DNA of 64,000 bases, taken from NCBI RefSeq assembly GCF_000969905.1, contig NZ_CP009520.1:806001-870000 (forward strand), given 5' to 3'. The notes under the pieces are model-generated. The model had not been told where the DNA came from. It saw only the letters and a program-made list of their open reading frames with translations, and ran no database searches. This document shows, one piece after another, positions 1 to 64,000 of this stretch (position 1 is the stretch's first letter; each line of letters starts with the position of its first letter). The DNA is from Methanosarcina vacuolata Z-761 (GTDB taxonomy: Archaea > Halobacteriota > Methanosarcinia > Methanosarcinales > Methanosarcinaceae). Both the position numbers and the translations under genes were made by a program.

Positions 1-146
1 TATTTTTCCAGACTTTTGAGAGTACACACCGTAACCACGAGGCACTTATCAAGGCTTTCAAAAAAGGGTACCAGAGAACTTTTATAGATTCAGAGGATGT
101 ACTCAAGCGTGTTGATGAGATAAAAAAGAGGGCTCGTTATGCATAA
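1..146 (+). CDS. C-terminal end of Kae1-Bud32 (KEOPS kinase part), partial
   Basis: The reading frame from base 3 stays open to a TAA at 144-146. It encodes about 47 residues resembling the tail of the Bud32 kinase (a STHR...FKKGYQ-like helix ending KKRARYA). In Methanosarcina and other euryarchaea Bud32 is fused behind Kae1, the tRNA t6A-forming KEOPS subunit, and this gene commonly precedes the Ham1/RdgB gene found here. The stop overlaps the next ATG (139), so the two are probably translationally coupled. The start and both catalytic domains lie left of the window, so the call rests on the tail and context only. Confidence 0.7.
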   Translation, partial: FFQTFESTHRNHEALIKAFKKGYQRTFIDSEDVLKRVDEIKKRARYA

Positions 147-702
147 AATCGTATTTGTTACGGGAAATAAAGGCAAATTTGCCGAGGTAAGGGACATCCT
201 CAAGGCTTTCGAAATTGAGGTAATTCAGGACAAAAACGGCTACCCTGAACTTCAGGAGGACGACCTTGAGCCCATTGCATCTTATGGGGCGCAGTATGTT
301 GCAAACAAACTGAACATGCCTGTAATGGTAGATGATTCCGGGATCTTCATAAAAGCCTTAAACGGCTTTCCAGGCCCTTATTCTCGTTTCGTAGAGGATA
401 GACTCGGAAACCCTAAAGTGCTTAAGCTCATGGAAGGGGAAACCGACAGGACAGCGTATTTTAAGACTGTTATCGGATACTGTGAGCCCGGAAAAGAGCC
501 TCTGGTTTTCCCTGGGATAGTTGAAGGGAAAATCGCGTATGAAGAGAGAGGTACGGGCGGTTTTGGATACGACCCTATTTTCGAGTACCAGGGCATAACC
601 TTCGGGGAACTCGGAGATGCCGAGAAAAATAAAGTTTCCCATCGTCGCAGGGCTATCGACAGTTTTCTGGAATGGTATAAGGGTAGACTTGAAAAAACCT
701 GA
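139..702 (+). CDS. rdgB: XTP/dITP diphosphatase (Ham1/RdgB family)
   Basis: This 187-residue protein has the full Ham1 layout. The N-terminus has the TGNKGKFAEV substrate loop, the middle has the metal/catalytic segment VDDSGIFIKALNGFPGPYSR (residues about 65-84), and the FGYDPIF and SHRRRAI motifs lie near the C-terminus. The family hydrolyses non-canonical purine triphosphates (ITP, dITP, XTP) to the monophosphate and pyrophosphate, keeping deaminated purines out of nucleic acids in the cytoplasm. Length is normal for archaea. The ATG lies inside the last codons of the upstream Kae1-Bud32 gene, so the pair form an operon. The downstream spacer starts with degenerate direct repeats. Confidence 0.95.
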   Translation: MHKIVFVTGNKGKFAEVRDILKAFEIEVIQDKNGYPELQEDDLEPIASYGAQYVANKLNMPVMVDDSGIFIKALNGFPGPYSRFVEDRLGNPKVLKLMEGETDRTAYFKTVIGYCEPGKEPLVFPGIVEGKIAYEERGTGGFGYDPIFEYQGITFGELGDAEKNKVSHRRRAIDSFLEWYKGRLEKT

Positions 703-927
703 CAGTAAGGCATTAAGATTTGACAAAACTTAACCTCAAGAATTAGTAAACTGCAACCACAGAAAAGCTTACTGGAAAGACCTGAAGGTAAGGTTTGACA
801 GCAAGTTTAAAAGTAAGATTTGACAGCAAGTCTAAATGTAAGATTTGACCATAATTCTGACAGTATGAATAATTAATCTGCAACTGCAGAAAAACTGACT
901 GGAAAGGATTGTTTGTATTAATCCTTC
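703..927. repeat. Spacer with degenerate direct repeats
   Basis: Two blocks, about 743-781 and 871-907, are diverged copies of each other (both read CTGCAAC-CAGAAAA-CTGGAAAG). Between them a roughly 25-bp unit containing GTAAGRTTTGACAGCAAG occurs two and a half times. No open frame, RNA gene or clear hairpin is visible. This resembles the slippage-prone arrays elsewhere in the window. Confidence 0.6.
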
Positions 928-935
928 CCTTTTTC

Positions 936-1134
936 GACTCAGTACCAAAATCCAGTGATAAACGTGAAATTGAAAATCACTAGATTTTATAATTGGTTAT
1001 AATCCATTAAATACGTCCTCTCGATGGAAGTCTTTCGATATCAAATATTGAGTTTGATTGAAGAACGAATTCTTCCTGCAAGTTCATGATTTCAATCGAA
1101 AAATACAAAAATCACTAGATTTTGGACCAGAGTC
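936..1134. mobile_element. MITE-like element, family A, copy 1 (199 bp, 8-bp target duplication)
   Basis: The ends are inverted repeats of about 24 bp. The left end starts GACTCAGTACCAAAATCC and the right end finishes GGATTTTGGACCAGAGTC, with few mismatches. The element is flanked by a perfect 8-bp direct repeat CCTTTTTC (928-935 and 1135-1142), the expected footprint of transposition. There is no room for a transposase. A diverged second copy lies at 62602-62799. The right flank ends about 10 bp beyond the stop of the minus-strand gene at 1153, so the element may act as part of that gene's 3' end. Confidence 0.8.
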
Positions 1135-1152
1135 CCTTTTTCCCACGCTTAC

Positions 1153-1578
1153 TCATTCTTTCAGTTTATCTTTAAGCAGGCTAAGGGCTACACTGAGCTG
1201 GTTTAGGCCCAGTTTCAGAGCAATAGTGATAATCCTGTTATTTGAAACATTGCCGAACTCTCGTTTGATTGTAAATAAATCCATAATACACTGCTGATCC
1301 AGAACGAGTGGTCCATTGAGCAGATCTTTTGAGGTTGGGCCCTTCTTTTGGCCTTTAAACTCAACTTTTCTTGGTTCTATTTTTAGTCCGATGTCCGTTT
1401 TTGCAGCGCCTTCTATGGCTTCAGGGGCTTCTGTTTTTTCCCCATAAAGACATTCCATTTGCTGGATACAGTGAGCCAGGCAAACACTTTTTATAAATTC
1501 TTCAACTTCCATGCCACTAATGCCTGCATATTTCTTTATCTCGGCAAGCTGTTCTTCTGAAAAACATATACAGAGCAA
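1153..1578 (-). CDS. Hypothetical protein, possible DNA-binding or adaptor protein
   Basis: This 141-residue protein has no family I recognise. Residues 1-35 (FSEEQLAEIKKYAGISGMEVEEFIKSVCLAH) look like a ribbon-helix-helix or short helical module. A low-complexity linker follows, and then a helical C-terminal half (residues about 85-141) ending LLKDKLKE. The start is uncertain. A TTG at 1578 is the first standard start codon, but a good Shine-Dalgarno GGAGGG sits about 28 nt upstream, placed 6 nt before an in-frame ATA and preceded by an in-frame stop. The natural N-terminus may therefore be about 7-8 residues longer and begin at ATA. Confidence 0.55.
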   Translation of the reverse strand: MLCICFSEEQLAEIKKYAGISGMEVEEFIKSVCLAHCIQQMECLYGEKTEAPEAIEGAAKTDIGLKIEPRKVEFKGQKKGPTSKDLLNGPLVLDQQCIMDLFTIKREFGNVSNNRIITIALKLGLNQLSVALSLLKDKLKE

Positions 1579-1875
1579 GTTTTCGTTAGACTCTTCTTCT
1601 ATCCCAAACCCTCCATGTATTTTTCATTATCTCTTGATTTTCTTTATTTTTATCCTTTGATGATTTATTCTTTTCTTCTTTATTGTTTATGTTTTAATCT
1701 ATTCTTTGTCCTTCAAGTTTTCTCTTTATTTTATTGTTCTCAAAGTTGTCTGTTAATCAAAGACGACGTATTAATCAAATTTTGTCCATTAGTCAAAAGT
1801 GATTTGTTAACCAGGGATTATCTGTTTTAAAATCTAAGTAAAATTTTTTATTGTGTACAGCATGTTACTTCTTAT
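1579..1875. other. AT-rich divergent intergenic region
   Basis: This is the spacer between the minus-strand gene at 1153 and the plus-strand gene at 1876. It is pyrimidine-rich on the plus strand (about 1615-1740). It then holds a loose repeat of WNATTARTCAAA-type words (about 1750-1815). It probably carries both promoters. I see no RNA gene. Confidence 0.5.
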
Positions 1876-2475
1876 ATGAAAAATCTTGCCTCAGACACTA
1901 CGGCTGCAGATACTATCCCACTAAAACTCATTGTATATCTTGGGCTGCTTGCAGTAGTGATGATTCTTGCCATTCAGGCCTGGCATACCGCGAGCCCTGT
2001 TCTGGAAGAGGCGCAAACTAAATCCCAGGTTGAGGCCGCTTCTCTGTCTATCCGTTCAATTCAGGAAGGATATGCTCGAGATTCTGTTGAGAGTCATAGT
2101 CCTGAAGGGACGATGTGTACCCTCAAATTTTCCTTTCCTGCTGCAGTCAGGTATATTAGCTTCGGAGTGGACCCTGATCCCGAATGCAATGGGCAACTGA
2201 ACGATTCGGAATGGGTTACTGAAAACAACATCATTATCTACCAGTATAAAAACGGAGTTAAAAAGAGATTATTTATTGAAGGAAAGCCGGTACACTTTAT
2301 AAAAGGCGAGCAGGATTCAGAAGGAATATGGATGCCTTCAGGAAGCCAGGAAAATTCTCTGACGCCGTTATCTCTTGAAAAAACGGGAGTTGTAATCGAG
2401 TATCCTGTTTCAGGAGAATTTGTGTTTGAGCTGGTCATGCAGAACGGGACACGGTATACCATGTCTCATTTTTGA
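1876..2475 (+). CDS. Membrane-anchored exported protein of unknown function (pilin-like N-terminus)
   Basis: This 199-residue protein has one hydrophobic segment at residues about 17-36 (LIVYLGLLAVVMILAIQAW). About 160 mostly polar residues with beta-strand character follow. The layout, a short charged N-terminus, a single helix and a beta-rich ectodomain, resembles archaeal type-IV-pilin-like or small surface proteins, but I see no certain class III peptidase site. The helix should anchor it in the cytoplasmic membrane with the C-terminus outside. No Shine-Dalgarno precedes the ATG, so the mRNA may be leaderless. The gene stands alone and is followed by a 14-bp tandem array. The function is not known. 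Confidence 0.7.
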   Translation: MKNLASDTTAADTIPLKLIVYLGLLAVVMILAIQAWHTASPVLEEAQTKSQVEAASLSIRSIQEGYARDSVESHSPEGTMCTLKFSFPAAVRYISFGVDPDPECNGQLNDSEWVTENNIIIYQYKNGVKKRLFIEGKPVHFIKGEQDSEGIWMPSGSQENSLTPLSLEKTGVVIEYPVSGEFVFELVMQNGTRYTMSHF

Positions 2476-2504
2476 AGGATGCTATGTAGTTCAGAAATAA
2501 AAGA

Positions 2505-2715
2505 TCAAAAGTGAAACCTCAAAAGTGAAACCTCAAAAGTGAAAATCAAAAATGAAAACTTAAAAGTGAAGAATCAAAGGCGGGGAATCAAAAGTCAGAT
2601 CTCAAAAGTCAGATCTCAAAAGTCAGATCTCAAAAGTCAGATCTCAAAAGTCAGATCTCAAAAGTGAAGAATCAAAGGTGAAAAATCAAAAGTAAGATCT
2701 CAAAAGTGAAAAATC
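2505..2715. repeat. Tandem array, 14-bp period (AAAAGTCAGATCTC core)
   Basis: Five exact copies of AAAAGTCAGATCTC occupy 2590-2659. They are flanked by degenerate 14-mers of the type AAAAGTGAARAATC from about 2505 to 2715. The array reaches into the stop-codon region of the minus-strand cyclase gene at 2714. It is one of four arrays in the window with this period. Confidence 0.85.
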
Positions 2716-3457
2716 AAGAGTAAGTAACCAACAAAGCTCTTGCCGGTGCGCCGTCACACCCTTCAATTTTAAGGGGTAGGCAGATGAAAAAATAGGTTCC
2801 GGCTTTTATGGAGCTGAGTTCAAGACATTCTACTATGTTCACATCACCTGAAAGAAGGATATGATGCGCAGGTAGAGTTTCGGAATAAAAATTATCCACA
2901 GAAAAACTATCAATTCCAACCGTCTTGAAGCCTTTTTCGACGATCCAGGCTGCTCCGCCTTCATCGAGATACGCAGAACCAGATTCTTCCTTCCCGAATT
3001 CCATGTTTTGAGAGTCTGACTCTTTACCAGGGGGACTAATCTTACCTGCACTGTTCGGTTTTCGGGAAAAAGCTTCTGTTTTCAGAAGTAGGATAGGGAT
3101 ATTTTCAGGAGCTCCCATGTTCCGGAAGGCCTTTTCAAGAATGTCAGCAGTCAGTTCGCCTGATTGTGATGAAAAATCGAGAATCAGGGCTGTGCCCATT
3201 AGGTGTTTGAGTTCCAGTTTGTCAATAGTCGGGCCATTTTTCAGGATATGAGAAGGAGCATCAACATGGGTGCCGGTATGACTTCCAAAACTTAACTTTG
3301 AGACAGCACAGCCTTCTTCTTCAAGAGTGCAGACCTTCTCAATTACAGGTATTGGGTCTCCCGGAAAAACCTGTGTAAAAGGAGAAATCGGGGTTGTAAT
3401 ATCTATAATTTTTCCGTTAATTGAAATCCTATTCACCTCAATTGGAATCTCTTCCAC
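2714..3457 (-). CDS. Cyclase-family metal-dependent hydrolase (kynurenine-formamidase-like)
   Basis: This 247-residue protein carries the signature HTGTHVDAPSH (residues 60-70), the divalent-metal motif HxGTHxDxPxH of the cyclase/arylformamidase family (COG1878). The FPGDP motif typical of the N-terminus is at about 31-35, and a GDVNIVE...FICLPLKIEG-DGAPAR end matches the family. Members hydrolyse amide or ester bonds, but the substrate here is unknown. Residues about 130-165 form a hydrophilic insertion (KPNSAGKISPPGKESDS...) not expected in the fold, probably an exposed loop. A second family member lies at 31013-31648 with a changed motif. No operon partner is evident; a ferredoxin lies 50 bp upstream on the same strand. 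Confidence 0.85.
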   Translation of the reverse strand: MEEIPIEVNRISINGKIIDITTPISPFTQVFPGDPIPVIEKVCTLEEEGCAVSKLSFGSHTGTHVDAPSHILKNGPTIDKLELKHLMGTALILDFSSQSGELTADILEKAFRNMGAPENIPILLLKTEAFSRKPNSAGKISPPGKESDSQNMEFGKEESGSAYLDEGGAAWIVEKGFKTVGIDSFSVDNFYSETLPAHHILLSGDVNIVECLELSSIKAGTYFFICLPLKIEGCDGAPARALLVTYS

Positions 3458-3507
3458 ACTAACAGAAATTTCTCTATATCAATAGTAATCTTTTCTATGT
3501 TAACGCC

Positions 3508-3693
3508 TTATTCCATATAGATGATGGCTTTGTTCGTACATACGTCTATGCATTTCATACAACGTGTGCACTTATCTTGATCGATCTTTGAAATCTCGTT
3601 TTCCTCATAAATTGCGTCCACAGGGCAGACATCTTTGCATTTTCCACATCTTTTACAGCCAAAAACCACAACATATCCATTTTGTTCTGACAT
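3508..3693 (-). CDS. Small 2[4Fe-4S] ferredoxin
   Basis: This 61-residue protein is almost entirely two ferredoxin repeats. The first is CKRCGKCKDVCPVDAI (residues about 14-29) and the second is CTRCMKCIDVCTNKAI (about 42-57). Each gives the CxxCxxCxxxC ligand set for a [4Fe-4S] cluster. The final cysteine motif of repeat 2 lacks the usual Cys-Pro (CTN instead of CP), which may shift its potential. It is a cytoplasmic low-potential electron carrier. The partner cannot be deduced. The nearest genes are the cyclase-family hydrolase (same strand, downstream) and the divergent radical SAM gene, which could use it as a reductant. Confidence 0.93.
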   Translation of the reverse strand: MSEQNGYVVVFGCKRCGKCKDVCPVDAIYEENEISKIDQDKCTRCMKCIDVCTNKAIIYME

Positions 3694-3793
3694 CAGTGTA
3701 CCTTTAGAACCTTATGATTATATCAGTTTCTGAGAAAAGCTCCTTCTTTATAAAGGTGTCTCCATACTTTCAATCTGAAACCAAAAACAAGCC

Positions 3794-3803
3794 TTATATA
3801 TAA
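3794..3803 (+). promoter_or_regulatory. Probable TATA box of the radical SAM gene
   Basis: TTATATATAA lies about 24-33 bp before the ATG at 3827, after a purine-poor stretch. With the usual archaeal spacing, transcription would start within about 10 nt of the ATG. There is no good Shine-Dalgarno, so a leaderless or near-leaderless mRNA is likely. Confidence 0.5.
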
Positions 3804-3826
3804 AAAAAGAATATGCAAGTTCAGGT

Positions 3827-4888
3827 ATGGAACAGTTCACTGAAGATGAAACCGGCTCTTTTTACAGTTATCTCTCTGAAGGGTGCAGACTCTGCCAGGA
3901 AGGTGCCAAAATGGTCCTTTTCGTAACAGGTCTTTGCCCCAGAAGCTGTTTTTACTGTCCGCTTTCCGATGAAAGGCAAGGAAAAGACCTTGTTTTTGCG
4001 AATGAAAGGCCAATAAATAGCGATGAAGATTTACTGAGAGAAGCTGAGCTTATGAATGCTCTTGGGACAGGAATTACAGGTGGAGAGCCCTTGCTGAAGC
4101 TCGAAAGAGTCCTGCATTACGTCCGAATGCTCAAAGCTTCTTTCGGAATAGAACACCACATCCATCTCTATACATCCCTGGCTCCTGGCAGGCAGATCCT
4201 TGAAAAGCTTGCAGATGCAGGACTTGATGAAATCCGTTTCCATCCACCGCAGGAATGTTGGGAAAATCTTAAAAACAGTCAATATGTAGGTGTTCTGCAA
4301 AACGCAAAGGAGCTCGGAATCAAAGCCGGAATAGAAATTCCTTCTCTAGAAGGAGCAGAAAAAGTTGCAGCTTTTGCCAAAGAAATGGGAGTTTTCCTTA
4401 ACCTGAATGAACTCGAATTTTCGGATAATAACTCTGAAGCCCTCCTGAAAAATGGCTTTTGCCTTGAATCCGACACGTCCAGTGCGGCTGCCGGTTCATG
4501 TAAATTTGCCAAAATTGCCTTTGCGAAATGTAAAAAGACCCATTTTTGTTCCTCAATTTATAAGGATGCAGTCCAGCTCCGCAAAAGATTTCAACGGATC
4601 GCAAAGAACACTGCTAGGGAGTTTGACGAAATCACCGACGACGGTACTCTGGTATACGGTGTAATTGAAGGGGGAGACCAGGAACTTGCAGAAAAAACTC
4701 TGCAGAATATGGAAATTCCATCCGAATTGTATGAAATAAAAGATGGAAAAATCGAGATCGCATGGTGGGTACTTGAAGAGTTAAAAGAAGACATTAAAGA
4801 AGAACTGGAACCTTCCGGGTCAAGGCTTATTATTATTGAAAGATACCCATTTGAAGACGGGATGCTTGTTGAGCTGATTCCTCTTTAA
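3827..4888 (+). CDS. Radical SAM protein (COG2108-like, function unknown)
   Basis: This 353-residue protein has the radical SAM cluster motif CPRSCFYC (Cys37, Cys41, Cys44; CxxxCxxC). An upstream pair CRLC (Cys20, Cys23) and a GITGGEPLL loop (about 84-92) for SAM binding are also present. It resembles the archaeal group related to pyruvate-formate-lyase activating enzyme, COG2108, whose reaction is not known. A second cysteine-rich stretch (C-x10-C-x5-C, about residues 224-243) could bind an auxiliary cluster or zinc. The enzyme would cleave SAM to a 5'-deoxyadenosyl radical in the cytoplasm. It is divergent from the small ferredoxin gene, a possible electron donor. Confidence 0.88.
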   Translation: MEQFTEDETGSFYSYLSEGCRLCQEGAKMVLFVTGLCPRSCFYCPLSDERQGKDLVFANERPINSDEDLLREAELMNALGTGITGGEPLLKLERVLHYVRMLKASFGIEHHIHLYTSLAPGRQILEKLADAGLDEIRFHPPQECWENLKNSQYVGVLQNAKELGIKAGIEIPSLEGAEKVAAFAKEMGVFLNLNELEFSDNNSEALLKNGFCLESDTSSAAAGSCKFAKIAFAKCKKTHFCSSIYKDAVQLRKRFQRIAKNTAREFDEITDDGTLVYGVIEGGDQELAEKTLQNMEIPSELYEIKDGKIEIAWWVLEELKEDIKEELEPSGSRLIIIERYPFEDGMLVELIPL

Positions 4889-5095
4889 GATTAGTCTCCG
4901 GGCAAATAAGTGGACAAGGAAAAATTCTTTCCTGAATTAATGGAGTGTCTTTAAAGTTAATTAGCTCCTGTAATAAATCTATTTTAAGGACAAATATCAC
5001 CGGCACACCAATTTTAAAAAATTTTAAATAGTTATGGAGCCAACTCTATGTAAATTTAAAAATCATTACTTTTAATAAATCCTAAGTGTTTTCTT

Positions 5096-5680
5096 ATGCC
5101 TTATCCGGTTGTACATGTACTATTCTTCGTATTCTGTATAAGTGCAGTAGCAGTCTTTGCTGCTGGCAGATCGTTTTTTCGAGGGGAACTCTCTCTTAAG
5201 GGTTCAACGAATTTAATATTTCTGCTGTCCGTAGGCAGTATCTGTTCCTTATTCCCGGATATCGTGGTTATTCACAGCTTGCTTGTAAACGGTAATATGG
5301 AGCATTGCTGGGCTGGCCCGATTCCAACACATTCACTTTTATTCAGTCTTCTCGCAGTCCTGTTCGGGATCGTTTCAGGATACGCTAAATACAGGGAGAC
5401 TGGCAGGGCGATGTATCTGGGACTTCTTGCAGAGGCTGCATTTGTTTCTCACCTGTTGCTCGATGACATCAGCGAAGGCGGCTGTGAGTACCTTTATCCA
5501 TTATACGAGAAAAAGATCAGTGTATTTTCAATGATGGACATAGGTTTTCGGGGGACCGGAATTTTTGATTACCTTATGGCATCTTTTGTATCGGTCTTTT
5601 TTGTTTGTTCTATAATAATGATGGCACTCTTTGCCCTGAGTAAGTACGGTTTTGAGCTAAACTACAAAGACGAAAAATAA
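5096..5680 (+). CDS. YdjM/DUF457-like membrane-bound metal-dependent hydrolase
   Basis: This 194-residue protein has about four hydrophobic helices (residues 5-25, 38-60, 82-100, 110-127) and a fifth near the C-terminus (165-185). It carries the family markers PVVHVLF at the N-terminus, FPDIVVIHS (about 58-66), PTHSLLFS (about 77-84) and SHLLLDDIS (about 122-130). These His/Asp residues form the supposed metal site of the YdjM (LexA-regulated, membrane-bound hydrolase) family. The substrate is unknown; phospholipase-C-like chemistry has been proposed for the superfamily. The ATG follows an AT-rich spacer without a clear Shine-Dalgarno. It converges with the acetyltransferase gene 20 bp downstream. 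Confidence 0.8.
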   Translation: MPYPVVHVLFFVFCISAVAVFAAGRSFFRGELSLKGSTNLIFLLSVGSICSLFPDIVVIHSLLVNGNMEHCWAGPIPTHSLLFSLLAVLFGIVSGYAKYRETGRAMYLGLLAEAAFVSHLLLDDISEGGCEYLYPLYEKKISVFSMMDIGFRGTGIFDYLMASFVSVFFVCSIIMMALFALSKYGFELNYKDEK

Positions 5681-5699
5681 AACAGTGAATGTATTAAAA

Positions 5700-6221
5700 T
5701 CAGGTTTTAAGTTCACCTACGTCTTCAAGTTTTTTAACAACTCTTGCAGGATAGCCCAGGGCAAGACTATTTGGAGATATATCGCGGCTAACTACAGATC
5801 CGATACCTATTATTGAGTTATCCCCTATTTCAACACCCTGCGTGATTATACATCCTGGATTCACAGAGACTCCACTTCCGATTTTTATGGGAGCCATAGT
5901 TCTCGGGTATGCCTGTCTTGTAGTCAAACTTCCTCTAGTATGTGCAGATAATATGCACCTATCGCCGATTTCAGAGTAATCTCCTACCGTGATTAATTCA
6001 GGGTGTATCCTATCAAAAATCACGTCATAACCGACATATACATTCTCCCCGAGATTTACACCCCGCATCCTGTGTAATTTAGCTCTCCATGAAGGAATGG
6101 GAGCGCTTGAAGCAAGCCGTTCCAGAATCCAGTTTTTAAAATATTTAATGCCAAAAAGAAGTTTATTACTGTGATAATGGTCCGCGATTTCGCAAAAGGT
6201 TACTTGATCTCGATTAGACAC
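5700..6221 (-). CDS. Left-handed beta-helix (hexapeptide) acetyltransferase
   Basis: This 173-residue protein has a hexapeptide-repeat C-terminal part (IGSGVSVNPGCIITQGVEIGDNS..., residues about 110-155). It ends with the family marker LALGYPARVVKKL. This is the WbbJ/maltose-acetyltransferase type fold, a trimer with acetyl-CoA and acceptor bound between subunits. The usual catalytic His appears as ILSAHTRG (about residue 93). The acceptor is probably a sugar, but this is inference. The start is a GTG at 6221 with no convincing Shine-Dalgarno. It does not sit next to other sugar genes; the glycan locus is at 37-50 kb. Confidence 0.85.
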   Translation of the reverse strand: MSNRDQVTFCEIADHYHSNKLLFGIKYFKNWILERLASSAPIPSWRAKLHRMRGVNLGENVYVGYDVIFDRIHPELITVGDYSEIGDRCILSAHTRGSLTTRQAYPRTMAPIKIGSGVSVNPGCIITQGVEIGDNSIIGIGSVVSRDISPNSLALGYPARVVKKLEDVGELKT

Positions 6222-6382
6222 TAAAGTAGTCGTGCGAATACCCCCATTTCCCTCTAAAATTATTTTATGCTATTTTCCGATCGATGTTATTTCTTTATCA
6301 AATTGTTTTATACCGTTTCTTTCTCAAATTATTTGTAATATTTTTATCAGATTTTTTATGCGATTTTTTCATTGGTGTTTTA

Positions 6383-6514
6383 GAGTCTATCCTAAAAGTG
6401 ATTTTCTGCTGTAACTTTAACAATAGGCAATTATGTAAAACCGGAACGGATACTTTGATATTGTAGATCTATCATGATTTTTCAACATGCATTTCTGACT
6501 TTTCGGATAGGCTC
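6383..6514. mobile_element. MITE-like element with IS5-type ends (132 bp, TTA duplication)
   Basis: The left end GAGTCTATCCTAAAAGTGA and the right end, read as reverse complement, GAGCCTATCCGAAAAGTCA form a 19-bp terminal inverted repeat with three mismatches. The element is flanked by TTA on both sides (6380-6382 and 6515-6517). A 3-bp TNA duplication and GAGCCTATC-type ends are typical of the IS1031 group of IS5. No coding capacity exists, so this would be a non-autonomous derivative. An AT-rich run of AATA/AATAA words (about 6535-6605) follows, and the rest of the 6222-6713 spacer shows nothing else. Confidence 0.7.
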
Positions 6515-6713
6515 TTAACAATATTGATAATATTAATAAATAAACGAATAAATATACGAATAAATAAATAAATAAATGAATATATAAATCTATAAATAAA
6601 TTCATATAGTCAATAATTAATTTTGACGTTGGCAATCTGTTAAATACACTAATTTCCAGCCTGCTTAATTAACAGACTCCCAGACGACTCTTCTATTTAC
6701 TGGAAATTTTTCA

Positions 6714-7853
6714 TTAACTTTTGCTTCTGCTCACAAGCTTCATAAGCAGTGATTTTTTTAATTCTACCGCATCGTTAGGGCAAAGTTCGCGGCAGCAATA
6801 ACAGTGAATGCATTTTTCCTCGTTAATTTTGAGTGCCCTGTTTATTTCCTCAATTGCATGCACTGAACAGTTTGAAACGCAGGCTTTGCAAAGTGCACAG
6901 TTTGAAGTGTTAATAATTGGCCTTACAGCTAACTGCTTTCGAAGGATTTTCTTAAGGAAAGCTGGTATATAAGCCGTAATTCCACCTTCAGGGCTTTTGA
7001 ACCTGACCTTTACTTTTTCCAGAGGCGTCCCTACAATTTCAGGATGCTCGGTCCCGAATCCTCTTTCTAATGCAGCTTTATTTGTAGGGACTTTCAAGGG
7101 ATCGATTCCTATAAGTTCGGAGGCTACAATATCCAGGGCTACGCAGTCATAACTTGCCATAATCACGCCTGAAAAGACAGGTGTACCATTGGAGGGACCA
7201 TTTCCTTCCATTCCGACCACCCCGTCCATAACTGCAAGCTGGGGCTTGACAACAGAATATATATCAACAACTGCTTCCCCAAAACGGTGGCGGTCTTCCA
7301 GGAAATGAGCCTGTTTTCTGGTTTTTTGAGGTACGGCACCGAAGAAATTTTTGACTGCTCCTGTATACAATGTGAGTTCATGGGTCTTGAGCTTTGGAAG
7401 CGAGATTACTACATCTGCTTCGAGTACAGCTTTTGAGATGTACAGATGAGAAAACTGCCTTGCACCTGGAACATCAACCTCAACAAAACCTGAGGTCTCA
7501 AAATTGATAAGCTCAACTCCATGGTCGGAAGCAACACCCTCAATGCCGGACGCTTTAAGAGCCTGCGAAGTCGTAGTAAATCCGGGTTTTACAATGCCGG
7601 ATCCATCTCCTATAACTGGAATGCCTCCGGCTTCTGAGACAAGTTCGCACATAGCGGACACTATCGCTGGATGGGTGGTAACGGCATCCTCCGGCGGCCG
7701 GATAGAAAGCACATTGGGTTTGAGGAGGACGCGGCTTCCAGGAGCTATAACTTTCTCAAGCCCACCTATCAGGTTTAATGCTTCCTTTACCGCTTCTTTC
7801 GCATTCGAGTATTCCTGGCATTCAACAATTGAGACCCTTGTATTCATATTCAC
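6714..7853 (-). CDS. DUF362 protein with C-terminal 2[4Fe-4S] ferredoxin domain
   Basis: This 379-residue protein has a DUF362 core (residues about 1-290; LLKPNVLS...TTHPAIVSA near the N-terminus and VISLPKLKTHELT at about 150-162). A ferredoxin domain follows (residues about 320-370) with CALCKACVSNC and CIHCYCCRELCP. The DUF362 fold is common in anaerobes as an iron-sulfur protein of unknown chemistry. The fused ferredoxin suggests it accepts or donates electrons. It lies 240 bp downstream of the NAD-synthetase-like gene on the same strand, so it could be the last gene of the carrier-protein cluster, but the spacer makes this uncertain. The start ATG at 7853 has only a weak Shine-Dalgarno (GTGTGA). 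Confidence 0.88.
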   Translation of the reverse strand: MNMNTRVSIVECQEYSNAKEAVKEALNLIGGLEKVIAPGSRVLLKPNVLSIRPPEDAVTTHPAIVSAMCELVSEAGGIPVIGDGSGIVKPGFTTTSQALKASGIEGVASDHGVELINFETSGFVEVDVPGARQFSHLYISKAVLEADVVISLPKLKTHELTLYTGAVKNFFGAVPQKTRKQAHFLEDRHRFGEAVVDIYSVVKPQLAVMDGVVGMEGNGPSNGTPVFSGVIMASYDCVALDIVASELIGIDPLKVPTNKAALERGFGTEHPEIVGTPLEKVKVRFKSPEGGITAYIPAFLKKILRKQLAVRPIINTSNCALCKACVSNCSVHAIEEINRALKINEEKCIHCYCCRELCPNDAVELKKSLLMKLVSRSKS

Positions 7854-8093
7854 ACTTTTAAATTAGTGATAAAGTATAATTTCTCACGAAAGTCGAAGCA
7901 GGAAGTCCACTGCTTTAGCTGTTGGTAGTTGACAATGTTATGTGAAAGCAACCTGCCAGAAAGGTTTCCAGTAGTTTACAGGCAGATACTTGCTGCATAC
8001 AAAGCCCTGTCTCGATTTTAGGCAAATCCCTGAAGTCCTGATTTTAGCCATATTTTAGCCGGTATAACTTTTTCTACAGGCTTTTTTTGCAAT

Positions 8094-9086
8094 TTACCTG
8101 TTAATGTAGCAAACAGGCGGCGCGGCTCGTATATATTCTGTGTTATCTTTTATTCTACTGATATGCCTCTGGGCTTTTTCTATTGTCTCTCTGGACAACC
8201 CGGTGTTCTTTTCAATTGCCTGCAGGGGTAAATGGTGCTCCTGGGCATACAGTAGTTGATCCATGATCTGAATCGGCATGCGCCAGTAGAATTCCTCGTC
8301 AGTTGTGTAATGGCTCCAGGTATCAGCACTTGGAGGACGCTTTATGATCTCTTCATTAACATTGAGCAGCTTCCCCAGAGCATAAACCTGGACTTTATAG
8401 CAGTCCGCCAGAGGCTCAAGATCTACGCCTCCATCCCCATATTTCACAAACTGGCCAAGGACCATTTCGGTCTTGTTGGTCGTACCGCAAACTGCGTAAT
8501 TCATCGTTTCGGCATACATATATTGAACGAGCATTCTGGATCTCTGTTTAACACCCTGCAATCCTATTAATTCAAGATAATCAGTCGCTTTTAGCCGGTA
8601 CTTCCCAACAGTTTCACCATTTTTCACAAGGCGGATATAAGGAACATTTAGCAGTCCAGTGTTGAGAAAATCAGGCAGCATCAACGACGTTTTATGTATT
8701 CTGGCATCATACTCCGGGCAGGCTTTCTTTATAATCTGTTCTTTCTTATCATAGATATTAAGCGATCTTAGAATAGGAGAGATCGGCACTTCTTCATACG
8801 ACACACCCAGGCTTTCACAGATCTCTGCTCCCAGAGTCTTGCTGGAAGGGGCAGATTCTTCTTCAGGAAGGAGAAGTCCATACACGTTTTCTTTTCCGAG
8901 TTCCTGTACACATAGGGTAAGTATCACTGCGGAGTCAATACCTCCCGAAACCCCTATAACGACTCCTTTTTTCTTAAAACCCGTTACCTGATCTCTAATA
9001 AAACCTCTGAGCTTTAAAGCTATATTTTCAATATTCCCATTGAGTTCTTCCATTATATTCATGCTCATTTCTTCTGTAATCTGCAT
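8094..9086 (-). CDS. NAD-synthetase-like ATP-dependent amidotransferase (PP-loop)
   Basis: This 330-residue protein has the NadE fold: PP-loop GVSGGIDSA (residues about 45-53), GTTNKTEMVLGQFVKYGDGGVDLEPLADCYK-type core in the middle and a PSADTW loop where true NadE proteins have P-T/S-A-x-L-W. It lacks a glutaminase domain, so it would use free ammonia. NadE adenylates a carboxylate and replaces AMP by ammonia to give an amide. The protein is longer than normal archaeal NadE (about 250-270 aa), with an extra segment at about 105-165. Its neighbours are an adenylation enzyme, a carrier protein and a second PP-loop enzyme, not NAD genes. A role in amidating a pathway intermediate is therefore at least as likely as NAD synthesis. 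A Shine-Dalgarno GAGGGGG precedes the ATG. Confidence 0.82.
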   Translation of the reverse strand: MQITEEMSMNIMEELNGNIENIALKLRGFIRDQVTGFKKKGVVIGVSGGIDSAVILTLCVQELGKENVYGLLLPEEESAPSSKTLGAEICESLGVSYEEVPISPILRSLNIYDKKEQIIKKACPEYDARIHKTSLMLPDFLNTGLLNVPYIRLVKNGETVGKYRLKATDYLELIGLQGVKQRSRMLVQYMYAETMNYAVCGTTNKTEMVLGQFVKYGDGGVDLEPLADCYKVQVYALGKLLNVNEEIIKRPPSADTWSHYTTDEEFYWRMPIQIMDQLLYAQEHHLPLQAIEKNTGLSRETIEKAQRHISRIKDNTEYIRAAPPVCYINR

Positions 9087-9122
9087 AACATTACCCCCTC
9101 AAATAATCAGATTTTTAAAATT

Positions 9123-9248
9123 AGACTGTTCAAGTTCGACTGTTTAGGTTAGACTGTTCAAGTTCGACTGTTTAGGTTAGACTGTTCAAGTTCGACTGTT
9201 TAGGTTAGACTGTTCAAGTTAGACTGTTCAAGTTAGACTGTTCAAATT
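9123..9248. repeat. Tandem array, 14-bp period (AGACTGTTCAAGTT / CGACTGTTTAGGTT)
   Basis: Nine contiguous 14-mers alternate between AGACTGTTCAAGTT and CGACTGTTTAGGTT for three 28-bp rounds. Three copies of the first type then follow. The array fills most of the 192-bp gap between the PP-loop gene (9279) and the NadE-like gene (9086) inside the carrier-protein cluster. It will be transcribed if the cluster is one operon, and its length is likely to vary between strains. Confidence 0.92.
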
Positions 9249-9278
9249 AACTGGTATGGTTTAATCTTTATCTTATAA

Positions 9279-10316
9279 TCAGATTTTAACAAGTATTTTT
9301 TGTGATTTTTTTACTTTCAGTTCAAGCTTTCTTGCAGCCTCTTCTATCAATGGCTGTGACAGTTCCTGGTTAATTTTTTCAAGCCCTTCTTCCCTTGACA
9401 TTTCCCCGCTTCGAACAAGCCCTGCTACGTCAAAGGCATATGGATGAAACCCATACTTCTCCATGTGATTGTAGCAGGCAAAGGAGTTCAACGTACAGTT
9501 AGTTGAATTGCTGTCACTGATTCCCGGAAGTTCCCACCCGACTTCCAGAAGGGTTTCAAGCACTTTGTCTTCACTGTAATCCCACAGGCACAGAGGATGC
9601 AGAATACTCGGAACGTTTTCACCTGTGTTCTCAAGAACTTCTTTTTTCAGGAGGAATATTTCATCCTTATCATCAATACCTATTTTCTGAAGCTGTTTTT
9701 CAAATAAGCTTCTAGACCACTGGATAAAATTGACTGATAGGTTGATTATGGGATTAGGAGACTGTCCAGCTGTAAAGGCAAATACAACGAAGGGTGCTTT
9801 TTGAATAATAGCCTGCTCTATCAATTTCTGTTTAATAATAGTGATGCAAACATTGCATATATCACTGGCTCGATATTTGGCAAACTTTGGAAATGCATCG
9901 TATGACTCTGCAGCTTTTCGGAATGTATCATAAAGAATTTCCTTTTCCATTGTCAACTGGAAATAATCGCATCCTGTGATCTTGCACATTTTTTTTGCAT
10001 TTATTATTGCGTTTTCCGAAGTGAACCCGTTATCGAACTGCACAGCCAGTACTTTAAGGAAAGGATAGTCTTTTTTGAGCTTGTAGAGCGTGTAAGACGA
10101 ATCTTTCCCACCTGAAAGTGCATAAATTATATCGTAGTTCCCCTTTCCCCCGTACTGCTTAAAAAGTTCTTCTATTCTGGCCAGGTATTCTTTTTTTTCC
10201 TGTGAACTAAGAGGAGTATATGTCTCACAGAAGTGGCAGAGGCCTGTTTCCTCATTAATTTGTATACCTGGAATCTCGGAATCCAGAACACACTTTTTAC
10301 ATACTAGCTTTGACAT
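9279..10316 (-). CDS. PP-loop ATPase of the N-acetyl-sugar amidotransferase (WbpG-like) family
   Basis: This 345-residue protein starts with a zinc-ribbon-like part, Cys6-x2-Cys9 and Cys27-x2-Cys30 (SKLVCKKCVLDSEIPG then LCHFC). The PP-loop YALSGGKDSSYTLYKL follows (SGGKDS at residues 68-73). A middle CxxC (Cys153, Cys156) and a C-terminal FDVAGLVRSGEMSREEGLEK segment are typical of the WbpG-like group. These enzymes adenylate a carbonyl or carboxyl oxygen and replace it with nitrogen; related alpha-hydrolases install sulfur. No HisF/HisH-like ammonia partner is nearby, unlike the sugar-acetamidine pathway. The gene overlaps the adenylation gene by 20 bp, indicating tight coupling, so the substrate may be the carrier-bound acid. 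Confidence 0.8.
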   Translation of the reverse strand: MSKLVCKKCVLDSEIPGIQINEETGLCHFCETYTPLSSQEKKEYLARIEELFKQYGGKGNYDIIYALSGGKDSSYTLYKLKKDYPFLKVLAVQFDNGFTSENAIINAKKMCKITGCDYFQLTMEKEILYDTFRKAAESYDAFPKFAKYRASDICNVCITIIKQKLIEQAIIQKAPFVVFAFTAGQSPNPIINLSVNFIQWSRSLFEKQLQKIGIDDKDEIFLLKKEVLENTGENVPSILHPLCLWDYSEDKVLETLLEVGWELPGISDSNSTNCTLNSFACYNHMEKYGFHPYAFDVAGLVRSGEMSREEGLEKINQELSQPLIEEAARKLELKVKKSQKILVKI

Positions 10317-11775
10317 GTTTGTATTCCTCTATAATGGATCGATTGGATATCTTCCCATTCTCGCTCAAGGGAAGGTGATCAATGAATAGTATTTCTCTTG
10401 GGCACAGGTAGCCTGGCAGGCTATTTCGGCAGAACGCAAACAGCTTTTCAATTTCTGTCCCTGCTCCGGGTATGACCATGAGGCTAATTGCGGTCCCCAT
10501 AAGCTCATGGTGCACAGGCACGACAAAAACTCTGGATCCTTCGTTATTTTCCTCTATATTTCTCTCAATTTCTCTTGGGTTAATGCGATGATCACCGATT
10601 TTTATAAGATCATCCTTGCGTCCCAGTAGTTTGATATATCCGTTGGGTAATTTCTGTGCGAGGTCGCCGGTATGCAGCCACCCGTTTATAATTCTCATTT
10701 CAGTGGCGATTTCATCATCCAAATAACCCAGCATAATGTTATCTCCTGTAGCAACCAGTTCACCCGTAATATTAGGTTTTGCTGGTCTGTACTCGGAATC
10801 AAAGACATCCAGTGTAACCCCTGGAATTGCTTTTCCTATAGTGCCAACGAACTCATCTACATCTTCTGCTGGCAGGTAAGCAAGCCTTGCCGTAGCTTCA
10901 GTTTGCCCATACATAGGCAGAATCTCCAGATCTGGAGTTAATCCCCTTATATCTTTTACAATATCCTTATCCATCCCTCCACCTGCCGATGCGGCGGTTC
11001 TAACGCCTGCAAAGACCCTTTTGAATCTATCCGGATATCGAAGGAGTATACGGTAGGTACTGGGTACCCCATAGAATATTGATACACCTGACCCTATAAG
11101 GTTGAAAACAGAGTCTATAAAATTCATATTTCCAATCCTGATTGAACTGCCAGATACCAGATGGGAGTTAATTATGGAATTCCCAAAAGCGTGATGTGGG
11201 GATATCACCAGTGCTCCTTTATCTCTGGAAGTTATCCTGAGTACCTTTATTATTGATTCTGCATTTGATGCCAGATTTCGGTCGCTTAACATTACCCCTT
11301 TTGGGGTGCCTGTCGTGCCTGAAGTGTAAAGAACCAGTTGTAGTTCCGGATTATTTTTTTCGACTTCAATCTTCTTGCGCAAAATCTCTCCAGAAGTATT
11401 GCCGGAAATAACTATTACAGTTCCAAAACGCTCAAAAAAATCCTCTCCAAATCTTGAGTACTGTGTATCGGTTGCGATGATATTGTTGACATGGGCAGCA
11501 TCAAGGATTTTCTCAAGACTGAATTTGGGAAATTCTGTTGGTAGAGGAATTGCGATATTGACAGAGCGATATACCGCCATGAGTATTTTCACATACAGTA
11601 TGCCTGATTCTGCCAGTATTGCAAATCGGCAGTGGTTAAAATCCATTAAAGGCGAAGCAATAGAGTTTATATCATTGTCAAGGCAGTCATAGGAAATTGA
11701 ACTTTTTCCCTCTTCCAGGGCAATGCTTTGAGGAGTTTTTCTAGCGTACTCAGTGATATACGCATCAATTCGCAT
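10297..11775 (-). CDS. AMP-dependent acyl/aminoacyl ligase (free-standing adenylation enzyme)
   Basis: This 492-residue protein has the complete ANL-superfamily core set. A3 is YTSGTTGTPKGVML (about 150-163) and A5 is MYGQTEA. A7/A8 is WLHTGDLAQKLPNGYIKLLG with R-DDLIKIGDHRINPREIE, and A10 is LPLSENGKI with the catalytic lysine close to the C-terminus. It should activate a carboxylic acid as an acyl-adenylate and transfer it to a thiol, here most likely the phosphopantetheine of the carrier protein encoded 6 bp upstream (11782-12027). The substrate cannot be read from the sequence. The order carrier protein, ligase, PP-loop enzyme with gaps of 6 and -20 bp marks an operon. Confidence 0.9.
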   Translation of the reverse strand: MRIDAYITEYARKTPQSIALEEGKSSISYDCLDNDINSIASPLMDFNHCRFAILAESGILYVKILMAVYRSVNIAIPLPTEFPKFSLEKILDAAHVNNIIATDTQYSRFGEDFFERFGTVIVISGNTSGEILRKKIEVEKNNPELQLVLYTSGTTGTPKGVMLSDRNLASNAESIIKVLRITSRDKGALVISPHHAFGNSIINSHLVSGSSIRIGNMNFIDSVFNLIGSGVSIFYGVPSTYRILLRYPDRFKRVFAGVRTAASAGGGMDKDIVKDIRGLTPDLEILPMYGQTEATARLAYLPAEDVDEFVGTIGKAIPGVTLDVFDSEYRPAKPNITGELVATGDNIMLGYLDDEIATEMRIINGWLHTGDLAQKLPNGYIKLLGRKDDLIKIGDHRINPREIERNIEENNEGSRVFVVPVHHELMGTAISLMVIPGAGTEIEKLFAFCRNSLPGYLCPREILFIDHLPLSENGKISNRSIIEEYKHVKASM

Positions 11776-11781
11776 GACTTT

Positions 11782-12027
11782 TCACTTCGCCAGTTTAGTT
11801 ATCATATTAGTGATTCCCTGCAGTGAATCAAAGTTTTCCGGTGTCAGCATATCTTCAGGAATCTCTATAGAATATTTTTCACAGATATAGTCCATAAGCT
11901 CAAGCAAGCCAATGGAATCTATAATACCGGTTTGAGTGAGAGAATCATTATCTTTCAAACTGCTGTTACTGTCCATAAAAGAATTAGCCTTTAAGTAACC
12001 GACTATATCATTCTTTATTTGTTCCAT
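11782..12027 (-). CDS. Free-standing acyl/peptidyl carrier protein
   Basis: This 81-residue four-helix carrier protein has the phosphopantetheine attachment motif IIDSIGLLELM. Ser38 is the modified residue and lies at the start of helix 2. The C-terminus (DMLTPENFDSLQGITNMI) matches the helix 3-4 region of ACP/D-alanyl-carrier-like proteins. Archaea normally lack fatty-acid-synthase ACPs, so a dedicated carrier protein points to a special biosynthetic route. It is the first gene of a tight operon with the adenylation enzyme, and a matching phosphopantetheinyl transferase is encoded about 350 bp upstream. The ATG has a GGGGGT stretch about 8 nt upstream. Its promoter lies inside an inverted-repeat element (12040-12174). 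Confidence 0.9.
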   Translation of the reverse strand: MEQIKNDIVGYLKANSFMDSNSSLKDNDSLTQTGIIDSIGLLELMDYICEKYSIEIPEDMLTPENFDSLQGITNMITKLAK

Positions 12028-12039
12028 TTATTAATACCC

Positions 12040-12174
12040 CCAGCGTTTTTGTTTAGCGGACCAGTGATCATAAATAACGCATTTCTGCCCATAATGACGT
12101 GAGTCCCAAGAGATAATTACGTAATACAACTATATAAATAATTTGAGTCACTTCCTGGCTGATAAAAACGCTGG
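12040..12174. mobile_element. MITE-like inverted-repeat element upstream of the carrier-protein operon (135 bp)
   Basis: CCAGCGTTTTT at 12040-12050 and AAAAACGCTGG at 12164-12174 are perfect 11-bp inverted ends. The similarity continues imperfectly inwards for about 15 more bases (TAGC..AGTGA on the left, complement of TCACT..GGCT on the right). No target duplication is obvious, so an old insertion or simply a large regulatory hairpin are both possible. The palindrome ATTACGTAAT (about 12116-12125) and the likely TATA box of the operon lie inside it. Confidence 0.55.
12127..12145 (-). promoter_or_regulatory. Probable BRE/TATA promoter of the carrier-protein operon
   Basis: Read on the minus strand, CAAATTATTTATATAGTTG contains a TTTATATA box (12131-12138) preceded by an A-rich BRE-like stretch. 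Transcription would begin near 12108, leaving a leader of about 80 nt before the carrier-protein ATG at 12027. The promoter lies within the inverted-repeat element 12040-12174. Confidence 0.5.
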
Positions 12175-12375
12175 TGGAGACAAAATTCAAGTAAAGTCAA
12201 TTGCTTGCATTCGGATTCATTGGATGATATCCTTTATTCACACACTAAAAATATATATTTAGTATATTCTCCATACAATCGGCTATTCATATGCGCACAG
12301 ATAAACCCGAAAAATATAGAAAAATGTGCAGAATTTTAAACTACTTTTTTAAACTTTAAATTTCATAGAAAATCT

Positions 12376-13071
12376 TCAGTCCCAGTTACATTCGATTTTT
12401 TGAAGACGATTTATATCGATGATGTGCGATTCCGAACAGGTTACAATAGAGAATAAATATTTGTTGTCTATAATCCAAGTTAAATGATTAACACTGTTGA
12501 GGTCCAGTTCTCTATTAAAAATAAGATGCATCTTTTTGTTTGAAAACTTGGAATAGGCTTCTTTTAAAGTCCATATTTTTAAAAAATCGGTTTCATCTAC
12601 AGTTTCGTCCATGAGTGAAGTTTTCTTATACAGGTTTTTAATAATACTTTTAAGAAACAGCTTTCTCACAAGTTCAATATCAATACCAACAGCAACCTTT
12701 GAGATTGCAAGGGCTGCAAGGCTCTCGGTATAAGATATACAAATGCATAGTTCATTGTGGTTAAGGACACAGACCTTCCCATTTTCGTTTTTGTATGTGG
12801 ATATTTCGGAGGCGGATCGCTCATTAGCAACCTTGCATATGATATGTTTTAAAACCGTTCTGGAGACAATATATCTTTTCTTAAAGTGGTTTGTCTTCAA
12901 CCTCTCGAGATATTCCAGTTCTATCCTGCTGAGGTAACTTGTGTTGAATGTATCATAATTATCCAGGTCAACAAGAAAAACAAGAACATCACTTTGTTGC
13001 CACAGGTAAGGGATATGTTCAAGAGAAACAGGGAAAGGCAACTTTAAATAATCGTTGTACATGTAGTCCAC
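12376..13071 (-). CDS. 4'-phosphopantetheinyl transferase (Sfp/AcpT type)
   Basis: This 231-residue protein has both hallmark motifs of the Sfp-type family. The magnesium-binding VGIDIE is at residues 128-133 and the WTLKEAYSK motif (W-x3-EAxxK) is at 167-175. KKRYIVSRTVLKHII (about 64-78) matches the usual N-terminal CoA-contacting helix. It transfers the phosphopantetheine arm of CoA to the active serine of a carrier protein; the carrier at 11782-12027 is the obvious client. The gene is more AT-rich than its neighbours, a hint of transfer. The start is a GTG at 13071, with an ATG three codons later. TATA-like ACTATATACT sits about 20-30 bp upstream, so its transcript may be almost leaderless. 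Confidence 0.88.
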   Translation of the reverse strand: MDYMYNDYLKLPFPVSLEHIPYLWQQSDVLVFLVDLDNYDTFNTSYLSRIELEYLERLKTNHFKKRYIVSRTVLKHIICKVANERSASEISTYKNENGKVCVLNHNELCICISYTESLAALAISKVAVGIDIELVRKLFLKSIIKNLYKKTSLMDETVDETDFLKIWTLKEAYSKFSNKKMHLIFNRELDLNSVNHLTWIIDNKYLFSIVTCSESHIIDINRLQKIECNWD

Positions 13072-13609
13072 TTACATATGCTAGGTTTAGTATATAGTTT
13101 CCACGCTCTTCATGTATTGATATTTACTGAAGAAGGATTCAAAGGCTGGATCGAGAAAAACTCCTGCCCTACCTCAATCTTATCCGGAAAGTGCTTCTAG
13201 AGTTGCAGGTGCCGGGCCCAGCTTTGTAATTTCCACTTCTATGTGATGTATCTTTGTCGTTTATGCTTAGATTTATAGCTAAGTTTCGTATAAATTATTC
13301 CTAATTCTTTAACATACTTTACAGTTCTCAAACTTCCTTAAGCATCGAGATCGGAGAATTTTAATCTGAAAAAAACGTGGATTATTTACTGCCGCTGACA
13401 GTGTGCTAAAACTTATGTGTTAATATTAAATTTGTACTTTATATAAATAATTCAAAAAAGCAATCCTAAAATATATAAACGATAAGGATATAGGGTATTC
13501 GTTTCTTAGCGCCTCTACTCAGAGGTCGTATACTTTTTATAACTAAAAGAATAGTGAACAATATAATGCTAAATCAATATAATTCAATCATTAACTGAGG
13601 TGTCCGAAA
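13072..13609. other. Divergent intergenic region
   Basis: This spacer lies between the minus-strand phosphopantetheinyl transferase and the plus-strand DUF2551-like gene. It contains the promoters for both. A small hairpin CCTCT-ACTC-AGAGG sits at about 13513-13526, followed by a T-rich stretch. A GC-richer stretch (13130-13220) could be a relic of a gene but shows no recognisable protein. I see no RNA gene. Confidence 0.4.
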
Positions 13610-13912
13610 CTGCAAACTGCGGAAGAAAGGGTAAGAGCGAGATTGATCAAGTATCTCGGCAGGGATGAAAACGGGATACGCAAGGTTGTGCTCAATCTCT
13701 TCCTGACCGGAGACAAGTTCACCACCGGTGAAGTTTACGATTACCTGGATAAAGGAAATTTTGAGGTAAGCTACCGTGGAGTCTCGGCTATGGTCGGGCT
13801 TATGAATACAAGGCTCGGGATCTTGAGCATAAATGTCACCGGAGATCACAACGTCTATTCCCTGAAAGAAAGTTATAAAAACATTGTTGGCTCTGTGCTT
13901 GAAAACTATTGA
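13610..13912 (+). CDS. Small conserved archaeal protein (DUF2551-like, winged-helix size)
   Basis: This protein of about 100 residues resembles the small DUF2551 proteins of methanogens (IKYLGRDENGIRKVVLNLFLTGDKFTTGEVYDYL...). The predicted helices followed by strands (VSYRGVSAMVGLMNTRLGIL) suggest a winged-helix DNA-binding fold, but the function is not known. The first standard start is a TTG at 13643. However, homology-like sequence (LQTAEERVRARL) continues in frame upstream to a CTG at 13610, placed 7 nt after GAGGTGTCC, a near-perfect match to the 16S anti-Shine-Dalgarno. I therefore take CTG 13610 as the start. The upstream in-frame stop is at 13592. Confidence 0.7.
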   Translation: MQTAEERVRARLIKYLGRDENGIRKVVLNLFLTGDKFTTGEVYDYLDKGNFEVSYRGVSAMVGLMNTRLGILSINVTGDHNVYSLKESYKNIVGSVLENY

Positions 13913-14400
13913 GCCACTCTTCTCGCTATCTGTTTTTAGGTAACAATTTTGAAACTGCTTACTGATTCTGCTAAAGTAGCGAAAATAATGGAGTGACTGC
14001 AGGTTTTGAATCTTGCTTCGAGATACTATGATTTACTTCACGCAAAAACTGGGAAGATGGGAGAGCTGGAGGCTTCTAAAATTTAATTCAACAAAACGAG
14101 CTGTAGTGCATTCAATTTTTACGTCTGACATAGATTCTCAGTGTAAACAGCCGATTCCAACACTCAAAATCACTTTTCTGAATGCCATGTCCCGAGTAAT
14201 CAATCGATTTTCTAATCACAAAAATAGTTTTTAAGTTTTACTAATTTGAGGACAAAATTGGTTTGGGGATGGACTCGACAAATAGAATTATTAAGCAAAA
14301 GAGATATTAATATCTTGGACAAGAGAATGCGTTAAGCTTTATTAAGCGAGAAATCTACGCGGATAGTCTTCAGATCTGGATATTTTCAGGAGGAAAACGC
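13913..14400. other. Intergenic region with leader of uppS
   Basis: No convincing gene is present; a 73-codon open frame at 14013-14234 has no Shine-Dalgarno or family resemblance. A perfect Shine-Dalgarno AGGAGG lies at 14388-14393, serving uppS. I see no RNA structure of note. Confidence 0.45.
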
Positions 14401-14460
14401 ATAAAAAAATTAAATGTTATACCTGAGAGAAGGGGAATCTTTCGTGCAGGGCTCCGTCTT

Positions 14461-15339
14461 TTGAAAAACCGCATCTTCAGTGTATTTTATAATGAGTATG
14501 AGCGAAGGCTCCAGAGAAAGGTTCTGAATTCAGAAATTCCGCATCATATAGCTGTGATTATGGATGGAAACCGTAGGTATGCAGGGCAAATGGGAAAGGA
14601 TTCAAGTTTCGGACATGTAATGGGGGGAGAAGCTACAGAAAGAGTAATTGAGTGGTGTTATGAGATCGGGGTAAAGCAGCTTACTCTCTACGCTTTTTCT
14701 ACAGAAAATTTTAAGCGCTCCGAAGAAGAAGTCGACAAGATCTTCAATGTTATTAACGAAAATTTACTGAAACTTTACTCTGACCCAAGGACACACGAAA
14801 AAGAGACACAGGTTCGCGTCATAGGAGACAGGTCAAAATTACCTGCTTTTCTGAATGAATCAATTGAAAATATAGAAGAAGCCACCAAAAACTACGGAAA
14901 GTTTTACCTGAACGTTGCCATTGCCTATGGAGGCAGGCAGGATATCATTCAGGCAGTCCGCGATATTGCAGTCTGTATTTCCAATGGGAAACTCTCTCTT
15001 GAGGAAGTGAATGAAAGCCTAATTTCAAAACATCTGTATCCGGCCCCAGGGGTCTCGGTTCCTAATGTGGATCTTGTCATCCGCACCGGAGGCGATGAAA
15101 GGGTTTCAAATTTCCTTCCCTGGCAGGCTAACGGAAGTGAATGTGCAGCTTACTTCTGTGCTCCTTTCTGGCCAGAATTCAGAAAAATCGACCTTCTTCG
15201 CTCGGTTAGGGTATATCAAGCTAGAGAAGCCGAAAAAAAGCAGGAGCAATCATATAGAGTCTCAAAGGTTGTAAATTTCCTGAAAATGGGAACTCGTGAG
15301 GAAAAAAGCGAAGAGTTTGGGCAACCTCAGTCCATTTAA
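14461..15339 (+). CDS. uppS: Isoprenyl diphosphate synthase, cis-type (UppS/undecaprenyl-like)
   Basis: This protein of 292 residues (from the TTG) has the cis-prenyltransferase signatures. [13 protein letters not shown] (residues about 29-41) contains the catalytic Asp. Also present are [11 protein letters not shown] and the C-terminal [19 protein letters not shown]...SECAAY. It extends an allylic diphosphate with isopentenyl diphosphate to make the polyprenyl (dolichol-like) lipid on which archaeal N-glycans are built, so it is linked in function to the aglB locus at 37-50 kb. The coding frame stays open upstream with a plausible extension ([18 protein letters not shown]) as far as an ATA at 14401, 7 nt after a perfect AGGAGG. 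The natural start may be that ATA, adding 20 residues. Confidence 0.93.
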
Positions 15340-15707
15340 AAGCAAGCAATCTCATGAAATGTTCCGTAGTTGCAGCTATCTAAAAAAATAGCATAAAATA
15401 GTGCCATGTCAGTTAATTAACTTTTTTTCTAAACTATAAAGTGCAGGAACTTTAATATGAAACGAATCTCCATGTTTCGGAAGTTTCCTGCCTATATTGC
15501 TTCTAAAATAGCTGGTCTGACTTATTAATTTACTAGTAAATAACTTCTCTTCGAATACCGATATATTGATATTCAGGAGACGAGTATTTAAAGTGGGGAA
15601 ATTTGGCTGTACCTAATTTTTCAGTTTAAAGACTTACAAGAAACTTGAATAAAATTATCATTGTATTAGGGACAGATTAATCCACTCCAGAGTTTGCCAT
15701 TCATTAG
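15340..15707. other. Intergenic region after uppS
   Basis: AT-rich spacer. I see no gene, terminator hairpin or RNA gene; oligo-T runs near 15420 could end uppS transcription. Confidence 0.4.
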
Positions 15708-15778
15708 CATGAAAATGCTGCCATCTGCAAGCACTTTCATTGGTTGTGCATGTTATTCAAAGAATATCATGTTCGTTC
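15708..15778 (+). repeat. 71-bp dispersed repeat, copy 1
   Basis: The stretch from GCATGAAAATGCTGCC to ATCATGTTCGTT matches 51958-52028 with only about seven differences. Outside these limits the two loci differ. It contains an imperfect hairpin GAAAATGCT...AGCACTTTC. The same phase is open in both copies (ASTFIGCACYSK), so it may be a relic of a coding sequence such as a transposase, or a conserved small RNA. Confidence 0.7.
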
Positions 15779-15821
15779 AGCATGAAATTTATGGAGATAG
15801 GTTTAGACCAGGGGAGTTAGA

Positions 15822-16100
15822 ATGGATATTATTAACGAGTTTAATCTGCGTTCCGGCAGGACTTATTTTGAAAAAGTAGGGAAATCGAAACATGCCATAT
15901 CTGTAAATTCGGGGCAAGTTCATCGTCAGTATCGTTTAAAACTATTGGAAACTGAGAAAATAACTGATAAAGAAACTGCTAAGGCATCTCTTTCAGGTTT
16001 GCAGGCAATAATGGCTCTCAGAATCTTTTTCAGGGAAAACGTAGGGATATCCAAAGTCCTTAAAGAAAGAATGCTTGTCTGGCAAGAAATAAAAGCCTGA
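15822..16100 (+). CDS. Small hypothetical protein
   Basis: This 92-residue, basic, mostly helical protein (FNLRSGRTYFEKVGKSKHAISVNSGQVHRQYRLKLLE...) belongs to no family I recognise. Support for a real gene comes from the Shine-Dalgarno AGGGGAG, 6-7 nt before the ATG. The short gap to the next gene also helps, since its stop at 16098-16100 lies only 21 bp before the CTG start of the DUF255 gene, suggesting co-transcription. There is no signal peptide, membrane helix or cysteine. The basic charge is compatible with nucleic-acid binding, but this is guesswork. Confidence 0.55.
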   Translation: MDIINEFNLRSGRTYFEKVGKSKHAISVNSGQVHRQYRLKLLETEKITDKETAKASLSGLQAIMALRIFFRENVGISKVLKERMLVWQEIKA

Positions 16101-16121
16101 AGAAAAGTTGGAGGGATTTTA

Positions 16122-18215
16122 CTGGGAAAAGAAAACAAAAAACCTAACCGTCTGATAAATGAAAAGAGCCCATATCTCCTCCAGCATGCATATAATCCTG
16201 TGGACTGGTATCCCTGGGGAGAAGAAGCTTTTGAGAAAGCCAGAAAAGAAAATAAACCTATTTTTCTATCAATTGGATATTCCACCTGCCACTGGTGTCA
16301 CGTAATGGCACATGAGTCATTTGAGGATGAAGAGGTAGCAAGACTCATGAACAGGGCTTTTGTTTGCATAAAAGTAGACCGCGAAGAACGGCCGGACATT
16401 GACAATGTTTATATGACAGTCTGCCAGATTATTCTTGGAAGAGGTGGCTGGCCTCTTAATATCATCATGACCCCAAACATGAAGCCTTTTTTTGCAGGAA
16501 CCTATATCCCTAAAAATTCTCGTTTTAGCCAGACAGGAATGCTCGAGCTTGTGCCTCGAATAGAGGAAATCTGGGACAGGCAGCACGAAGAGGTCCTTGA
16601 GTCGGCTGATAAAATCACGTTTACGATCCAGAATATGATCTCAGAGTCAGCAGGAGAAGGCATAGGGGAGTCAATAATGGAGGAAGCTTATGAAGAGCTA
16701 CTGACGTCCTTTGATAACGAATATGGTGGTTTCGAAAGAGCTCCCAAATTTCCTACTCCACACAAAATATTCTTTTTGCTCCGATACTGGAGACGTAGCG
16801 GGAACCCTGAAGCTCTTCATATGGTTGAATATACCCTGGAAAATATGTACAGGGGAGGAATCCATGACCACCTGGGTTCGGGTTTTCACCGTTACTCTAC
16901 AGATAATACATGGGTTGTCCCTCACTTTGAAAAGATGCTATACGACCAGGCTCTTATTGCAACTGCATACACTGAAATTTATCAGGTTACCGGAAAGAGA
17001 CTGTATAAGGAAGCAGCAGAAGGAATTCTTGACTATGTGTTAAGAGATCTGATATCTCAGGAAGGCGGATTTTATTGTGGGGAAGATGCTGATGTAGAAG
17101 GGGAAGAAGGAAAGTACTATCTCTGGACTTTAGAAGAAGTCCGAAAGGTTCTCAGTCCCGAGGAGTCAGAACTGATTACAAAGGTGTTTAATCTCAGTGA
17201 AAAAGGTAACTTTGAAGAAGAAATAAGAGGTAAGAAAACCGGGACTAATATTTTTTATATGTCTCGTTCTCTCGAATCGCTTGCTGTCGAACTGAATATT
17301 CCTGCTGACGACGTTGAGAGCCGGGTAAAAATGGCTAAAGAAAAACTCCTGTTATCCCGAAATAAACGTAAAAGACCTGCAAAAGATGACAAGATTCTAA
17401 CTGATTGGAATGGACTTATGATTGCAGCTCTTGCAAAAGGTTTCCAGGCCTTTGGCGAGGAGAGATACCTGAAAGCTGCCGAAAAAGCTGCGGATTTCAT
17501 TCTCATGAAACTTTACAGTCCCGATGGGCGATTGCTTCATCGATATCGAGACGGAAAATCCGGTATTTCCGGAACGGCCGATGACTATGCATTTCTGGTC
17601 CATGGACTCCTGGAACTTTACGAGGCAGGATTTAAACTGGATTATCTTAAAGCAGCCCTTTGCCTTAACAGAGAATTTCTCAATCACTTCTGGGATCCCG
17701 TTCAGGGGGGATTTTTCTTTACTGCTGACGACAGCGAGTCACTTATTTTCAGGAAAAAAGAGTTTGCGGATGCAGCCATACCTTCAGGAAATTCTATTGA
17801 GATGCTGAATCTTCTGAGGCTTTCCAGAATAACTGCAGATTCCGAGCTGGAAGATAGAGCTCAAGGGCTTGAACGCGCTTTTTCAAAACTCATCAAAAAA
17901 ATCCCCTCCGGGTATACGCAGTTCTTATCAGCTCTTGATTTTGGTCTGGGCCCAGCTTATCAAGTTGTAATTGCCGGAAAGCATGAATCCACGGACGCTG
18001 GACAGATGCTCGAAGAACTCTGGACGTACTTTATTCCTAATAAAGTGCTGATATTCAGACCTGAAGGAAAGGATCCCGAAATTACAAAGCTGGCAAAATA
18101 TACGGAAGAACAGGTTCCTATAGATGGAAAAGCTACTGCGTATGTCTGCCAGAACTTTCAATGTCAACTTCCTACTACTGAGGTCAATGAGATGTTAAGA
18201 ATGTTAAATGTGTGA
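16122..18215 (+). CDS. Thioredoxin-fold/glycosidase-like protein (DUF255, YyaL/SPATA20 family)
   Basis: This long protein of about 697 residues starts with the family-specific [22 protein letters not shown] thioredoxin-like domain follows, with active-site-like motif STCHWCHVM and the WPLN segment [23 protein letters not shown]. The rest is an alpha/alpha-barrel similar to glycosidase/epimerase toroids ([42 protein letters not shown]). The family is widespread but its reaction is not established. The first standard start, GTG 16200, would cut off the conserved N-terminus. The frame continues upstream to CTG 16122, 6 nt after GGAGGG, with an in-frame stop just before. CTG is therefore the likely start. 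Confidence 0.9.
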
Positions 18216-18252
18216 CTGCAATTGAAACTGAAAGCTTTAGTCAAATGAGTTA

Positions 18253-18330
18253 TTAAAATTAAAATTAAAATTAAAATTAAAATTAAAATTAAAATTAAAA
18301 TTAAAATTAAAATTAAAATTAAAATTAAAA
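18253..18330. repeat. Hexanucleotide microsatellite (ATTAAA), about 13 copies
   Basis: Thirteen perfect tandem copies of a 6-bp unit fill the gap between the DUF255 stop and the Shine-Dalgarno of the cytochrome-b5-like gene. The array is pure A/T and lies where the promoter or leader of the next gene should be. Changes in copy number could alter its expression. Confidence 0.95.
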
Positions 18331-18344
18331 TGGAGAGATGGAAA

Positions 18345-18575
18345 TTGAAAGAATACACACTTGAAGAACTTGCAGAGTATAATGGTAAAAATGGAAAGAT
18401 TTATGTTGCCTATCAGGGCCAGGTCTATGATGTCTCAGACAGCTATTTATGGGAGGATGGTATACACCAGGGACTTCACGATGCCGGAAAAGACCTTACT
18501 GAAGAAATAGACGAGGCACCTCATGGGCCTGAAATGTTTAAGGACTTTCCTGTTATCGGGACTTTGAAAGAATAA
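18345..18575 (+). CDS. Cytochrome-b5-like haem/steroid-binding domain protein
   Basis: This protein of about 76 residues is a single cytochrome-b5-type domain. It reads LKEYTLEELAEYNGKNGKIYVAYQGQVYDVSDSYLW, followed by GIHQGLHDAGKDLTEEIDEAPHG. The two haem-ligand positions are best matched by His of GIHQGLHDAG and His of EAPHG. It belongs to the short prokaryotic group similar to membrane-associated progesterone-receptor-type domains; binding of haem is likely but not proven. It has no signal peptide or helix, so it is cytoplasmic. I choose TTG 18345 because GGAGAG lies 7 nt upstream; an in-frame ATG at 18330 precedes that Shine-Dalgarno. The microsatellite just upstream may affect expression. 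Confidence 0.85.
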   Translation: MKEYTLEELAEYNGKNGKIYVAYQGQVYDVSDSYLWEDGIHQGLHDAGKDLTEEIDEAPHGPEMFKDFPVIGTLKE

Positions 18576-18635
18576 AGTGGTTTGAACTACACATCTCTTG
18601 GTTAGAAATATGTTGTTGAGTGTTTGCTCGAAAGG

Positions 18636-18727
18636 TATAAAACTGGCATATCAGAAAAATATAAAACTGGCATATCAGAAAAATATAAAACTGGCATATC
18701 AGAAAAGTATAAAACTGGTGTATCATG
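18636..18727. repeat. Tandem array, about 24-bp unit
   Basis: About four copies of a unit reading TATAAAACTGGCATATCAGAAAAA lie between the cytochrome-b5-like gene and the kinase gene. Each copy contains a TATAAAA word, so the array presents several potential TATA boxes in a row upstream of the gene at 18822. Confidence 0.85.
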
Positions 18728-18821
18728 AAGATTTAGACTGGTGTGTTATGTAAAAAATATTTTTCGAATAATTTTTAAGGGCTGCATTAAGTATAATTGA
18801 TATAAATCCATTCTTTTTTCC

Positions 18822-19370
18822 ATGTTAATAGGACTCACCGGTACGCCAGGGACTGGAAAAACTTCTGTAAGTAAGTTTCTTGAAAGAAAAAGGCACTGGA
18901 AAGTAATCCACCTTAACGAAATGATCAAAGAAGAGCATCTTTACACCGAGATCGATGAGGAAAGGGATGCGGTTATTGCGGATATGGAACTTGTCAGACA
19001 GCGTCTTAAAGAGATGATTAATGGAAAGGAAAATGAGCTAATAATTCTTGAGAGTCATCTTGCCCATTACATCGCAGATATCGTGATTGTACTTAGGCTG
19101 TATCCTGCTGAGTTAAAATTAAGGCTGGAAGAGCGTGGCTATTCGGAAGAGAAAATAAGGGAAAATATTGAGGCCGAAGCTCTCGATGTGATCCTGGTTG
19201 AAGCCTTTGAATGGTGTAAGAATGTTTTTGAGATAAATACAACAGGAAAGAGCATTGAAGAGACAGGACAACACATAGAAAAAATAGTAGATCATATTTT
19301 AAGTGGCAGTGAAGAAGAATTGTTGGACTATAAACCCGGATCAATTGATTGGATTGATCTTGTTCCTTAA
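18822..19370 (+). CDS. Putative adenylate kinase, Fap7/hCINAP (AK6) type
   Basis: This 182-residue P-loop kinase starts MLIGLTGTPGTGKTSVSKFL (Walker A at residues 7-14). NMP-binding elements and a lid region (LEERGYSEEKIRENIEAEALDVILVEA, residues about 108-134) are typical of archaeal AK6/Fap7 proteins. These have adenylate-kinase activity and act in maturation of the small ribosomal subunit in eukaryotes and probably archaea. Length is normal. It is cytoplasmic. It follows a TATA-rich repeat array, and no Shine-Dalgarno is evident before the ATG, so it may be leaderless. Confidence 0.9.
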   Translation: MLIGLTGTPGTGKTSVSKFLERKRHWKVIHLNEMIKEEHLYTEIDEERDAVIADMELVRQRLKEMINGKENELIILESHLAHYIADIVIVLRLYPAELKLRLEERGYSEEKIRENIEAEALDVILVEAFEWCKNVFEINTTGKSIEETGQHIEKIVDHILSGSEEELLDYKPGSIDWIDLVP

Positions 19371-19514
19371 TTGTTTGGAACTTGATTATTTCTGAATTAA
19401 ATAGAGGAGGAAATTGGTAAGGGATGTGGGGACTGGATCCCCGGAAGATTAACACTTCCTTTTCCCTTAAATTGCTCCGTTACAACAGGCAGGACAATCG
19501 CCTGATGAACATTT

Positions 19515-19898
19515 TTAGCATCTGACTTTAATCTTAACGATTGCACAATCGGTTTTTCCATCCTTACCTTTTACACAGTATTTGAAACTGTCAATACAAG
19601 ATTTTTTGCAACTCGCTGGCTTTGTGTAGCAGAATTTACCGTTACTCTTCATACATACCTTGCCGCCCAGTTTGGTAGTAAAGCATCCTGTAGATGTAAC
19701 TTTAAGGTTGCATCCTTTGTCATTACTCAGCACGTTATAGCAACAAGACTTGCATTTACAATTGAATGTATCGTTTATTGCATCTGTTTTACACTTGTTC
19801 TTATTGCATGAGGTGTTGAATGCGGCTGCTCCTGTCATTGACATGACAAAGAAGAGCAACGTAAAAATACATATTGTCTTGAATAAAGTTCTTCTCAT
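19515..19898 (-). CDS. Secreted cysteine-rich single Ig/cadherin-like domain protein
   Basis: This protein of 127 residues has a signal peptide (MRRTLFKTICIFTLLFFVMSMTGAAA). About 100 mature residues follow that contain 15 cysteines. The backbone pattern (AINDTFN...YNVLSNDKG-NLKVTSTG...SNGKF-YTKPAS...DSFKY-VKGKDGKTD-AIVKIKV) matches the repeat unit of bacterial cadherin/VCBS-type Ig-like domains (AVNDT...NVLAND...LTVTSVG...GTITYTP...DSFTYTVSDGNGGTDTATVTITV). Cysteines replace residues on adjacent strands, so cross-strand disulfides or metal binding are likely. The start is the ATG at 19898, 6 nt after GGAGGG; a longer frame upstream lacks a Shine-Dalgarno. It should be surface-exposed or released. 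It has no operon partner. Confidence 0.8.
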   Translation of the reverse strand: MRRTLFKTICIFTLLFFVMSMTGAAAFNTSCNKNKCKTDAINDTFNCKCKSCCYNVLSNDKGCNLKVTSTGCFTTKLGGKVCMKSNGKFCYTKPASCKKSCIDSFKYCVKGKDGKTDCAIVKIKVRC

Positions 19899-20680
19899 TT
19901 TATACCCTCCATAGTATACACTCAACCATAAAATATTCAAAGATATCGATTTTTAAGTCCGATTTTCACTGGTGATGAAAATATACTCTTCCGGATTAAA
20001 ACCCCCGATTTAGCAGGGAGATATATTTTCATATGATTGAGTGATCTTTCTATGCTATTTCTTAACAAACAGTTAAAAAATAAACAGTCTATTGTATGTT
20101 TTTATTTACCTCTTACTTCTTCGAAAATATAGGTACTCTTCAATGTGCTCAGTATTAGCATCAATTTCAGTAATTAACCTTATATGTCAAATTAAGGTTA
20201 AAAATTAAAACGCAGTATTACAAAACACATAGAAAATGATCCAACATCTTTGCGAAAAAGTTACAAGAGTTCACAATTAGAAATAGTCACTCCTTTTATT
20301 AAACATTTTCTCTTTAATTTACTTGCAACTGTTGACTGTGTGGACTTATTAAAAAAAGTCACAGAGTGTCAGCAATACCTGGATAGAGACAAATAGTTAT
20401 GTGTAGACTATGCAGTTGTCACCGAATAATCTACACACAGATTTGAGATAATGAAATTATGTATCTATTCCTGAACTGCAAATTTGAAGTTATATTTTCA
20501 TCATTCCTAAAGAGAACAGAAAAATGGAAAGAAGGTTGAAATAATAATGGAAGATGAAATATAAAGAACAAACAAAAATAAGAAAGACTAAAAGTAAGAA
20601 AAATAACAACTGAAGAGAAGCTATACTGAATCTAGAAAGATTTCAAAGTGATTATACAAACGTCATAAGAGTAACCACTT
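19899..20680. other. Long AT-rich intergenic region with one hairpin
   Basis: This 780-bp stretch contains no convincing gene. An imperfect inverted repeat lies at 20400-20437: TGTGTAGACTAT pairs with ATAATCTACACA, 12-bp arms with one mismatch and a 14-base loop. It could be an operator or a short structured RNA. The rest is AT-rich and unremarkable. Confidence 0.5.
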
Positions 20681-21232
<552 letters not shown>

Positions 21233-21251
21233 TTATTTATTCTCTATATAT

Positions 21252-21309
21252 TCTGATTTCATACAGTTTCGTCACGGATTTCTGATTTCATACAGTTTCG
21301 TCACGGATT
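21252..21309. repeat. 29-bp tandem duplication at the 3' end of fpoF
   Basis: Two nearly perfect copies of a 29-bp unit (TCTGATTTCATACAGTTTCG...) lie at 21252-21280 and 21281-21309. The second copy spans the stop codon of fpoF, so the last coding bases and stop were duplicated downstream. The coding frame appears unaffected. Confidence 0.85.
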
Positions 21310-22328
21310 CCTGTCTCAAAGCTGAACTCTTTGCAGACCTCTTTGAAATGTTCAGCATTATTTTTGCGCTTCATATCAATAAGCTTTCTTACAAGCTCAA
21401 GGCCAGGCTTGGGATCTTCCATGATCTCCATTTCTTCGCGGACCATATCGAAGTATTCCTCTCCGATATCTGTCCTTATAAAGACCGAGTTCCATCCATC
21501 CGGAGCACCAACGGAGCCTACAGAAATGTCGGCAAAGACTGAAGTGTAATCACAGCAGTGATGGCAGGGGTTTCTGGCATATTTGGCTACATCCTTAATA
21601 GGCACGGAGTGAACCTCGCCGTCACTGGTGTAGACCCAGAATTTACCTTTAGTGAACTCCATCTTTCTGACGTCTTCGATCTTGACTTTCATAATCTCCG
21701 GGATTATTTTATCAAGCATTACGTCATGATAAAAACTTTCCATACATAGTAATCCGATGATAAGCACAATTTTCTCGCTTACATTTTCCCTGATCAGCCG
21801 CGCAGAATGGGCCTGGCAGGGCACCCCGACAACTGCAATCCGATCATATTTTTCAAAGGCTTCCCGGAGCGCTGCGACAACCGGGTCAGAAGTGTACTTG
21901 GTTCCTCTTACCTTCTCAACGTCTTCAGCACTTGTCAATAAAACGACTTCTGGTTCCCATTTTTCGTTTCGAGTAATTCCTACTGCGCAGTCGATTTTGT
22001 CCTGCTTGAAAAGAGACTTAAGGATACCACTGGTAACTCCTCCATCCTGGCTGCCAGCATTTTCCCTGGACTTTGCGGCAAAAAACGTGCGCACATTTGC
22101 AAGCTCATTCTCAATGAAGCCATCTACTACTGGACAGATTCTGCTGCAGGTTAAGCAACCTTCGCAGACCAGATACCCAGCTCCTTTTTCATACAGGCTC
22201 AGATCGTTTGGATCACGGATTTCTGCCGCCTTCTTTACAGTTACAGCTCCTATAGGACATACGGCCTCGCATGCTCCACAGGCTGCGCATACGTCATGTT
22301 CAATGACTTCTGCAATCTTTGGTGGCAA
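21288..22328 (-). CDS. fpoF: F420H2 dehydrogenase electron-input subunit FpoF
   Basis: This 346-residue protein has two N-terminal [4Fe-4S] motifs, CAACGACEAVCP (residues about 14-25) and CEGCLTCSRICP. The FrhB/FpoF-type F420- and FAD-binding domain follows (QDGGVTSGILKSL, VRGTKYTSDPV, VGVPCQAHSARL, ICDYTSVFADISVG-like segment). It oxidises reduced F420 and feeds electrons to the membrane Fpo complex, driving proton export with methanophenazine as acceptor. In Methanosarcina fpoF lies apart from the other fpo genes and next to mer, exactly as here. The start is a TTG at 22328 with a strong Shine-Dalgarno GGAGGT 6 nt upstream. A hairpin in the mer-fpoF spacer may tune its expression. Confidence 0.93.
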   Translation of the reverse strand: MPPKIAEVIEHDVCAACGACEAVCPIGAVTVKKAAEIRDPNDLSLYEKGAGYLVCEGCLTCSRICPVVDGFIENELANVRTFFAAKSRENAGSQDGGVTSGILKSLFKQDKIDCAVGITRNEKWEPEVVLLTSAEDVEKVRGTKYTSDPVVAALREAFEKYDRIAVVGVPCQAHSARLIRENVSEKIVLIIGLLCMESFYHDVMLDKIIPEIMKVKIEDVRKMEFTKGKFWVYTSDGEVHSVPIKDVAKYARNPCHHCCDYTSVFADISVGSVGAPDGWNSVFIRTDIGEEYFDMVREEMEIMEDPKPGLELVRKLIDMKRKNNAEHFKEVCKEFSFETGIRDETV

Positions 22329-22353
22329 TTAGTTACCTCCAACACCTTGATAT

Positions 22354-22372
22354 TCTTGCCTTACCGGCAAGA
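22354..22372 (-). promoter_or_regulatory. Hairpin in the mer-fpoF intergenic spacer
   Basis: TCTTGCC and GGCAAGA are perfect 7-bp arms around a 5-base loop. They lie in the 102-bp gap between mer and fpoF, about 10 bp upstream of the fpoF Shine-Dalgarno on the transcribed strand. On the other side is an oligo-A/T stretch. It could stabilise the fpoF message, act as a processing site or partially terminate. Confidence 0.6.
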
Positions 22373-22430
22373 TGTTTTTTAAAAATATAATAAGAAAAAA
22401 TTAAAAAAAATTATGCAAGATGTAATAAAC

Positions 22431-23681
<1,251 letters not shown>

Positions 23682-23795
23682 GGAACTTAAGCACTTATGC
23701 TGCAAATCAAGTGTAGTAAACGTCATAATTACTGTTTTATTTTTAAAAAGCTATGGGTTTTATGCTATTGTTTTGTGCTTCAAGTGCGTAAGTCC
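23682..23795. mobile_element. Possible MITE-like element (about 114 bp)
   Basis: GGAACTTAAGCACTT at the left end and the reverse complement of the right end, GGACTTACGCACTTGAAGCAC, are related for about 15-20 bp with mismatches and one indel. Flanks both contain ATACC but in shifted register, so the target duplication is unclear. There is no coding capacity. Confidence 0.4.
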
Positions 23796-24137
23796 TAATA
23801 CCTTAAAAACTTTTCCAGAAACTGGCACTTGAAACCACAGTTTCGAACTGTACTGACTTGAATCATGAACAGAAACTGGGCTTTTTCGAAGAAAACTATT
23901 CTTTCAAATTGGCCAAAAGGTTTATATTGGAAAATGCCATGCAACGAAAATTCCGCAGCGATCAGGCGAATATTAACTGTATGAATTGTGCAAATGAACT
24001 CTTCGAGGGGTTCAACTTTGACATAAGAATAACTAATGTCTTGAAAATATAGTTATTGGTTACATGTTAACTCTGAATCGCTATCTGTTGATGAAAAGCT
24101 ATCAACATTTATGCTCAATAATTAAGTTGCCATAACA

Positions 24138-24225
24138 CTAGTGTCGAGTCAATCCTCAAGGATTCAATAATTCCGAATAATTGCAATCGATTTTATACGA
24201 CATTTTGCGGTTGACCCGACACTAG
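24138..24225. mobile_element. MITE-like element with 15-bp ends (88 bp)
   Basis: CTAGTGTCGAGTCAA at the left and TTGACCCGACACTAG at the right are inverted repeats with one mismatch. If the terminal TA is the duplicated target, this matches IS630/Tc1-type insertion. The interior of about 58 bp is AT-rich and non-coding. Nothing else was found between 23796 and 24330 except a doubtful 64-codon frame at 23858. Confidence 0.65.
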
Positions 24226-24330
24226 AGGAAAGCGCTGAAAATGAGATCAACAATTCTCATTTTACGCTGGCATTTTTTACTGTTGAAACAACATATCTTT
24301 CTAGCTGGCAAGGTCTGAGTTGCAATGAAT

Positions 24331-24400
24331 GCATTTAGAGTTACGCATTTAGAGTTATGCATTTAGAGTTATTCATTTAGAGTTATTCATTTAGAGTTAA
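24331..24400. repeat. Tandem array, 14-bp period (GCATTTAGAGTTAT)
   Basis: Five contiguous 14-mers of the form KCATTTAGAGTTAH lie in the middle of the 1.8-kb spacer between mer and the beta-helix gene. Confidence 0.9.
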
Positions 24401-24989
24401 TCTCATTTATGGGGTTCAGTTTCAAGCTATTTGCGTTTATGGCTGGTTCTTGTCAGTAATTAGTCTGTTAATAGTTTAACACATAAATAAAATCAACATC
24501 AAAATCTATAGGATAATATGGTCTTTGTTTCAGAGATTCTTCGGTATATTTTATAAAATCATTTTTATTATTTTTATTTAAACTACTTATTTAAATTCCC
24601 TTTGTAATATTTTACTTCTCTGTTCCTTAAACACCTGAAATATCCTTAAATAATTATGTACAATATAAATTTATTTAATATAATACCAAAAATATTTTAT
24701 AATAGGATCACATAACCAGGAGTGTCAACTCAGAAATTCAATAATGATAAATCAAAACTTTCTAAAAAAGAGAGTTGATCTGGCTAAAGGCCGTATTAGA
24801 TAAAATGATATTGACCAGAAGGCTACTATCCTGTGGTCAGTAGTGGTTTTAATTTGTAGAAGCCAAAACTTCTAGTTTCCGGCCACCTCCAGTGACTAAT
24901 CCCTATACGTTATTGGAGAGTGGATACTCTGTGTGCAACGTGTCCGCCCCACTAAATCGCAGAGAACCGAATTGGATAGGTTCAAAAAA
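24401..24989. other. Spacer, possible long leader of the beta-helix gene
   Basis: The first half is AT-rich. The part from about 24760 to 24980 is richer in GC than the surrounding spacer. It contains small potential stems, for example GACCA...TGGTC around 24813-24838. It may be the 5' part of a long leader for the gene at 25213 or a structured RNA. I cannot assign it to a known RNA family. Confidence 0.35.
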
Positions 24990-25007
24990 TATTACGCAGA
25001 CGTAATA
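24990..25007. promoter_or_regulatory. Palindrome TATTACG-N4-CGTAATA, site 1
   Basis: A perfect inverted repeat with 7-bp arms and a 4-base centre. The identical arms occur again at 25102-25119, 112 bp away, close to a whole number of helical turns. The pair lies 100-220 bp upstream of a secreted beta-helix gene, fitting a dimeric regulator binding two phased operators. Confidence 0.6.
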
Positions 25008-25101
25008 GGAATCTGAATACCCGTATAGAGCCGGCCTGATCAGAGAGTTCTATTCAAGAATTCAAAATCCCTACCTGATTAGATTAGTTCGGAAAAGTAA
25101 G

Positions 25102-25119
25102 TATTACGAGTACGTAATA
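25102..25119. promoter_or_regulatory. Palindrome TATTACG-N4-CGTAATA, site 2
   Basis: Same arms as the site at 24990-25007, with a different 4-base centre. It lies about 95 bp before the ATG of the beta-helix gene, near where a promoter would be expected. Confidence 0.6.
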
Positions 25120-25212
25120 TGAAATTTTGAGAATATTTGGGAAAAAAGTACCTTACTGTATGTTTTTTGATTTCACTTAATCCCTATAAAAATCCAACCC
25201 AAAGGTGATACG

Positions 25213-26109
25213 ATGCAAAAAAGACAACTAGGAACCCTATTCCTGGTAACATGCCTTATTTTAACAACTGTACCGGCTGCGTTAGGCGCTCAGAGTACAA
25301 AGGTAGTAACTGTTGCTGGAGACGGAAGTGGAGACTACAATTGTGATGGAAAAGCCGATGATGTCCAGATTAACCAGGCCCTTGAATTTGCTGCACAAAA
25401 CCCGGGCACAATTGTCCACCTTAAAGGCCCGTTCACATATGATATAAGCGATTCTCTCCGGATTGGCAGTAACACAGTCCTTGAAGGAGATTCCGGTACA
25501 AAGATTAAGCTTGCCAAAGGACTACCAGTCTGGGGTGGGCGTGAGAGCAGTATTTCAGAGAAGAAAGCCATGCTTATGGTTAGAGGCAGTTCTGCAAGCG
25601 GTGTTACAATAAAAGGCATAACTGTTGATGGCAGCCAGTCCGACTATTATTCTGGTGTCAGGCTCGGAACCTCCTGTTATAACATGGCAACTATAGTAAA
25701 CTGCAACGGATTAACAATTCAGGATGTTACGTTCCAGAATGGATGTAATGATGCAATGCTCATTTCACAATCCAACAATGTAGTGATAGATTCCGTAACT
25801 GTAAACAAATGTGGACACGATGGTGTATATGCCTATCATGTAAACGGCATCACAGTTAAGAATTGTAACTTTATCAACCGGACTAATTCGTCCGTTAGAT
25901 TCGATTCCGTTACCAACGGGGTCATGAAAAACAATGAATGTACTACTTCCGGTGGTGGATACGCAGGTCTGGAACTACAGGGAACTCTTAAAAACATAGA
26001 AGCTTCTGGCAACTATTTCCATGACTTACCTGCCCCTGCAGTGGTGCACTTAAATACAAAAGAAACTGGTGTAAATATCCACGACAACAGAATTGAAAAC
26101 TGTGGATAA
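25213..26109 (+). CDS. Secreted right-handed parallel beta-helix protein
   Basis: This 298-residue protein has a signal peptide (residues 1-26, ending PAALGA). A pectate-lyase-like beta-helix follows: GDGSGDYNCDGKADDVQINQALEFA caps the N-terminus and PbH1-type coils run from about 80 to 298 (GVTIKGITVDGS, NNVVIDSVTVNKCGHDGVYAYHVNGITVKNCNF). Methanosarcina carry many such surface proteins, some acting on the methanochondroitin matrix (disaggregatase-like), but no catalytic residues can be assigned here. The domain is shorter than in most relatives, and no S-layer or C-terminal anchor is seen, so it may be released. Shine-Dalgarno AAGGTGAT lies just before the ATG. Two identical palindromes upstream suggest specific control. 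Confidence 0.88.
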   Translation: MQKRQLGTLFLVTCLILTTVPAALGAQSTKVVTVAGDGSGDYNCDGKADDVQINQALEFAAQNPGTIVHLKGPFTYDISDSLRIGSNTVLEGDSGTKIKLAKGLPVWGGRESSISEKKAMLMVRGSSASGVTIKGITVDGSQSDYYSGVRLGTSCYNMATIVNCNGLTIQDVTFQNGCNDAMLISQSNNVVIDSVTVNKCGHDGVYAYHVNGITVKNCNFINRTNSSVRFDSVTNGVMKNNECTTSGGGYAGLELQGTLKNIEASGNYFHDLPAPAVVHLNTKETGVNIHDNRIENCG

Positions 26110-26128
26110 GATATTTTCTTATTGGGAA

Positions 26129-26152
26129 ACTCTCAGTTCGTCAACTGAGAGT
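26129..26152 (+). terminator. Hairpin terminator after the beta-helix gene
   Basis: ACTCTCAGTT-CGTC-AACTGAGAGT is a perfect 10-bp stem with a 4-base loop, starting 20 bp after the stop codon and followed by a T-rich stretch. Confidence 0.7.
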
Positions 26153-26766
26153 CAATCCAATTTATTTTCTTAATATAAGATCAGGATTAATTCAGGATTA
26201 ATTCAGGATTAAATAAGATCATGAGTTAAAAATTGGCTGTTTTCCTGTGAACTTCTAGATTTCTATTATCTTGTACTAAAGATATCTGGCTTTTTTACAT
26301 CTAGATTAACAGCTTTTTCTTGTAATATTCCTCTTTGTTCGAGATCATCTATTTTGTTCGAAATCACCTGTTTGTTCGAAATCACCTGTTTGTTTGGCGT
26401 TTGTTTTGTTTCAAATCACATAATACCTGTTTTTGTTTTCTTGAGTGCGTCACGTTTCCGGACGAATGCTTCATGACGTCTCATACTTACTCAGTTTTTG
26501 GAACTTAATAGGTCGGCTTCTCAATAATATCTAGATAAACTTTTCGGTGAAGAGACTTTCAATATATCCTTGATTTGCGTGGCAGTTAATCCTGAAAAAG
26601 GAAAATACAATCCTCGGAGACGGAACAATTTGCTTATTCCTCCCCCCGATAGCGCTATACAGAAGACTTAAGCTGTAAAGGGAAAAATTAAAAAAATTCA
26701 AGCATATAACTATTCAGGCATAAAATTATTTACCCGAAAGATATACCAACATATAGATATATTTGC
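26153..26766. other. Intergenic region before the oxygen-defence operon
   Basis: It contains a short direct repeat TTCAGGATTAA (three times, about 26183-26215). TGTTCGAAATCACCTGTT occurs twice (about 26354-26390). No gene or RNA was recognised. Confidence 0.5.
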
Positions 26767-26773
26767 TTATATA
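26767..26773 (+). promoter_or_regulatory. Probable TATA box of the oxygen-defence operon
   Basis: TTATATA lies about 30-37 bp before the ATG of the first gene. The expected start of transcription is near 26795, at or just before the Shine-Dalgarno GGAGGGG (26794-26800). A second TATA-like word lies about 15 bp upstream. Confidence 0.45.
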
Positions 26774-26803
26774 CATAATTTTACTTATAATTCGGAGGGG
26801 GAC

Positions 26804-27487
26804 ATGCAAGAAACCGAAGCCAAACCTATACGAATTCTCGGAATATCCGGAAGTCCCAGAAATATGGCAACCGATTTTCTGGTCCGGGAAGCACTGAAAA
26901 TTGCGGAAGAAAAATATGGTGCAGAAACCGATTACTTTTCCGCAAAAGGGAAAAAGCTGAACTTTTGCATCCACTGCGACTTCTGTTTAAAAACAAAGGA
27001 AGGCTGCATTCACAAGGATGATATTTCAGCCGAGCTATACGACAAAATGATCTGGGCAGACGCCTGGATTATCGGAACTCCTGTTTATCAGGGAACACTG
27101 AGCGCTCAGACCAAAACAATTATGGATAGATGCAGGGCTGTAGTTGCCAAAAACCCAAAGGTTTTTTTGAATAAAGTTGGAATGGGCATTGCAGACGGAG
27201 GAGATAGGATAGGGGGACAGGAACTGGCAATCCAGGCAATCCTGAACTTTTATGTAATCAACGAAATGATACCTGTGGGAGGAGGCTCTTTCGGAGCTAA
27301 CCTGGGGGGGACATTCTGGTCGAAGGACAAAGGGGAAGAAGGAGTCTCAGAAGATTCCGAAGGCATGAGAAGCCTTAGAAGAACTCTGAAAAAACTTGTC
27401 CAGACAACCCAGCTTGTAAAAAATACTTCTTCGGGAATGGAATCCAAACCCCAGTCGTCTGAAATGCAAAAAGAAGAAAGCAAATGA
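26804..27487 (+). CDS. Iron-sulfur flavoprotein (Isf-type, flavodoxin-like)
   Basis: This 227-residue protein has an NADPH-dependent-FMN-reductase/flavodoxin fold: ILGISGSPRN (residues 11-20) binds FMN phosphate, and GTPVYQGTLSAQTKTIMDR follows. It also has the compact cluster motif Cys55-x2-Cys58-x2-Cys61-x6-Cys68 of Methanosarcina iron-sulfur flavoproteins. Isf passes electrons from ferredoxin through [4Fe-4S] and FMN and can reduce oxygen or peroxide. It is the first gene of an operon with AfpA, a rubrerythrin and FprA, all linked to oxidative stress. The C-terminal 30 residues are charged and low in complexity, probably a flexible tail. Confidence 0.9.
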   Translation: MQETEAKPIRILGISGSPRNMATDFLVREALKIAEEKYGAETDYFSAKGKKLNFCIHCDFCLKTKEGCIHKDDISAELYDKMIWADAWIIGTPVYQGTLSAQTKTIMDRCRAVVAKNPKVFLNKVGMGIADGGDRIGGQELAIQAILNFYVINEMIPVGGGSFGANLGGTFWSKDKGEEGVSEDSEGMRSLRRTLKKLVQTTQLVKNTSSGMESKPQSSEMQKEESK

Positions 27488-27580
27488 TGTAAATTTTGGA
27501 AGATGGATTTTCAGGATTCAGGTTAATCAGGAAGATAAATAATTCCATGATTTGTCAGAACCAGTTAAGGAGGAGTTATT

Positions 27581-28216
27581 TTGGTAGAACCATTAAACAA
27601 GAACATCAAGCGAATAGCATGGGGAATAACAGGTTCGGGAGACCAGATGATTGAGACCTACAGCATTCTGGTGGACATTAAAAACCGAACAAATGTTGAA
27701 GCAATGGTTTTCCTCTCTAAAGAGGGCGAGACCGTAATGAAATGGTATCATCTCTGGGATAAAATCCAGAACGACTTTCCTAACTTCAAGGTGGATGCAG
27801 GCCCTAACTCCCCGTTCATTGCAGGCCCATTGCAGATGGGATACTACGATTTCTTATTGATCGCCCCGGCAACTGCCAATACCGTGGCAAAAATTGTGTA
27901 TGGGATTGCAGATACTCTTGTTACAAACGCAGTTTCTCAGACTGGGAAAGGACAAACACCTATTTTTATCCTGCCTGTAGACCAGAAAAGAGGGAGTGTA
28001 AAAACCTCTGCGCCAAGTGGCAGAGCCTTTGAACTTAATATGCGCGAAGTAGATGTTCAAAACTCGGAAAAACTTGCACAAATGGAAAATATCACGGTGC
28101 TTGAGAGCCCTTACGAGATTTATGACATATTCGGGCTTGAGCGACCTACTGAAGATATAATCCTGAAAGTGAAAGAACGAAAAAAGAAGAAAACTAAGGA
28201 AGAAACCAAAATATAA
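27581..28216 (+). CDS. afpA: Archaeoflavoprotein AfpA
   Basis: This 211-residue flavoprotein of the Dfp/UbiX-like fold begins RIAWGITGSGDQMIETYSIL. LLIAPATANTVAKIVYGIADTLVTNAVSQTGKG (about 92-124) is the flavin-binding stretch typical of AfpA. In Archaeoglobus AfpA takes electrons from ferredoxin and interacts with an iron-sulfur flavoprotein encoded next to it, matching the order here (Isf then AfpA, 93-bp gap). The start is a TTG at 27581 with a strong Shine-Dalgarno AAGGAGGAG. The C-terminus is a lysine-rich tail (KERKKKKTKEETK). The physiological role is an electron shuttle, probably in oxygen or peroxide reduction. Confidence 0.88.
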   Translation: MVEPLNKNIKRIAWGITGSGDQMIETYSILVDIKNRTNVEAMVFLSKEGETVMKWYHLWDKIQNDFPNFKVDAGPNSPFIAGPLQMGYYDFLLIAPATANTVAKIVYGIADTLVTNAVSQTGKGQTPIFILPVDQKRGSVKTSAPSGRAFELNMREVDVQNSEKLAQMENITVLESPYEIYDIFGLERPTEDIILKVKERKKKKTKEETKI

Positions 28217-28271
28217 AAACTTTAAAACTCGGGTAATCTGAAGAGATAAGTTATCAGAGGGGGTAAGAGGT

Positions 28272-28778
28272 ATGAAAAGTACGTATCAAAATGTAGTAGA
28301 GGAAGTAAAAAATCTGAAAGGAATTGAAGAAGCCGTAGCTCTGGCAATTGAGAGGGAAACAGCGGCAAGAGACTTCTACTTTAGTAAAGCTGCTTTAATG
28401 GACAAACCGAAATTTAAGGAACTCTACGAGTATCTGGCAAATGAAGAGGTAAAACATCTTGGCTATCTTGAAAAATATCGGGATCAAAATGAGCTGCCTG
28501 TAACCAGTACGGAAATTCCGAGTAGCCAGTCTTTCACCCCTGAGTTTGATATGGGGCGCATAAAAGGTGGAGAGATTACGCTTGGAGATGCGGGAATCCT
28601 TGTTGCAGCTCTCAGGCACGAGAGAAAAAGTGAAGATTTCTATCTGGAAGTCGCAAAAATGGTCGATGACGAAAGCCTGAAAAATTTCTTCGAGATGCTG
28701 GCAGGTTACGAAAGAAGTCATTACGAGTTAATTGACCAGTTCCTGGAAGAGATTACCAGTTTCCGGATGCAGACCTGA
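28272..28778 (+). CDS. Rubrerythrin-like di-iron protein
   Basis: This 168-residue four-helix protein has the four ferritin-like iron-ligand helices. They are AIERETAARDFYF (about 25-37), NEEVKHLGYL (about 58-67), LRHERKSEDFYLE (about 114-126) and YERSHYELIDQF (about 145-156). These supply the Glu and ExxH ligands of a di-iron site. It lacks a rubredoxin domain, so electrons must come from a partner, likely one of the flavoproteins in the same operon. Rubrerythrins reduce hydrogen peroxide in anaerobes. The gene ends 21 bp before fprA, so they are co-transcribed. Confidence 0.9.
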   Translation: MKSTYQNVVEEVKNLKGIEEAVALAIERETAARDFYFSKAALMDKPKFKELYEYLANEEVKHLGYLEKYRDQNELPVTSTEIPSSQSFTPEFDMGRIKGGEITLGDAGILVAALRHERKSEDFYLEVAKMVDDESLKNFFEMLAGYERSHYELIDQFLEEITSFRMQT

Positions 28779-28799
28779 AAAACCAGACGAGATGCGAAT

Positions 28800-30008
28800 A
28801 TGGATGCAGAAGAAACAGGTGGAGTCGTTGAACTCTCCAGTGGTGTATACTGGGTAGGAGCAATTGATTGGAACGGAAGAGATTTTCACGGATTTACAAC
28901 TCCCGGAGGGACAACCTACAACTCTTACCTGGTCGTTGGGGAAAAGACCGCACTTATAGATACGGTAAAATCTCCCTTTGCAGGGGAGATGCTCAGACGC
29001 ATTAGTCAGGTTATAGACCCTTCAAAACTCGACTACATTGTAGTAAACCATATGGAACTTGACCACTCAGGTTCTCTGGCAGAGCTTAAAAAACAAACCG
29101 ATGCTAAAATACTCATTACAAAAAAGGGCGTTGATATCCTTAACGGTTACTTCAAGGGCTCGGGTAGTGAGAACTGGGACCTTGAGGTTGTGAAGACAGG
29201 CGACCAGCTGGATCTGGGTGGCAAAACTCTTCTGTTCCTGGAAGCTACAATGCTGCACTGGCCTGACAGTATGGAGACTTTTCTGAAAGAAGACAGGATC
29301 CTCTTTTCAAACGATGGTTTTGGGCAGCATATAGCAACCTCAAAAAGGTATGATTTCGAAGTGGGAGATGTCCTTCCTGAGGCAGCCGAGTACTACGCAA
29401 ACATTCTCATGCCTTTTCGTCTGCCGCTTCTTCGTTATCTTGGGTTATTAAACAAGTTGGAAATAGACCCCTTGCAGATAGCTCCTTCTCACGGAATTCT
29501 ATGGAAACGGGATCTGCCGAAGATCCTTGAGGCTTACAAATCGTGGGCTGACGGAGAGGTAAAAGAAAAAGTGCTTGTGATATATGATACCATGTGGGGC
29601 AGCACAGAAATAATGGCAAACGAAATTGTCGAAGCTGTCCGAGCCGCAGGTGTGGAGGTAAAACTGCTGAATCTTCGAAAAAGCTCGAGGAGTGATATCA
29701 TGAAAGAGATGCTTGATGCAGCCGCCTTTGCAGTAGGTTCACCGACTCTTAATAATGGGCTCTTTCCAACGGTCGGTGACTTCCTGGTATATCTCAAAGG
29801 CCTGCGCCCCCAGAAGAAAAAAGCTGTGGCATTCGGGTCCTATGGCTGGGGAGGAGGAGCAGTAAAAACCATAGAACAGGAACTAAAAAGCGCAGGAATT
29901 GAAGTGATTGGTCCCGGGTTGCAGGTAAAGTACAGACCATATGAAAAAGAACTGTTGAACTGCAAAAAGCTTGGAGAGCAGCTTGCAGCTACCGCAAAAA
30001 AGTATTAA
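28800..30008 (+). CDS. fprA: Flavodiiron protein, F420H2 oxidase (FprA)
   Basis: This 402-residue protein has an N-terminal metallo-beta-lactamase-like domain with the di-iron site. NHMELDHSG holds His84, Glu86, Asp88 and His89, and further ligands lie in TMLHWPDSMETF and APSHGILWK. A C-terminal flavodoxin domain starts at about residue 255 (VLVIYDTMWGSTEIMANEI, FGSYGWGGGAVK). Methanogen FprA reduces oxygen to water with F420H2. It closes the Isf-AfpA-rubrerythrin-FprA operon, which would remove oxygen and peroxide in the cytoplasm. Length is normal. A strong hairpin follows. Confidence 0.95.
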   Translation: MDAEETGGVVELSSGVYWVGAIDWNGRDFHGFTTPGGTTYNSYLVVGEKTALIDTVKSPFAGEMLRRISQVIDPSKLDYIVVNHMELDHSGSLAELKKQTDAKILITKKGVDILNGYFKGSGSENWDLEVVKTGDQLDLGGKTLLFLEATMLHWPDSMETFLKEDRILFSNDGFGQHIATSKRYDFEVGDVLPEAAEYYANILMPFRLPLLRYLGLLNKLEIDPLQIAPSHGILWKRDLPKILEAYKSWADGEVKEKVLVIYDTMWGSTEIMANEIVEAVRAAGVEVKLLNLRKSSRSDIMKEMLDAAAFAVGSPTLNNGLFPTVGDFLVYLKGLRPQKKKAVAFGSYGWGGGAVKTIEQELKSAGIEVIGPGLQVKYRPYEKELLNCKKLGEQLAATAKKY

Positions 30009-30076
30009 ATTATTTTATCTCGGCTCTCCATTTAACATTTTTTTCTTAGCGGTTTTCATTTTTTGACTCCATTTTT

Positions 30077-30101
30077 TGAAAACCTTCCGGAAAGGTTTTC
30101 A
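30077..30101 (+). terminator. Hairpin and T-rich terminator after fprA
   Basis: TGAAAACCTT-CCGGA-AAGGTTTTCA forms a perfect 10-bp stem with a 5-base loop, about 70 bp after the fprA stop. Several T6-type runs lie between stop and stem (30040-30078), the usual archaeal termination signal. Confidence 0.7.
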
Positions 30102-30218
30102 GCCTCAATAGCCGTATAGCCTGGAATTTTTGCCGGACTTTCTGCAAGAAATACTTTCACTCTGCTAGGCTGAGGTTAATAAGTACTGACGTAGTTTTTG
30201 TAAATAGAGGTGAATACA

Positions 30219-30356
30219 ATGGAGGAAATATTCAAAGGATTGATCGAGCGTGCTCAGTATTATGAGCAGTTTGAAAGTTACAGAAACATAAATCCCTCAG
30301 TACAGTTTGAAGATATGTCTATACTTAAACAAAAGGCACCAGTAATGAGTATATAA
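30219..30356 (+). CDS. Small ORF of 45 residues with strong Shine-Dalgarno
   Basis: ATG at 30219 is preceded by AGAGGTGA (30206-30213), close to the perfect anti-16S match. The frame encodes a 45-residue acidic/aromatic peptide (MEEIFKGLIERAQYYEQFES...) ending at TAA 30356. I recognise no family. It could be a genuine small protein or the surviving 5' end of a lost gene, because a repeat array begins about 50 bp downstream. It is independent of the fprA operon, being beyond the terminator hairpin. Confidence 0.5.
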   Translation: MEEIFKGLIERAQYYEQFESYRNINPSVQFEDMSILKQKAPVMSI

Positions 30357-30403
30357 AACAGGATTATTGACTACTATCTTGGAAGCGCTTGAATCATATA
30401 ATC

Positions 30404-30558
30404 AAAAACTGCGGATTGAAAAGCTGCGAATCAAAAACTGTGAATCAAAAACTGCGAATCAAAAACTGCGAATCAAAAACTGCGAATCAAAAACTGCGAA
30501 TCAAAAACTGCGAATCAAAAACTGCGAATCAAAAACTTCAAATTAAAAACTGCGAATC
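30404..30558. repeat. Tandem array, 14-bp period (AAAAACTGCGAATC)
   Basis: About eleven contiguous or near-contiguous 14-mers, most identical, AAAAACTGCGAATC. Smaller direct repeats (AACCTCTAAAGAACT; ATCTCAAGAACAGA) continue to about 30720. The rest of the spacer to 31012 is AT-rich without a visible gene. Confidence 0.92.
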
Positions 30559-31012
30559 AAAATGATGTAAAACCTCTAAAGAACTAAAACCTCTAAAGAA
30601 CTGGAATGTTGAGAAGTAAGTTTCAAAATAAGTCAATTGAAGTGGATCTCAAGAACAGATCATACAAGTAAATCTCAAGAACAGACCAACTGAGACGTAA
30701 ACTTCAAGAAAAGTCAGAAAAAAATCGAAAACACGAAGAAATTCCGACGAAAATTAAAGGCGGAGAGAAACTTACTTTTCAACCGGTTCCATTTAGACCT
30801 GCGATTTCTATCCCAATTCCACAGGACAAATTTTGAATTCAATTTTTTATAACCATTGAAAACAATAGAAATCAGTCAAAATAGAAAACAAGATTGGGCG
30901 ACAAATTTAAACTGGAACGTTTTCTTGAAACCGGAATATTGCCCTTCTAACTTTTTGGTATCTGCTGTAATCACATGTTACTATTTTTTCCTGATCTTTG
31001 TCGTTAAGTGTA

Positions 31013-31648
31013 TTATTCTTTAATGAGTATCACTCTCGCCGGAGCTCCGTCCGTATCTATACGGAGAGGCAGACCTACGAACGTATATTCCCCTTCAGGA
31101 ATGCCGGCAAGGTTGAGCCCTAAAAACAAAGTCGTATTATTTATAAGCAGTTCACGGACCTCGTCGTCCCCATCGGGTTTCTTGATGCTCAGGTAATCAA
31201 ATCCCAGTGTTTTGATTCCGGCATTGACGAGGTATTCAGCTGCGTCCATTTTAAGGTGTACATAATTCTCAAGGAATTTCACGTACCCAAGGGCCGAGTT
31301 TCTGGTCTTGAGAAGCACTATCTCTTCAGGCCCGATTTCAAACTCTTCAAGATCCTGACTGTGAATTTCACTTTCCACAAGCGTGAGATCAAAAACCCTG
31401 CATTTTCCATAAAAATGATCAAGAGGCAGGTCAGCAGTGCTTTCTCTACCATTTCTTAGATGCAGTTTGGATTCTACATGAGTGCCTGTATGGCTTCCCA
31501 TAGTCAGGATAGACTCGTTTACCTTATCCCTTGGGACGGAGGCATACCTCTTAATAGAAGGTCTGGGCTTTCTCGGATATACAACCATTTCTTCCGTAAT
31601 AGGCAGTGAGATATCGAAAAATTGACGCAGAATGAAACCCCCATTCAT
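31013..31648 (-). CDS. Cyclase-family protein with altered metal motif
   Basis: This 211-residue member of the cyclase/kynurenine-formamidase family has the signature HTGTHVESKLH (residues 53-63). The usual HxGTHxDxPxH Asp is replaced by Glu59 and the Pro is lost. The end GEYTFVGLPLRIDTDGAPARVILIK matches the family and the paralogue at 2714-3457. The substitution keeps an acidic metal ligand, so the protein may still bind metal but with changed geometry. The substrate is unknown. It lies downstream of the aksF-like dehydrogenase on the same strand, separated by a 19-bp repeat array. The ATG has no clear Shine-Dalgarno. Confidence 0.82.
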   Translation of the reverse strand: MNGGFILRQFFDISLPITEEMVVYPRKPRPSIKRYASVPRDKVNESILTMGSHTGTHVESKLHLRNGRESTADLPLDHFYGKCRVFDLTLVESEIHSQDLEEFEIGPEEIVLLKTRNSALGYVKFLENYVHLKMDAAEYLVNAGIKTLGFDYLSIKKPDGDDEVRELLINNTTLFLGLNLAGIPEGEYTFVGLPLRIDTDGAPARVILIKE

Positions 31649-31771
31649 TCGTTAGCGATAAATCCGTATTTAAGTGCAGTCATTTTTGATAAAAATGTAA
31701 CTGCGCTTTATTATAAAAAAGGGTTTAAAACATTAAAAACTCTCCTCTGGCAGGAGGGGTCTATCCTACCC

Positions 31772-31874
31772 GGTTGAACTAATTTTACTAGGTTGAACTG
31801 GTTTTACCAGGTTAAACTAATTTTACCAGGCTTAGCTGATTTTACCAGGTTTAACTGGTTTTACTAGTTTGAGT
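31772..31874. repeat. Tandem array, about 19-bp unit
   Basis: Five to six degenerate copies of a unit like GGTTGAACTGGTTTTACCA lie between the aksF-like gene and the cyclase-family gene. Confidence 0.85.
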
Positions 31875-31898
31875 TGCACTGATCCTGTATGTTGTTCC

Positions 31899-32891
31899 TC
31901 ACATATTGTTCCTCACATATTCCGCAACCGCGTTTCCGACTTCCATTGTGCTTGCCGTCCCTCCGAGGTCAGGAGTGATGATTTTCTTTTGGAGTACATT
32001 GGTTATTGCCTCATCGATAATTTGAGATCGAGGTTCTCCCATCCATTCGAGCAGCATCTTTACACAGAGGATTGCAGCAAGCGGGTTTGCAATGCCCTTT
32101 CCGGCAATGTCAGGTGCGCTCCCGTGCACAGGTTCGAAGAAGGCATATTTCTCCCCTATATTGGCGCTTGGGACAAGGCCGAGACTTCCTACAAGGGCTG
32201 CGCACATATCACTCAAAATATCTCCAAAGAGGTTCGTTGTAACCACAATGTCATACCTTTCAGGGTGCATAATAAGGTTGTAAGCCATCGAGTCAACCAG
32301 CATATCCTCATATTCCACGCCGTTAGCACTGGCGGTTTGCCTGCAAACATCGAGGAAAAGCTTGTCGGATTTCAGGACATTGGATTTATGGACAATAGTC
32401 AGCTTGTTCTTTCTTTTCTTTGCAAGCTTACAGGCATATTCTGCAATCCGCTCGGAACCTTTCCGGGTGACAACTCTTTTCGTCCAGGAGATTTCGGGCC
32501 CTATTTCTTCAATTCCCGAGTACAGCCCTTCAGTGTTTTCCCTGACAATAATAAAATCGAAATCGTTTCTCCCGGTAACTCCTGTTATACCGGGCAGAGG
32601 TTTTACAGGCCTGACATTAGCATACAGATCAAGTTCCTTTCGTATAGTCAGGAGCACGCTTTTGTAATTCGGGTCCGGCACAGTAGTAATTGCCCCAAAA
32701 AGGACAGCATCGCACTCTTTTATAGTTTCCAGATCATCATTTGATATTGCAGTTCCTGTCCTTTCCCACCGGGTATAGCCAAGCTCCAGGGGTACTTTTT
32801 CAAACTCAAGCCCGAAAGCATCAAGGACTTTAACAGCCGCAGGGATTACTTCCCTGCCTATACCATCACCTTCGATTACAGCCAGTCTCAT
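31899..32891 (-). CDS. aksF: Isopropylmalate/isohomocitrate dehydrogenase (LeuB/AksF family)
   Basis: This 330-residue beta-decarboxylating dehydrogenase has the family motifs. [13 protein letters not shown] is at the N-terminus, [15 protein letters not shown] and [14 protein letters not shown] in the middle, then [35 protein letters not shown] and [19 protein letters not shown]. It oxidises a 2-hydroxy acid next to a carboxylate with NAD(P) and loses CO2. Two pathways in methanogens use such an enzyme, leucine synthesis and the homologation of 2-oxoglutarate to 2-oxosuberate for coenzyme B. The nearby small dehydratase subunit (36383) has the homoaconitase-type loop, which favours AksF, but LeuB cannot be excluded. 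It is cytoplasmic. Confidence 0.85.
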
Positions 32892-32955
32892 ATTAACTGC
32901 ATCTTAGTTAGGGGTATATGAATCTGGCGTAACTTTTTGAGACTTCCAGGATTTG

Positions 32956-33516
32956 TCAGATCCAGAGCAGATGTTCGGCAAGGATTTTTCCACCAATCCC
33001 GATGAGAATAAGTCCTCCAATAATCTCGACTTCGTGCTCAAAAAAATGACCTATTCTGTACCCCAGGACTGCTCCGCAAAAAGACATGAAAAAGGTCACA
33101 CAACCTATTATAATCACAGGTTCAAGGATAGGAGTATTTAGAAAAGCAAAGCTAATTCCCACGGCAAGGGCATCTATACTTGTAGCGATTGCGAGCATCA
33201 GAAGCACCGGATAATTGAGGGAATTTATCTTCCCATCCGGGTCTCCGTAAAGAGCCTCATAAATCATTTTGCCTCCGATAAAGGCCAGAAGCCCAAAAGC
33301 AATCCAGGGAGCATAGTTTGATACAAAGCCACTTACTGCGCTCCCTCCAATCCAGCCCAGCACAGGCATAAAAGCCTGAAATCCTCCAAAAAAGAAGGCA
33401 AGCTTCAGTGCATCCTTTAGTTGAAAAGGCCGTATAGTAGTGCTGCTGGACATGGAAACTGCAAATGCATCCATTGAAAGTCCGAGCCCTAAAAGGAAGT
33501 TAGTCAGGAAAGACAT
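32956..33516 (-). CDS. mntP: Manganese efflux pump MntP
   Basis: This 186-residue membrane protein has six hydrophobic helices arranged as two repeats. The repeats carry the acidic motifs LSMDAFAVSMS (residues about 13-23) and ATSIDALAVGISF (about 110-122) that define the MntP family (COG1971). It exports excess manganese across the cytoplasmic membrane. Length is as expected. The gene stands alone between aksF-like and a region of degenerate repeats; the ATG is preceded only by an AT-rich sequence. I see no metal-responsive leader. Confidence 0.93.
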   Translation of the reverse strand: MSFLTNFLLGLGLSMDAFAVSMSSSTTIRPFQLKDALKLAFFFGGFQAFMPVLGWIGGSAVSGFVSNYAPWIAFGLLAFIGGKMIYEALYGDPDGKINSLNYPVLLMLAIATSIDALAVGISFAFLNTPILEPVIIIGCVTFFMSFCGAVLGYRIGHFFEHEVEIIGGLILIGIGGKILAEHLLWI

Positions 33517-33539
33517 TAGGTGAACTCCAGTTTCGTTTT

Positions 33540-33725
33540 ATAAATGAGATTTTTCTTCATTTTATAAATGAGATTTTTCGGGATAGTTAAACTTTTAGTA
33601 TATAATTTAGGGATAGTTAATGTTTTTACACCTGATTTATGAATAATTAGAGCTTTAAAATATAATTTATGGATAATTTGAGATTTTACACCTGATTTAG
33701 GGGTAATTAGAGCTTCAGTACATGA
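33540..33725. repeat. Degenerate tandem repeats upstream of mntP
   Basis: Units of about 19-20 bp containing GGATAGTTAA or GGATAATT and ending in TTTAGTATATAATTTA or TTTACACCTGATTTA recur about eight times. A 71-codon frame over this array encodes only repeats (HKSGVKTL-type) and is not a gene. The following spacer to 34009 shows nothing else. Confidence 0.7.
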
Positions 33726-34009
33726 GTACATTTGAGACTTGAAATCCTCAAAATATCTGTATTCCTGGTTATTACCCTTTTAATGATCCAATAAATATAC
33801 AATCAGATTTAAAACTATGTCTTCTGTGCAGGCAACTAATGAAAAATACTTTTTGAGAGTATAAGGGATAATAGATCTCATCAAACTTCAGGCAGACTAA
33901 GCCCTAAAGGTCTGCGTAACATGATTAGAAGAGACAGTGTTTGAATTAAACTACTGTATGAATATTTTCACTTTGCTCATACCTTAGTTCTGCTCATACA
34001 TATTGGCAA

Positions 34010-34082
34010 TCCCTGGCAGCACTTCGGTTAAATAAATCTGCTCACATCTTAGTTCTGCTCACATCTTAGTTCTGCTCACACC
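34010..34082. repeat. Tandem repeat, 17-bp unit
   Basis: TTAGTTCTGCTCACATC occurs in three tandem copies, with an earlier relic at about 33982. The array reaches into the stop-codon region of the minus-strand gene at 34076. Confidence 0.8.
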
Positions 34083-34477
34083 TTAATTTTAGATTTTTCC
34101 TTAACCACTGTTTTTGTTTTATTGCCCGATATTCCTGCCCTTACTTTTCTATATACCGTATATTTACCGTTGCCTTCATAATAAATAGCATATTTATACT
34201 GATCTCCATCAAAAAACTTAAAGCCTTTTCTATAAAACGCCGGATATTTTACAACACGCAGCGGATCAAGCGAATAACGCTGGTATATGTTGCTGTCAGC
34301 GAGAGTTTTAACCAAATCTGGTATCACATTCACCTGTTGATACTTCCCTTGAATATTACGTCCAATGATTGTGTTATAAGCAAGTGAAGCCTGTACCGCA
34401 ACCTTTACAAACACAAACTTCAGCAAGAAAACCCCCACAACGAATCCAACAATCCATACAATCGTGAGCAAAAGCAT
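34076..34477 (-). CDS. Hypothetical membrane-anchored protein
   Basis: This 133-residue protein has one N-terminal hydrophobic helix (residues 2-28, LLLTIVWIVGFVVGVFLLKFVFVKVAV). A basic, beta-rich C-terminal part with many aromatic residues follows (YAIYYEGNGKYTVYRKVRAG). No family is recognised. The helix would tether it to the membrane; the basic tail (NKTKTVVKEKSKIKV) could face the cytoplasm or the surface. A GGGGGT stretch lies upstream of the ATG. The 3' end abuts a 17-bp tandem array. Confidence 0.6.
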   Translation of the reverse strand: MLLLTIVWIVGFVVGVFLLKFVFVKVAVQASLAYNTIIGRNIQGKYQQVNVIPDLVKTLADSNIYQRYSLDPLRVVKYPAFYRKGFKFFDGDQYKYAIYYEGNGKYTVYRKVRAGISGNKTKTVVKEKSKIKV

Positions 34478-34912
34478 AGCATTACCCCCAGGCTTAATTT
34501 TGTTATGTAATAGGCTACCCGTTTCCGATTACATGAGTCACTTAAATCTTTGATGTTCCCCTCAAATCTCCTCAATTACGAGCGTCGCTAGTAAATGATC
34601 CTTTAAAAGGATGACCTTCATAGATTATAACTTTTTCTAAATTTAGTCAAGAATTTCTATTAATACTGAACTTATGTATATATAATAAAAAATCTTATGA
34701 TTTAGACATAAGAATATAATTAATAAAAGTTGATCAGATTCTTACACAAAAGATTGTTACTGACAAAAAAATAACATGAGTCCTGCTCTTTCCCCTGACA
34801 CGACAATTCATAAGTGCGTGTTACTTGCGTGTCTTATATCGGTTCTTCCTCATTCCCTGTGGATAAGATTATTTTCAATTCGAGACCGCATTGGTTTTTA
34901 TGAAGACATTAT
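34478..34912. other. Intergenic region with a truncated copy of the 102-bp element
   Basis: The spacer is AT-rich to about 34790. Positions 34851-34912 (ATTCCCTGTGGATAAG...TTTTTATGAAGACATTAT) are a partial copy of the left half of the adjacent element at 34913-35014, so this element has been duplicated or inserted next to an older relic. Confidence 0.55.
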
Positions 34913-35014
34913 GGCTCTTCGCTATTCCGTATGGATAAGATGATTTTCAACTCAAGACCGCATTGGTTTTTATGAGAATATTATGAGGATATCCACACAA
35001 AACAACGAAGAGCC
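34913..35014. mobile_element. MITE-like element, family B, copy 1 (102 bp)
   Basis: GGCTCTTCG and CGAAGAGCC are perfect ends of a roughly 25-bp inverted repeat (GGCTCTTCGCTATTCCGTAT on the left against GGCTCTTCGTTGTTTTGTGT on the right, read inwards). An almost identical element lies in inverted orientation at 50879-50978. No coding capacity. Confidence 0.8.
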
Positions 35015-35216
35015 CTTATACTTCTTGCAAGATCAGTTTCGGATTTATCAATAGTTGATGAAAATGGGAAGATAGGAGCAGGCAGCACTACTATTCAAAA
35101 AAAGGTATAAAATAAGTAAATTGAATTTCGCGCAGGCAGTTTTTTCAATTACCAGTTTCCAGTGTAAGTTTCCTCAAGTAAACTTAGCAGGCCTGCAGTT
35201 TAATTTGTGAACACTA

Positions 35217-36095
35217 TTATACCTGGCTATTTAGATCCTCTGAACCCTGCCTGAGGCTGTTTACAAGTTTTCGGATAGCTTCAGCAACCTGGTACTCCGA
35301 TGCACCCCAGTGAACTACAGCTCCATCAAAGCCCGAAATCTTTACAAGCCCTGAATTTTCAGACCTGCAGCAGCGAGTAATAAAGGATTTTGAGGGCACA
35401 ACTATTTCGGACTTGAAAGGACAGATGTTTATAAAAGAATACTCTAATTCAGGAAAACGCATCTCAAAAAGAGTCTTTGAAATCTCGCATCCTACGAGTA
35501 AATGTCCATTTTCTGTGAGCACATCCGAATCCAGGCACTTGCCTTCGAGTCCAGACGCGCTGCATGGAAAAACCGTATTTTTTCCTTCAAAACGCCTGAG
35601 GTCAATTACCTTTTCAGTAAACCTGACCTGGAGGTCCCCGAAAATTCCACTGGCTTCGAGCCTTCTCACAACAAGAGAAAGCCAGGACGGATAAGGGGGA
35701 GCAACGTCAAGGATTTCTAGCTCAAGAATGCTTGAAAGGTCAGGGGCATGAACAAAAGTAACATGCCTATCCATACCTGTAAAAATTACCGTGTTCACTT
35801 TGCCGGTACAGAGCTTTTCTGCAGTCTCGATCAGGAGTGTGCGGTTTTTTATGTTTAATTCCCTGTCATACTTTACCACCTCTTCTCGTGAGGCTATTTT
35901 TTCGAGAGCTTCAACTTTCCTGAGCAGTCCCTCTCCGCTTTTTTTTACGTGATAAACTGCATATTCGTAGTTGCCTGTCTGAGGATTTTCCTTTTCTGTA
36001 ATCAGATAGTCAGTAAGAAAATAGATAGGCTCTTCAGTGCCCGGGCAGAAGGATTTTGTTACTCCCACATACTTATACTCATCAGGAAAAAGCAT
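35217..36095 (-). CDS. Conserved hypothetical methanogen protein
   Basis: This 292-residue soluble protein belongs to no family I can name with certainty. It has an alternating alpha/beta pattern, a TGMDRHVTFVHAPD segment (about 106-119), and a cysteine-containing second half (FPCSASGLEGKC, VGCEISKTLFE, FINICPFKS, TRCCRSENSG) with several possible metal ligands. It ends with VVHWGASEYQVAEAIRKLVNSL. There is no signal peptide or membrane helix. It stands alone. The cysteine pattern hints at a metal or iron-sulfur site, but nothing more can be claimed. Confidence 0.65.
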   Translation of the reverse strand: MLFPDEYKYVGVTKSFCPGTEEPIYFLTDYLITEKENPQTGNYEYAVYHVKKSGEGLLRKVEALEKIASREEVVKYDRELNIKNRTLLIETAEKLCTGKVNTVIFTGMDRHVTFVHAPDLSSILELEILDVAPPYPSWLSLVVRRLEASGIFGDLQVRFTEKVIDLRRFEGKNTVFPCSASGLEGKCLDSDVLTENGHLLVGCEISKTLFEMRFPELEYSFINICPFKSEIVVPSKSFITRCCRSENSGLVKISGFDGAVVHWGASEYQVAEAIRKLVNSLRQGSEDLNSQV

Positions 36096-36382
36096 AGATA
36101 TCGGTTGTTTTGGATGATTTTTTGGGTTGTTGATTCTATAGTCACAAGGCTAAATAATGCAGCTACTCAACTGAGATAAAATGAACTTTTTATTGCAACA
36201 ATTACAGGTGTGACCATAGGTTACTGTTCTGGATTTCCGTTCTGGATTTCCGTTCTGGATTACTATTATTTTAGTAATTATCAAATTTAATTCATTTCCG
36301 ATATGTTTCCGGTGTACATTTCGGTGTACTTTTCGGTGTACATTTCAGTGTACTTTTCATATTTTGATATTTACAGGACTAA
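36096..36382. repeat. Spacer with two short tandem arrays
   Basis: A 13-bp unit GTTCTGGATTTCC occurs about three times (36227-36262). A 12-bp unit GTGTACWTTTCR occurs four times (36311-36358). No gene is visible. Confidence 0.85.
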
Positions 36383-36880
36383 TTATTCTTTTTGCTCACC
36401 CTGGATTTTTTTTCTATGGGCTACAAGCCCGCCGTCAGCAAGTATCTGGAGAAGGAAATCCGGCAATTTGTTTCCCCTGAATGTGCCTTTATCCGAAACT
36501 GTAACCTCGCCTTTTAGCAGATCAACTCTGACCTCATCGCCCTCCTGGCAATCTATATCGGCTTCAATAAGAGGTAACCCTACATTGATTGCATTTCGGA
36601 AAAAGATCCTCGCGAAAGATTTTGCGACAACGCAGGCTATACCTGCATGTTTTAAAGCAAGGGGAGCCTGTTCTCTTGAAGAGCCGCAGCCAAAATTGCT
36701 GCCTGCTACAATAATATCCCCTGGTTTTACTTTTTTTGCAAACTCGGGGTCAATGCCTTCCATTGCATGAGCTGCAAAGACCTGCATATCTTTGGTTCGC
36801 AGGTATTTACCAGGAATAATTACGTCTGTATCGATATCGTTTCCGAATTTCCAGATTCGGCCTATGATAGGGTTTTTCAT
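36383..36880 (-). CDS. aksE: Homoaconitase/isopropylmalate dehydratase small subunit (AksE/LeuD family)
   Basis: This 165-residue swivel-domain subunit has [21 protein letters not shown] at the N-terminus and [17 protein letters not shown] (about 60-76), which binds the substrate. With the iron-sulfur large subunit (not in this window) it isomerises hydroxy-tricarboxylates. The loop YLRT at residues 26-29 is, as I recall from work on methanogen homoaconitase, the signature of the homoaconitase rather than the isopropylmalate isomerase. This suggests a role in 2-oxosuberate synthesis for coenzyme B. The aksF-like gene lies 3.5 kb downstream on the same strand, not in the same operon. Confidence 0.88.
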
Positions 36881-37059
36881 CGCAATTCACCTGCGAAGTA
36901 GGTTTTTTTAATAGTATATCTAGATAGCGGGAAAATAAAATAAAAGTCTGCAGACCTTACCTAAAAATAAAGTTGAAAAGATATAACCTAAAAATAAAAG
37001 CAAAGGAAAAAGAAGTAGAAATAAAGGTGAGTGGAGTGAGTAATAGTACACTCCGTAGC

Positions 37060-39582
37060 TTATACCTTTACTTCTTCTCCTTTTAATACGGCTTCTTCAC
37101 TTACTTTCACTTCTTTTGTCGTATCTCCATAGCTCACTACATAGGGTCCTGAAGGTGCGGTATCAAACTTTGTTTCGCCTGTACTCGGACCATCGGTCGA
37201 ATAAGGCACTGTAAATTCATACCTGCCCTGTGAATCTGCAGTTGTTGACTGTGAGTATCCAAAGGTCCTTCCCTGATTTGTAAGAATTGTCGTGTTTATA
37301 TTCACGGTTTCATTGGGGGATGCCGTGCCTGTTATATTTGCACCCTTGACGTACTCGAAGATCTTGACATAGCCGGTATCTACTTCAGAGAGTTTACCTC
37401 CGTAGAAGTAATTGTATACCTGTTTATACCCGGCCTCGTCAGTTTGATAGGCCTCAGTCTCGTGGACCATACGGTACTGTTTCAAGCCATTTCCGTCAAA
37501 AATATGCAGTTTTGCTTCCATGGAATTAAAATATCGGGTAGAAGGTATGTTCTGATATTGGCTACCTGTCCAGTAAGCCTGATAATACCCATCAGTATCA
37601 AGAGTCCAGGCAGGCATTGCCCCGAATATTTCTGTAGCCATTCTGGCATCAGACATTATATATCGTGATCCTGCTTTGTCGGACCTTGGGTCTATGGCTT
37701 CAAGTATTGCACTTGCTTCTTTTTCAGATGGAGCTGTGAAGAAGGTTGCTGCACCTGGTTGGTTTGTCTCGTTAATACTTGCCCTGCGACCTCCTATTCC
37801 TGCCTGGAACGGGTTCGCATTCGGCATCCTGTGCCCTATTGTCTCTATATAGTGCCCGTAGTCCCACCAGGACATAACACCATATGCAGTATCAGGATAA
37901 TTGAAAAGTTCTCCGTTTATCGGGGCTTCATAAGTGGCATTGTAGTCCATCCCAGGGTCCGGGGTGTTTGAGCGAAGCCAGGTACAAGCTTCCATCCAGG
38001 GCTCATTGGGCTCATTTGAGCCAACTGCATATAGCATTGCATATGCATATACCGGATAAATTAGAAATACCGCTATAAGCAGGACTGCTAGAATCTGCTG
38101 TACTTTGAAGAATTTCAATGCCTCTGGAATATCTGCGGGTGACTTTACAGTACTTTTGAACTTCTGGTCAAGTTCACCCCATTTTACTTTTTCAAGTAAC
38201 AATCCTCCCAGATATGCACTCAGGATTGAAACGTTTATTGAATAGTAATATGCAAAACGGTTCTGGCCGTAAATTGCAAGGAGAATAAAGAAACTCCAGA
38301 CAAGAAGCAGAAATTCCTGAGGCTTTGGTCTTCTAAACAGATTTGCAGCCAGAATAAGCATTCCTAGAATAGAAGCGAGAAATCCCGTAGTAGTGAAATT
38401 TGAGAAAGCTTTAGAAAGGGTAAAGACACCACTACTGTAAAATATGGAAGTAGCTTCACCAATTGTCGAAGGCCCTCCCTGTTGAATCCCAAAAACAGTG
38501 CTCGGAGCGTTTATAATCAGGGAATAAAGGGATGGAGATAAAACCTTGATACATATAAGCCCGAGAATACCAGCTCCGAGGATTAGCAGAGGGTAGTAAT
38601 AAGCCGTCATTTGCTTTCTTTTGAATTCCCTTTCAATAAGGCTCAAAGCCGCAAAACCTGCCATTGTCCCAAGGGATGTGATAACATGGAACCAGGAGTA
38701 ATAGTACAGAGAAAACCCCATGTCAGGGTGGACAAAGGGAAGGATAAGGATTGTACTTACTAAGCAGGTGACTATGCCTGTAAACCCAAGGTAGTCGCTG
38801 GATTCATTCCGGAAATTGTCCAAGATATACTGGAATATAGCGTAAACAAGTACAATTAATAAGAATAGCGAGCCTCCTGGCCAGCAAAGCTGGTAGGCTG
38901 AATACATTATTCCAGCCATAACCGAGTATATAAAAGGTTCTTTCAGGACATTGAATTTCTTATTGAACACATCTTCAAAATGAAGTTTTTTCTCCTTTGC
39001 TGAAATCAAGGCCAGCATGAAAAACATCATGAAGAAAGTACTGAATAGTGATTCAGCGACATGATGGTCTGTAAAACCAATCAGTGAACGGGTCAGAAAC
39101 TGCCCTGGAGCAAATGCTATCAGAATCGCAGCCAGAATCCCGGTTTTATGCCCCCCAAGATATTTTCCAATGTAGTAAACCGGAATGACAGCAAGGGCTC
39201 CGAGCACGGCAGGAAAATAAGCTCCTACTGTATAAACCAGTTGAGAACTGGGATGTCCCATTCCAAGAATCAGGGAGGTTATGGCCATCATTTGGTCGAA
39301 CAATGGGCCGAAATGTATGTAACTCCCGTTAGGATAGTTGGTCATGGGATTGAAAAACATCCTGTGTGGGTAATTTTCAAGCAGGACGAATAAGGTACGC
39401 ATATGGTACCAGGCATCGTTGGTCGCAAACTTTACGGATCCATCGGATAAGAACACCGAATCTGAAGGAAGTGTTCTGACCCACAGAGATATAAAGCCAA
39501 TTATCGCAACTGCCAAAGTATAAGGCCAGCTGGATTTGATTTTGTTTTGAAATGATGATACAGGATGATCCTGAGAACTCAT
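37060..39582 (-). CDS. aglB: Oligosaccharyltransferase AglB/STT3, copy 1
   Basis: This 840-residue membrane enzyme has about 11-13 N-terminal helices carrying the first catalytic motif TNDAWYHMR (about residues 54-62), with further acidic loops. A soluble C-terminal domain carries the WWDYG motif (about residues 568-572) that recognises the N-x-S/T acceptor. The C-terminus contains a beta-sandwich (NITGTASPNETVNINTTIL...). It transfers a lipid-linked glycan to asparagine of surface proteins outside the cell. A highly similar second copy lies at 42003-44528, with an insertion sequence between them. Neighbouring glycosyltransferases build the glycan. Length is normal for the family. Confidence 0.95.
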   Translation of the reverse strand: MSSQDHPVSSFQNKIKSSWPYTLAVAIIGFISLWVRTLPSDSVFLSDGSVKFATNDAWYHMRTLFVLLENYPHRMFFNPMTNYPNGSYIHFGPLFDQMMAITSLILGMGHPSSQLVYTVGAYFPAVLGALAVIPVYYIGKYLGGHKTGILAAILIAFAPGQFLTRSLIGFTDHHVAESLFSTFFMMFFMLALISAKEKKLHFEDVFNKKFNVLKEPFIYSVMAGIMYSAYQLCWPGGSLFLLIVLVYAIFQYILDNFRNESSDYLGFTGIVTCLVSTILILPFVHPDMGFSLYYYSWFHVITSLGTMAGFAALSLIEREFKRKQMTAYYYPLLILGAGILGLICIKVLSPSLYSLIINAPSTVFGIQQGGPSTIGEATSIFYSSGVFTLSKAFSNFTTTGFLASILGMLILAANLFRRPKPQEFLLLVWSFFILLAIYGQNRFAYYYSINVSILSAYLGGLLLEKVKWGELDQKFKSTVKSPADIPEALKFFKVQQILAVLLIAVFLIYPVYAYAMLYAVGSNEPNEPWMEACTWLRSNTPDPGMDYNATYEAPINGELFNYPDTAYGVMSWWDYGHYIETIGHRMPNANPFQAGIGGRRASINETNQPGAATFFTAPSEKEASAILEAIDPRSDKAGSRYIMSDARMATEIFGAMPAWTLDTDGYYQAYWTGSQYQNIPSTRYFNSMEAKLHIFDGNGLKQYRMVHETEAYQTDEAGYKQVYNYFYGGKLSEVDTGYVKIFEYVKGANITGTASPNETVNINTTILTNQGRTFGYSQSTTADSQGRYEFTVPYSTDGPSTGETKFDTAPSGPYVVSYGDTTKEVKVSEEAVLKGEEVKV

Positions 39583-40029
39583 AATAATCCCCTTTAAGAG
39601 GTAAGTTTTTTCAATTAAATATATAATTTGTGGAAGAAGAAAATCAAATAGATAATATTATCCTATGCAGGCAAATCAGTCTGATTAGTTATAATCCTGC
39701 TTATCCATTTTCGGAAACTTCATGCATTTTTCATATTGAGTCGTCAGAACAGTCTTCAAGAGGTTCAGTATTCCTGGAGGAGAGTTACTTTTCTTTCCCG
39801 ACTACAGTCTCTCTACAACTGTCTACTTCGAAACATTAGTAAGTCTTCTAAGACGCTGCAATGTTATTGTTCCACTTTAAGAGGCCCTTTGACATATAAA
39901 ATAACTTTATTAATAGTATATAAAAGTATATGTAACCTGTGAATATATAAAAAACAATCATTCTGGAAAGGTGGAGGCTACTTCAAAAATATCTATAGAA
40001 CAATCATTTCCAAAAAAGATAAAAATAAA
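39583..40029. other. Upstream region of aglB copy 1
   Basis: AT-rich spacer carrying the aglB promoter. Two overlapping 68-69-codon frames lack Shine-Dalgarno sequences and family similarity. I see no RNA gene. Confidence 0.4.
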
Positions 40030-40100
40030 AATAAAGACATCAAATAAGGTAAAATGAATAAAATAAGGTGAATGAATAAAATAAGGTGAAATGAATAAAA
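40030..40100. repeat. Left half of an AATAAAATAAGGT tandem array split by the insertion sequence
   Basis: Units of ATGAATAAAATAAGGTGAA-type (about 19-20 bp) end at 40100. The same array continues beyond the insertion sequence at 41847. The insertion therefore landed inside a pre-existing array between the two aglB genes. Confidence 0.8.
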
Positions 40101-40116
40101 CCTGACTTCCGCTTTT

Positions 40117-41703
40117 TTAAGCGCATAAATTCAATTTTTCCATAATTTCTTTTTGCTTTCTTGTGAGTTCTGTAACTATTACCTCTCCATTTTGCAGTTC
40201 TACTTTTCTGATCTTCTCAAGCTCTAAAAGTAAACTCTCTACTGTATAATCCTCAATAATTTTTGTTTCCTTCATCATACTCAGTAGCTTCATTCTAATA
40301 ATTAGTCCGATAAAGCAGACAAAAATGAATCCCTTTGTTGTTGAATCTTTGTTTGTGTTTAGTGGAAGCGACTGAATATCATTTTTCATTACTTTGAATC
40401 CTTTCTCAACAATATCTCTTTCTCTGTAGTAAGTGAGACATTCTACCCAATCACGTTCTCCATAATAAAAAAGGAAAAACTTTCCCATTCTGTTTATTCT
40501 CTGCGATACTGCATTTTTCTTGATATTGATTTTGAAATGGTCATCTATCTTTTTCCACGAATAGAAACTTGCCATTTCCCTTGCTCTCTCTTTGAACACC
40601 TCTGCCGCATTTCTCCATCCTGGTATTGCTGTTTCTTCCAGTTTTTCCTTCATATCATAAAGACGGGAGTAAAATGTGCTTTTTTCTTCCATTTCTCTCT
40701 TTGGATCATAGAAACAGTATCCATTGATCTTGAATTCCTTTTCCTCAAGAGTCACTGGCTTTACAAATATTGGTTTTTTGTGAAACTTATGAAGATATTC
40801 CGGACTTTCGATGTCTTTTTGTACTGAACTCATAAGCTCTTTGACACTTTTAAGTGCCATTGTAGCTGGCATAATAAAAGGAATCTTTTCCCTTACTAAT
40901 TCCTCAATGTTTCCCTTGCTGAAAAAGCCTCTATCCATTACCAGTGTATAGTTTTCCATTCCATGAGCTTCTATCTTTTTTAGAGTATTTTTAAGAGTTG
41001 TAACGTCTACAATACTTCCAGGATAGATGTCATACATCACCGGAATTCCTTTTTCCTTATCCATAATCATGGAGAGATTTATTTGAGGAAGATCGCAATT
41101 GTCTCTATTGTATCCGTATTCAAGAAGATTAATTAGTTGTGAGTAGCTCGATAAACTGGTAAGATCGTACATTAATGTGCGTTTTGTCCCAAGATTTCTA
41201 AACATTTTACCCATAAACATGGATGGAATGTCGCTATTACCTACTTTTGCAAGTAGATTACTGATGTTTTGACTTTTCAAGGGTAACTCAGGCCACTGGA
41301 GAGAAAGAACAGAATTCTCATACCAGGTTTTAAGGTTATACATAGCTGTAGGACGAATTACACGATTAAGTGCTATTGAAAGTATCATGTTCCTGTCTTT
41401 TTCATTGAACAGATCACCAAGATATTCTTCAATTTTGAGTTCTTCTACTATTTTCTGTAATGGAAGGAACTCACCATAGTTATAAGCATTTACAGGTTTG
41501 CTGGAAACGAAAGAAGTCTCATCTTGCACGATTTCATCGGAAGAGTTTAATGCGTCACGAACTCTAACAGGTTTACCGTTTATGTTTCTGCCAACATATT
41601 TGGATTTATGGCGAATTTGTTTCTTTTCCTTATCGTAATAAGGAATATCTTCGTACCAGTACTCAATTCCATTTATTTTCTTGATGCGGAGGATAGACTT
41701 CAT
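40117..41703 (-). CDS. IS1634-family transposase (DDE)
   Basis: This transposase of about 528 residues starts KSILRIKKINGIEYWYEDIPYYDKEKKQIRHKSKYVG, like IS1634 family proteins. The catalytic segments LMYDLTSLSSYS, YTLVMDRGFFSKGNIEEL (the D-R-G-F motif typical of the family) and YRERDIVEKGFKVMKND (the Y-x-x-R-x-x-x-E-x-x-F/K DDE-E motif) are in order. The frame is complete. A longer open frame begins 28 codons upstream, but I take ATG 41703. It directly follows a perfect palindrome TGCGCTTAT-ATA-ATAAGCGCA that looks like its promoter/operator. It could mobilise the element and cause recombination between the flanking aglB genes. Confidence 0.92.
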   Translation of the reverse strand: MKSILRIKKINGIEYWYEDIPYYDKEKKQIRHKSKYVGRNINGKPVRVRDALNSSDEIVQDETSFVSSKPVNAYNYGEFLPLQKIVEELKIEEYLGDLFNEKDRNMILSIALNRVIRPTAMYNLKTWYENSVLSLQWPELPLKSQNISNLLAKVGNSDIPSMFMGKMFRNLGTKRTLMYDLTSLSSYSQLINLLEYGYNRDNCDLPQINLSMIMDKEKGIPVMYDIYPGSIVDVTTLKNTLKKIEAHGMENYTLVMDRGFFSKGNIEELVREKIPFIMPATMALKSVKELMSSVQKDIESPEYLHKFHKKPIFVKPVTLEEKEFKINGYCFYDPKREMEEKSTFYSRLYDMKEKLEETAIPGWRNAAEVFKERAREMASFYSWKKIDDHFKINIKKNAVSQRINRMGKFFLFYYGERDWVECLTYYRERDIVEKGFKVMKNDIQSLPLNTNKDSTTKGFIFVCFIGLIIRMKLLSMMKETKIIEDYTVESLLLELEKIRKVELQNGEVIVTELTRKQKEIMEKLNLCA

Positions 41704-41726
41704 GCGCTTATATAATAAGCGCATAA
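41704..41726 (-). promoter_or_regulatory. Palindromic promoter/operator of the transposase
   Basis: TGCGCTTATATAATAAGCGCA is a perfect inverted repeat with 9-bp arms and an embedded TATATAA box, immediately before the transposase ATG. The arms repeat the core of the terminal inverted repeats (AAGCGCATA), so transposase could bind here and repress itself. Confidence 0.55.
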
Positions 41727-41846
41727 TAGTATAGATAGTTTTTGAATTGTTGTTTGGAAATGAGTAAGTTAGTATGCATCTGCACACGAATTAAATGAGC
41801 AAAATAGGGATACAAAAAGTATGCGCTTAAAATTTGGGAATTAAGG

Positions 41847-41965
41847 ATAAAACAAGGTAAAATGAATAAAATAAGGTAAAAGAAATAAAATAAGGTAAAA
41901 GAAATAAAATAAGGTAAAAAAAATAAAATAAGGTAAAAGAAATAAAATAAGGTAAAAGAAATAAA
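41847..41965. repeat. Right half of the AATAAAATAAGGT tandem array
   Basis: About six copies of a 19-bp unit (AAGGTAAAAGAAATAAAAT), continuous in pattern with the repeats at 40030-40100 and lying downstream of aglB copy 2. Confidence 0.9.
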
Positions 41966-42002
41966 AATGTGAAATTAACTAACTGTATTATTCTTATACT
42001 GT

Positions 42003-44528
42003 TCAAACCTTTATTTCTTCTCCTTTTAATACATCTTCTTCACTTACTTTCACTTCTTTTGTCGTATTGCCATAACTCAATAAATATGGTCCTGAAGGTG
42101 CAGTATCAAATTGTGTTTCGCCTACAATCGGACCTTCTGTGGAGTAAGGCACTGTGAGCTCGTACTTTCCCTGAGAGTCTGCAGTTGTTGACTGCGAGTA
42201 TTCAAAGGTTCGCCCCTGATTTGTAAGAATTGTCGTGTTTATATTCACGGTTTCATTGGGGGAAGCCGTGCCTGTTACATTTGCACCTTTAACGTACTCG
42301 AAGGTCTTGACATAGCCTGTATCTACCTCCGAGAGTTTACCTCCATAAAAGTAATTGTATACCTGTTTGTACAGTAGCTCATTGGTTTGGTAGGCCTTAG
42401 TCTCATGAATCATACGATACTGCTTCAAGCCATTTCCGTCAAAAATATGCAGCTTTGCCTCCATTGTATTAAAATATCGAGTGGTAGGCAGGGACCTATA
42501 CTCTTTATCTATCAAGTATACCTGGGTGTACCCTTTATTATCAAGAGTCCAGGTAGCAATTGACCAGAATATATCTGTAGCCATTCTGGCATCAGACATT
42601 ATGTATCTTGCACCTGCTTTGTCGGGCCTCGGGTCTATGGCTTCAAGTACTGCACTTGCTTCTTCTTCAGATGGGGCTGTAAGAAACGTTGTAGCACCTG
42701 GTCGATTTGTCTCGTTAATGCTTGATGTGCGGCCTCCTATTCCTGCCTGGAACGGGTTCGCGTTTGGCATTCTATGCCCTATTGTCTCTATATAGTGCCC
42801 GTAGTCCCACCAGGACATAACACCATAGGCAGTATCAGGATAATTGAAAAGTTCTCCGTTTTTCGGAGCTTCATAAATGGCATTGTAGTCCATCCCAGGG
42901 TCCGGGGTGTTTGAGCGAAGCCAGGTACAAGCATCTTCCCAGGGCTGGATAGGCTGCCCGTATACCATTTTTGTATATGGAATTGCAGATCCATATACTG
43001 GATAAATTAGAAATACCACTATAAGCAGGACTGCTAGAACCTGCTCTACTCTGACGAGTTTCAATGCCTCTGGAATATCTGCGGGTGACTTTACAGTACT
43101 TTTGAACTTCTGGTCAAGTTCACTCCATTTTACTTTTTCAAGTAACAGTCCTCCCAGATATGCACTCAGGACTGAAACATTTATTGAATAGTAATATGCA
43201 AAACGGTTCTGGCCATAAATTGTAAGGAATATCAAGAAGCTCCAGACAAGAACCAGTAATTCCTCGGGTTTTGGTTTTCTGAATTGGTTTGCAGCCAGTA
43301 TAAGCATCCCGAGAAGAGACGCAAAAAATCCCGTAGCAGTAAAATTTAAATAGACTTTTTCCATAGTAAAAGTGCCATATGGTAAGAATATAGACGAAGC
43401 TTCTTCTATTGTGGAAGGTCCTCCCTGTTGAATTACGAAAACAGTGTTTGGTGCATGTATAATCAGGGAATACAGTGATGGAGATACGATTTTTGCAATT
43501 ATAAGCCCGAGAATTCCTGCTACGAGGATTAGAAAAGGGTAATAATAAGCTTTTATTTTCTTTCTTTTGAATTCCCTTTCAATGAAACTCAAAGCCACAA
43601 AACCCACCATCGCTCCAAGAGCGGTGACTACATGGAACCAGGAGTAATAGTACAGAGAAAAACCCATATCTGGATGGACAAAGGGGAGGATGAGTATTGT
43701 ACTTACCAGGCAAGTGACTACACCTGTAAACCCAAGGTAGTCGCTGGACTCATTCCGGAAATTGTCAAGAATATATTGAAATATTGCGTAAACAAGAACG
43801 ATAAATAAGAAAAGCGAGCCTCCTGGCCAGGAAAGCTGGTACGCTGAATACATGATTCCAGCCATAACTGAGTATATAAGAGGTTCTTTCAGGACATTGA
43901 ATTTCTTATTGAACACATCTTCAAAATGAAGCTTTTTCTCCTTTGCTGAAATCAAGGCCAGCATGAAAAACATCATGAAGAAAGTGCTGAATAGCGATTC
44001 GGCAACATGATGGTCTGCAAAGCCAATCATTGAACGGGATAGAAACTGCCCTGGAGCAAATGCAATCATGATCGCAGCCAGAATCCCAACTTTATGTCCA
44101 CCAAGGTACTTTCCTATGTAGTAAACCGGAATAACAGTTAGGGCTCCGAGCACGGCAGGGAAATAGGCTCCTATAGTGTTAACCAGTTGAGAACTGGGAT
44201 TTCCCATTCCAAGAATCAGGGACGTAATAGCCATCATTTGATCAAACAATGGACCAAAATGTATGTAACTCCCATTAGGATAGTTGGTCATGGGATTGAA
44301 AAACATCCTGTGGGGGTAATTTTCAAGCAGAACGAAGAGGGTACGCATATGGTACCACGCATCATTGGTCGTGAACTTCACAATTCCGCCAGGAAAAATT
44401 ACATTGTCTGATGGGATTATTCTAATCCATAGAGACACAAAACCGATTATCGCAACTGTCAGAGTATAAGGCCAGCTGGATTTGATTTTATCCTTTAATG
44501 ACGATACAGGACGATCCTGAGAATTCAT
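42003..44528 (-). CDS. aglB: Oligosaccharyltransferase AglB/STT3, copy 2
   Basis: This 841-residue protein is nearly identical to the copy at 37060-39582 over most of its length. It has TTNDAWYHMR near residue 55, the multi-helix domain, WWDYGHYIETIGHR at about 568-581, and the same C-terminal beta-sandwich. Differences cluster in external loops, for example the segment after YGSAIPYTKMVYG and the region around IFWSIATWTLDNKGYTQVYLIDKEY. Both copies keep the catalytic motifs, so both should work; they may prefer different acceptor sites or glycans. The gene heads toward copy 1 through the insertion sequence. It precedes a glycosyltransferase gene 57 bp upstream on the same strand, probably the same operon. 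Confidence 0.95.
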   Translation of the reverse strand: MNSQDRPVSSLKDKIKSSWPYTLTVAIIGFVSLWIRIIPSDNVIFPGGIVKFTTNDAWYHMRTLFVLLENYPHRMFFNPMTNYPNGSYIHFGPLFDQMMAITSLILGMGNPSSQLVNTIGAYFPAVLGALTVIPVYYIGKYLGGHKVGILAAIMIAFAPGQFLSRSMIGFADHHVAESLFSTFFMMFFMLALISAKEKKLHFEDVFNKKFNVLKEPLIYSVMAGIMYSAYQLSWPGGSLFLFIVLVYAIFQYILDNFRNESSDYLGFTGVVTCLVSTILILPFVHPDMGFSLYYYSWFHVVTALGAMVGFVALSFIEREFKRKKIKAYYYPFLILVAGILGLIIAKIVSPSLYSLIIHAPNTVFVIQQGGPSTIEEASSIFLPYGTFTMEKVYLNFTATGFFASLLGMLILAANQFRKPKPEELLVLVWSFLIFLTIYGQNRFAYYYSINVSVLSAYLGGLLLEKVKWSELDQKFKSTVKSPADIPEALKLVRVEQVLAVLLIVVFLIYPVYGSAIPYTKMVYGQPIQPWEDACTWLRSNTPDPGMDYNAIYEAPKNGELFNYPDTAYGVMSWWDYGHYIETIGHRMPNANPFQAGIGGRTSSINETNRPGATTFLTAPSEEEASAVLEAIDPRPDKAGARYIMSDARMATDIFWSIATWTLDNKGYTQVYLIDKEYRSLPTTRYFNTMEAKLHIFDGNGLKQYRMIHETKAYQTNELLYKQVYNYFYGGKLSEVDTGYVKTFEYVKGANVTGTASPNETVNINTTILTNQGRTFEYSQSTTADSQGKYELTVPYSTEGPIVGETQFDTAPSGPYLLSYGNTTKEVKVSEEDVLKGEEIKV

Positions 44529-44585
44529 AGTATCCCCTTTATAAATTAAACATTATAAATTACGGTATAATTATGAAAAAGAAAA

Positions 44586-45740
44586 TTAAATAGATTGTAT
44601 TAATTCTATGTAACAGTTTATAATTCTATCCCATTTCTGATCAGGAGCTTCGTAGTGCTTTCTCTCTCCGAACTGGTTGAGAATAGCTTCTCTGATAGAA
44701 TCGATATCCGCAGGGGGTACGAAAAAAGTGCCTTCATAGTTAGCCATTGATTCTTTTAAGCCACCTACTTCGGAAACAACAACAGGCTTTCCAAAAGACA
44801 TGGCGATATGCGCAATTCCACTCTGAGAAGCTCTCAGGTAAGGCAGGACTACTACATCGGCAGCACTGAAATACAGGTTTACTTTCTCGTCAGGAACATA
44901 TTCGTCTACAAGTGTAATCTTATCATGAAAAGGAGAAGCTTTAATCTGGTCAAGTAATTCCTTGCGGTCTTCCCAGATTTCCCCGACAATCAATAACCGG
45001 CTTTTTTCGAGAATTTTAGGGGGCAGTTGTTCGAAGGCCCTGATGAGGTAGGGAGTTCCCTTATATTTTCGAATTAACCCGAAAGAAAGTATAACGAAAT
45101 CGTCCTTTATCGAGAGATTTCTTCTTGCTTCTTTTATGTCAAGCAATTCTCCGTACTGGTCATAAAGTCCATGTGGGATCACATGAATTTTTTCAGGGGA
45201 AATAGAGTATCTTTTTGCAACAAGCTCTTTATCGGACTCGGAATGAGTAATATATGCATCAAGGTTTTTACGCAGCAGTTTTCCTGTTATTTTTGAGTAT
45301 AACCTGATTGGAAGTATTGATTCTTCAAAAGGATCTACAACTTCATGAAATTCTATAATTATTTTAGGTTTATTCAGAAAACCTGCAAATATCTTTAGCA
45401 GAAGCTGCATATGCGCAATCGAGGAAGTCCACCACTGCAAAACTATAATATCCGGTTTTTGTGCCTTAAGAAAGCGGTATGCTTGAATCCAGGTCAGTGG
45501 ATTGTTATAGTCCATGCCGTTAAAGACAGGTATCCCGGGTGAAAAATTCAGGTCAGAAATATTCTTTCCAACATGGGATTTTCCGGGAAACAGAAAAGTT
45601 GGAAGCAACTGCCGAAAGCAAACTACTGAGACGTCTTTTTCCACAGACATGGCATTTGCCAGACGGATAGTGTAATAACTGATACCGCTCAAAAAACGTT
45701 TCGAAGGTCCGACTATGCAAACGCTTTTATTAGATGTCAT
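44586..45740 (-). CDS. Glycosyltransferase, GT4 family (GT-B)
   Basis: This 384-residue protein has the GT-B two-domain build. The N-terminal domain starts VCIVGPSKRFLSGISYYTIRLANAMS, and the C-terminal nucleotide-sugar domain has ILSFGLIRKYKGTPYLIRAF and the E-x7-E-like ending of GT4 (SQSGIAHIAMSFGKPVVVSEVGGLKESM). It would transfer a sugar from a nucleotide donor to the growing lipid-linked glycan on the inner face of the membrane. It lies 57 bp upstream of aglB copy 2 (same strand) and divergent from another GT4 gene, with a shared 79-bp promoter region. Donor and acceptor are unknown. Confidence 0.9.
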   Translation of the reverse strand: MTSNKSVCIVGPSKRFLSGISYYTIRLANAMSVEKDVSVVCFRQLLPTFLFPGKSHVGKNISDLNFSPGIPVFNGMDYNNPLTWIQAYRFLKAQKPDIIVLQWWTSSIAHMQLLLKIFAGFLNKPKIIIEFHEVVDPFEESILPIRLYSKITGKLLRKNLDAYITHSESDKELVAKRYSISPEKIHVIPHGLYDQYGELLDIKEARRNLSIKDDFVILSFGLIRKYKGTPYLIRAFEQLPPKILEKSRLLIVGEIWEDRKELLDQIKASPFHDKITLVDEYVPDEKVNLYFSAADVVVLPYLRASQSGIAHIAMSFGKPVVVSEVGGLKESMANYEGTFFVPPADIDSIREAILNQFGERKHYEAPDQKWDRIINCYIELIQSI

Positions 45741-45819
45741 TTGCCTAAACTATCACAGTATCTTTATATTAAACTAATGCATTACTCCACATAGATTCCA
45801 GTATAAAAGAGGTTCAGCC

Positions 45820-46947
45820 TTGAAAATAGCCCAGATATGTCCCCGTTATTCTCCTGACATAGGTGGAGTGGAAACTCATGTCAAAGAAATTAGTGAAAGG
45901 CTGGTTAAAGCAGGGCACGATGTGGAGGTTATAACAACCGATCCCACGGGACAATTGAGAAAACAAGAGATAATAAATGGAGTAAGGGTTATAAGGTTCA
46001 GATCTTTTGCTCCGGGAAATGCGTACTACTTCGCTCCTCAAATCTATACTTATCTCAAAAAGCACGACTACGATATAATTCATGCCCATAGTTATCATGC
46101 TTTTCCTGCATTTTTCGCATCATTAAGCAGGCACAGCGGAAAATTTGTGTTTACGCCGCATTATCACAGGCACGGCCATACCGCATTCCGCGATTTACTG
46201 CACAAGCCGTACAGGCTTTTTGGAAAGATTATCTTCTCCAGGGCAGATTCCGTAATATGTGTCTCAGAGTATGAAAAGAAACTTGTAGAATCCGATTTTG
46301 AGGTTGCCGCAAAAACCGTAAAGATCCCTAACGGAATAAACCTTACAGAGTTTGAAGGTTTGAGGCAGCCGGAAAAAAGCTTAAACAGGAACGCTGAAAG
46401 AGAAAAGATTCTTCTCTATGTGGGCCGCCTGGAAGAATATAAAGGGGTACAGTACATTATTCAGAGTTTGCCTGAACTTCAGGATTTCCGGTTGAGAATC
46501 ATTGGAAAGGGGCCTTACGAAGCTGAGCTTCGCAATATGGCTAAAAGTTCAGGGGTGGAAGCAAGGGTTGAATGGTTAAAAGATCTGTCAAGAAAAGAAC
46601 TTCTTGAACGCTATGCAGATGCGGATATATTTTTAATGCTTTCTTCTCATGAAGCATATGGAATAACGGTTGCTGAGGCACTGGCTGCAGAAATTCCCTG
46701 TATAGTGGCAAAAGGGAGTGCACTTGAGGAGTTTGTTGACGGAAGAAACTGTATTGGGATTGAGAATCCGGTTTCAAAGGAGAAGGTCGTAAGAGCATTG
46801 CAAGATTTAATGGAAAATAAAAGAAGACAAAGTAAGAACGAACAAGAAAAGGTAGACGAGAAAAATTATGGCTTGTATTCGATAATAGACTGGGATGAAG
46901 TAACTCAAAAAATAATAACGGTCTATGAGTCAACTTTTAATCAGTAA
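45820..46947 (+). CDS. Glycosyltransferase, GT4 family (GT-B)
   Basis: This 375-residue protein opens KIAQICPRYSPDIGGVETHVKEISERL, the donor/acceptor glycine-rich start of GT4 enzymes. The C-terminal domain has LLYVGRLEEYKGVQYIIQSL and the characteristic ADIFLMLSSHEAYGITVAEALAAEIPCIVAKGSALEEFV, including the E-x7-E motif. The start is a TTG at 45820 with AGAGGT 6 nt upstream. The following GT2 gene begins 20 bp after the stop, so the two are co-transcribed. It is divergent from the GT4 gene at 44586. It is probably a sugar-adding step of the N-glycan or other surface polysaccharide; the sugar is unknown. Confidence 0.92.
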   Translation: MKIAQICPRYSPDIGGVETHVKEISERLVKAGHDVEVITTDPTGQLRKQEIINGVRVIRFRSFAPGNAYYFAPQIYTYLKKHDYDIIHAHSYHAFPAFFASLSRHSGKFVFTPHYHRHGHTAFRDLLHKPYRLFGKIIFSRADSVICVSEYEKKLVESDFEVAAKTVKIPNGINLTEFEGLRQPEKSLNRNAEREKILLYVGRLEEYKGVQYIIQSLPELQDFRLRIIGKGPYEAELRNMAKSSGVEARVEWLKDLSRKELLERYADADIFLMLSSHEAYGITVAEALAAEIPCIVAKGSALEEFVDGRNCIGIENPVSKEKVVRALQDLMENKRRQSKNEQEKVDEKNYGLYSIIDWDEVTQKIITVYESTFNQ

Positions 46948-46967
46948 TACCTAACGGAAAGTTTTCC

Positions 46968-47840
46968 ATGAAAGAACAGCTTGTATCCATAATTTTACCG
47001 ACTTATAACAGGTCTGAATTGATAAAAAGATGCATTAATTCAGTACTGAATCAGACATATACTAATTGGGAGTTAATTATTTCTGATGATGGTTCTAAAG
47101 ATGAAACTCCTGTTGTTGTTAGAGAATGTACAAAACTCGACCCGCGTATTAAAGCCAAAATAAATGAAGTTAACCACGGAACTCCGAGCAACCGGAATAT
47201 TGGTTTATCTTTAGCCAAAGGGAGCCTTATTTTCTTCATAGAAGATGACTTAATTCTTTTTCCTGACTGTGTTGAAACCCTGGTAAATACGTACAATTCG
47301 CTTGTTTCATCAGGAATTAAAGTCGGAGCAGTGGTTCCAAAGTTACTTGAAGATAACCCGATTTCACACATTAATGCCGACCTTCATAAAAAAGAAGCTA
47401 CTGAAAAAAAATTGCCCTTTGTTTTTAATAAGTGGACAGGCGAAGTATATAATAATTATACTGAGGACTTTAACGAAGTTCAGGAAACTGTCACGGGTCA
47501 CGCGTGTTGTTTGTATAATCGGAGCGCCCTGGAAGAAATAGGCGGCTACGAAGAAAAAGCATACAAAGGCACATACAGCAGGGAAGAAACCGACCTGAAC
47601 TTCAGGCTGCGCAAAGCAGGTTATAAATTCTTTTTTCAACCAAAAGCCGCATCTGAACACCGAAAAATAAAAACAGGTGGGTCAAGGCAGTCAAATGAGT
47701 TTAAATTTTATTATTATCACATGCGAAACCATGTTGTATTTTTGATCAGGATTTTTGGGATTAAAGCAATGTATATGGTGCCTTGTTTTATAGCAAACGT
47801 TGGGTTCAGGTTGCTTAAAAATTTATACAAAAAACCGTGA
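46968..47840 (+). CDS. Glycosyltransferase, GT2 family (GT-A)
   Basis: This 290-residue GT-A enzyme starts VSIILPTYNRSELIKRCINSVLNQTYTNWELIISDDGSKDET. The acidic metal motif IFFIEDDLIL lies at about 80-89. The catalytic-base region (ETDLNFRLRKAGYKFFFQPKAASEH) and a short C-terminal hydrophobic/basic stretch suggest association with the membrane. It is encoded 20 bp after the GT4 gene, one operon. It would add a sugar to a lipid-linked glycan, and donor specificity cannot be read. The AT-rich spacer after it has a short direct repeat TTACACTAATACAATCAGAT. Confidence 0.92.
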   Translation: MKEQLVSIILPTYNRSELIKRCINSVLNQTYTNWELIISDDGSKDETPVVVRECTKLDPRIKAKINEVNHGTPSNRNIGLSLAKGSLIFFIEDDLILFPDCVETLVNTYNSLVSSGIKVGAVVPKLLEDNPISHINADLHKKEATEKKLPFVFNKWTGEVYNNYTEDFNEVQETVTGHACCLYNRSALEEIGGYEEKAYKGTYSREETDLNFRLRKAGYKFFFQPKAASEHRKIKTGGSRQSNEFKFYYYHMRNHVVFLIRIFGIKAMYMVPCFIANVGFRLLKNLYKKP

Positions 47841-48061
47841 CTGTAGTATATTCTTACACTAATACAATCAGATCTTACACTAATACAATCAGATTAAACA
47901 GCACGACTAATTATAAATAAACAAAAATGGAATAGTGAAGGAAAAATATGAAAACATTATTTTTTCGATTCAATCTCTCACCCGATTCAATCTCCCACTC
48001 TGGTTGAGATTTTTTGGGTTGTAGTGCCATTAATATTTCCTTTTTGTGGCCAGAGGCTCAG

Positions 48062-48907
48062 TTAATATCTAAAAATCTTTAGGGTCAAAACCAGGATAGT
48101 TATTTTTGGGAGCTTTTTAAGGATATAAGGTAAGTTATTTGGTCTTATGTGATTTAAACAAAAACCCAAATATTGAATATATAGATTTTTAGGTTTAATC
48201 CCGTATTTGTCAATATAAAATTTAGAAATCGTTTCTGCCTCTTTTTCAAGAGTTGTTTTTGAACCTGTTCCAGATGACAGGGAAGAACCACGAACCATAA
48301 ATTTTGTAAAACTTCTGTTTAGCCGTTTAACATTACATTGATTTCCGACTCTAATAAGATAATCATAATCTGATGCATACCTGTAGGTAAGGTCAAAGTA
48401 TCCAACTCTCTCCACAACTGTCTTTTTTAAAAAAGTAGAAGGTTGATTGATACAACGACATCCACGGCTTAAGACGAGGAAATCCAGGTCAAATTGAGGT
48501 AAGTATGAGGTATATTGGAACTTTCCGTTTTCATCAACGTTATCAATATAACCATATATAACGTCTACATCCTTGTTTTTTCTAAATTCCTCAACAATTA
48601 CTGAGAATATTTCAGGGTTATATTCATCGTCAGTGTTTAAGCAAGCCCATATATCTCCAGACATTGCTTTTATGCCTTTATTTATGGCATCATACATGCT
48701 TTTGTCTTTACCGACAATTAACTTAATATCAGCTTTGTGAGAGTCCCTGAAAGTGTTAATAATATCAATAGTCTTATCCTTACTCCCTCCATCGACAATG
48801 ATCTGTTCTACTGAAAAATCACCTTTTTGATCCAGATGAACACTTTTCAGGTTATTCAGGATATATTCTTCAGAATTAAAAGACGGAGTTATTATTGAGA
48901 TTTTCAT
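48062..48907 (-). CDS. Glycosyltransferase, GT2 family (WcaE-like)
   Basis: This protein of about 281 residues starts KISIITPSFNSEEYILNNLKSVHLDQ, with IIVDGGSKDKTIDII and NTDDEYNPEIFSVI (the DxD motif TDD). The segment CRCINQPSTFLKKTVVERVGYFDLTYRYASDYDYLIRVG is typical of the WcaE-like GT2 group. I start it at ATG 48907. A longer frame runs 19 codons further upstream, but those codons come from the 3' end of a decayed fcl-like gene. It is probably part of the surface-glycan locus. It is AT-rich compared with the aglB genes. Confidence 0.88.
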   Translation of the reverse strand: MKISIITPSFNSEEYILNNLKSVHLDQKGDFSVEQIIVDGGSKDKTIDIINTFRDSHKADIKLIVGKDKSMYDAINKGIKAMSGDIWACLNTDDEYNPEIFSVIVEEFRKNKDVDVIYGYIDNVDENGKFQYTSYLPQFDLDFLVLSRGCRCINQPSTFLKKTVVERVGYFDLTYRYASDYDYLIRVGNQCNVKRLNRSFTKFMVRGSSLSSGTGSKTTLEKEAETISKFYIDKYGIKPKNLYIQYLGFCLNHIRPNNLPYILKKLPKITILVLTLKIFRY

Positions 48908-48927
48908 TTTTTTCTTCACATCCACTA

Positions 48928-49235
48928 TCAGATAAAGGGTCGTTCCTTCAAAGTTTTCCGGCACTCATTGAAAACACTTTTAGTTCCTTCCCTCAAAGAT
49001 ATTCTATCTTTCCAGCCCAGGCTGTGAAGCTTTATGACATCAAGAAGTTTTCGTGGAGTTCCATCAGGCTTTGATGCATTTTACACAATTTTACCTTTTT
49101 ATGCTGTGCCAGTTCAGCTAATTACTTTATAATGAATTTTCCCATCCCAGTGTTGATAAACTCCTATATTTCATTAGAGTTATAATTTTCTATCAAATAT
49201 ATATGTGCTTCAGCCATATCATTTGCATACATAAC
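48928..49235 (-). pseudogene. Remnant of a GDP-fucose synthase-like (Fcl/WcaG) epimerase-reductase gene
   Basis: Translating the minus strand in two frames gives the C-terminal part of an NAD-dependent sugar epimerase/reductase. It reads VMYANDMAEAHIYLIENYNSNEI(stop)EFINTG, then LAEL, and after a frameshift [21 protein letters not shown], the hallmark end of GDP-L-fucose synthase. There are an in-frame TAG, an in-frame TAA and one frameshift, and the N-terminal half is missing. The locus once made GDP-fucose or a similar deoxy-sugar, and this function seems lost. Nothing else was found in 49236-49324 except a duplicated GAAACCTGTTTCCTA. Confidence 0.8.
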
Positions 49236-49324
49236 TTTTCTTAATTGGAAACCTGTTTCCTAGAAAACCTGTTTCCTAGAAAATAACTGGAAGACCCCAT
49301 AATAATAACTTATAATTTAAAATG

Positions 49325-50440
49325 TTAGGATATTATAGATTCATAAACGTTAAGTGTTTCATTTGTAGTTCTATTCCAACTGAATTTTTTTTCCTGTTCA
49401 AATCCCTTTGATATCCAGTGAGATCTTATATTTGGGTTCATTAATGAATCTATTGAACGAATTAAATCATCCTTTGAAAACGGATCGAATAATATTCCTC
49501 CTCCTCTAACCACCTCAGGAATTGAACTGGTCTTGCTTGCAATTACCGGGCACCCTAAAGACATAGCTTCAAGGGGGGGAATACCAAACCCTTCATATAA
49601 AGAAGGATAAATTAAACAGAATGCATATTTGTACAAAGATGCCAAGAATTCATCAGAACCATCTACTTGAATAACCTTACTCGAAAGCTTGAGTTTATTA
49701 AGTATACCCAGTTCTGTTTCATTAAATTTGCCTCCTCCAAAACAAACGAGATGAAAATCATCTGCAAAACGAGTGGCATAAACATCCAGCAGCATTAAGA
49801 AGTTTTTATATCCATCTCGCTTTCCTACGTATAAAAAGTAGGGTTTCTTCATAATATCTTCATTGACAATTCTTCCAGGATCAAGAAGCATAGATCTATT
49901 AAGAGAACTTCCATGATAGACTACCCAGATATTTTCTTCAGGAAAATCATAAAACTTGAGTAAGTCCTCTTTAGTATTCATAGAAACACAGATTATTGCG
50001 TCAGCAGAGTTAATTGATAATTTTTTGTACTTCATTTCAGGATCATTTTTACTATATTGGTCACTATATAACTCATGAATCATATCGTGTACTGTTAATA
50101 CTACGGGTGATTTTTTGAACCTGCTTAAATCTCCCCTGTAATAAGTTGGATGAAAAATATTTAAATTTGAAAAATCATCATAAACGTGATTAAACCATAT
50201 TCTGTTCAATGTGTCGAATAAATAACCGCTACCTGGAAAAGGAAACGTTTTATACCCGCGATACCGTCCAAAATTCTCTTTATTCTTCTGAAATTCATAC
50301 TCATTAATGTGAAAACCTTCAAATAAATTGACATTGATTTCATTCTTCATAGAGAGACAACTTATCATCTCATAGAAATATCTGGAGATTCCTCCATAAC
50401 GTTGAAGTTGAAATATTGAGTAATCATATAGTACATTCAT
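49325..50440 (-). CDS. Glycosyltransferase, GT4 family
   Basis: This 371-residue GT-B protein starts VLYDYSIFQLQRYGGISRYFYEMISCLS, typical of the GT4 group working on surface polysaccharides. The C-terminal domain has FLYVGKRDGYKNFLMLLDVY and FCLIYPSLYEGFGIPPLEAMSLGCPVIASKTSSIPEV with the E-x7-E motif. It lies upstream of the decayed fcl gene on the same strand and was probably transcribed with it. It is the last gene of the glycan locus on this side. Its AT content is high, as in many acquired polysaccharide genes. Donor and acceptor are unknown. Confidence 0.92.
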   Translation of the reverse strand: MNVLYDYSIFQLQRYGGISRYFYEMISCLSMKNEINVNLFEGFHINEYEFQKNKENFGRYRGYKTFPFPGSGYLFDTLNRIWFNHVYDDFSNLNIFHPTYYRGDLSRFKKSPVVLTVHDMIHELYSDQYSKNDPEMKYKKLSINSADAIICVSMNTKEDLLKFYDFPEENIWVVYHGSSLNRSMLLDPGRIVNEDIMKKPYFLYVGKRDGYKNFLMLLDVYATRFADDFHLVCFGGGKFNETELGILNKLKLSSKVIQVDGSDEFLASLYKYAFCLIYPSLYEGFGIPPLEAMSLGCPVIASKTSSIPEVVRGGGILFDPFSKDDLIRSIDSLMNPNIRSHWISKGFEQEKKFSWNRTTNETLNVYESIIS

Positions 50441-50710
50441 GTTTTCACTTCATAATTTGATTTTGGAGTAAGTAGGTCATAGTCAAGAATGCTATGTTTA
50501 CAACTAACAATTCGAAGACATCTCATGAAGACAAAGTTTTAATCTGGATATAGTTAAAGTTCAGTATTTGACAATATATGCATATCCTTCTAATGTCGTG
50601 CCAAGCATCAAAAATTGAGTAATTAGGAAATTGAAATCTGTTTTATTTGATATTATTTTTTTTGCATGAATCTAACTTTAATATACAGTCTATGGCCTTT
50701 TTTTATGAAT

Positions 50711-50832
50711 GAGCCTATCTCAAAATTCTTAATTGCTGGAAGTTTTCAGAATTTTTTTTCATGATCATGAATTTAGTTGATTACTCGAAATACAAAGTCT
50801 AAGAAGCAAATTCTGAGTTTTGGAATGGGTTG
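50711..50832. mobile_element. Degenerate IS5-end-like inverted-repeat element
   Basis: The left end GAGCCTATCTCAAAATTC resembles, with several mismatches and one gap, the reverse complement of the right end, CAACCCATTCCAAAACTC. The left end is close to the end of the element at 6383. The target duplication is unclear. It may be a decayed non-autonomous element. Confidence 0.35.
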
Positions 50833-50878
50833 ATAATAACTGCTCAGTTAGAAAATACCCAAACCAAAAATAGAAAAT

Positions 50879-50978
50879 GGCTCTTCGTTGTTTTGTGTGG
50901 CTATCCTCATAATATTCTCATAAAAACCATGTGATCTTGAATTGAAAATCATTTTATCCATAGAGATAGCAAAGAGCC
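50879..50978. mobile_element. MITE-like element, family B, copy 2 (100 bp, inverted)
   Basis: It starts GGCTCTTCGTTG and ends GCAAAGAGCC. The reverse complement matches the element at 34913-35014 over its whole length with about a dozen differences. Flanks AGAAAAT (left) and AGAAATT (right) may be the remains of a target duplication. It lies about 30 bp beyond the stop of the TPR gene. Confidence 0.78.
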
Positions 50979-51007
50979 AGAAATTAAGCTTGAATGTGCT
51001 TTTATAA

Positions 51008-51895
51008 TCACTCATTAATTTTCTCTTCACAAAACTCTTTTCCTTTCTCAGCGGCTTCATTTCCAGGGCTGAGTTTCAGGGCCCGTATATAACACTTGAA
51101 AGCCTCACCGTACTCAGCAAATTCGCAGAGCAAATCCCCTCCGCTAAGAAGAGAGTTGAGGTGTTCGTGGTCGTTTTCAAGAGCGTTCCTGAAGGCATTA
51201 AGGGCTTTTTCCTTTTCTCCAAGCTCAAGAAGTGCGTTGCCTTTCCAGTACCATGTCTCAGCATTGTCAGGCTTCATAATAGGTGCTTCATTTCGGGATA
51301 AGAAACTGAACCTGGGAACCTTGCAGGCCCAGTCCGAAGCTTTCCCGGGTTCGATTACCAGGGCTTCGTCAAAAGTCTCAAGAGCTTTTTTTAGAAGCCC
51401 CATCCTGAAATATACTATGCCCTGGCTAGTCAGGATTTTGGAGGATTTCGGGTCAAATGCAAGCGCTTTTTCGAAAGCTTCAAGGGCTTCTTCGTTCCGG
51501 TCCAGAGCTGAGAGCACGAAACCCCGGTTGGACCACTCGGTAGGGTTTTCAGGCTTAAGTTCAAGGGCGGAATCAACAATCTCCAGAGCTTCTTCATATC
51601 TTTCAAGCTTGAAAAGAACCATCCCGTAACATGATATGGTCTCCAGGTTTTTATCAAGAAACTCTTTCCCTCGGGCCTCTTTTCCTTTTTCGAAAAGCAT
51701 ATCTGCCATTTCTTTCCAGGCATCAGCTGCTTCTCCATAGGCAGCAAGTGCGTCTTCGAACTTCCCTACCTTAAAGGAAATTCTGCCTTTTTTGCAGTTT
51801 TCTTCTGCCGACCTGTTAAGCTCCTTAAGGGTATTTGCCGTTTTTGTCGTTTTTGTCAGTTTATCAATTTTTGCCGTTATTGCCATTTTTACCAT
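51008..51895 (-). CDS. Tetratricopeptide-repeat protein
   Basis: This 295-residue protein is built of about seven TPR units (for example DALAAYGEAADAWKEMADMLFEKG, CYGMVLFKLERYEEALEIVDSALELKPENPTEW and SNRGFVLSALDRNEEALEAFEKALAFDPKS). The regular PENPTEW/DPKS-type linkers are seen. It forms a right-handed superhelix for protein binding, has no catalytic domain, and Methanosarcina carry many such proteins. The segment VPRFSFLSRNEAPIMKPDNAETW (about 195-217) breaks the repeat and may be a decayed or altered unit. It is cytoplasmic. The partner is unknown. It is flanked by a MITE downstream and by the 71-bp repeat upstream. Confidence 0.9.
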   Translation of the reverse strand: MVKMAITAKIDKLTKTTKTANTLKELNRSAEENCKKGRISFKVGKFEDALAAYGEAADAWKEMADMLFEKGKEARGKEFLDKNLETISCYGMVLFKLERYEEALEIVDSALELKPENPTEWSNRGFVLSALDRNEEALEAFEKALAFDPKSSKILTSQGIVYFRMGLLKKALETFDEALVIEPGKASDWACKVPRFSFLSRNEAPIMKPDNAETWYWKGNALLELGEKEKALNAFRNALENDHEHLNSLLSGGDLLCEFAEYGEAFKCYIRALKLSPGNEAAEKGKEFCEEKINE

Positions 51896-51957
51896 TTTTT
51901 GCCTCTTTTATGTCTATGTTCACAGCTACTTAAAATAAGTATGAGATTAATAATTTG

Positions 51958-52028
51958 CATGAAAATACTGCTATCTGCAAGCACTTTCATTGGTTGTGCA
52001 TGTTATTCAAAGGAGATCATGTGCGTTT
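51958..52028 (+). repeat. 71-bp dispersed repeat, copy 2
   Basis: Copy of the sequence at 15708-15778 with about seven substitutions, located about 60 bp upstream of the TPR gene start. The phase ASTFIGCACYSK is preserved. No gene is seen in 52029-52404. Confidence 0.7.
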
Positions 52029-52404
52029 TTTAAAAATCATTTTTGGACAGGTTCCTTTAGTTAAGCAGAATTTAGAATACGGTAATTCAGATCAAGAATA
52101 CGACCCTAATTTGATAGATTCTGCTAAAATACTGTATTTTATTGCAAAAAACACATTGTTTTGACGCATTAACCTGGGGTAAAATGAAATATGTCAGTAA
52201 TCAATAAACACAAGAACTAAATTTGAATTGTATAAAGAAAACAGAAGCCTGAAGTCCATTTATATATTATAAAATTATATAATTGGTCATCGGTTAAGGA
52301 ATTTTCTTGTCTGAAAGCTATTTATTTTACATTAGAAGCCGGCCAATATTATAGATTACTCGCAATAGAAAAGCACAGGATGAAGAAAAAGAGAGTACGA
52401 CTTT

Positions 52405-52698
52405 TCAGTTTTTCTTTCTGTTTTTTCTTTCCATTTTTTCTTTCCGTTTTTTCTTTCTGTTTTTTCTTTCCGTTTTTCTCTGATTGTGAAATTTGGAAAA
52501 GCTTTTCCCTTTCCAGGTATAATTCTCTTTTGATACTTCTGCCCTAAGGTTAAAGGTGAAATAATGGATTATATGCAGCATTCCTGATTTCTCAGTTTTT
52601 TTCTCTAAAATGAGCCTGCTAAATTCCATCCTGCTGTATGAGATACCTGGGGTAAAGGTCTTATTTTCAGTTGCGGCAAAGATTTCGAACATTTTCAT
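52405..52698 (-). CDS. Doubtful small ORF with repeat-derived lysine-rich tail
   Basis: The frame encodes 97 residues. The last 30 (KTERKNRKKKRKEKMERKNRKK) are only the translation of a pyrimidine tandem repeat, TTTTTTCTTTCYGTTT-type, at 52405-52475. The first 65 residues (MFEIFAATENKTFTPGISYSRMEFSRLI...) are not obviously low in complexity. There is no Shine-Dalgarno; a TATA-like CATATAAAA lies just upstream of the start. It may be a real small protein with a drifted end or no gene. Confidence 0.25.
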   Translation of the reverse strand: MKMFEIFAATENKTFTPGISYSRMEFSRLILEKKTEKSGMLHIIHYFTFNLRAEVSKENYTWKGKSFSKFHNQRKTERKNRKKKRKEKMERKNRKKN

Positions 52699-52918
52699 TT
52701 TATATGGAGATTATCAGATTTCAAACAGTTTGAAATTTAGAAAGCTCTTGAGTTGAAAAATGGAACATTAAACAGGCTGGAAAAGTCTATTTATTGGGTA
52801 TAGAGTTTCATTGAAATATTTATATATTAATAAACTCAAAAAATACCCGTAATTAAGAGAGTAGGGAAATTCATCGCAACACTTATACATGTCTTATGAC
52901 ATTTACTCGCAGGTTCAG

Positions 52919-54028
52919 ATGATGAAAGCAGTACTAGGCTTAGAAGACGGAACAGTTATTAGGGGCACCGGTTTTGGTGCCGAAGGCACAGCTTGCGGCG
53001 AACTTGTTTTTACCACTCAATTCACTGGATATGAGGAGGCTCTAACAGATCCTTCTTACAAGGGTCAGATTTTAATGTTTACTTACCCCCTTATCGGAAA
53101 CTACGGTGTCAGCGGGGAGCGCGTCCAGTCCGATAACATGCATGCGGAAGGGCTTGTTGTAAGGGAGGCCTGCAAAAAGCCCTATCATTATAAATCATCC
53201 CGTTCGATCCACAAATTTTTAGAGGATGAAGGAAAGCCGGGGATTGAAGGCGTGGACACCCGGATGCTCACTATCAGAGCAAGGGAGCGTGGGACCATGA
53301 GGGCAGCCCTTATCACAGGCAGCGACGACGGGGAAGAGGCTGTTGATGTAGCAAGGAACTCTCCACAGCTCACGGATGAGGAACTTATCTCCCTTGTAAC
53401 CTGTAAAGAACCATATTTCATTCCCGGAGCAGAAGGTGCCTGGAAAGGAGGCAGCAAACGCAAACATGCGGTTATAGTTGACCTCGGGATAAAACGAAAT
53501 ATCATAAACAACCTTCACAGGCGGGGAATTGACCTCACTCTGGTTCCTGCAACTGCAAAACCCTCGGAAATTGCAGGTTACGAACCTGACCTCCTTTTTA
53601 TCTCAAACGGGCCAGGAGATCCCGAAAAAGCAACGGATGCGATCAATGCCGTAAAGGCTTTTGCAGGTACGATTCCGGTTTGCGGGATCTGTTTCGGGCA
53701 CCAGATTATCTCCCTTGCTATGGGAGCAAAAACCTACAAGTTGAAATTCGGGCACAGGGGAGGAAATCAGCCAGTAAAGGACCTGATTGAAAACAAGATT
53801 TTCATAACTTCCCAGAACCATGGGTATGCAGTTGATGCGTACTCTCTTGACGGCACAGGGCTCTATGTAAAATACCTGAATGCAAATGACAAAACCGTAG
53901 AAGGGGTTTCCCACAAAGACCTGGATATTTTCAGTGTACAGTTCCATCCCGAAGCCCAGGCAGGGCCTATGGATACCGAGGAAACGTTCTTCGGCAAGGT
54001 TGTAAATGTCCTCGGAGGTGAGATTTAA
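52919..54028 (+). CDS. carA: Carbamoyl-phosphate synthase small (glutaminase) subunit
   Basis: This protein of about 369 residues has the CarA N-terminal domain ([53 protein letters not shown]). A class I glutaminase domain follows with the nucleophile in CGICFGHQI and the His/Glu pair in FSVQFHPEA. It hydrolyses glutamine and channels ammonia to CarB to make carbamoyl phosphate for arginine and pyrimidines. The ATG pair at 52919/52922 matches the usual N-terminus; an open frame adds ten upstream residues from 52889. The stop TAA overlaps the carB ATG (54028), so translation is coupled. Confidence 0.96.
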
Positions 54029-57000
54029 TGCCTAAACGTGAGGACATAAAGAAGGTTTTGCTTATAGGCTCAGGGCCAATCACTATAGGACAGGCTGCGG
54101 AATTCGACTTCTCAGGCAGCCAGGCCTGCAGGTCCTTAAAAGAGGAAGGGATAAAGGTTGTCCTTGTAAACTCAAACCCTGCAACCATAATGACCGATCC
54201 TGAAATGGCTGATTCGGTCTATATCGAGCCCCTTGATGCCAAGATAGTAGAAAGGATTATTGAAAAAGAGCGCCCAGACGGGATTATTGCAGGCATTGGA
54301 GGACAGACCGGCCTTAATATTACCAGTGAACTTGCAGAAAAGGGCGTATTTGAAAAATATAATGTCGAGATCCTGGGGACCCCTGTTGAAGCCATTAAAA
54401 ACACTGAAGACAGGGAACTCTTCAAAGAGACCATGCTCAGGATCGGAGAAAAGGTTCCTTTAAGCCGGGCAGTTAATTCTTTAAAAGAAGCCGAAGACGT
54501 TGTCGAGGAACTCGGACTTCCCCTAATTGTCCGTCCGGCTTACACCCTCGGTGGTGCAGGAGGCGGAATTGCCCGCACAAAAGAAGAGCTGCTTGAAATC
54601 ACGGAACGCGGGCTCAGGCGCAGCCGCATCAACCAGGTGCTCATTGAAGAAAGCGTGCTTGGCTGGGCAGAGGTCGAATATGAAGTCATGAGAGATGCAA
54701 ACGATACCTGCATCGTGATCTGTAACATGGAAAATATTGACCCCATGGGCGTGCATACAGGAGAATCGGCAGTTGTTGCCCCTTCCCAGACTTTAAGTGA
54801 TGCTGAGCACCAGATGCTCAGGAGTGCCTCAATCAAGATTATCCGAGCTCTCAAAATCGAAGGTGGGTGCAATATCCAGTACGCCTTAAAAGAAGGCGAT
54901 TACCGCGTTGTCGAGGTAAATCCGAGGGTTTCAAGGTCATCAGCTCTTGCATCCAAAGCTACAGGTTACCCGATTGCCCGCGTAACTGCAAAAATCGCAA
55001 TCGGAATGGCGCTTGATGAGATCATAAACAATGTTACTAAGAGCACCCCTGCCTCTTTTGAGCCTGCTCTGGACTATGTAATTACCAAAATTCCCAGGTG
55101 GCCTTTTGACAAGTTCACAACCGCAGACAAAACCCTGACTACAGCCATGAAAAGTACGGGAGAAGTCATGGCAATTGGCAGGACTATTGAAGAGTCTCTG
55201 CTAAAGGCTTTTAAGTCCCTGGATATCGACAACCAGTTAGGAAATAAGCACTGGGACGAGCCTGAAACTAAAACTCTCCTCAAAACCCCTACAAGTGAAC
55301 GCCTTTTTGTTATCTTTGATGCACTTGAGAGGGGCATGTCGGTAAAGGAAATTGCCGAGCTTTCGAGCATCAACCCCTTCTTTATCTCAAAGATAAAAAG
55401 GATCGTGGATATGGAAAAGCGCATAAGGGCAGAAGAACTCACTCCTGACCTCCTGCGTGAAGCAAAAAGGATGGGTTTCCCGGACACCCGCCTTGCCGAG
55501 CTGACTGACAGGACCAGGCAGGAAATAAGTGACCTAAGACATGAAGCCGGAATCCTGGCTACCTTCAAGATGGTAGATACCTGTGCAGCCGAGTTTGAGG
55601 CAGCAACTCCTTATTACTATTCTACTTACGAAGACGACTGCGAGACAAATGCCACAGATAAGAAGAAGATTCTTATCCTTGGTGCAGGCCCGATAAGGAT
55701 TGGACAGGGAATCGAGTTCGATTACTGTACTGTGCACGCAGTTACTGCTCTTCGGGAAGAAGGCATAGAGACCCACATTATTAATAACAACCCCGAAACC
55801 GTATCTACCGACTTCGATACCTCAGATAAGCTCTTTTTTGAACCTCTGACCCTTGAGTATGTGATGAACGTAATCGAGCGTGAGAGACCTGATGGAGTCC
55901 TTGTGCAGTTTGGAGGGCAGACTTCGGTAAACCTTGCAATTCCCCTTAAGCAGGAATTGAAGCGCAGGACCGACCTTAATACCGTGATCCTGGGGACGGA
56001 CCCTGATGACATGGACCTTGCCGAAGACAGGGAAAAGTTCTATATCCTTATGCAGGAGCTTGGCGTTCCACAGCCTGAAGGCGGATATGCAACTTCCCAT
56101 AAGGAAGCAATTGAGGTTGCGAAGCGGATCGGCTTCCCTGTACTTGTGCGTCCTTCTTACGTGCTCGGCGGGCGGGCAATGGAAATCGTATACGATGAAA
56201 TCGACCTTGAACGCTATATGAAAGAGGCAGTCAGGGTCTCTCATGAACACCCAATACTGATTGATGATTTCCTTGAGGCAGCCTCTGAAATTGATGTGGA
56301 TGCAGTCTGCGACCAGAAAGATGTGCTTATTGGCGCAATAATGGAACACATTGAGGAAGCCGGTGTTCACTCCGGAGACTCGGCCTGTGTAATTCCACCC
56401 CAGAGTCTTTCGCCTGAGGTTCTTGACCAGGTAAGGGACTATACCCGCAAGATAGCTCTTGCCCTAAAGGTCAAAGGGCTGATTAACATACAGATGGCAG
56501 AGAAAGGCGGGAAGGTCTATGTGCTTGAAGCAAACCCGCGTTCAAGCAGGACAATTCCTTTTGTTTCAAAAGCCGTTGGAATCCCGCTTGCAAAGATTGC
56601 AGCCAAGGTAATTGCAGGACACAGCTTAAAGAGCCTTGGATACACGGACGAGCCAAAACCCAACCATGTCTCAATTAAAGAAGTCCTCCTGCCTTTCGAT
56701 AAGTTACCAGGTGCAGACCCTGTACTCGGCCCGGAGATGAAGAGTACTGGCGAGGTCATGGGGATTGACTACGATTTCGGAAGGGCATATTATAAGGCAG
56801 AGCTTGCAGCCGACAATGTGCTGCCTCTTACAGGAAAAGTCTTCCTTTCCATAAGGAACGCTGACAAGACCGAACTCGTGGACGTTGCAAAGAAACTGCA
56901 GGCAGCAGGCCTTGAACTTATGGGAACACAGGGCACTGTAAACTATCTTGCACAGCACGGGGTCTTCATGGATGTCGTGAAAAAGGTCCATGACGGAAGC

Positions 57001-57240
57001 CCGAATGTCATAGATATGATGCGCAGGGATGAGGTTGACCTTATTATCAATACCCCAACAAGCAAACAGTCTCGCAGGGACGGTTCAAGGATCAGGCGGG
57101 CTGCGGTTGATTTCAAGGTCCCGTACATTACCACAATGCAGGCAGCAATAGCCGCAGCCGATGCCATTGAAACTATGAAGAAGGGCGAGGAACTTACGAT
57201 CAAGTCCATCAATGAGTACCACAAAGAGATGGAACAGTAA
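54028..57240 (+). CDS. carB: Carbamoyl-phosphate synthase large subunit
   Basis: This 1070-residue protein is a full-length single-chain CarB. Two homologous ATP-grasp halves begin [23 protein letters not shown] and [22 protein letters not shown] (second half from about residue 545). Their paired GGAGGGIA / GGRAME glycine-rich loops and [12 protein letters not shown] ends are complete. An MGS-like regulatory domain follows from about residue 935. In some archaea the gene is split, but here it is not. It condenses bicarbonate, ammonia and two ATP to carbamoyl phosphate in the cytoplasm. It overlaps carA by one base and is followed by a hairpin. Confidence 0.97.
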
Positions 57241-57267
57241 GATAAATCAAGGAAAAAGAGCTGTCAG

Positions 57268-57291
57268 CAGGTAACTCTTTAAGGGTACCTG
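57268..57291 (+). terminator. Probable hairpin terminator after carB
   Basis: CAGGTA and TACCTG (57268-57273, 57286-57291) form a stem that can extend by a CTT/AAG pairing inside, 28 bp after the carB stop. No strong T run follows. Confidence 0.45.
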
Positions 57292-57671
57292 TTGAAGAGT
57301 ACTGCTCAATTCAAAACATCGGCCAACAGAAAATTTACATGTGAATCACAGCCGGCAGGGTGGCTTTCCATCCTCCGGCAAAACATAATCAGTTTTTGAA
57401 TCTACCAGCCGCTGGCTGTTAAATATACAGGAATTAGATATCCTGTTGCCAAAATTATTAAACTTATTAACCTTATTAACCCTAGCGAACTTACTGAACT
57501 TACTGAACTTACTGAACTTACTGAACTTACTGATCCGTTAACACGTAAATCTATTAACAAGTCAATCCGCAATGTATCAATCCATTAGCGTGTCACTGGA
57601 TTGGCATGTCAATCTTTTGGTTCTTATCATATCATATATCCGTTATCCGTTAAACAAGGGGTAGTAAAAGC
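57292..57671. repeat. Spacer between carB and argG with a 9-bp tandem array
   Basis: AACTTACTG is repeated about five times (57488-57532). A series of degenerate words (TATTAACAAGTCAATCCGC, TCAATCCATTAGCGTGTCA) follows to about 57620. The argG Shine-Dalgarno (AGGGGTAGT) lies just before 57672. No gene or RNA is seen. Confidence 0.75.
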
Positions 57672-58859
57672 ATGGCAAAGAAAGTTGCACTTGCATATTC
57701 AGGAGGGCTTGACACCTCGGTGTGCATCCCCATCCTCAAGGAAAAGTACGGTTACGACGAAGTAGTTACAATTTCAGTCGATGTCGGGCAGCCTGAAGAG
57801 GAAATCAAGCGGGCAGATGCAAAAGCAGAGAAGATCAGCAACAAGCATTATACGATTGATGCAAAGGAAGAGTTCGTTAACGATTACGTCTTCCCCCTGA
57901 TCAAAGCCAACGGAAGCTACGAAGGCTATGTAATGGGAACCTCAATTGCCCGCCCGTTGATCGCGAAAAAAGTGGTCGAGGCTGCCAGGAAAGAAGGAGC
58001 AGTAGCCCTTGCCCACGGCTGCACAGGAAAAGGCAATGACCAGCTCCGTTTTGAAGCTGTTTTCCGCCAGACTGACATGGACGTTATCGCTCCTATGCGG
58101 GAAATGAACCTGACCCGCGAGTGGGAAATCGACTACGCAAAAGAGCACGGAATCCCGGTGGAAGTCACAAAGTCCAAGCCCTGGAGCGTTGACGAAAACA
58201 TCTGGAGCCGCAGCATTGAAGGCGGCAGGCTTGAAGACCCATCTTTTGTCCCGCCGGAAGAGATATTCGAGTGGACAACCTCGCCTGAAAAAGCCCCTGA
58301 CCAGCCCAGGATTGTTGACATCGGTTTTGAAGCTGGAGTTCCGGTCTCCCTTGACGGCGAAAAAATGAGCGGCTACGCCCTTGTGAAGAAAATGAATGAA
58401 ATCGCAGGCGAAAACGGCGTTGGTCGAACCGATATGATTGAAGACCGCGTGCTCGGCTTAAAAGCCCGCGAGAACTACGAGCACCCGGCTGCAACTGTTC
58501 TTCTGGCGGCCCACGCCGACCTTGAGAAACTCGTCCTGACCCGCAGCGAACTCAAGTTCAAGAAGATCGTGGATGACCAGTGGTCCGAACTTGCCTATTA
58601 CGGGCTTGTGGACGAGCCGCTTTATGCCGACCTGAACGCTTTTATCGACAAGTCCCAGGAAAGGGTTACAGGTACAGTGAAAGTCAGGCTCTATAAAGGC
58701 GCCCTTACGATCCTTGCCCGCAGTTCGCCGAATGCCCTTTATTCCGAGGACCTGGTTTCGTTTGACAGCCAGACCATTGACCAGAAGGATGCAGAAGGGT
58801 TTGCGAAGTATCACGGGTTCCAGGCCAGGATGTACAGGAAAGTGATGGATAAGCAGTGA
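57672..58859 (+). CDS. argG: Argininosuccinate synthase
   Basis: This 395-residue enzyme has the ATP pyrophosphatase loop [18 protein letters not shown] (residues 5-22). [17 protein letters not shown] and [14 protein letters not shown] lie in the synthetase domain. It joins citrulline and aspartate with ATP to make argininosuccinate, the step that uses carbamoyl phosphate from carAB (via ornithine carbamoyltransferase). Length is normal and the protein is cytoplasmic. It lies 430 bp downstream of carB but behind a hairpin and repeats, so it probably has its own promoter. No arginine-repressor box could be recognised. Confidence 0.97.
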
Positions 58860-59148
58860 ATTTTTGTCTGTTCCTTTTTAAGGAATAGGCTTCTTTTTCT
58901 CTTTTTTGAGATATTTGACTTCAATCCAATCTCGTTTTTTAATTTATTCTGAAGAAGTTAGTCAATATGTTTTTTAGGTAGCTAAAGTATTCATTTATGA
59001 AAACAAATGATTTCCGGAACGAATTCTTAAAACTTAAAGCAGAGGCATAAACGTAAATTTTCCGGAAAGTTAAAAATTTAAATGGAAAGAATTAAAAAGA
59101 ATAATTTATTTATCTTGTGGTTTTAGGGAGTTAATGGTGTAAATATTA

Positions 59149-61986
59149 ATGGATCAGGAAGAAATCGATAAAAAATGTAATAGTAAAAACCCAGAAGAAC
59201 GCAAAAAGGGGTTACATCAACTAATTAATGATGTCGAATATCTTTCTGACAAAAAAAAAGTATGGGAACAATTAGTCAAACTGATTTCAGATAAATACAT
59301 TTATACTTCATACAAAGACGTCAATTTGCTTTGGAAGACTGCAGATATACTTGGAATTGTTTTTTTACATGTACCTGACAAAAAGCAGGCTTCTGAAGAC
59401 TTATACAGGCTGACTTCAGATAAAGATAGTGATATCAGATGGGCAGCGGCGAAGGTAATTGGAACTGTTTTTCAGCATGCACCAGACAAAAAGCAGGCAT
59501 GGAAAGAATTAGCCATATTGTCCGCAGATAAAGACAGACATGTGCGATCGGAAGCAGTAAAGACAATTGGAACTATTTTTCAATATGCACCGGATAGAAA
59601 GCAGGCATGGGAAGAGTTAGTTAGATTAACATCAGATATAGATAGTGATTTGCGCTGGGAAGTTATAGATGCATTGGGAACTGTTTTTCAATATGTACCG
59701 GAGAAAAATCAGGGATGGAAAGAAATAATCAGATTGATTTCAGATAAAGATCCCTATATAAGTTGGAGGGTAGTAGATGTACTTGAAATTATTTTTCAAT
59801 ATGTACCTGACAAAAAACAGGCTTCTGAAGATTTATACAGGCTGACTTCAGATGAAGATAGTGATATCAGATGGGTAGCAGCAAAGGCGATTGGAACTGT
59901 TTTTCAATATGTGCCTGACAAAAATCAGGCATGGGAAGAATTAGCTAGATTGGCCTTGGATCAAAAAATCAATGTACGTTGGAAGGCAGCAGAGGCAGTA
60001 GGAGTTGTTTTCCAATATGTTCCGAATAAAACTCAGGCATGGGAAGATTTAGTTAGATTGACCTCAGATAAAGACCGTGATGTACGTAATAGAGTAGCAG
60101 AGGGGCTTAAAAAGAATTTTCAATATGTTCCCAATAAACAAAAGGCATGGGAAGACTTAGTCAAATTAATTTCAGATCAAAGTAGTGATGTGAGATCTGA
60201 GTTAGCAAAAGCAATTGGAATGGCCTTCCAATATGTTCCAGATAAAAAACAAGCATTACAAGATTTACACAAACTGACTTCAGATAAAGATACGTCTGTT
60301 CGAATTAAAGCATATCACTCTTTAGGCAGAATTTCTATTTACAATGCATCTCAGTCTAAGGATGAAGAAGTCTACCTTGATGAACTGAAAAAAGCAGTTG
60401 AATTTTTTGAAAAAGCAGCTAAAGAACCCAATTGGGATAACCCTTCTAAGTTTTGCTTTCCTTTTTACAGTTCATTTTATACAATAATTTTTGCTAAAAA
60501 TAGAGATGCTAAAGGAGAGGTTGAAAAATACCTTATAGAAGCAAAAAACGAGATAAGAGGGTCAAAGAACAAAAAATTACTCTTAGAAATAATAGAAAGT
60601 CTCATGAGCGCATTGAATGAGGTCCAAAATTTAGAAAACATGAGTCTAGAAAAAAAGAAAGAAGAACTTGACTTTTACAGGAAATACTGTGAGCGAGCGG
60701 AGGAACTAATGAAGAATACTGAAAAAGCAGTACCATCCGCTACAAAAGTGATGAGAATTGGCTCGCGGATACTTGACCGAAAACTAAAATTTCTCCTCAA
60801 AGAAATCCAAGAAAAAGCAAAAATCGCGTGCCGGGAATCTCAAGGTACTGATACGGAAGAAATTGCATGCGCTGTCAAAAGAAAAGTACAAGGATGGAAA
60901 GCTGGTACTGAAGAAGAAATGGCACTTGACGCAGAGGACTTACTTACCTTTATGAAATCAAATGTTCCAAGGTTCCCAGAAAATGAGCACATTTTTGAAA
61001 AGATAAAAGAAATTGAAAACCAAAAAGATCTAAATTTATTGCTTCGCAGTATTCCTGATCTTCTTAAGGAGTTACCTAAAATTATGATTGATCCTGAGAG
61101 AGTTAAACCTACAATTGGAATTATTACTGCTTTACCAAAGGAATATGTAGCAGTTAATATTTTGATGGAAAACAAAAATGACAAATATAAGATTCAAGGT
61201 TCTGGAGCAGGCCGAAGATACTGCTTAGGAGAAATACTTTCTGAAGAAGGAGATAAACATAACTTAGTTTTGGCAACCGTAGGCATGGGAAATAACATTG
61301 CTGCAACAAGGGCATCTATTCTTCTTGAACACTTTCCAAATGTAAAATCAATTATCATGGTCGGCATAGCCGGAGGTGTTCCATATCCAGATAAGGCTGA
61401 TGATCACGTTCGTCTGGGAGATATAGTTGTATCAAGTGAAAATGGGGTTGTCCAATACGATTTTATAAAGCAGGAAATTGAAGATATTACGCATAGAAAT
61501 CCTCCAAGACCTCCAAGTGCTAGTTTGCTGGATGCAGTGAGATATCTTGAAGCCGAAGAAATTCTTGGAAATCGCCCCTGGGAAAAATATATAGACCAAT
61601 CTCTTTCTATAATCAAAATCATTCGCCCATCTGAAGATAAAGATATTCTGTATTGCTCTGACAGCCAAAAAGATATAATAAACCATCCCAAAGACCCCAA
61701 AAGGATAAAGGGGCAACCTCGCGTCTTTATCGGATCAATCGCTTCTGCAAATATACTTCAAAAAGATCCTAAAGCAAGAGACAAATTAAGAGACAAATTC
61801 GGTGTCAAAGCCATTGAAATGGAGGCTTCAGGTATTGCTGATGCGACATGGAATCATGAAGTTGGATATCTGGTAGTAAGAGGCATCTGCGATTATTGTG
61901 ATTCTCACAAAAATGATGAATGGCAGCAGTATGCGGCTGTTGTTGCTGCGGCTTATACGAGGGCTTTGATTGAGTCGATACCATAA
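59149..61986 (+). CDS. HEAT-repeat protein fused to an NLR-type nucleoside-phosphorylase domain
   Basis: This 945-residue protein has three parts. Residues about 1-420 are HEAT-like repeats of about 39 residues, each with (A/W)x(E/D)L-x-(R/K)LTSDKDSDIRWxAAxAIGTVFQYVPDKKQ. Residues about 420-650 form a helical linker with many charged residues. Residues about 655-945 are a purine/uridine-phosphorylase-like domain: PTIGIITALPKEYVAV, ATVGMGNNIAATRASILL, MVGIAGGVPY, the catalytic AIEMEASGIADA and the ending VVRGICDYCDSHKND-WQQYAA. This phosphorylase type is the one found in fungal NLR and bacterial conflict proteins. It may cleave nucleosides or NAD-like compounds when the repeats sense a trigger. 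There is no NTPase domain. The base composition is AT-rich. Confidence 0.85.
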   Translation: MDQEEIDKKCNSKNPEERKKGLHQLINDVEYLSDKKKVWEQLVKLISDKYIYTSYKDVNLLWKTADILGIVFLHVPDKKQASEDLYRLTSDKDSDIRWAAAKVIGTVFQHAPDKKQAWKELAILSADKDRHVRSEAVKTIGTIFQYAPDRKQAWEELVRLTSDIDSDLRWEVIDALGTVFQYVPEKNQGWKEIIRLISDKDPYISWRVVDVLEIIFQYVPDKKQASEDLYRLTSDEDSDIRWVAAKAIGTVFQYVPDKNQAWEELARLALDQKINVRWKAAEAVGVVFQYVPNKTQAWEDLVRLTSDKDRDVRNRVAEGLKKNFQYVPNKQKAWEDLVKLISDQSSDVRSELAKAIGMAFQYVPDKKQALQDLHKLTSDKDTSVRIKAYHSLGRISIYNASQSKDEEVYLDELKKAVEFFEKAAKEPNWDNPSKFCFPFYSSFYTIIFAKNRDAKGEVEKYLIEAKNEIRGSKNKKLLLEIIESLMSALNEVQNLENMSLEKKKEELDFYRKYCERAEELMKNTEKAVPSATKVMRIGSRILDRKLKFLLKEIQEKAKIACRESQGTDTEEIACAVKRKVQGWKAGTEEEMALDAEDLLTFMKSNVPRFPENEHIFEKIKEIENQKDLNLLLRSIPDLLKELPKIMIDPERVKPTIGIITALPKEYVAVNILMENKNDKYKIQGSGAGRRYCLGEILSEEGDKHNLVLATVGMGNNIAATRASILLEHFPNVKSIIMVGIAGGVPYPDKADDHVRLGDIVVSSENGVVQYDFIKQEIEDITHRNPPRPPSASLLDAVRYLEAEEILGNRPWEKYIDQSLSIIKIIRPSEDKDILYCSDSQKDIINHPKDPKRIKGQPRVFIGSIASANILQKDPKARDKLRDKFGVKAIEMEASGIADATWNHEVGYLVVRGICDYCDSHKNDEWQQYAAVVAAAYTRALIESIP

Positions 61987-61997
61987 AAATATTTAAG

Positions 61998-62282
61998 TTA
62001 ACTATCTTTGGGAAGGAAATACCCAAAAAACCACAAAGTTACTAAAATTGAGCCAAGTAAGAGAAATGGATGTTTAGACAATTTAACTACGAGCCAAGAA
62101 ATCCAATTAATTTCTGTGGGAACTATATTGTCAGTCAAATACTCAGTAGTCTTCTTTAAATTTTGGTTTGAGTTCCTTGAATCATCGATATCAAGACTAT
62201 TAATAAACACTATTACTCCTATTATGAAAATTATCGAGGAAATTAACAAAACACCTTTAGGAATATCCGTAAACCAGTTCAT
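61998..62282 (-). CDS. Small protein with two membrane helices
   Basis: This 94-residue protein has hydrophobic helices at residues about 10-29 (GVLLISSIIFIIGVIVFINS) and about 70-89 (PFLLLGSILVTLWFFGYFLP), with a polar, partly acidic loop between them (DIDDSRNSNQNLKKTTEYL...). No family is recognised. It converges with the HEAT-phosphorylase gene, whose stop is only 12 bp away; antisense overlap of the mRNA ends is likely. The Shine-Dalgarno is weak. A functional link to the neighbouring gene is possible but unproven. Confidence 0.6.
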   Translation of the reverse strand: MNWFTDIPKGVLLISSIIFIIGVIVFINSLDIDDSRNSNQNLKKTTEYLTDNIVPTEINWISWLVVKLSKHPFLLLGSILVTLWFFGYFLPKDS

Positions 62283-62601
62283 AGTTCATTATACTCGCGA
62301 GAACATTTTAACTTTTTCAATATTTGGAGATTCAACGAAGAAAGAAAAAATTATTTTTCTTTGGAAAATTTCCTCACAATAAAAAATCACATAAATCAAA
62401 AAACTCTATCAAGTGTCTCTTATAAAGCTACAAAAATTGCGTTTTTTCGATTTCAGTTTTTTTAACAAACGTGTTTGGGGAAGATTCCAGTATCCGCCGG
62501 CCGGAAAAATATATTAAAACTGAAATGAACATGAAGAAGAGCCCACTTCAATCAGAAAATCCCCAAAGGAAAGATCACTTTCTTCAAAAAGGCCCTGCAT
62601 A
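62283..62601. other. Intergenic region upstream of the small membrane protein
   Basis: AT-rich; an oligo-T/A stretch and CCGCCGGCCGG (about 62494-62504) are visible. I see no gene or RNA gene. Confidence 0.4.
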
Positions 62602-62799
62602 GACTCATTATCAAAATTTAGTGATAAATGTAAAATTCAAAATCACTATATTTTGTAATTGGTCACAATCCTTGTGATACAACTTAGGGATTGAGATCTT
62701 TAGATATCGAATATTAATCTTGGTGAAAACCTGATTTTTCTTGCTAATTCAGATTTTCAATCAAAAAATGCAAAAATCACTGGATTTTGAACCAGAGTC
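62602..62799. mobile_element. MITE-like element, family A, copy 2 (198 bp)
   Basis: It begins GACTCATTATCAAAATTTAGTGAT and ends ATCACTGGATTTTGAACCAGAGTC, imperfect inverted ends of about 24 bp. The interior aligns along its whole length with the element at 936-1134 (for example TGTAAAATTCAAAATCACTA and AATGCAAAAATCACTGG). No target duplication remains, so it is older than copy 1. It lies 30 bp beyond the stop of the sensor-kinase gene. Confidence 0.75.
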
Positions 62800-62828
62800 T
62801 CAATTTGCTAAAGTAAATAAAAAGAGCT

Positions 62829-64000
62829 CTATACCAATTTGTTAAAGTAAATGCTGAATTCAGTTCCATTATTCCTTTTAAGTTCAATGTAACCTTCTAT
62901 TTGTTCAACAAGAATGTTCACAATCTGGAGCCCGAGAGAATCCGTATTCTGATGATCGCTCTCCTCCGGAAATCCATTACCATTATCGGATACTATCAAA
63001 ATAAACTGAAATTTTTCTTTATTTATACAGTTTTGTTCTGTTCCTGAGTTTCTGACACTTTTATGTATTTTTTCACATTTTTCTATTGTATGAAGACTTA
63101 CATCGATTTTTCCGCCTTTTTGGGCTGGAAAAGCATACTTCAGAGCATTTGAGATCAGTTCATTGACAATAATTCCGAGTGGGATTGCGGTATTCATGTC
63201 CAGATATATCTTTTCAAGTTCAAGCTTCAGGCTGATTTCCTCATTTCTTAATCTGTATGAATGAAAAAGATTATTCGTGAGTTTTTGGAGATAATCTGCA
63301 AAGTCAAGATTATTTACTTCTTCTCCTTTGTAGAGTTCTTCATGAATCAGAGCCATGGAGGTAACCCGATTCTGGCTTTCCCGAAATGCTTCAAGCATTT
63401 TTGCATCGGTAGATCTGTCAGCTTCTAGGCTGAGAAGAGACGAAATTACTTGCAAGTTATTTTTGATCCTGTGGTGGATTTCTTTTATACGAGCTTCATA
63501 CGTTTTTTTAAGGGTAAAATCTGCAGCTTTTCTTTTTGTAATATCGCGAATTAAACTTTGTACACATCCCTGTGATCTGGAGTCTGCTGGAAGTTTCTGG
63601 AAAATTTGCAGAACCCATCTTGTTTCCCCGTCCTTTCTTAGTATTCTGTACTCTATTTCGGTAGAGAAATCGGACTCATACATGGCTTTTTTTAAGTTTT
63701 CACAAGCTAATAAACGATCTTCGGGTGTGATTATTTCTACCCACTTAATTTTACCGGAAAGAAAGTCTTCTTTATCGTAACCTGTGACGCCTTCTAGATC
63801 TCCATCTATGAATATTGGTACAAAGTTTTCTTTTACTCTGAGTCCTATAACACCTTCAATATTTTGTTCTAAAAGACAATTTTTTTCTCTTGAATAATTC
63901 ATTTTTTTAGTTTCGATCTCATAAACAGATTTAAGCCATTCTTTACCTTCTTTAGTTTTCATGAGGATTTCAAGTAAATCAGGAATTCGAGTCTCATGTT
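62829..64000 (-). CDS. PAS-domain sensor histidine kinase (HisKA_2 type), partial at the window edge
   Basis: The visible part has a PAS domain (residues about 30-150 counted from the ATG at 63962; YDKEDFLSGKIKWVEIITPEDR and ILRKDGETRWVLQIFQ). A HisKA_2 dimerisation/phosphoacceptor motif EIHHRIKNNLQVISSLLSLEA and an ATPase with NELISNALKYAFP and VSDNGNGFPEE follow. It would sense a signal through PAS and phosphorylate itself; no response regulator is nearby. The frame stays open upstream of that ATG to the window edge (HETRIPDLLEIL before MKTKEG), so the gene probably starts outside. There is no membrane helix in the visible part. The family is common in Methanosarcina. Confidence 0.9.
   Translation of the reverse strand, partial: HETRIPDLLEILMKTKEGKEWLKSVYEIETKKMNYSREKNCLLEQNIEGVIGLRVKENFVPIFIDGDLEGVTGYDKEDFLSGKIKWVEIITPEDRLLACENLKKAMYESDFSTEIEYRILRKDGETRWVLQIFQKLPADSRSQGCVQSLIRDITKRKAADFTLKKTYEARIKEIHHRIKNNLQVISSLLSLEADRSTDAKMLEAFRESQNRVTSMALIHEELYKGEEVNNLDFADYLQKLTNNLFHSYRLRNEEISLKLELEKIYLDMNTAIPLGIIVNELISNALKYAFPAQKGGKIDVSLHTIEKCEKIHKSVRNSGTEQNCINKEKFQFILIVSDNGNGFPEESDHQNTDSLGLQIVNILVEQIEGYIELKRNNGTEFSIYFNKLV

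Follow-up and report, generated by a model that had tools for sequence, protein, structure and literature searches.

The thioamide synthetase CtaC of the closthioamide pathway (Ruminiclostridium cellulolyticum) is a proven carrier-dependent [4Fe-4S] enzyme, with the cysteines C154/C157/C284 and the PP-loop residues D77/S78 (PMC6772006). The [4Fe-4S] sulfurtransferases NcsA, TtuA, TtcA and LarE also combine a PP-loop with a CxxC pair and another cysteine, and their substrates are tRNA or a pyridinium cofactor precursor. The WbpG/PseA/LegA family (TIGR03573) is characterized by zinc-ribbon cysteines, an SGGKDS loop and a frequent setting in glycan loci. It includes the WbpG homologue MMP1081 of M. 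maripaludis, which is required for the acetamidino group on the archaellin sugar (PMC2952790). Rhizobial-type plasmids harbor asnB-ACP-ANL-nadE operons, for which no function is described in the literature searched. Moreover, bacterial amino sugars can receive ACP-dependent acyl decorations, like the modified viosamine of the Pseudomonas syringae flagellin, where an ACP and an acyltransferase give the sugar an unusual N-acyl group; PP-loop enzymes are not known from such loci. To our knowledge, carrier-bound chemistry of this kind has rarely been described in archaea, which are generally regarded as having no carrier-protein pathway. Literature searches for Methanosarcina with ACP and PPTase, for Methanosarcina with N-acetyl sugar amidotransferase and for a cluster of ACP, NAD synthase and asparagine synthase returned nothing relevant.

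The analyzed window, a stretch of 64,000 nucleotides of Methanosarcina vacuolata Z-761, contains an intact set of five genes on the minus strand. The first, with a GTG start, encodes a 231-amino acid Sfp/HetI-type 4'-phosphopantetheinyl transferase (PPTase, 12376-13071; PF01648, 26.0 bits, cut-off 25), recognizable by the motifs VGIDIE and WTLKEAYSK. It is followed by a free acyl carrier protein of 81 amino acids with serine 38 in DSIG (ACP, 11782-12027; PF00550, 22.7 bits, cut-off 20.8), a 492-amino acid acid:carrier ligase of the ANL superfamily (10297-11775; PF00501, 165.7 bits, and PF13193, 38.4 bits), a WbpG-fold PP-loop (AANH) protein of 345 amino acids, here called WBP (9279-10316), and a NadE-like NH3-dependent amidating enzyme of the PRK00876 subfamily, 330 amino acids in size (8094-9086). 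Pfam or NCBIfam matches for each gene confirm the original prediction of five genes on one strand with these motifs. The predicted spacing is also exact, with 6 bp between ACP and ANL and a 20-bp overlap between ANL and WBP. Co-translation is supported for these three genes only, since all other gaps are larger: 348 bp between PPTase and ACP, 192 bp between WBP and NadE-like, and 240 bp between NadE-like and the next gene, for a DUF362 protein. The 192-bp gap is occupied by a 14-bp tandem repeat without strand assignment, AGACTGTTCAAGTT and variants, in about nine units (9123-9250). A scan for promoters and terminators of the locus gave background level only.

The set is conserved well beyond this genome. 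Among the 30 loci of Methanosarcinaceae and Methanomicrobiales with sufficient flank, the gene for WBP lies beside those for ACP (30/30), the NadE-like enzyme (29/30), ANL (28/30) and PPTase (24/30). Because these neighbors are kept in 24 to 30 of the 30 loci across both groups, the five genes are an old functional unit; they are not scattered in relatives, as a refutation of the prediction would have it, and stay together across two archaeal orders. The PPTase gene is unlinked in one genus-level group, and the PF01648 profile misses some of the divergent PPTases. Each gene is under purifying selection, with dN/dS values of 0.04-0.33 against related species, and this, together with the cohesion across two orders, shows that the association is not due to chance. 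The distribution is patchy, the cluster being missing from two Methanosarcina genomes and from most genomes of the group taken as Methanolobus; a role in methanophenazine synthesis was dropped for this reason. In Methanosarcina acetivorans, both a carrier protein and a WbuX-type protein were detected.

Taken as a whole, the locus is best explained as encoding a dedicated carrier-protein pathway in methanogenic archaea, at a probability of roughly 0.5, each chemical step being deduced from sequence. The ACP and the PPTase are the sole matches to PF00550 and PF01648 in the genome, and S38 of the ACP is invariant among 12 aligned sequences. A conserved serine motif and a PPTase above its cut-off, linked in most loci, are what a type II carrier-protein system displays. 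Judging from its family, the PPTase very probably attaches phosphopantetheine to the ACP. The core motifs of ANL, and the lysine of SENGKISNR, are invariant in the alignment. Its substrate is probably a carboxylic acid and unlikely to be an alpha-amino acid, because the A4-type aspartate is missing (SPHHAFGNS). Very probably, ANL would activate this acid and load it onto the ACP. In many relatives, a FabG-like gene is found alongside the cluster, and its reductase may adjust the acyl chain.

WBP contains the PP-loop SGGKDSS (S68-S73, including D72/S73), N-terminal zinc-ribbon cysteines (C6/C9/C27/C30) and the three cysteines C154, C157 and C274, which are invariant in 24 aligned sequences, including a Campylobacterota protein without the zinc ribbon. 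The original prediction recognized the ribbon and the CxxC pair, and overlooked the third cysteine. The pair, CNVC, lines up with CSYC in the NcsA-type thiolase that the organism also encodes; this alignment concerns the CxxC only. A PP-loop of the type SGGxDS, with CxxC plus a third cysteine, is the pattern of [4Fe-4S] sulfur-inserting AANH enzymes (NcsA/TtuA, CtaC), and in WBP, C154, C157 and C274 are the predicted ligands of such a cluster. Compared by residue positions, CtaC has the same arrangement of CxxC and distant cysteine. The two systems also share stand-alone carrier and ligase genes, an anaerobic host and, putatively, a carrier-bound substrate; the partner carrier protein of a CtaC-type enzyme is present here as the ACP adjacent to WBP in all 30 loci, and in the NRPS-embedded homologue described below. 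NcsA, TtuA, TtcA and LarE differ from WBP in their substrates, as WBP is carrier-linked. WBP, whose link to the carrier is quite likely, would adenylate a carbonyl of the carrier-bound substrate. That it then swaps the carbonyl oxygen, most likely for sulfur, yielding a thioamide-type group, has about an even chance. No sulfur-mobilizing gene was found in the block, and the closthioamide cluster likewise lacks one.

The fold itself speaks for a sulfur-free route, in which the NadE-like enzyme makes an amide and WBP an amidine with free ammonia, like PseA/LegA/WbpG, the product decorating a sugar. The AlphaFold2 model of WBP (pLDDT 92) has as its first Foldseek match 8wex (E 6e-14, TM ~0.70), an N-acetyl sugar amidotransferase of this amidine-type family, followed by NcsA/TtuA/LarE. 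The MMP1081 precedent concerns an archaeal archaellin sugar (PMC2952790), and the clusters of relatives lie among glycan genes. Against this, WBP scores 120.4 bits with TIGR03573 (N-acetyl sugar amidotransferase WbuX), under the curated cut-off of 203.2, and differs from the family by its three cysteines, by the lack of HisH/HisF and by being always adjacent or fused to a carrier. None of the 76 WBP loci has the ammonia partner HisH/HisF beside it, except two that also hold a classical WbpG copy; there, HisH/HisF adjoin that copy and not WBP. Across the WbuX family at large, the tri-cysteine is gained or lost as a unit, and HisH/HisF are neighbors of 9 of the 21 cysteine-free members versus none of the 10 tri-cysteine ones (Fisher p 0.03, kinship ignored); the HisH/HisF-linked subfamily lacks the tri-cysteine. 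We consider the amidine route doubtful. The tri-cysteine was also considered as a mark of WBP alone. This was rejected, as it occurs in other WbuX branches, and the claim now covers only the STNC clade of carrier-linked proteins.

All carrier-linked WBPs, archaeal and bacterial, form one clade in the tree (support 99/97). One bacterial WBP is inserted in an NRPS adenylation domain, ahead of the PCP; another is fused to a condensation domain, next to A-PCP and asnB; others adjoin ACP and KS. These NRPS-fused homologues and the third invariant cysteine strengthen the thioamide option that had been proposed. A Subdoligranulum match considered as a relative of CtaC was rejected, being a cysteine-free WbpG. 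The occurrence of the clade in Streptomyces and Roseobacter NRPS systems, the analogy with CtaC and the main Methanosarcina copy without adjoining glycan genes would also suit a secondary metabolite that is made and released in free form, as a closthioamide-like product or a signal, without decorating a glycan. The block lacks genes for condensation, peptidyl transfer or a thioesterase, as well as any obvious export gene, and glycan neighbors recur in other genera, among them the Roseovarius NRPS locus with WBP, which carries polysaccharide export and sugar nucleotide genes; such a metabolite is therefore unlikely. The predicted resemblance to the entire closthioamide cluster is not supported: none of the block's seven genes encodes an ATP-grasp or a transglutaminase/peptidyl transferase, the NadE-like partner and the glycan context are new here, and WBP has a WbpG-type zinc ribbon and fold.

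The NadE-like enzyme reaches 477 bits with NF002048 (PRK00876, NAD(+) synthase; cut-off 313), versus 186 bits for the canonical NadE of the genome. With the canonical profile PRK13980, it scores 202.7 bits and fails the cut-off of 255, and the other NadE scores 346.5. This canonical copy, encoded at C2:1298401, removes the main objection to the prediction, that the NadE-like protein might be the only NAD synthetase. It could still be a plain second one, leaving ACP, ANL and WBP to cooperate alone: it exceeds the TIGR00552 nadE domain cut-off, its AlphaFold2 model matches NadE in Foldseek, in line with the overall NadE fold, and 192 bp separate its gene from that of WBP. This is very improbable given its adjacency in 29 of 30 loci, its distinct subfamily, and an insertion of about 50 amino acids and an altered GQTDE motif, common to carrier-linked bacterial relatives that adjoin ACP and ANL. 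Those on rhizobial-type plasmids belong to the same NadE subfamily, and their operons, mostly with a GNAT-like gene, have the glutamine-dependent amidating AsnB in place of the archaeal WBP. A search of plasmids with ANL at 1e-60 gave no match. It is reasonably likely that the NadE-like enzyme adenylates the free carboxylate of a carrier-bound or free acid and forms an amide with free ammonia. In the preferred reading, this amide would be what WBP then converts, probably into a thioamide. The original interpretation is partly supported: its idea of a carrier-bound acid handled by two PP-loop enzymes is backed by the conserved set, the sole ACP and PPTase, and a NadE-like enzyme that is not the sole synthetase.

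The neighboring genes point to surface glycans as the destination. Around the archaeal clusters, UDP-GlcNAc 3-dehydrogenase (519 bits, cut-off 450), WecB (430 bits), WecC/nucleotide-sugar dehydrogenases, an AglG-like glycosyltransferase and flippases were identified. This support comes from the loci of relatives and from second copies in two genomes; no glycosyltransferase lies beside the main Methanosarcina copy. In Methanosarcina, the candidate for the acyl acceptor step is a left-handed beta-helix (hexapeptide) acyltransferase of 173 amino acids (5700-6221, minus strand; PF00132, 38.6 bits). Its orthologue, with at least 82% identity, is present in 28 of the 29 cluster-bearing Methanosarcina genomes and in neither cluster-free one. 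Methanomicrobiales loci have a GNAT acyltransferase partner instead. With slightly favorable odds, these acyltransferases would transfer the group to a surface glycan, onto either an amino sugar or a lipid-linked sugar, as in the viosamine-type decoration, which is bacterial. The glycan context and the FabG-like and acyltransferase partners, all found here, were missing from the earlier account.

The most specific version of the carrier pathway, a thioamide or otherwise O-to-S-exchanged acyl group made on the carrier and placed on surface glycans, with a NadE-type amidase supplying a new WbpG-fold enzyme that has a [4Fe-4S] cluster, is less likely than not. If true, it would be, as far as we know, the first case of thiotemplated sulfur chemistry in archaea and of a thioamide decorating a glycan, and the NRPS-embedded bacterial clade would add another family, the second, to the thioamide synthetases that act on carrier-bound substrates. 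With this cluster, a testable carrier-protein pathway becomes available in an archaeal lineage that is genetically tractable, and the WBP clade offers a new handle on thioamide- or amidine-containing products. The carrier-linked tri-cysteine clade separates from proteins annotated as 'N-acetyl sugar amidotransferase', and the carrier-linked NadE clade from 'NAD(+) synthase'; both annotations are probably misleading in many bacterial and archaeal genomes.

Downstream of the five genes lies a DUF362 protein of 379 amino acids with a 2x[4Fe-4S] ferredoxin domain (6714-7853, minus strand; PF04015, 207 bits), for which a redox step in the pathway had been suggested. A close orthologue occurs in nearly all cluster-bearing Methanosarcina genomes and in neither cluster-free one, and the gene is absent at the Methanococcoides, Methanolobus and Methanomicrobiales loci. 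It is a lineage-specific accessory, outside the core.

The minus strand of the window carries the genes of a phosphopantetheinyl transferase of the Sfp type (PPTase, 12376-13071), an acyl carrier protein (ACP, 11782-12027), an acid:carrier ligase (ANL, 10297-11775), a WbpG-fold PP-loop protein (WBP, 9279-10316) and an enlarged NadE paralogue (NadE-like, 8094-9086). Genes for a DUF362-ferredoxin (6714-7853) and a hexapeptide acyltransferase (5700-6221) come next. All were assigned by sequence and profile search in this Methanosarcina-type genome (4.56 Mb, two contigs). This confirms the five-gene set on one strand seen in the original prediction; its interpretation, a carrier-protein pathway with two PP-loop amidating or thiolating enzymes, is partly supported. 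The claimed close spacing holds for ACP, ANL and WBP, with 6 bp between the first two and a 20-bp overlap between the last two, and not for the rest: as the remaining gaps measure 192-492 bp, tight coupling is limited to these three genes. In the gap between WBP and NadE-like, a 14-bp unit is repeated in tandem about nine times (9123-9250). Every gene of the block is under purifying selection (dN/dS 0.04-0.33). In a profile search of the genome, the ACP is the only match to PF00550 and the PPTase the only one to PF01648.

WBP occurs in most Methanosarcina genomes, several further Methanosarcinaceae genera, Methanomicrobiales and a bin that bears the label Thermoplasmata; a more distant version is found in one Helicobacteraceae genome. 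A search for the five-gene neighbourhood in relatives found the genes together: among 30 loci in which WBP has 3.5 kb or more of flank on each side, the ACP lies beside it in 30, NadE-like in 29, ANL in 28 and the PPTase in 24; genomes of one genus-level group (g12) have a PPTase that is not linked to the cluster. In Methanomicrobiales, the gene order is shuffled and the partners are retained, which favors a shared function over a frozen order. Two of 31 Methanosarcina genomes (G088 and G090) lack WBP, and in both the hexapeptide and DUF362 proteins likewise have no close orthologue; hence, the block acts as seven genes in this genus. Some genomes hold two or three copies of the cluster, like the Methanosarcina genomes G104 (L046-L048), G080 (L074-L075) and G075 (L072-L073); some of these copies lack the PPTase or NadE-like, and one is apparently flanked by transposase-like fragments. 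Stronger PF01648 matches were seen in Methanosarcinaceae genomes without the cluster (G061:C1:1960180, G036:C2:1016849 and G088:C3:37385), two of them of about 135 residues, the size of AcpS. Further archaeal carrier-protein systems may exist besides this cluster.

Profile and fold say that WBP is WbpG-like. It scores 120 bits against TIGR03573 (WbuX), the N-acetyl sugar amidotransferase family that includes WbpG, and does not reach the cut-off of 203. The top Foldseek match of its AlphaFold2 model (pLDDT 92) is 8wex, a Legionella N-acetyl sugar amidotransferase (TM ~0.70); next come NcsA and TtuA, both [4Fe-4S] thiolases, with LarE after them. Besides the zinc-ribbon cysteines, WBP contains C154, C157 and C274, which do not vary across 24 sequences, one of them a bacterial member that has lost the ribbon. 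In alignment, its CxxC falls exactly on the CxxC of the host's own NcsA-type thiolase. In CtaC, a thioamide synthetase that uses only a carrier-bound substrate and requires a [4Fe-4S] cluster, the cysteines are C154, C157 and C284 and the PP-loop residues D77/S78 (PMC6772006), compared to 154/157/274 and 72/73 in WBP.

Among WbuX relatives, the three cysteines are all-or-none, being gained or lost jointly. HisH/HisF are the ammonia source for amidine enzymes. They adjoin 9 of 21 cysteine-free members, whereas none of the 10 members with three cysteines has them as neighbors (p 0.03, relatives counted as independent). Two loci, L088 and L129, contain one member of each kind, and there they adjoin the classical WbpG. 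This pattern favors sulfide or free ammonia as the nucleophile of WBP, sulfur appearing the likelier.

Several homologues are joined to carrier systems. Plasmids of Roseovarius and Pseudohalocynthiibacter encode a WBP-type domain with the full set of signature cysteines, in Roseovarius located within an NRPS adenylation domain, immediately ahead of its carrier domain. On a Streptomyces plasmid, the domain is fused to a condensation domain, with an A-PCP protein and asnB alongside; in another Streptomyces, it adjoins an ACP and a ketosynthase. The Helicobacteraceae gene follows an ACP in a sugar cluster of the NeuB/PseI type that also contains a FabD-like gene. In the tree, 17/17 carrier-linked proteins fall on one side of one branch (support 99/97). 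From these fusions, this adjacency and this branch, WBP most likely works on carrier-bound substrates. In the Roseobacter plasmid loci L130 (9421-17469) and L131, the NRPS with the tri-cysteine WbpG-type PP-loop domain inserted in its adenylation domain is neighbored by polysaccharide export, flippase and acylneuraminate cytidylyltransferase genes. Outside the carrier-linked clade, archaeal WbuX-type proteins with the three cysteines (L145-L150, L152, L171 and L178) are probably another Fe-S PP-loop family, misnamed sugar amidotransferase.

The NadE-like protein is not the organism's sole NAD synthetase, an objection that the original prediction had raised against itself: a canonical NadE is encoded at C2:1298401. 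NadE-like falls in the NCBI subfamily PRK00876 with 477 bits (cut-off 313). Its relatives on rhizobial-type plasmids fall there too (489-501 bits); the host's canonical NadE scores 186. It has a ~50-residue insertion, lacks the canonical GQTDExELG segment and is predicted to adopt the NadE fold (model and structure search). Relatives are found in asnB-ACP-ANL-nadE operons on plasmids of Shinella, Rhizobium, Nitratireductor and Roseateles (L133-L136), where the label "NAD synthase" is probably wrong. In three of the four, a GNAT-like gene comes first, an assignment made by eye, with no Pfam match for one such gene checked. These operons and the archaeal clusters thus follow one scheme, in which a carrier and a ligase are combined with a PP-loop enzyme that uses ammonia, and the second partner is either AsnB or WBP.

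The archaeal clusters have glycan genes as neighbors: UDP-GlcNAc 3-dehydrogenase and nucleotide-sugar dehydrogenase in Methanococcoides, WecB and a WecC-type dehydrogenase in Methanolobus, glycosyltransferases and flippases at second Methanosarcina copies, and an aminotransferase, GNAT and flippase in Methanomicrobiales. This suggests amino sugars of surface glycans as the endpoint of the acyl group. Because no glycosyltransferase was found adjoining the copy in the window, its glycan destination is putative. A comparable case is known in archaea: the archaellin of M. maripaludis bears an acetamidino sugar whose synthesis involves the WbpG homologue MMP1081 (PMC2952790). This pathway is not known to use a carrier. 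A FabG-like reductase lies beside the archaeal clusters in 15 loci.

From the observed genes, conservation, motifs, fusions and co-inheritance, we infer the substrate, an Fe-S cluster, the acceptor and the following reactions. ANL would load an acid onto the holo-ACP, NadE-like would convert a carboxylate to an amide using ammonia, and WBP would adenylate a carbonyl and exchange its oxygen, probably for sulfur. FabG could reduce the acyl chain, and the hexapeptide or GNAT acyltransferase would transfer the finished group. The system represents a new form of acyl modification on a carrier, a type of chemistry that is uncommon in archaea. Elsewhere on the minus strand of the window (19515-19940), a small cysteine-rich protein of 141 residues, apparently secreted, is encoded.
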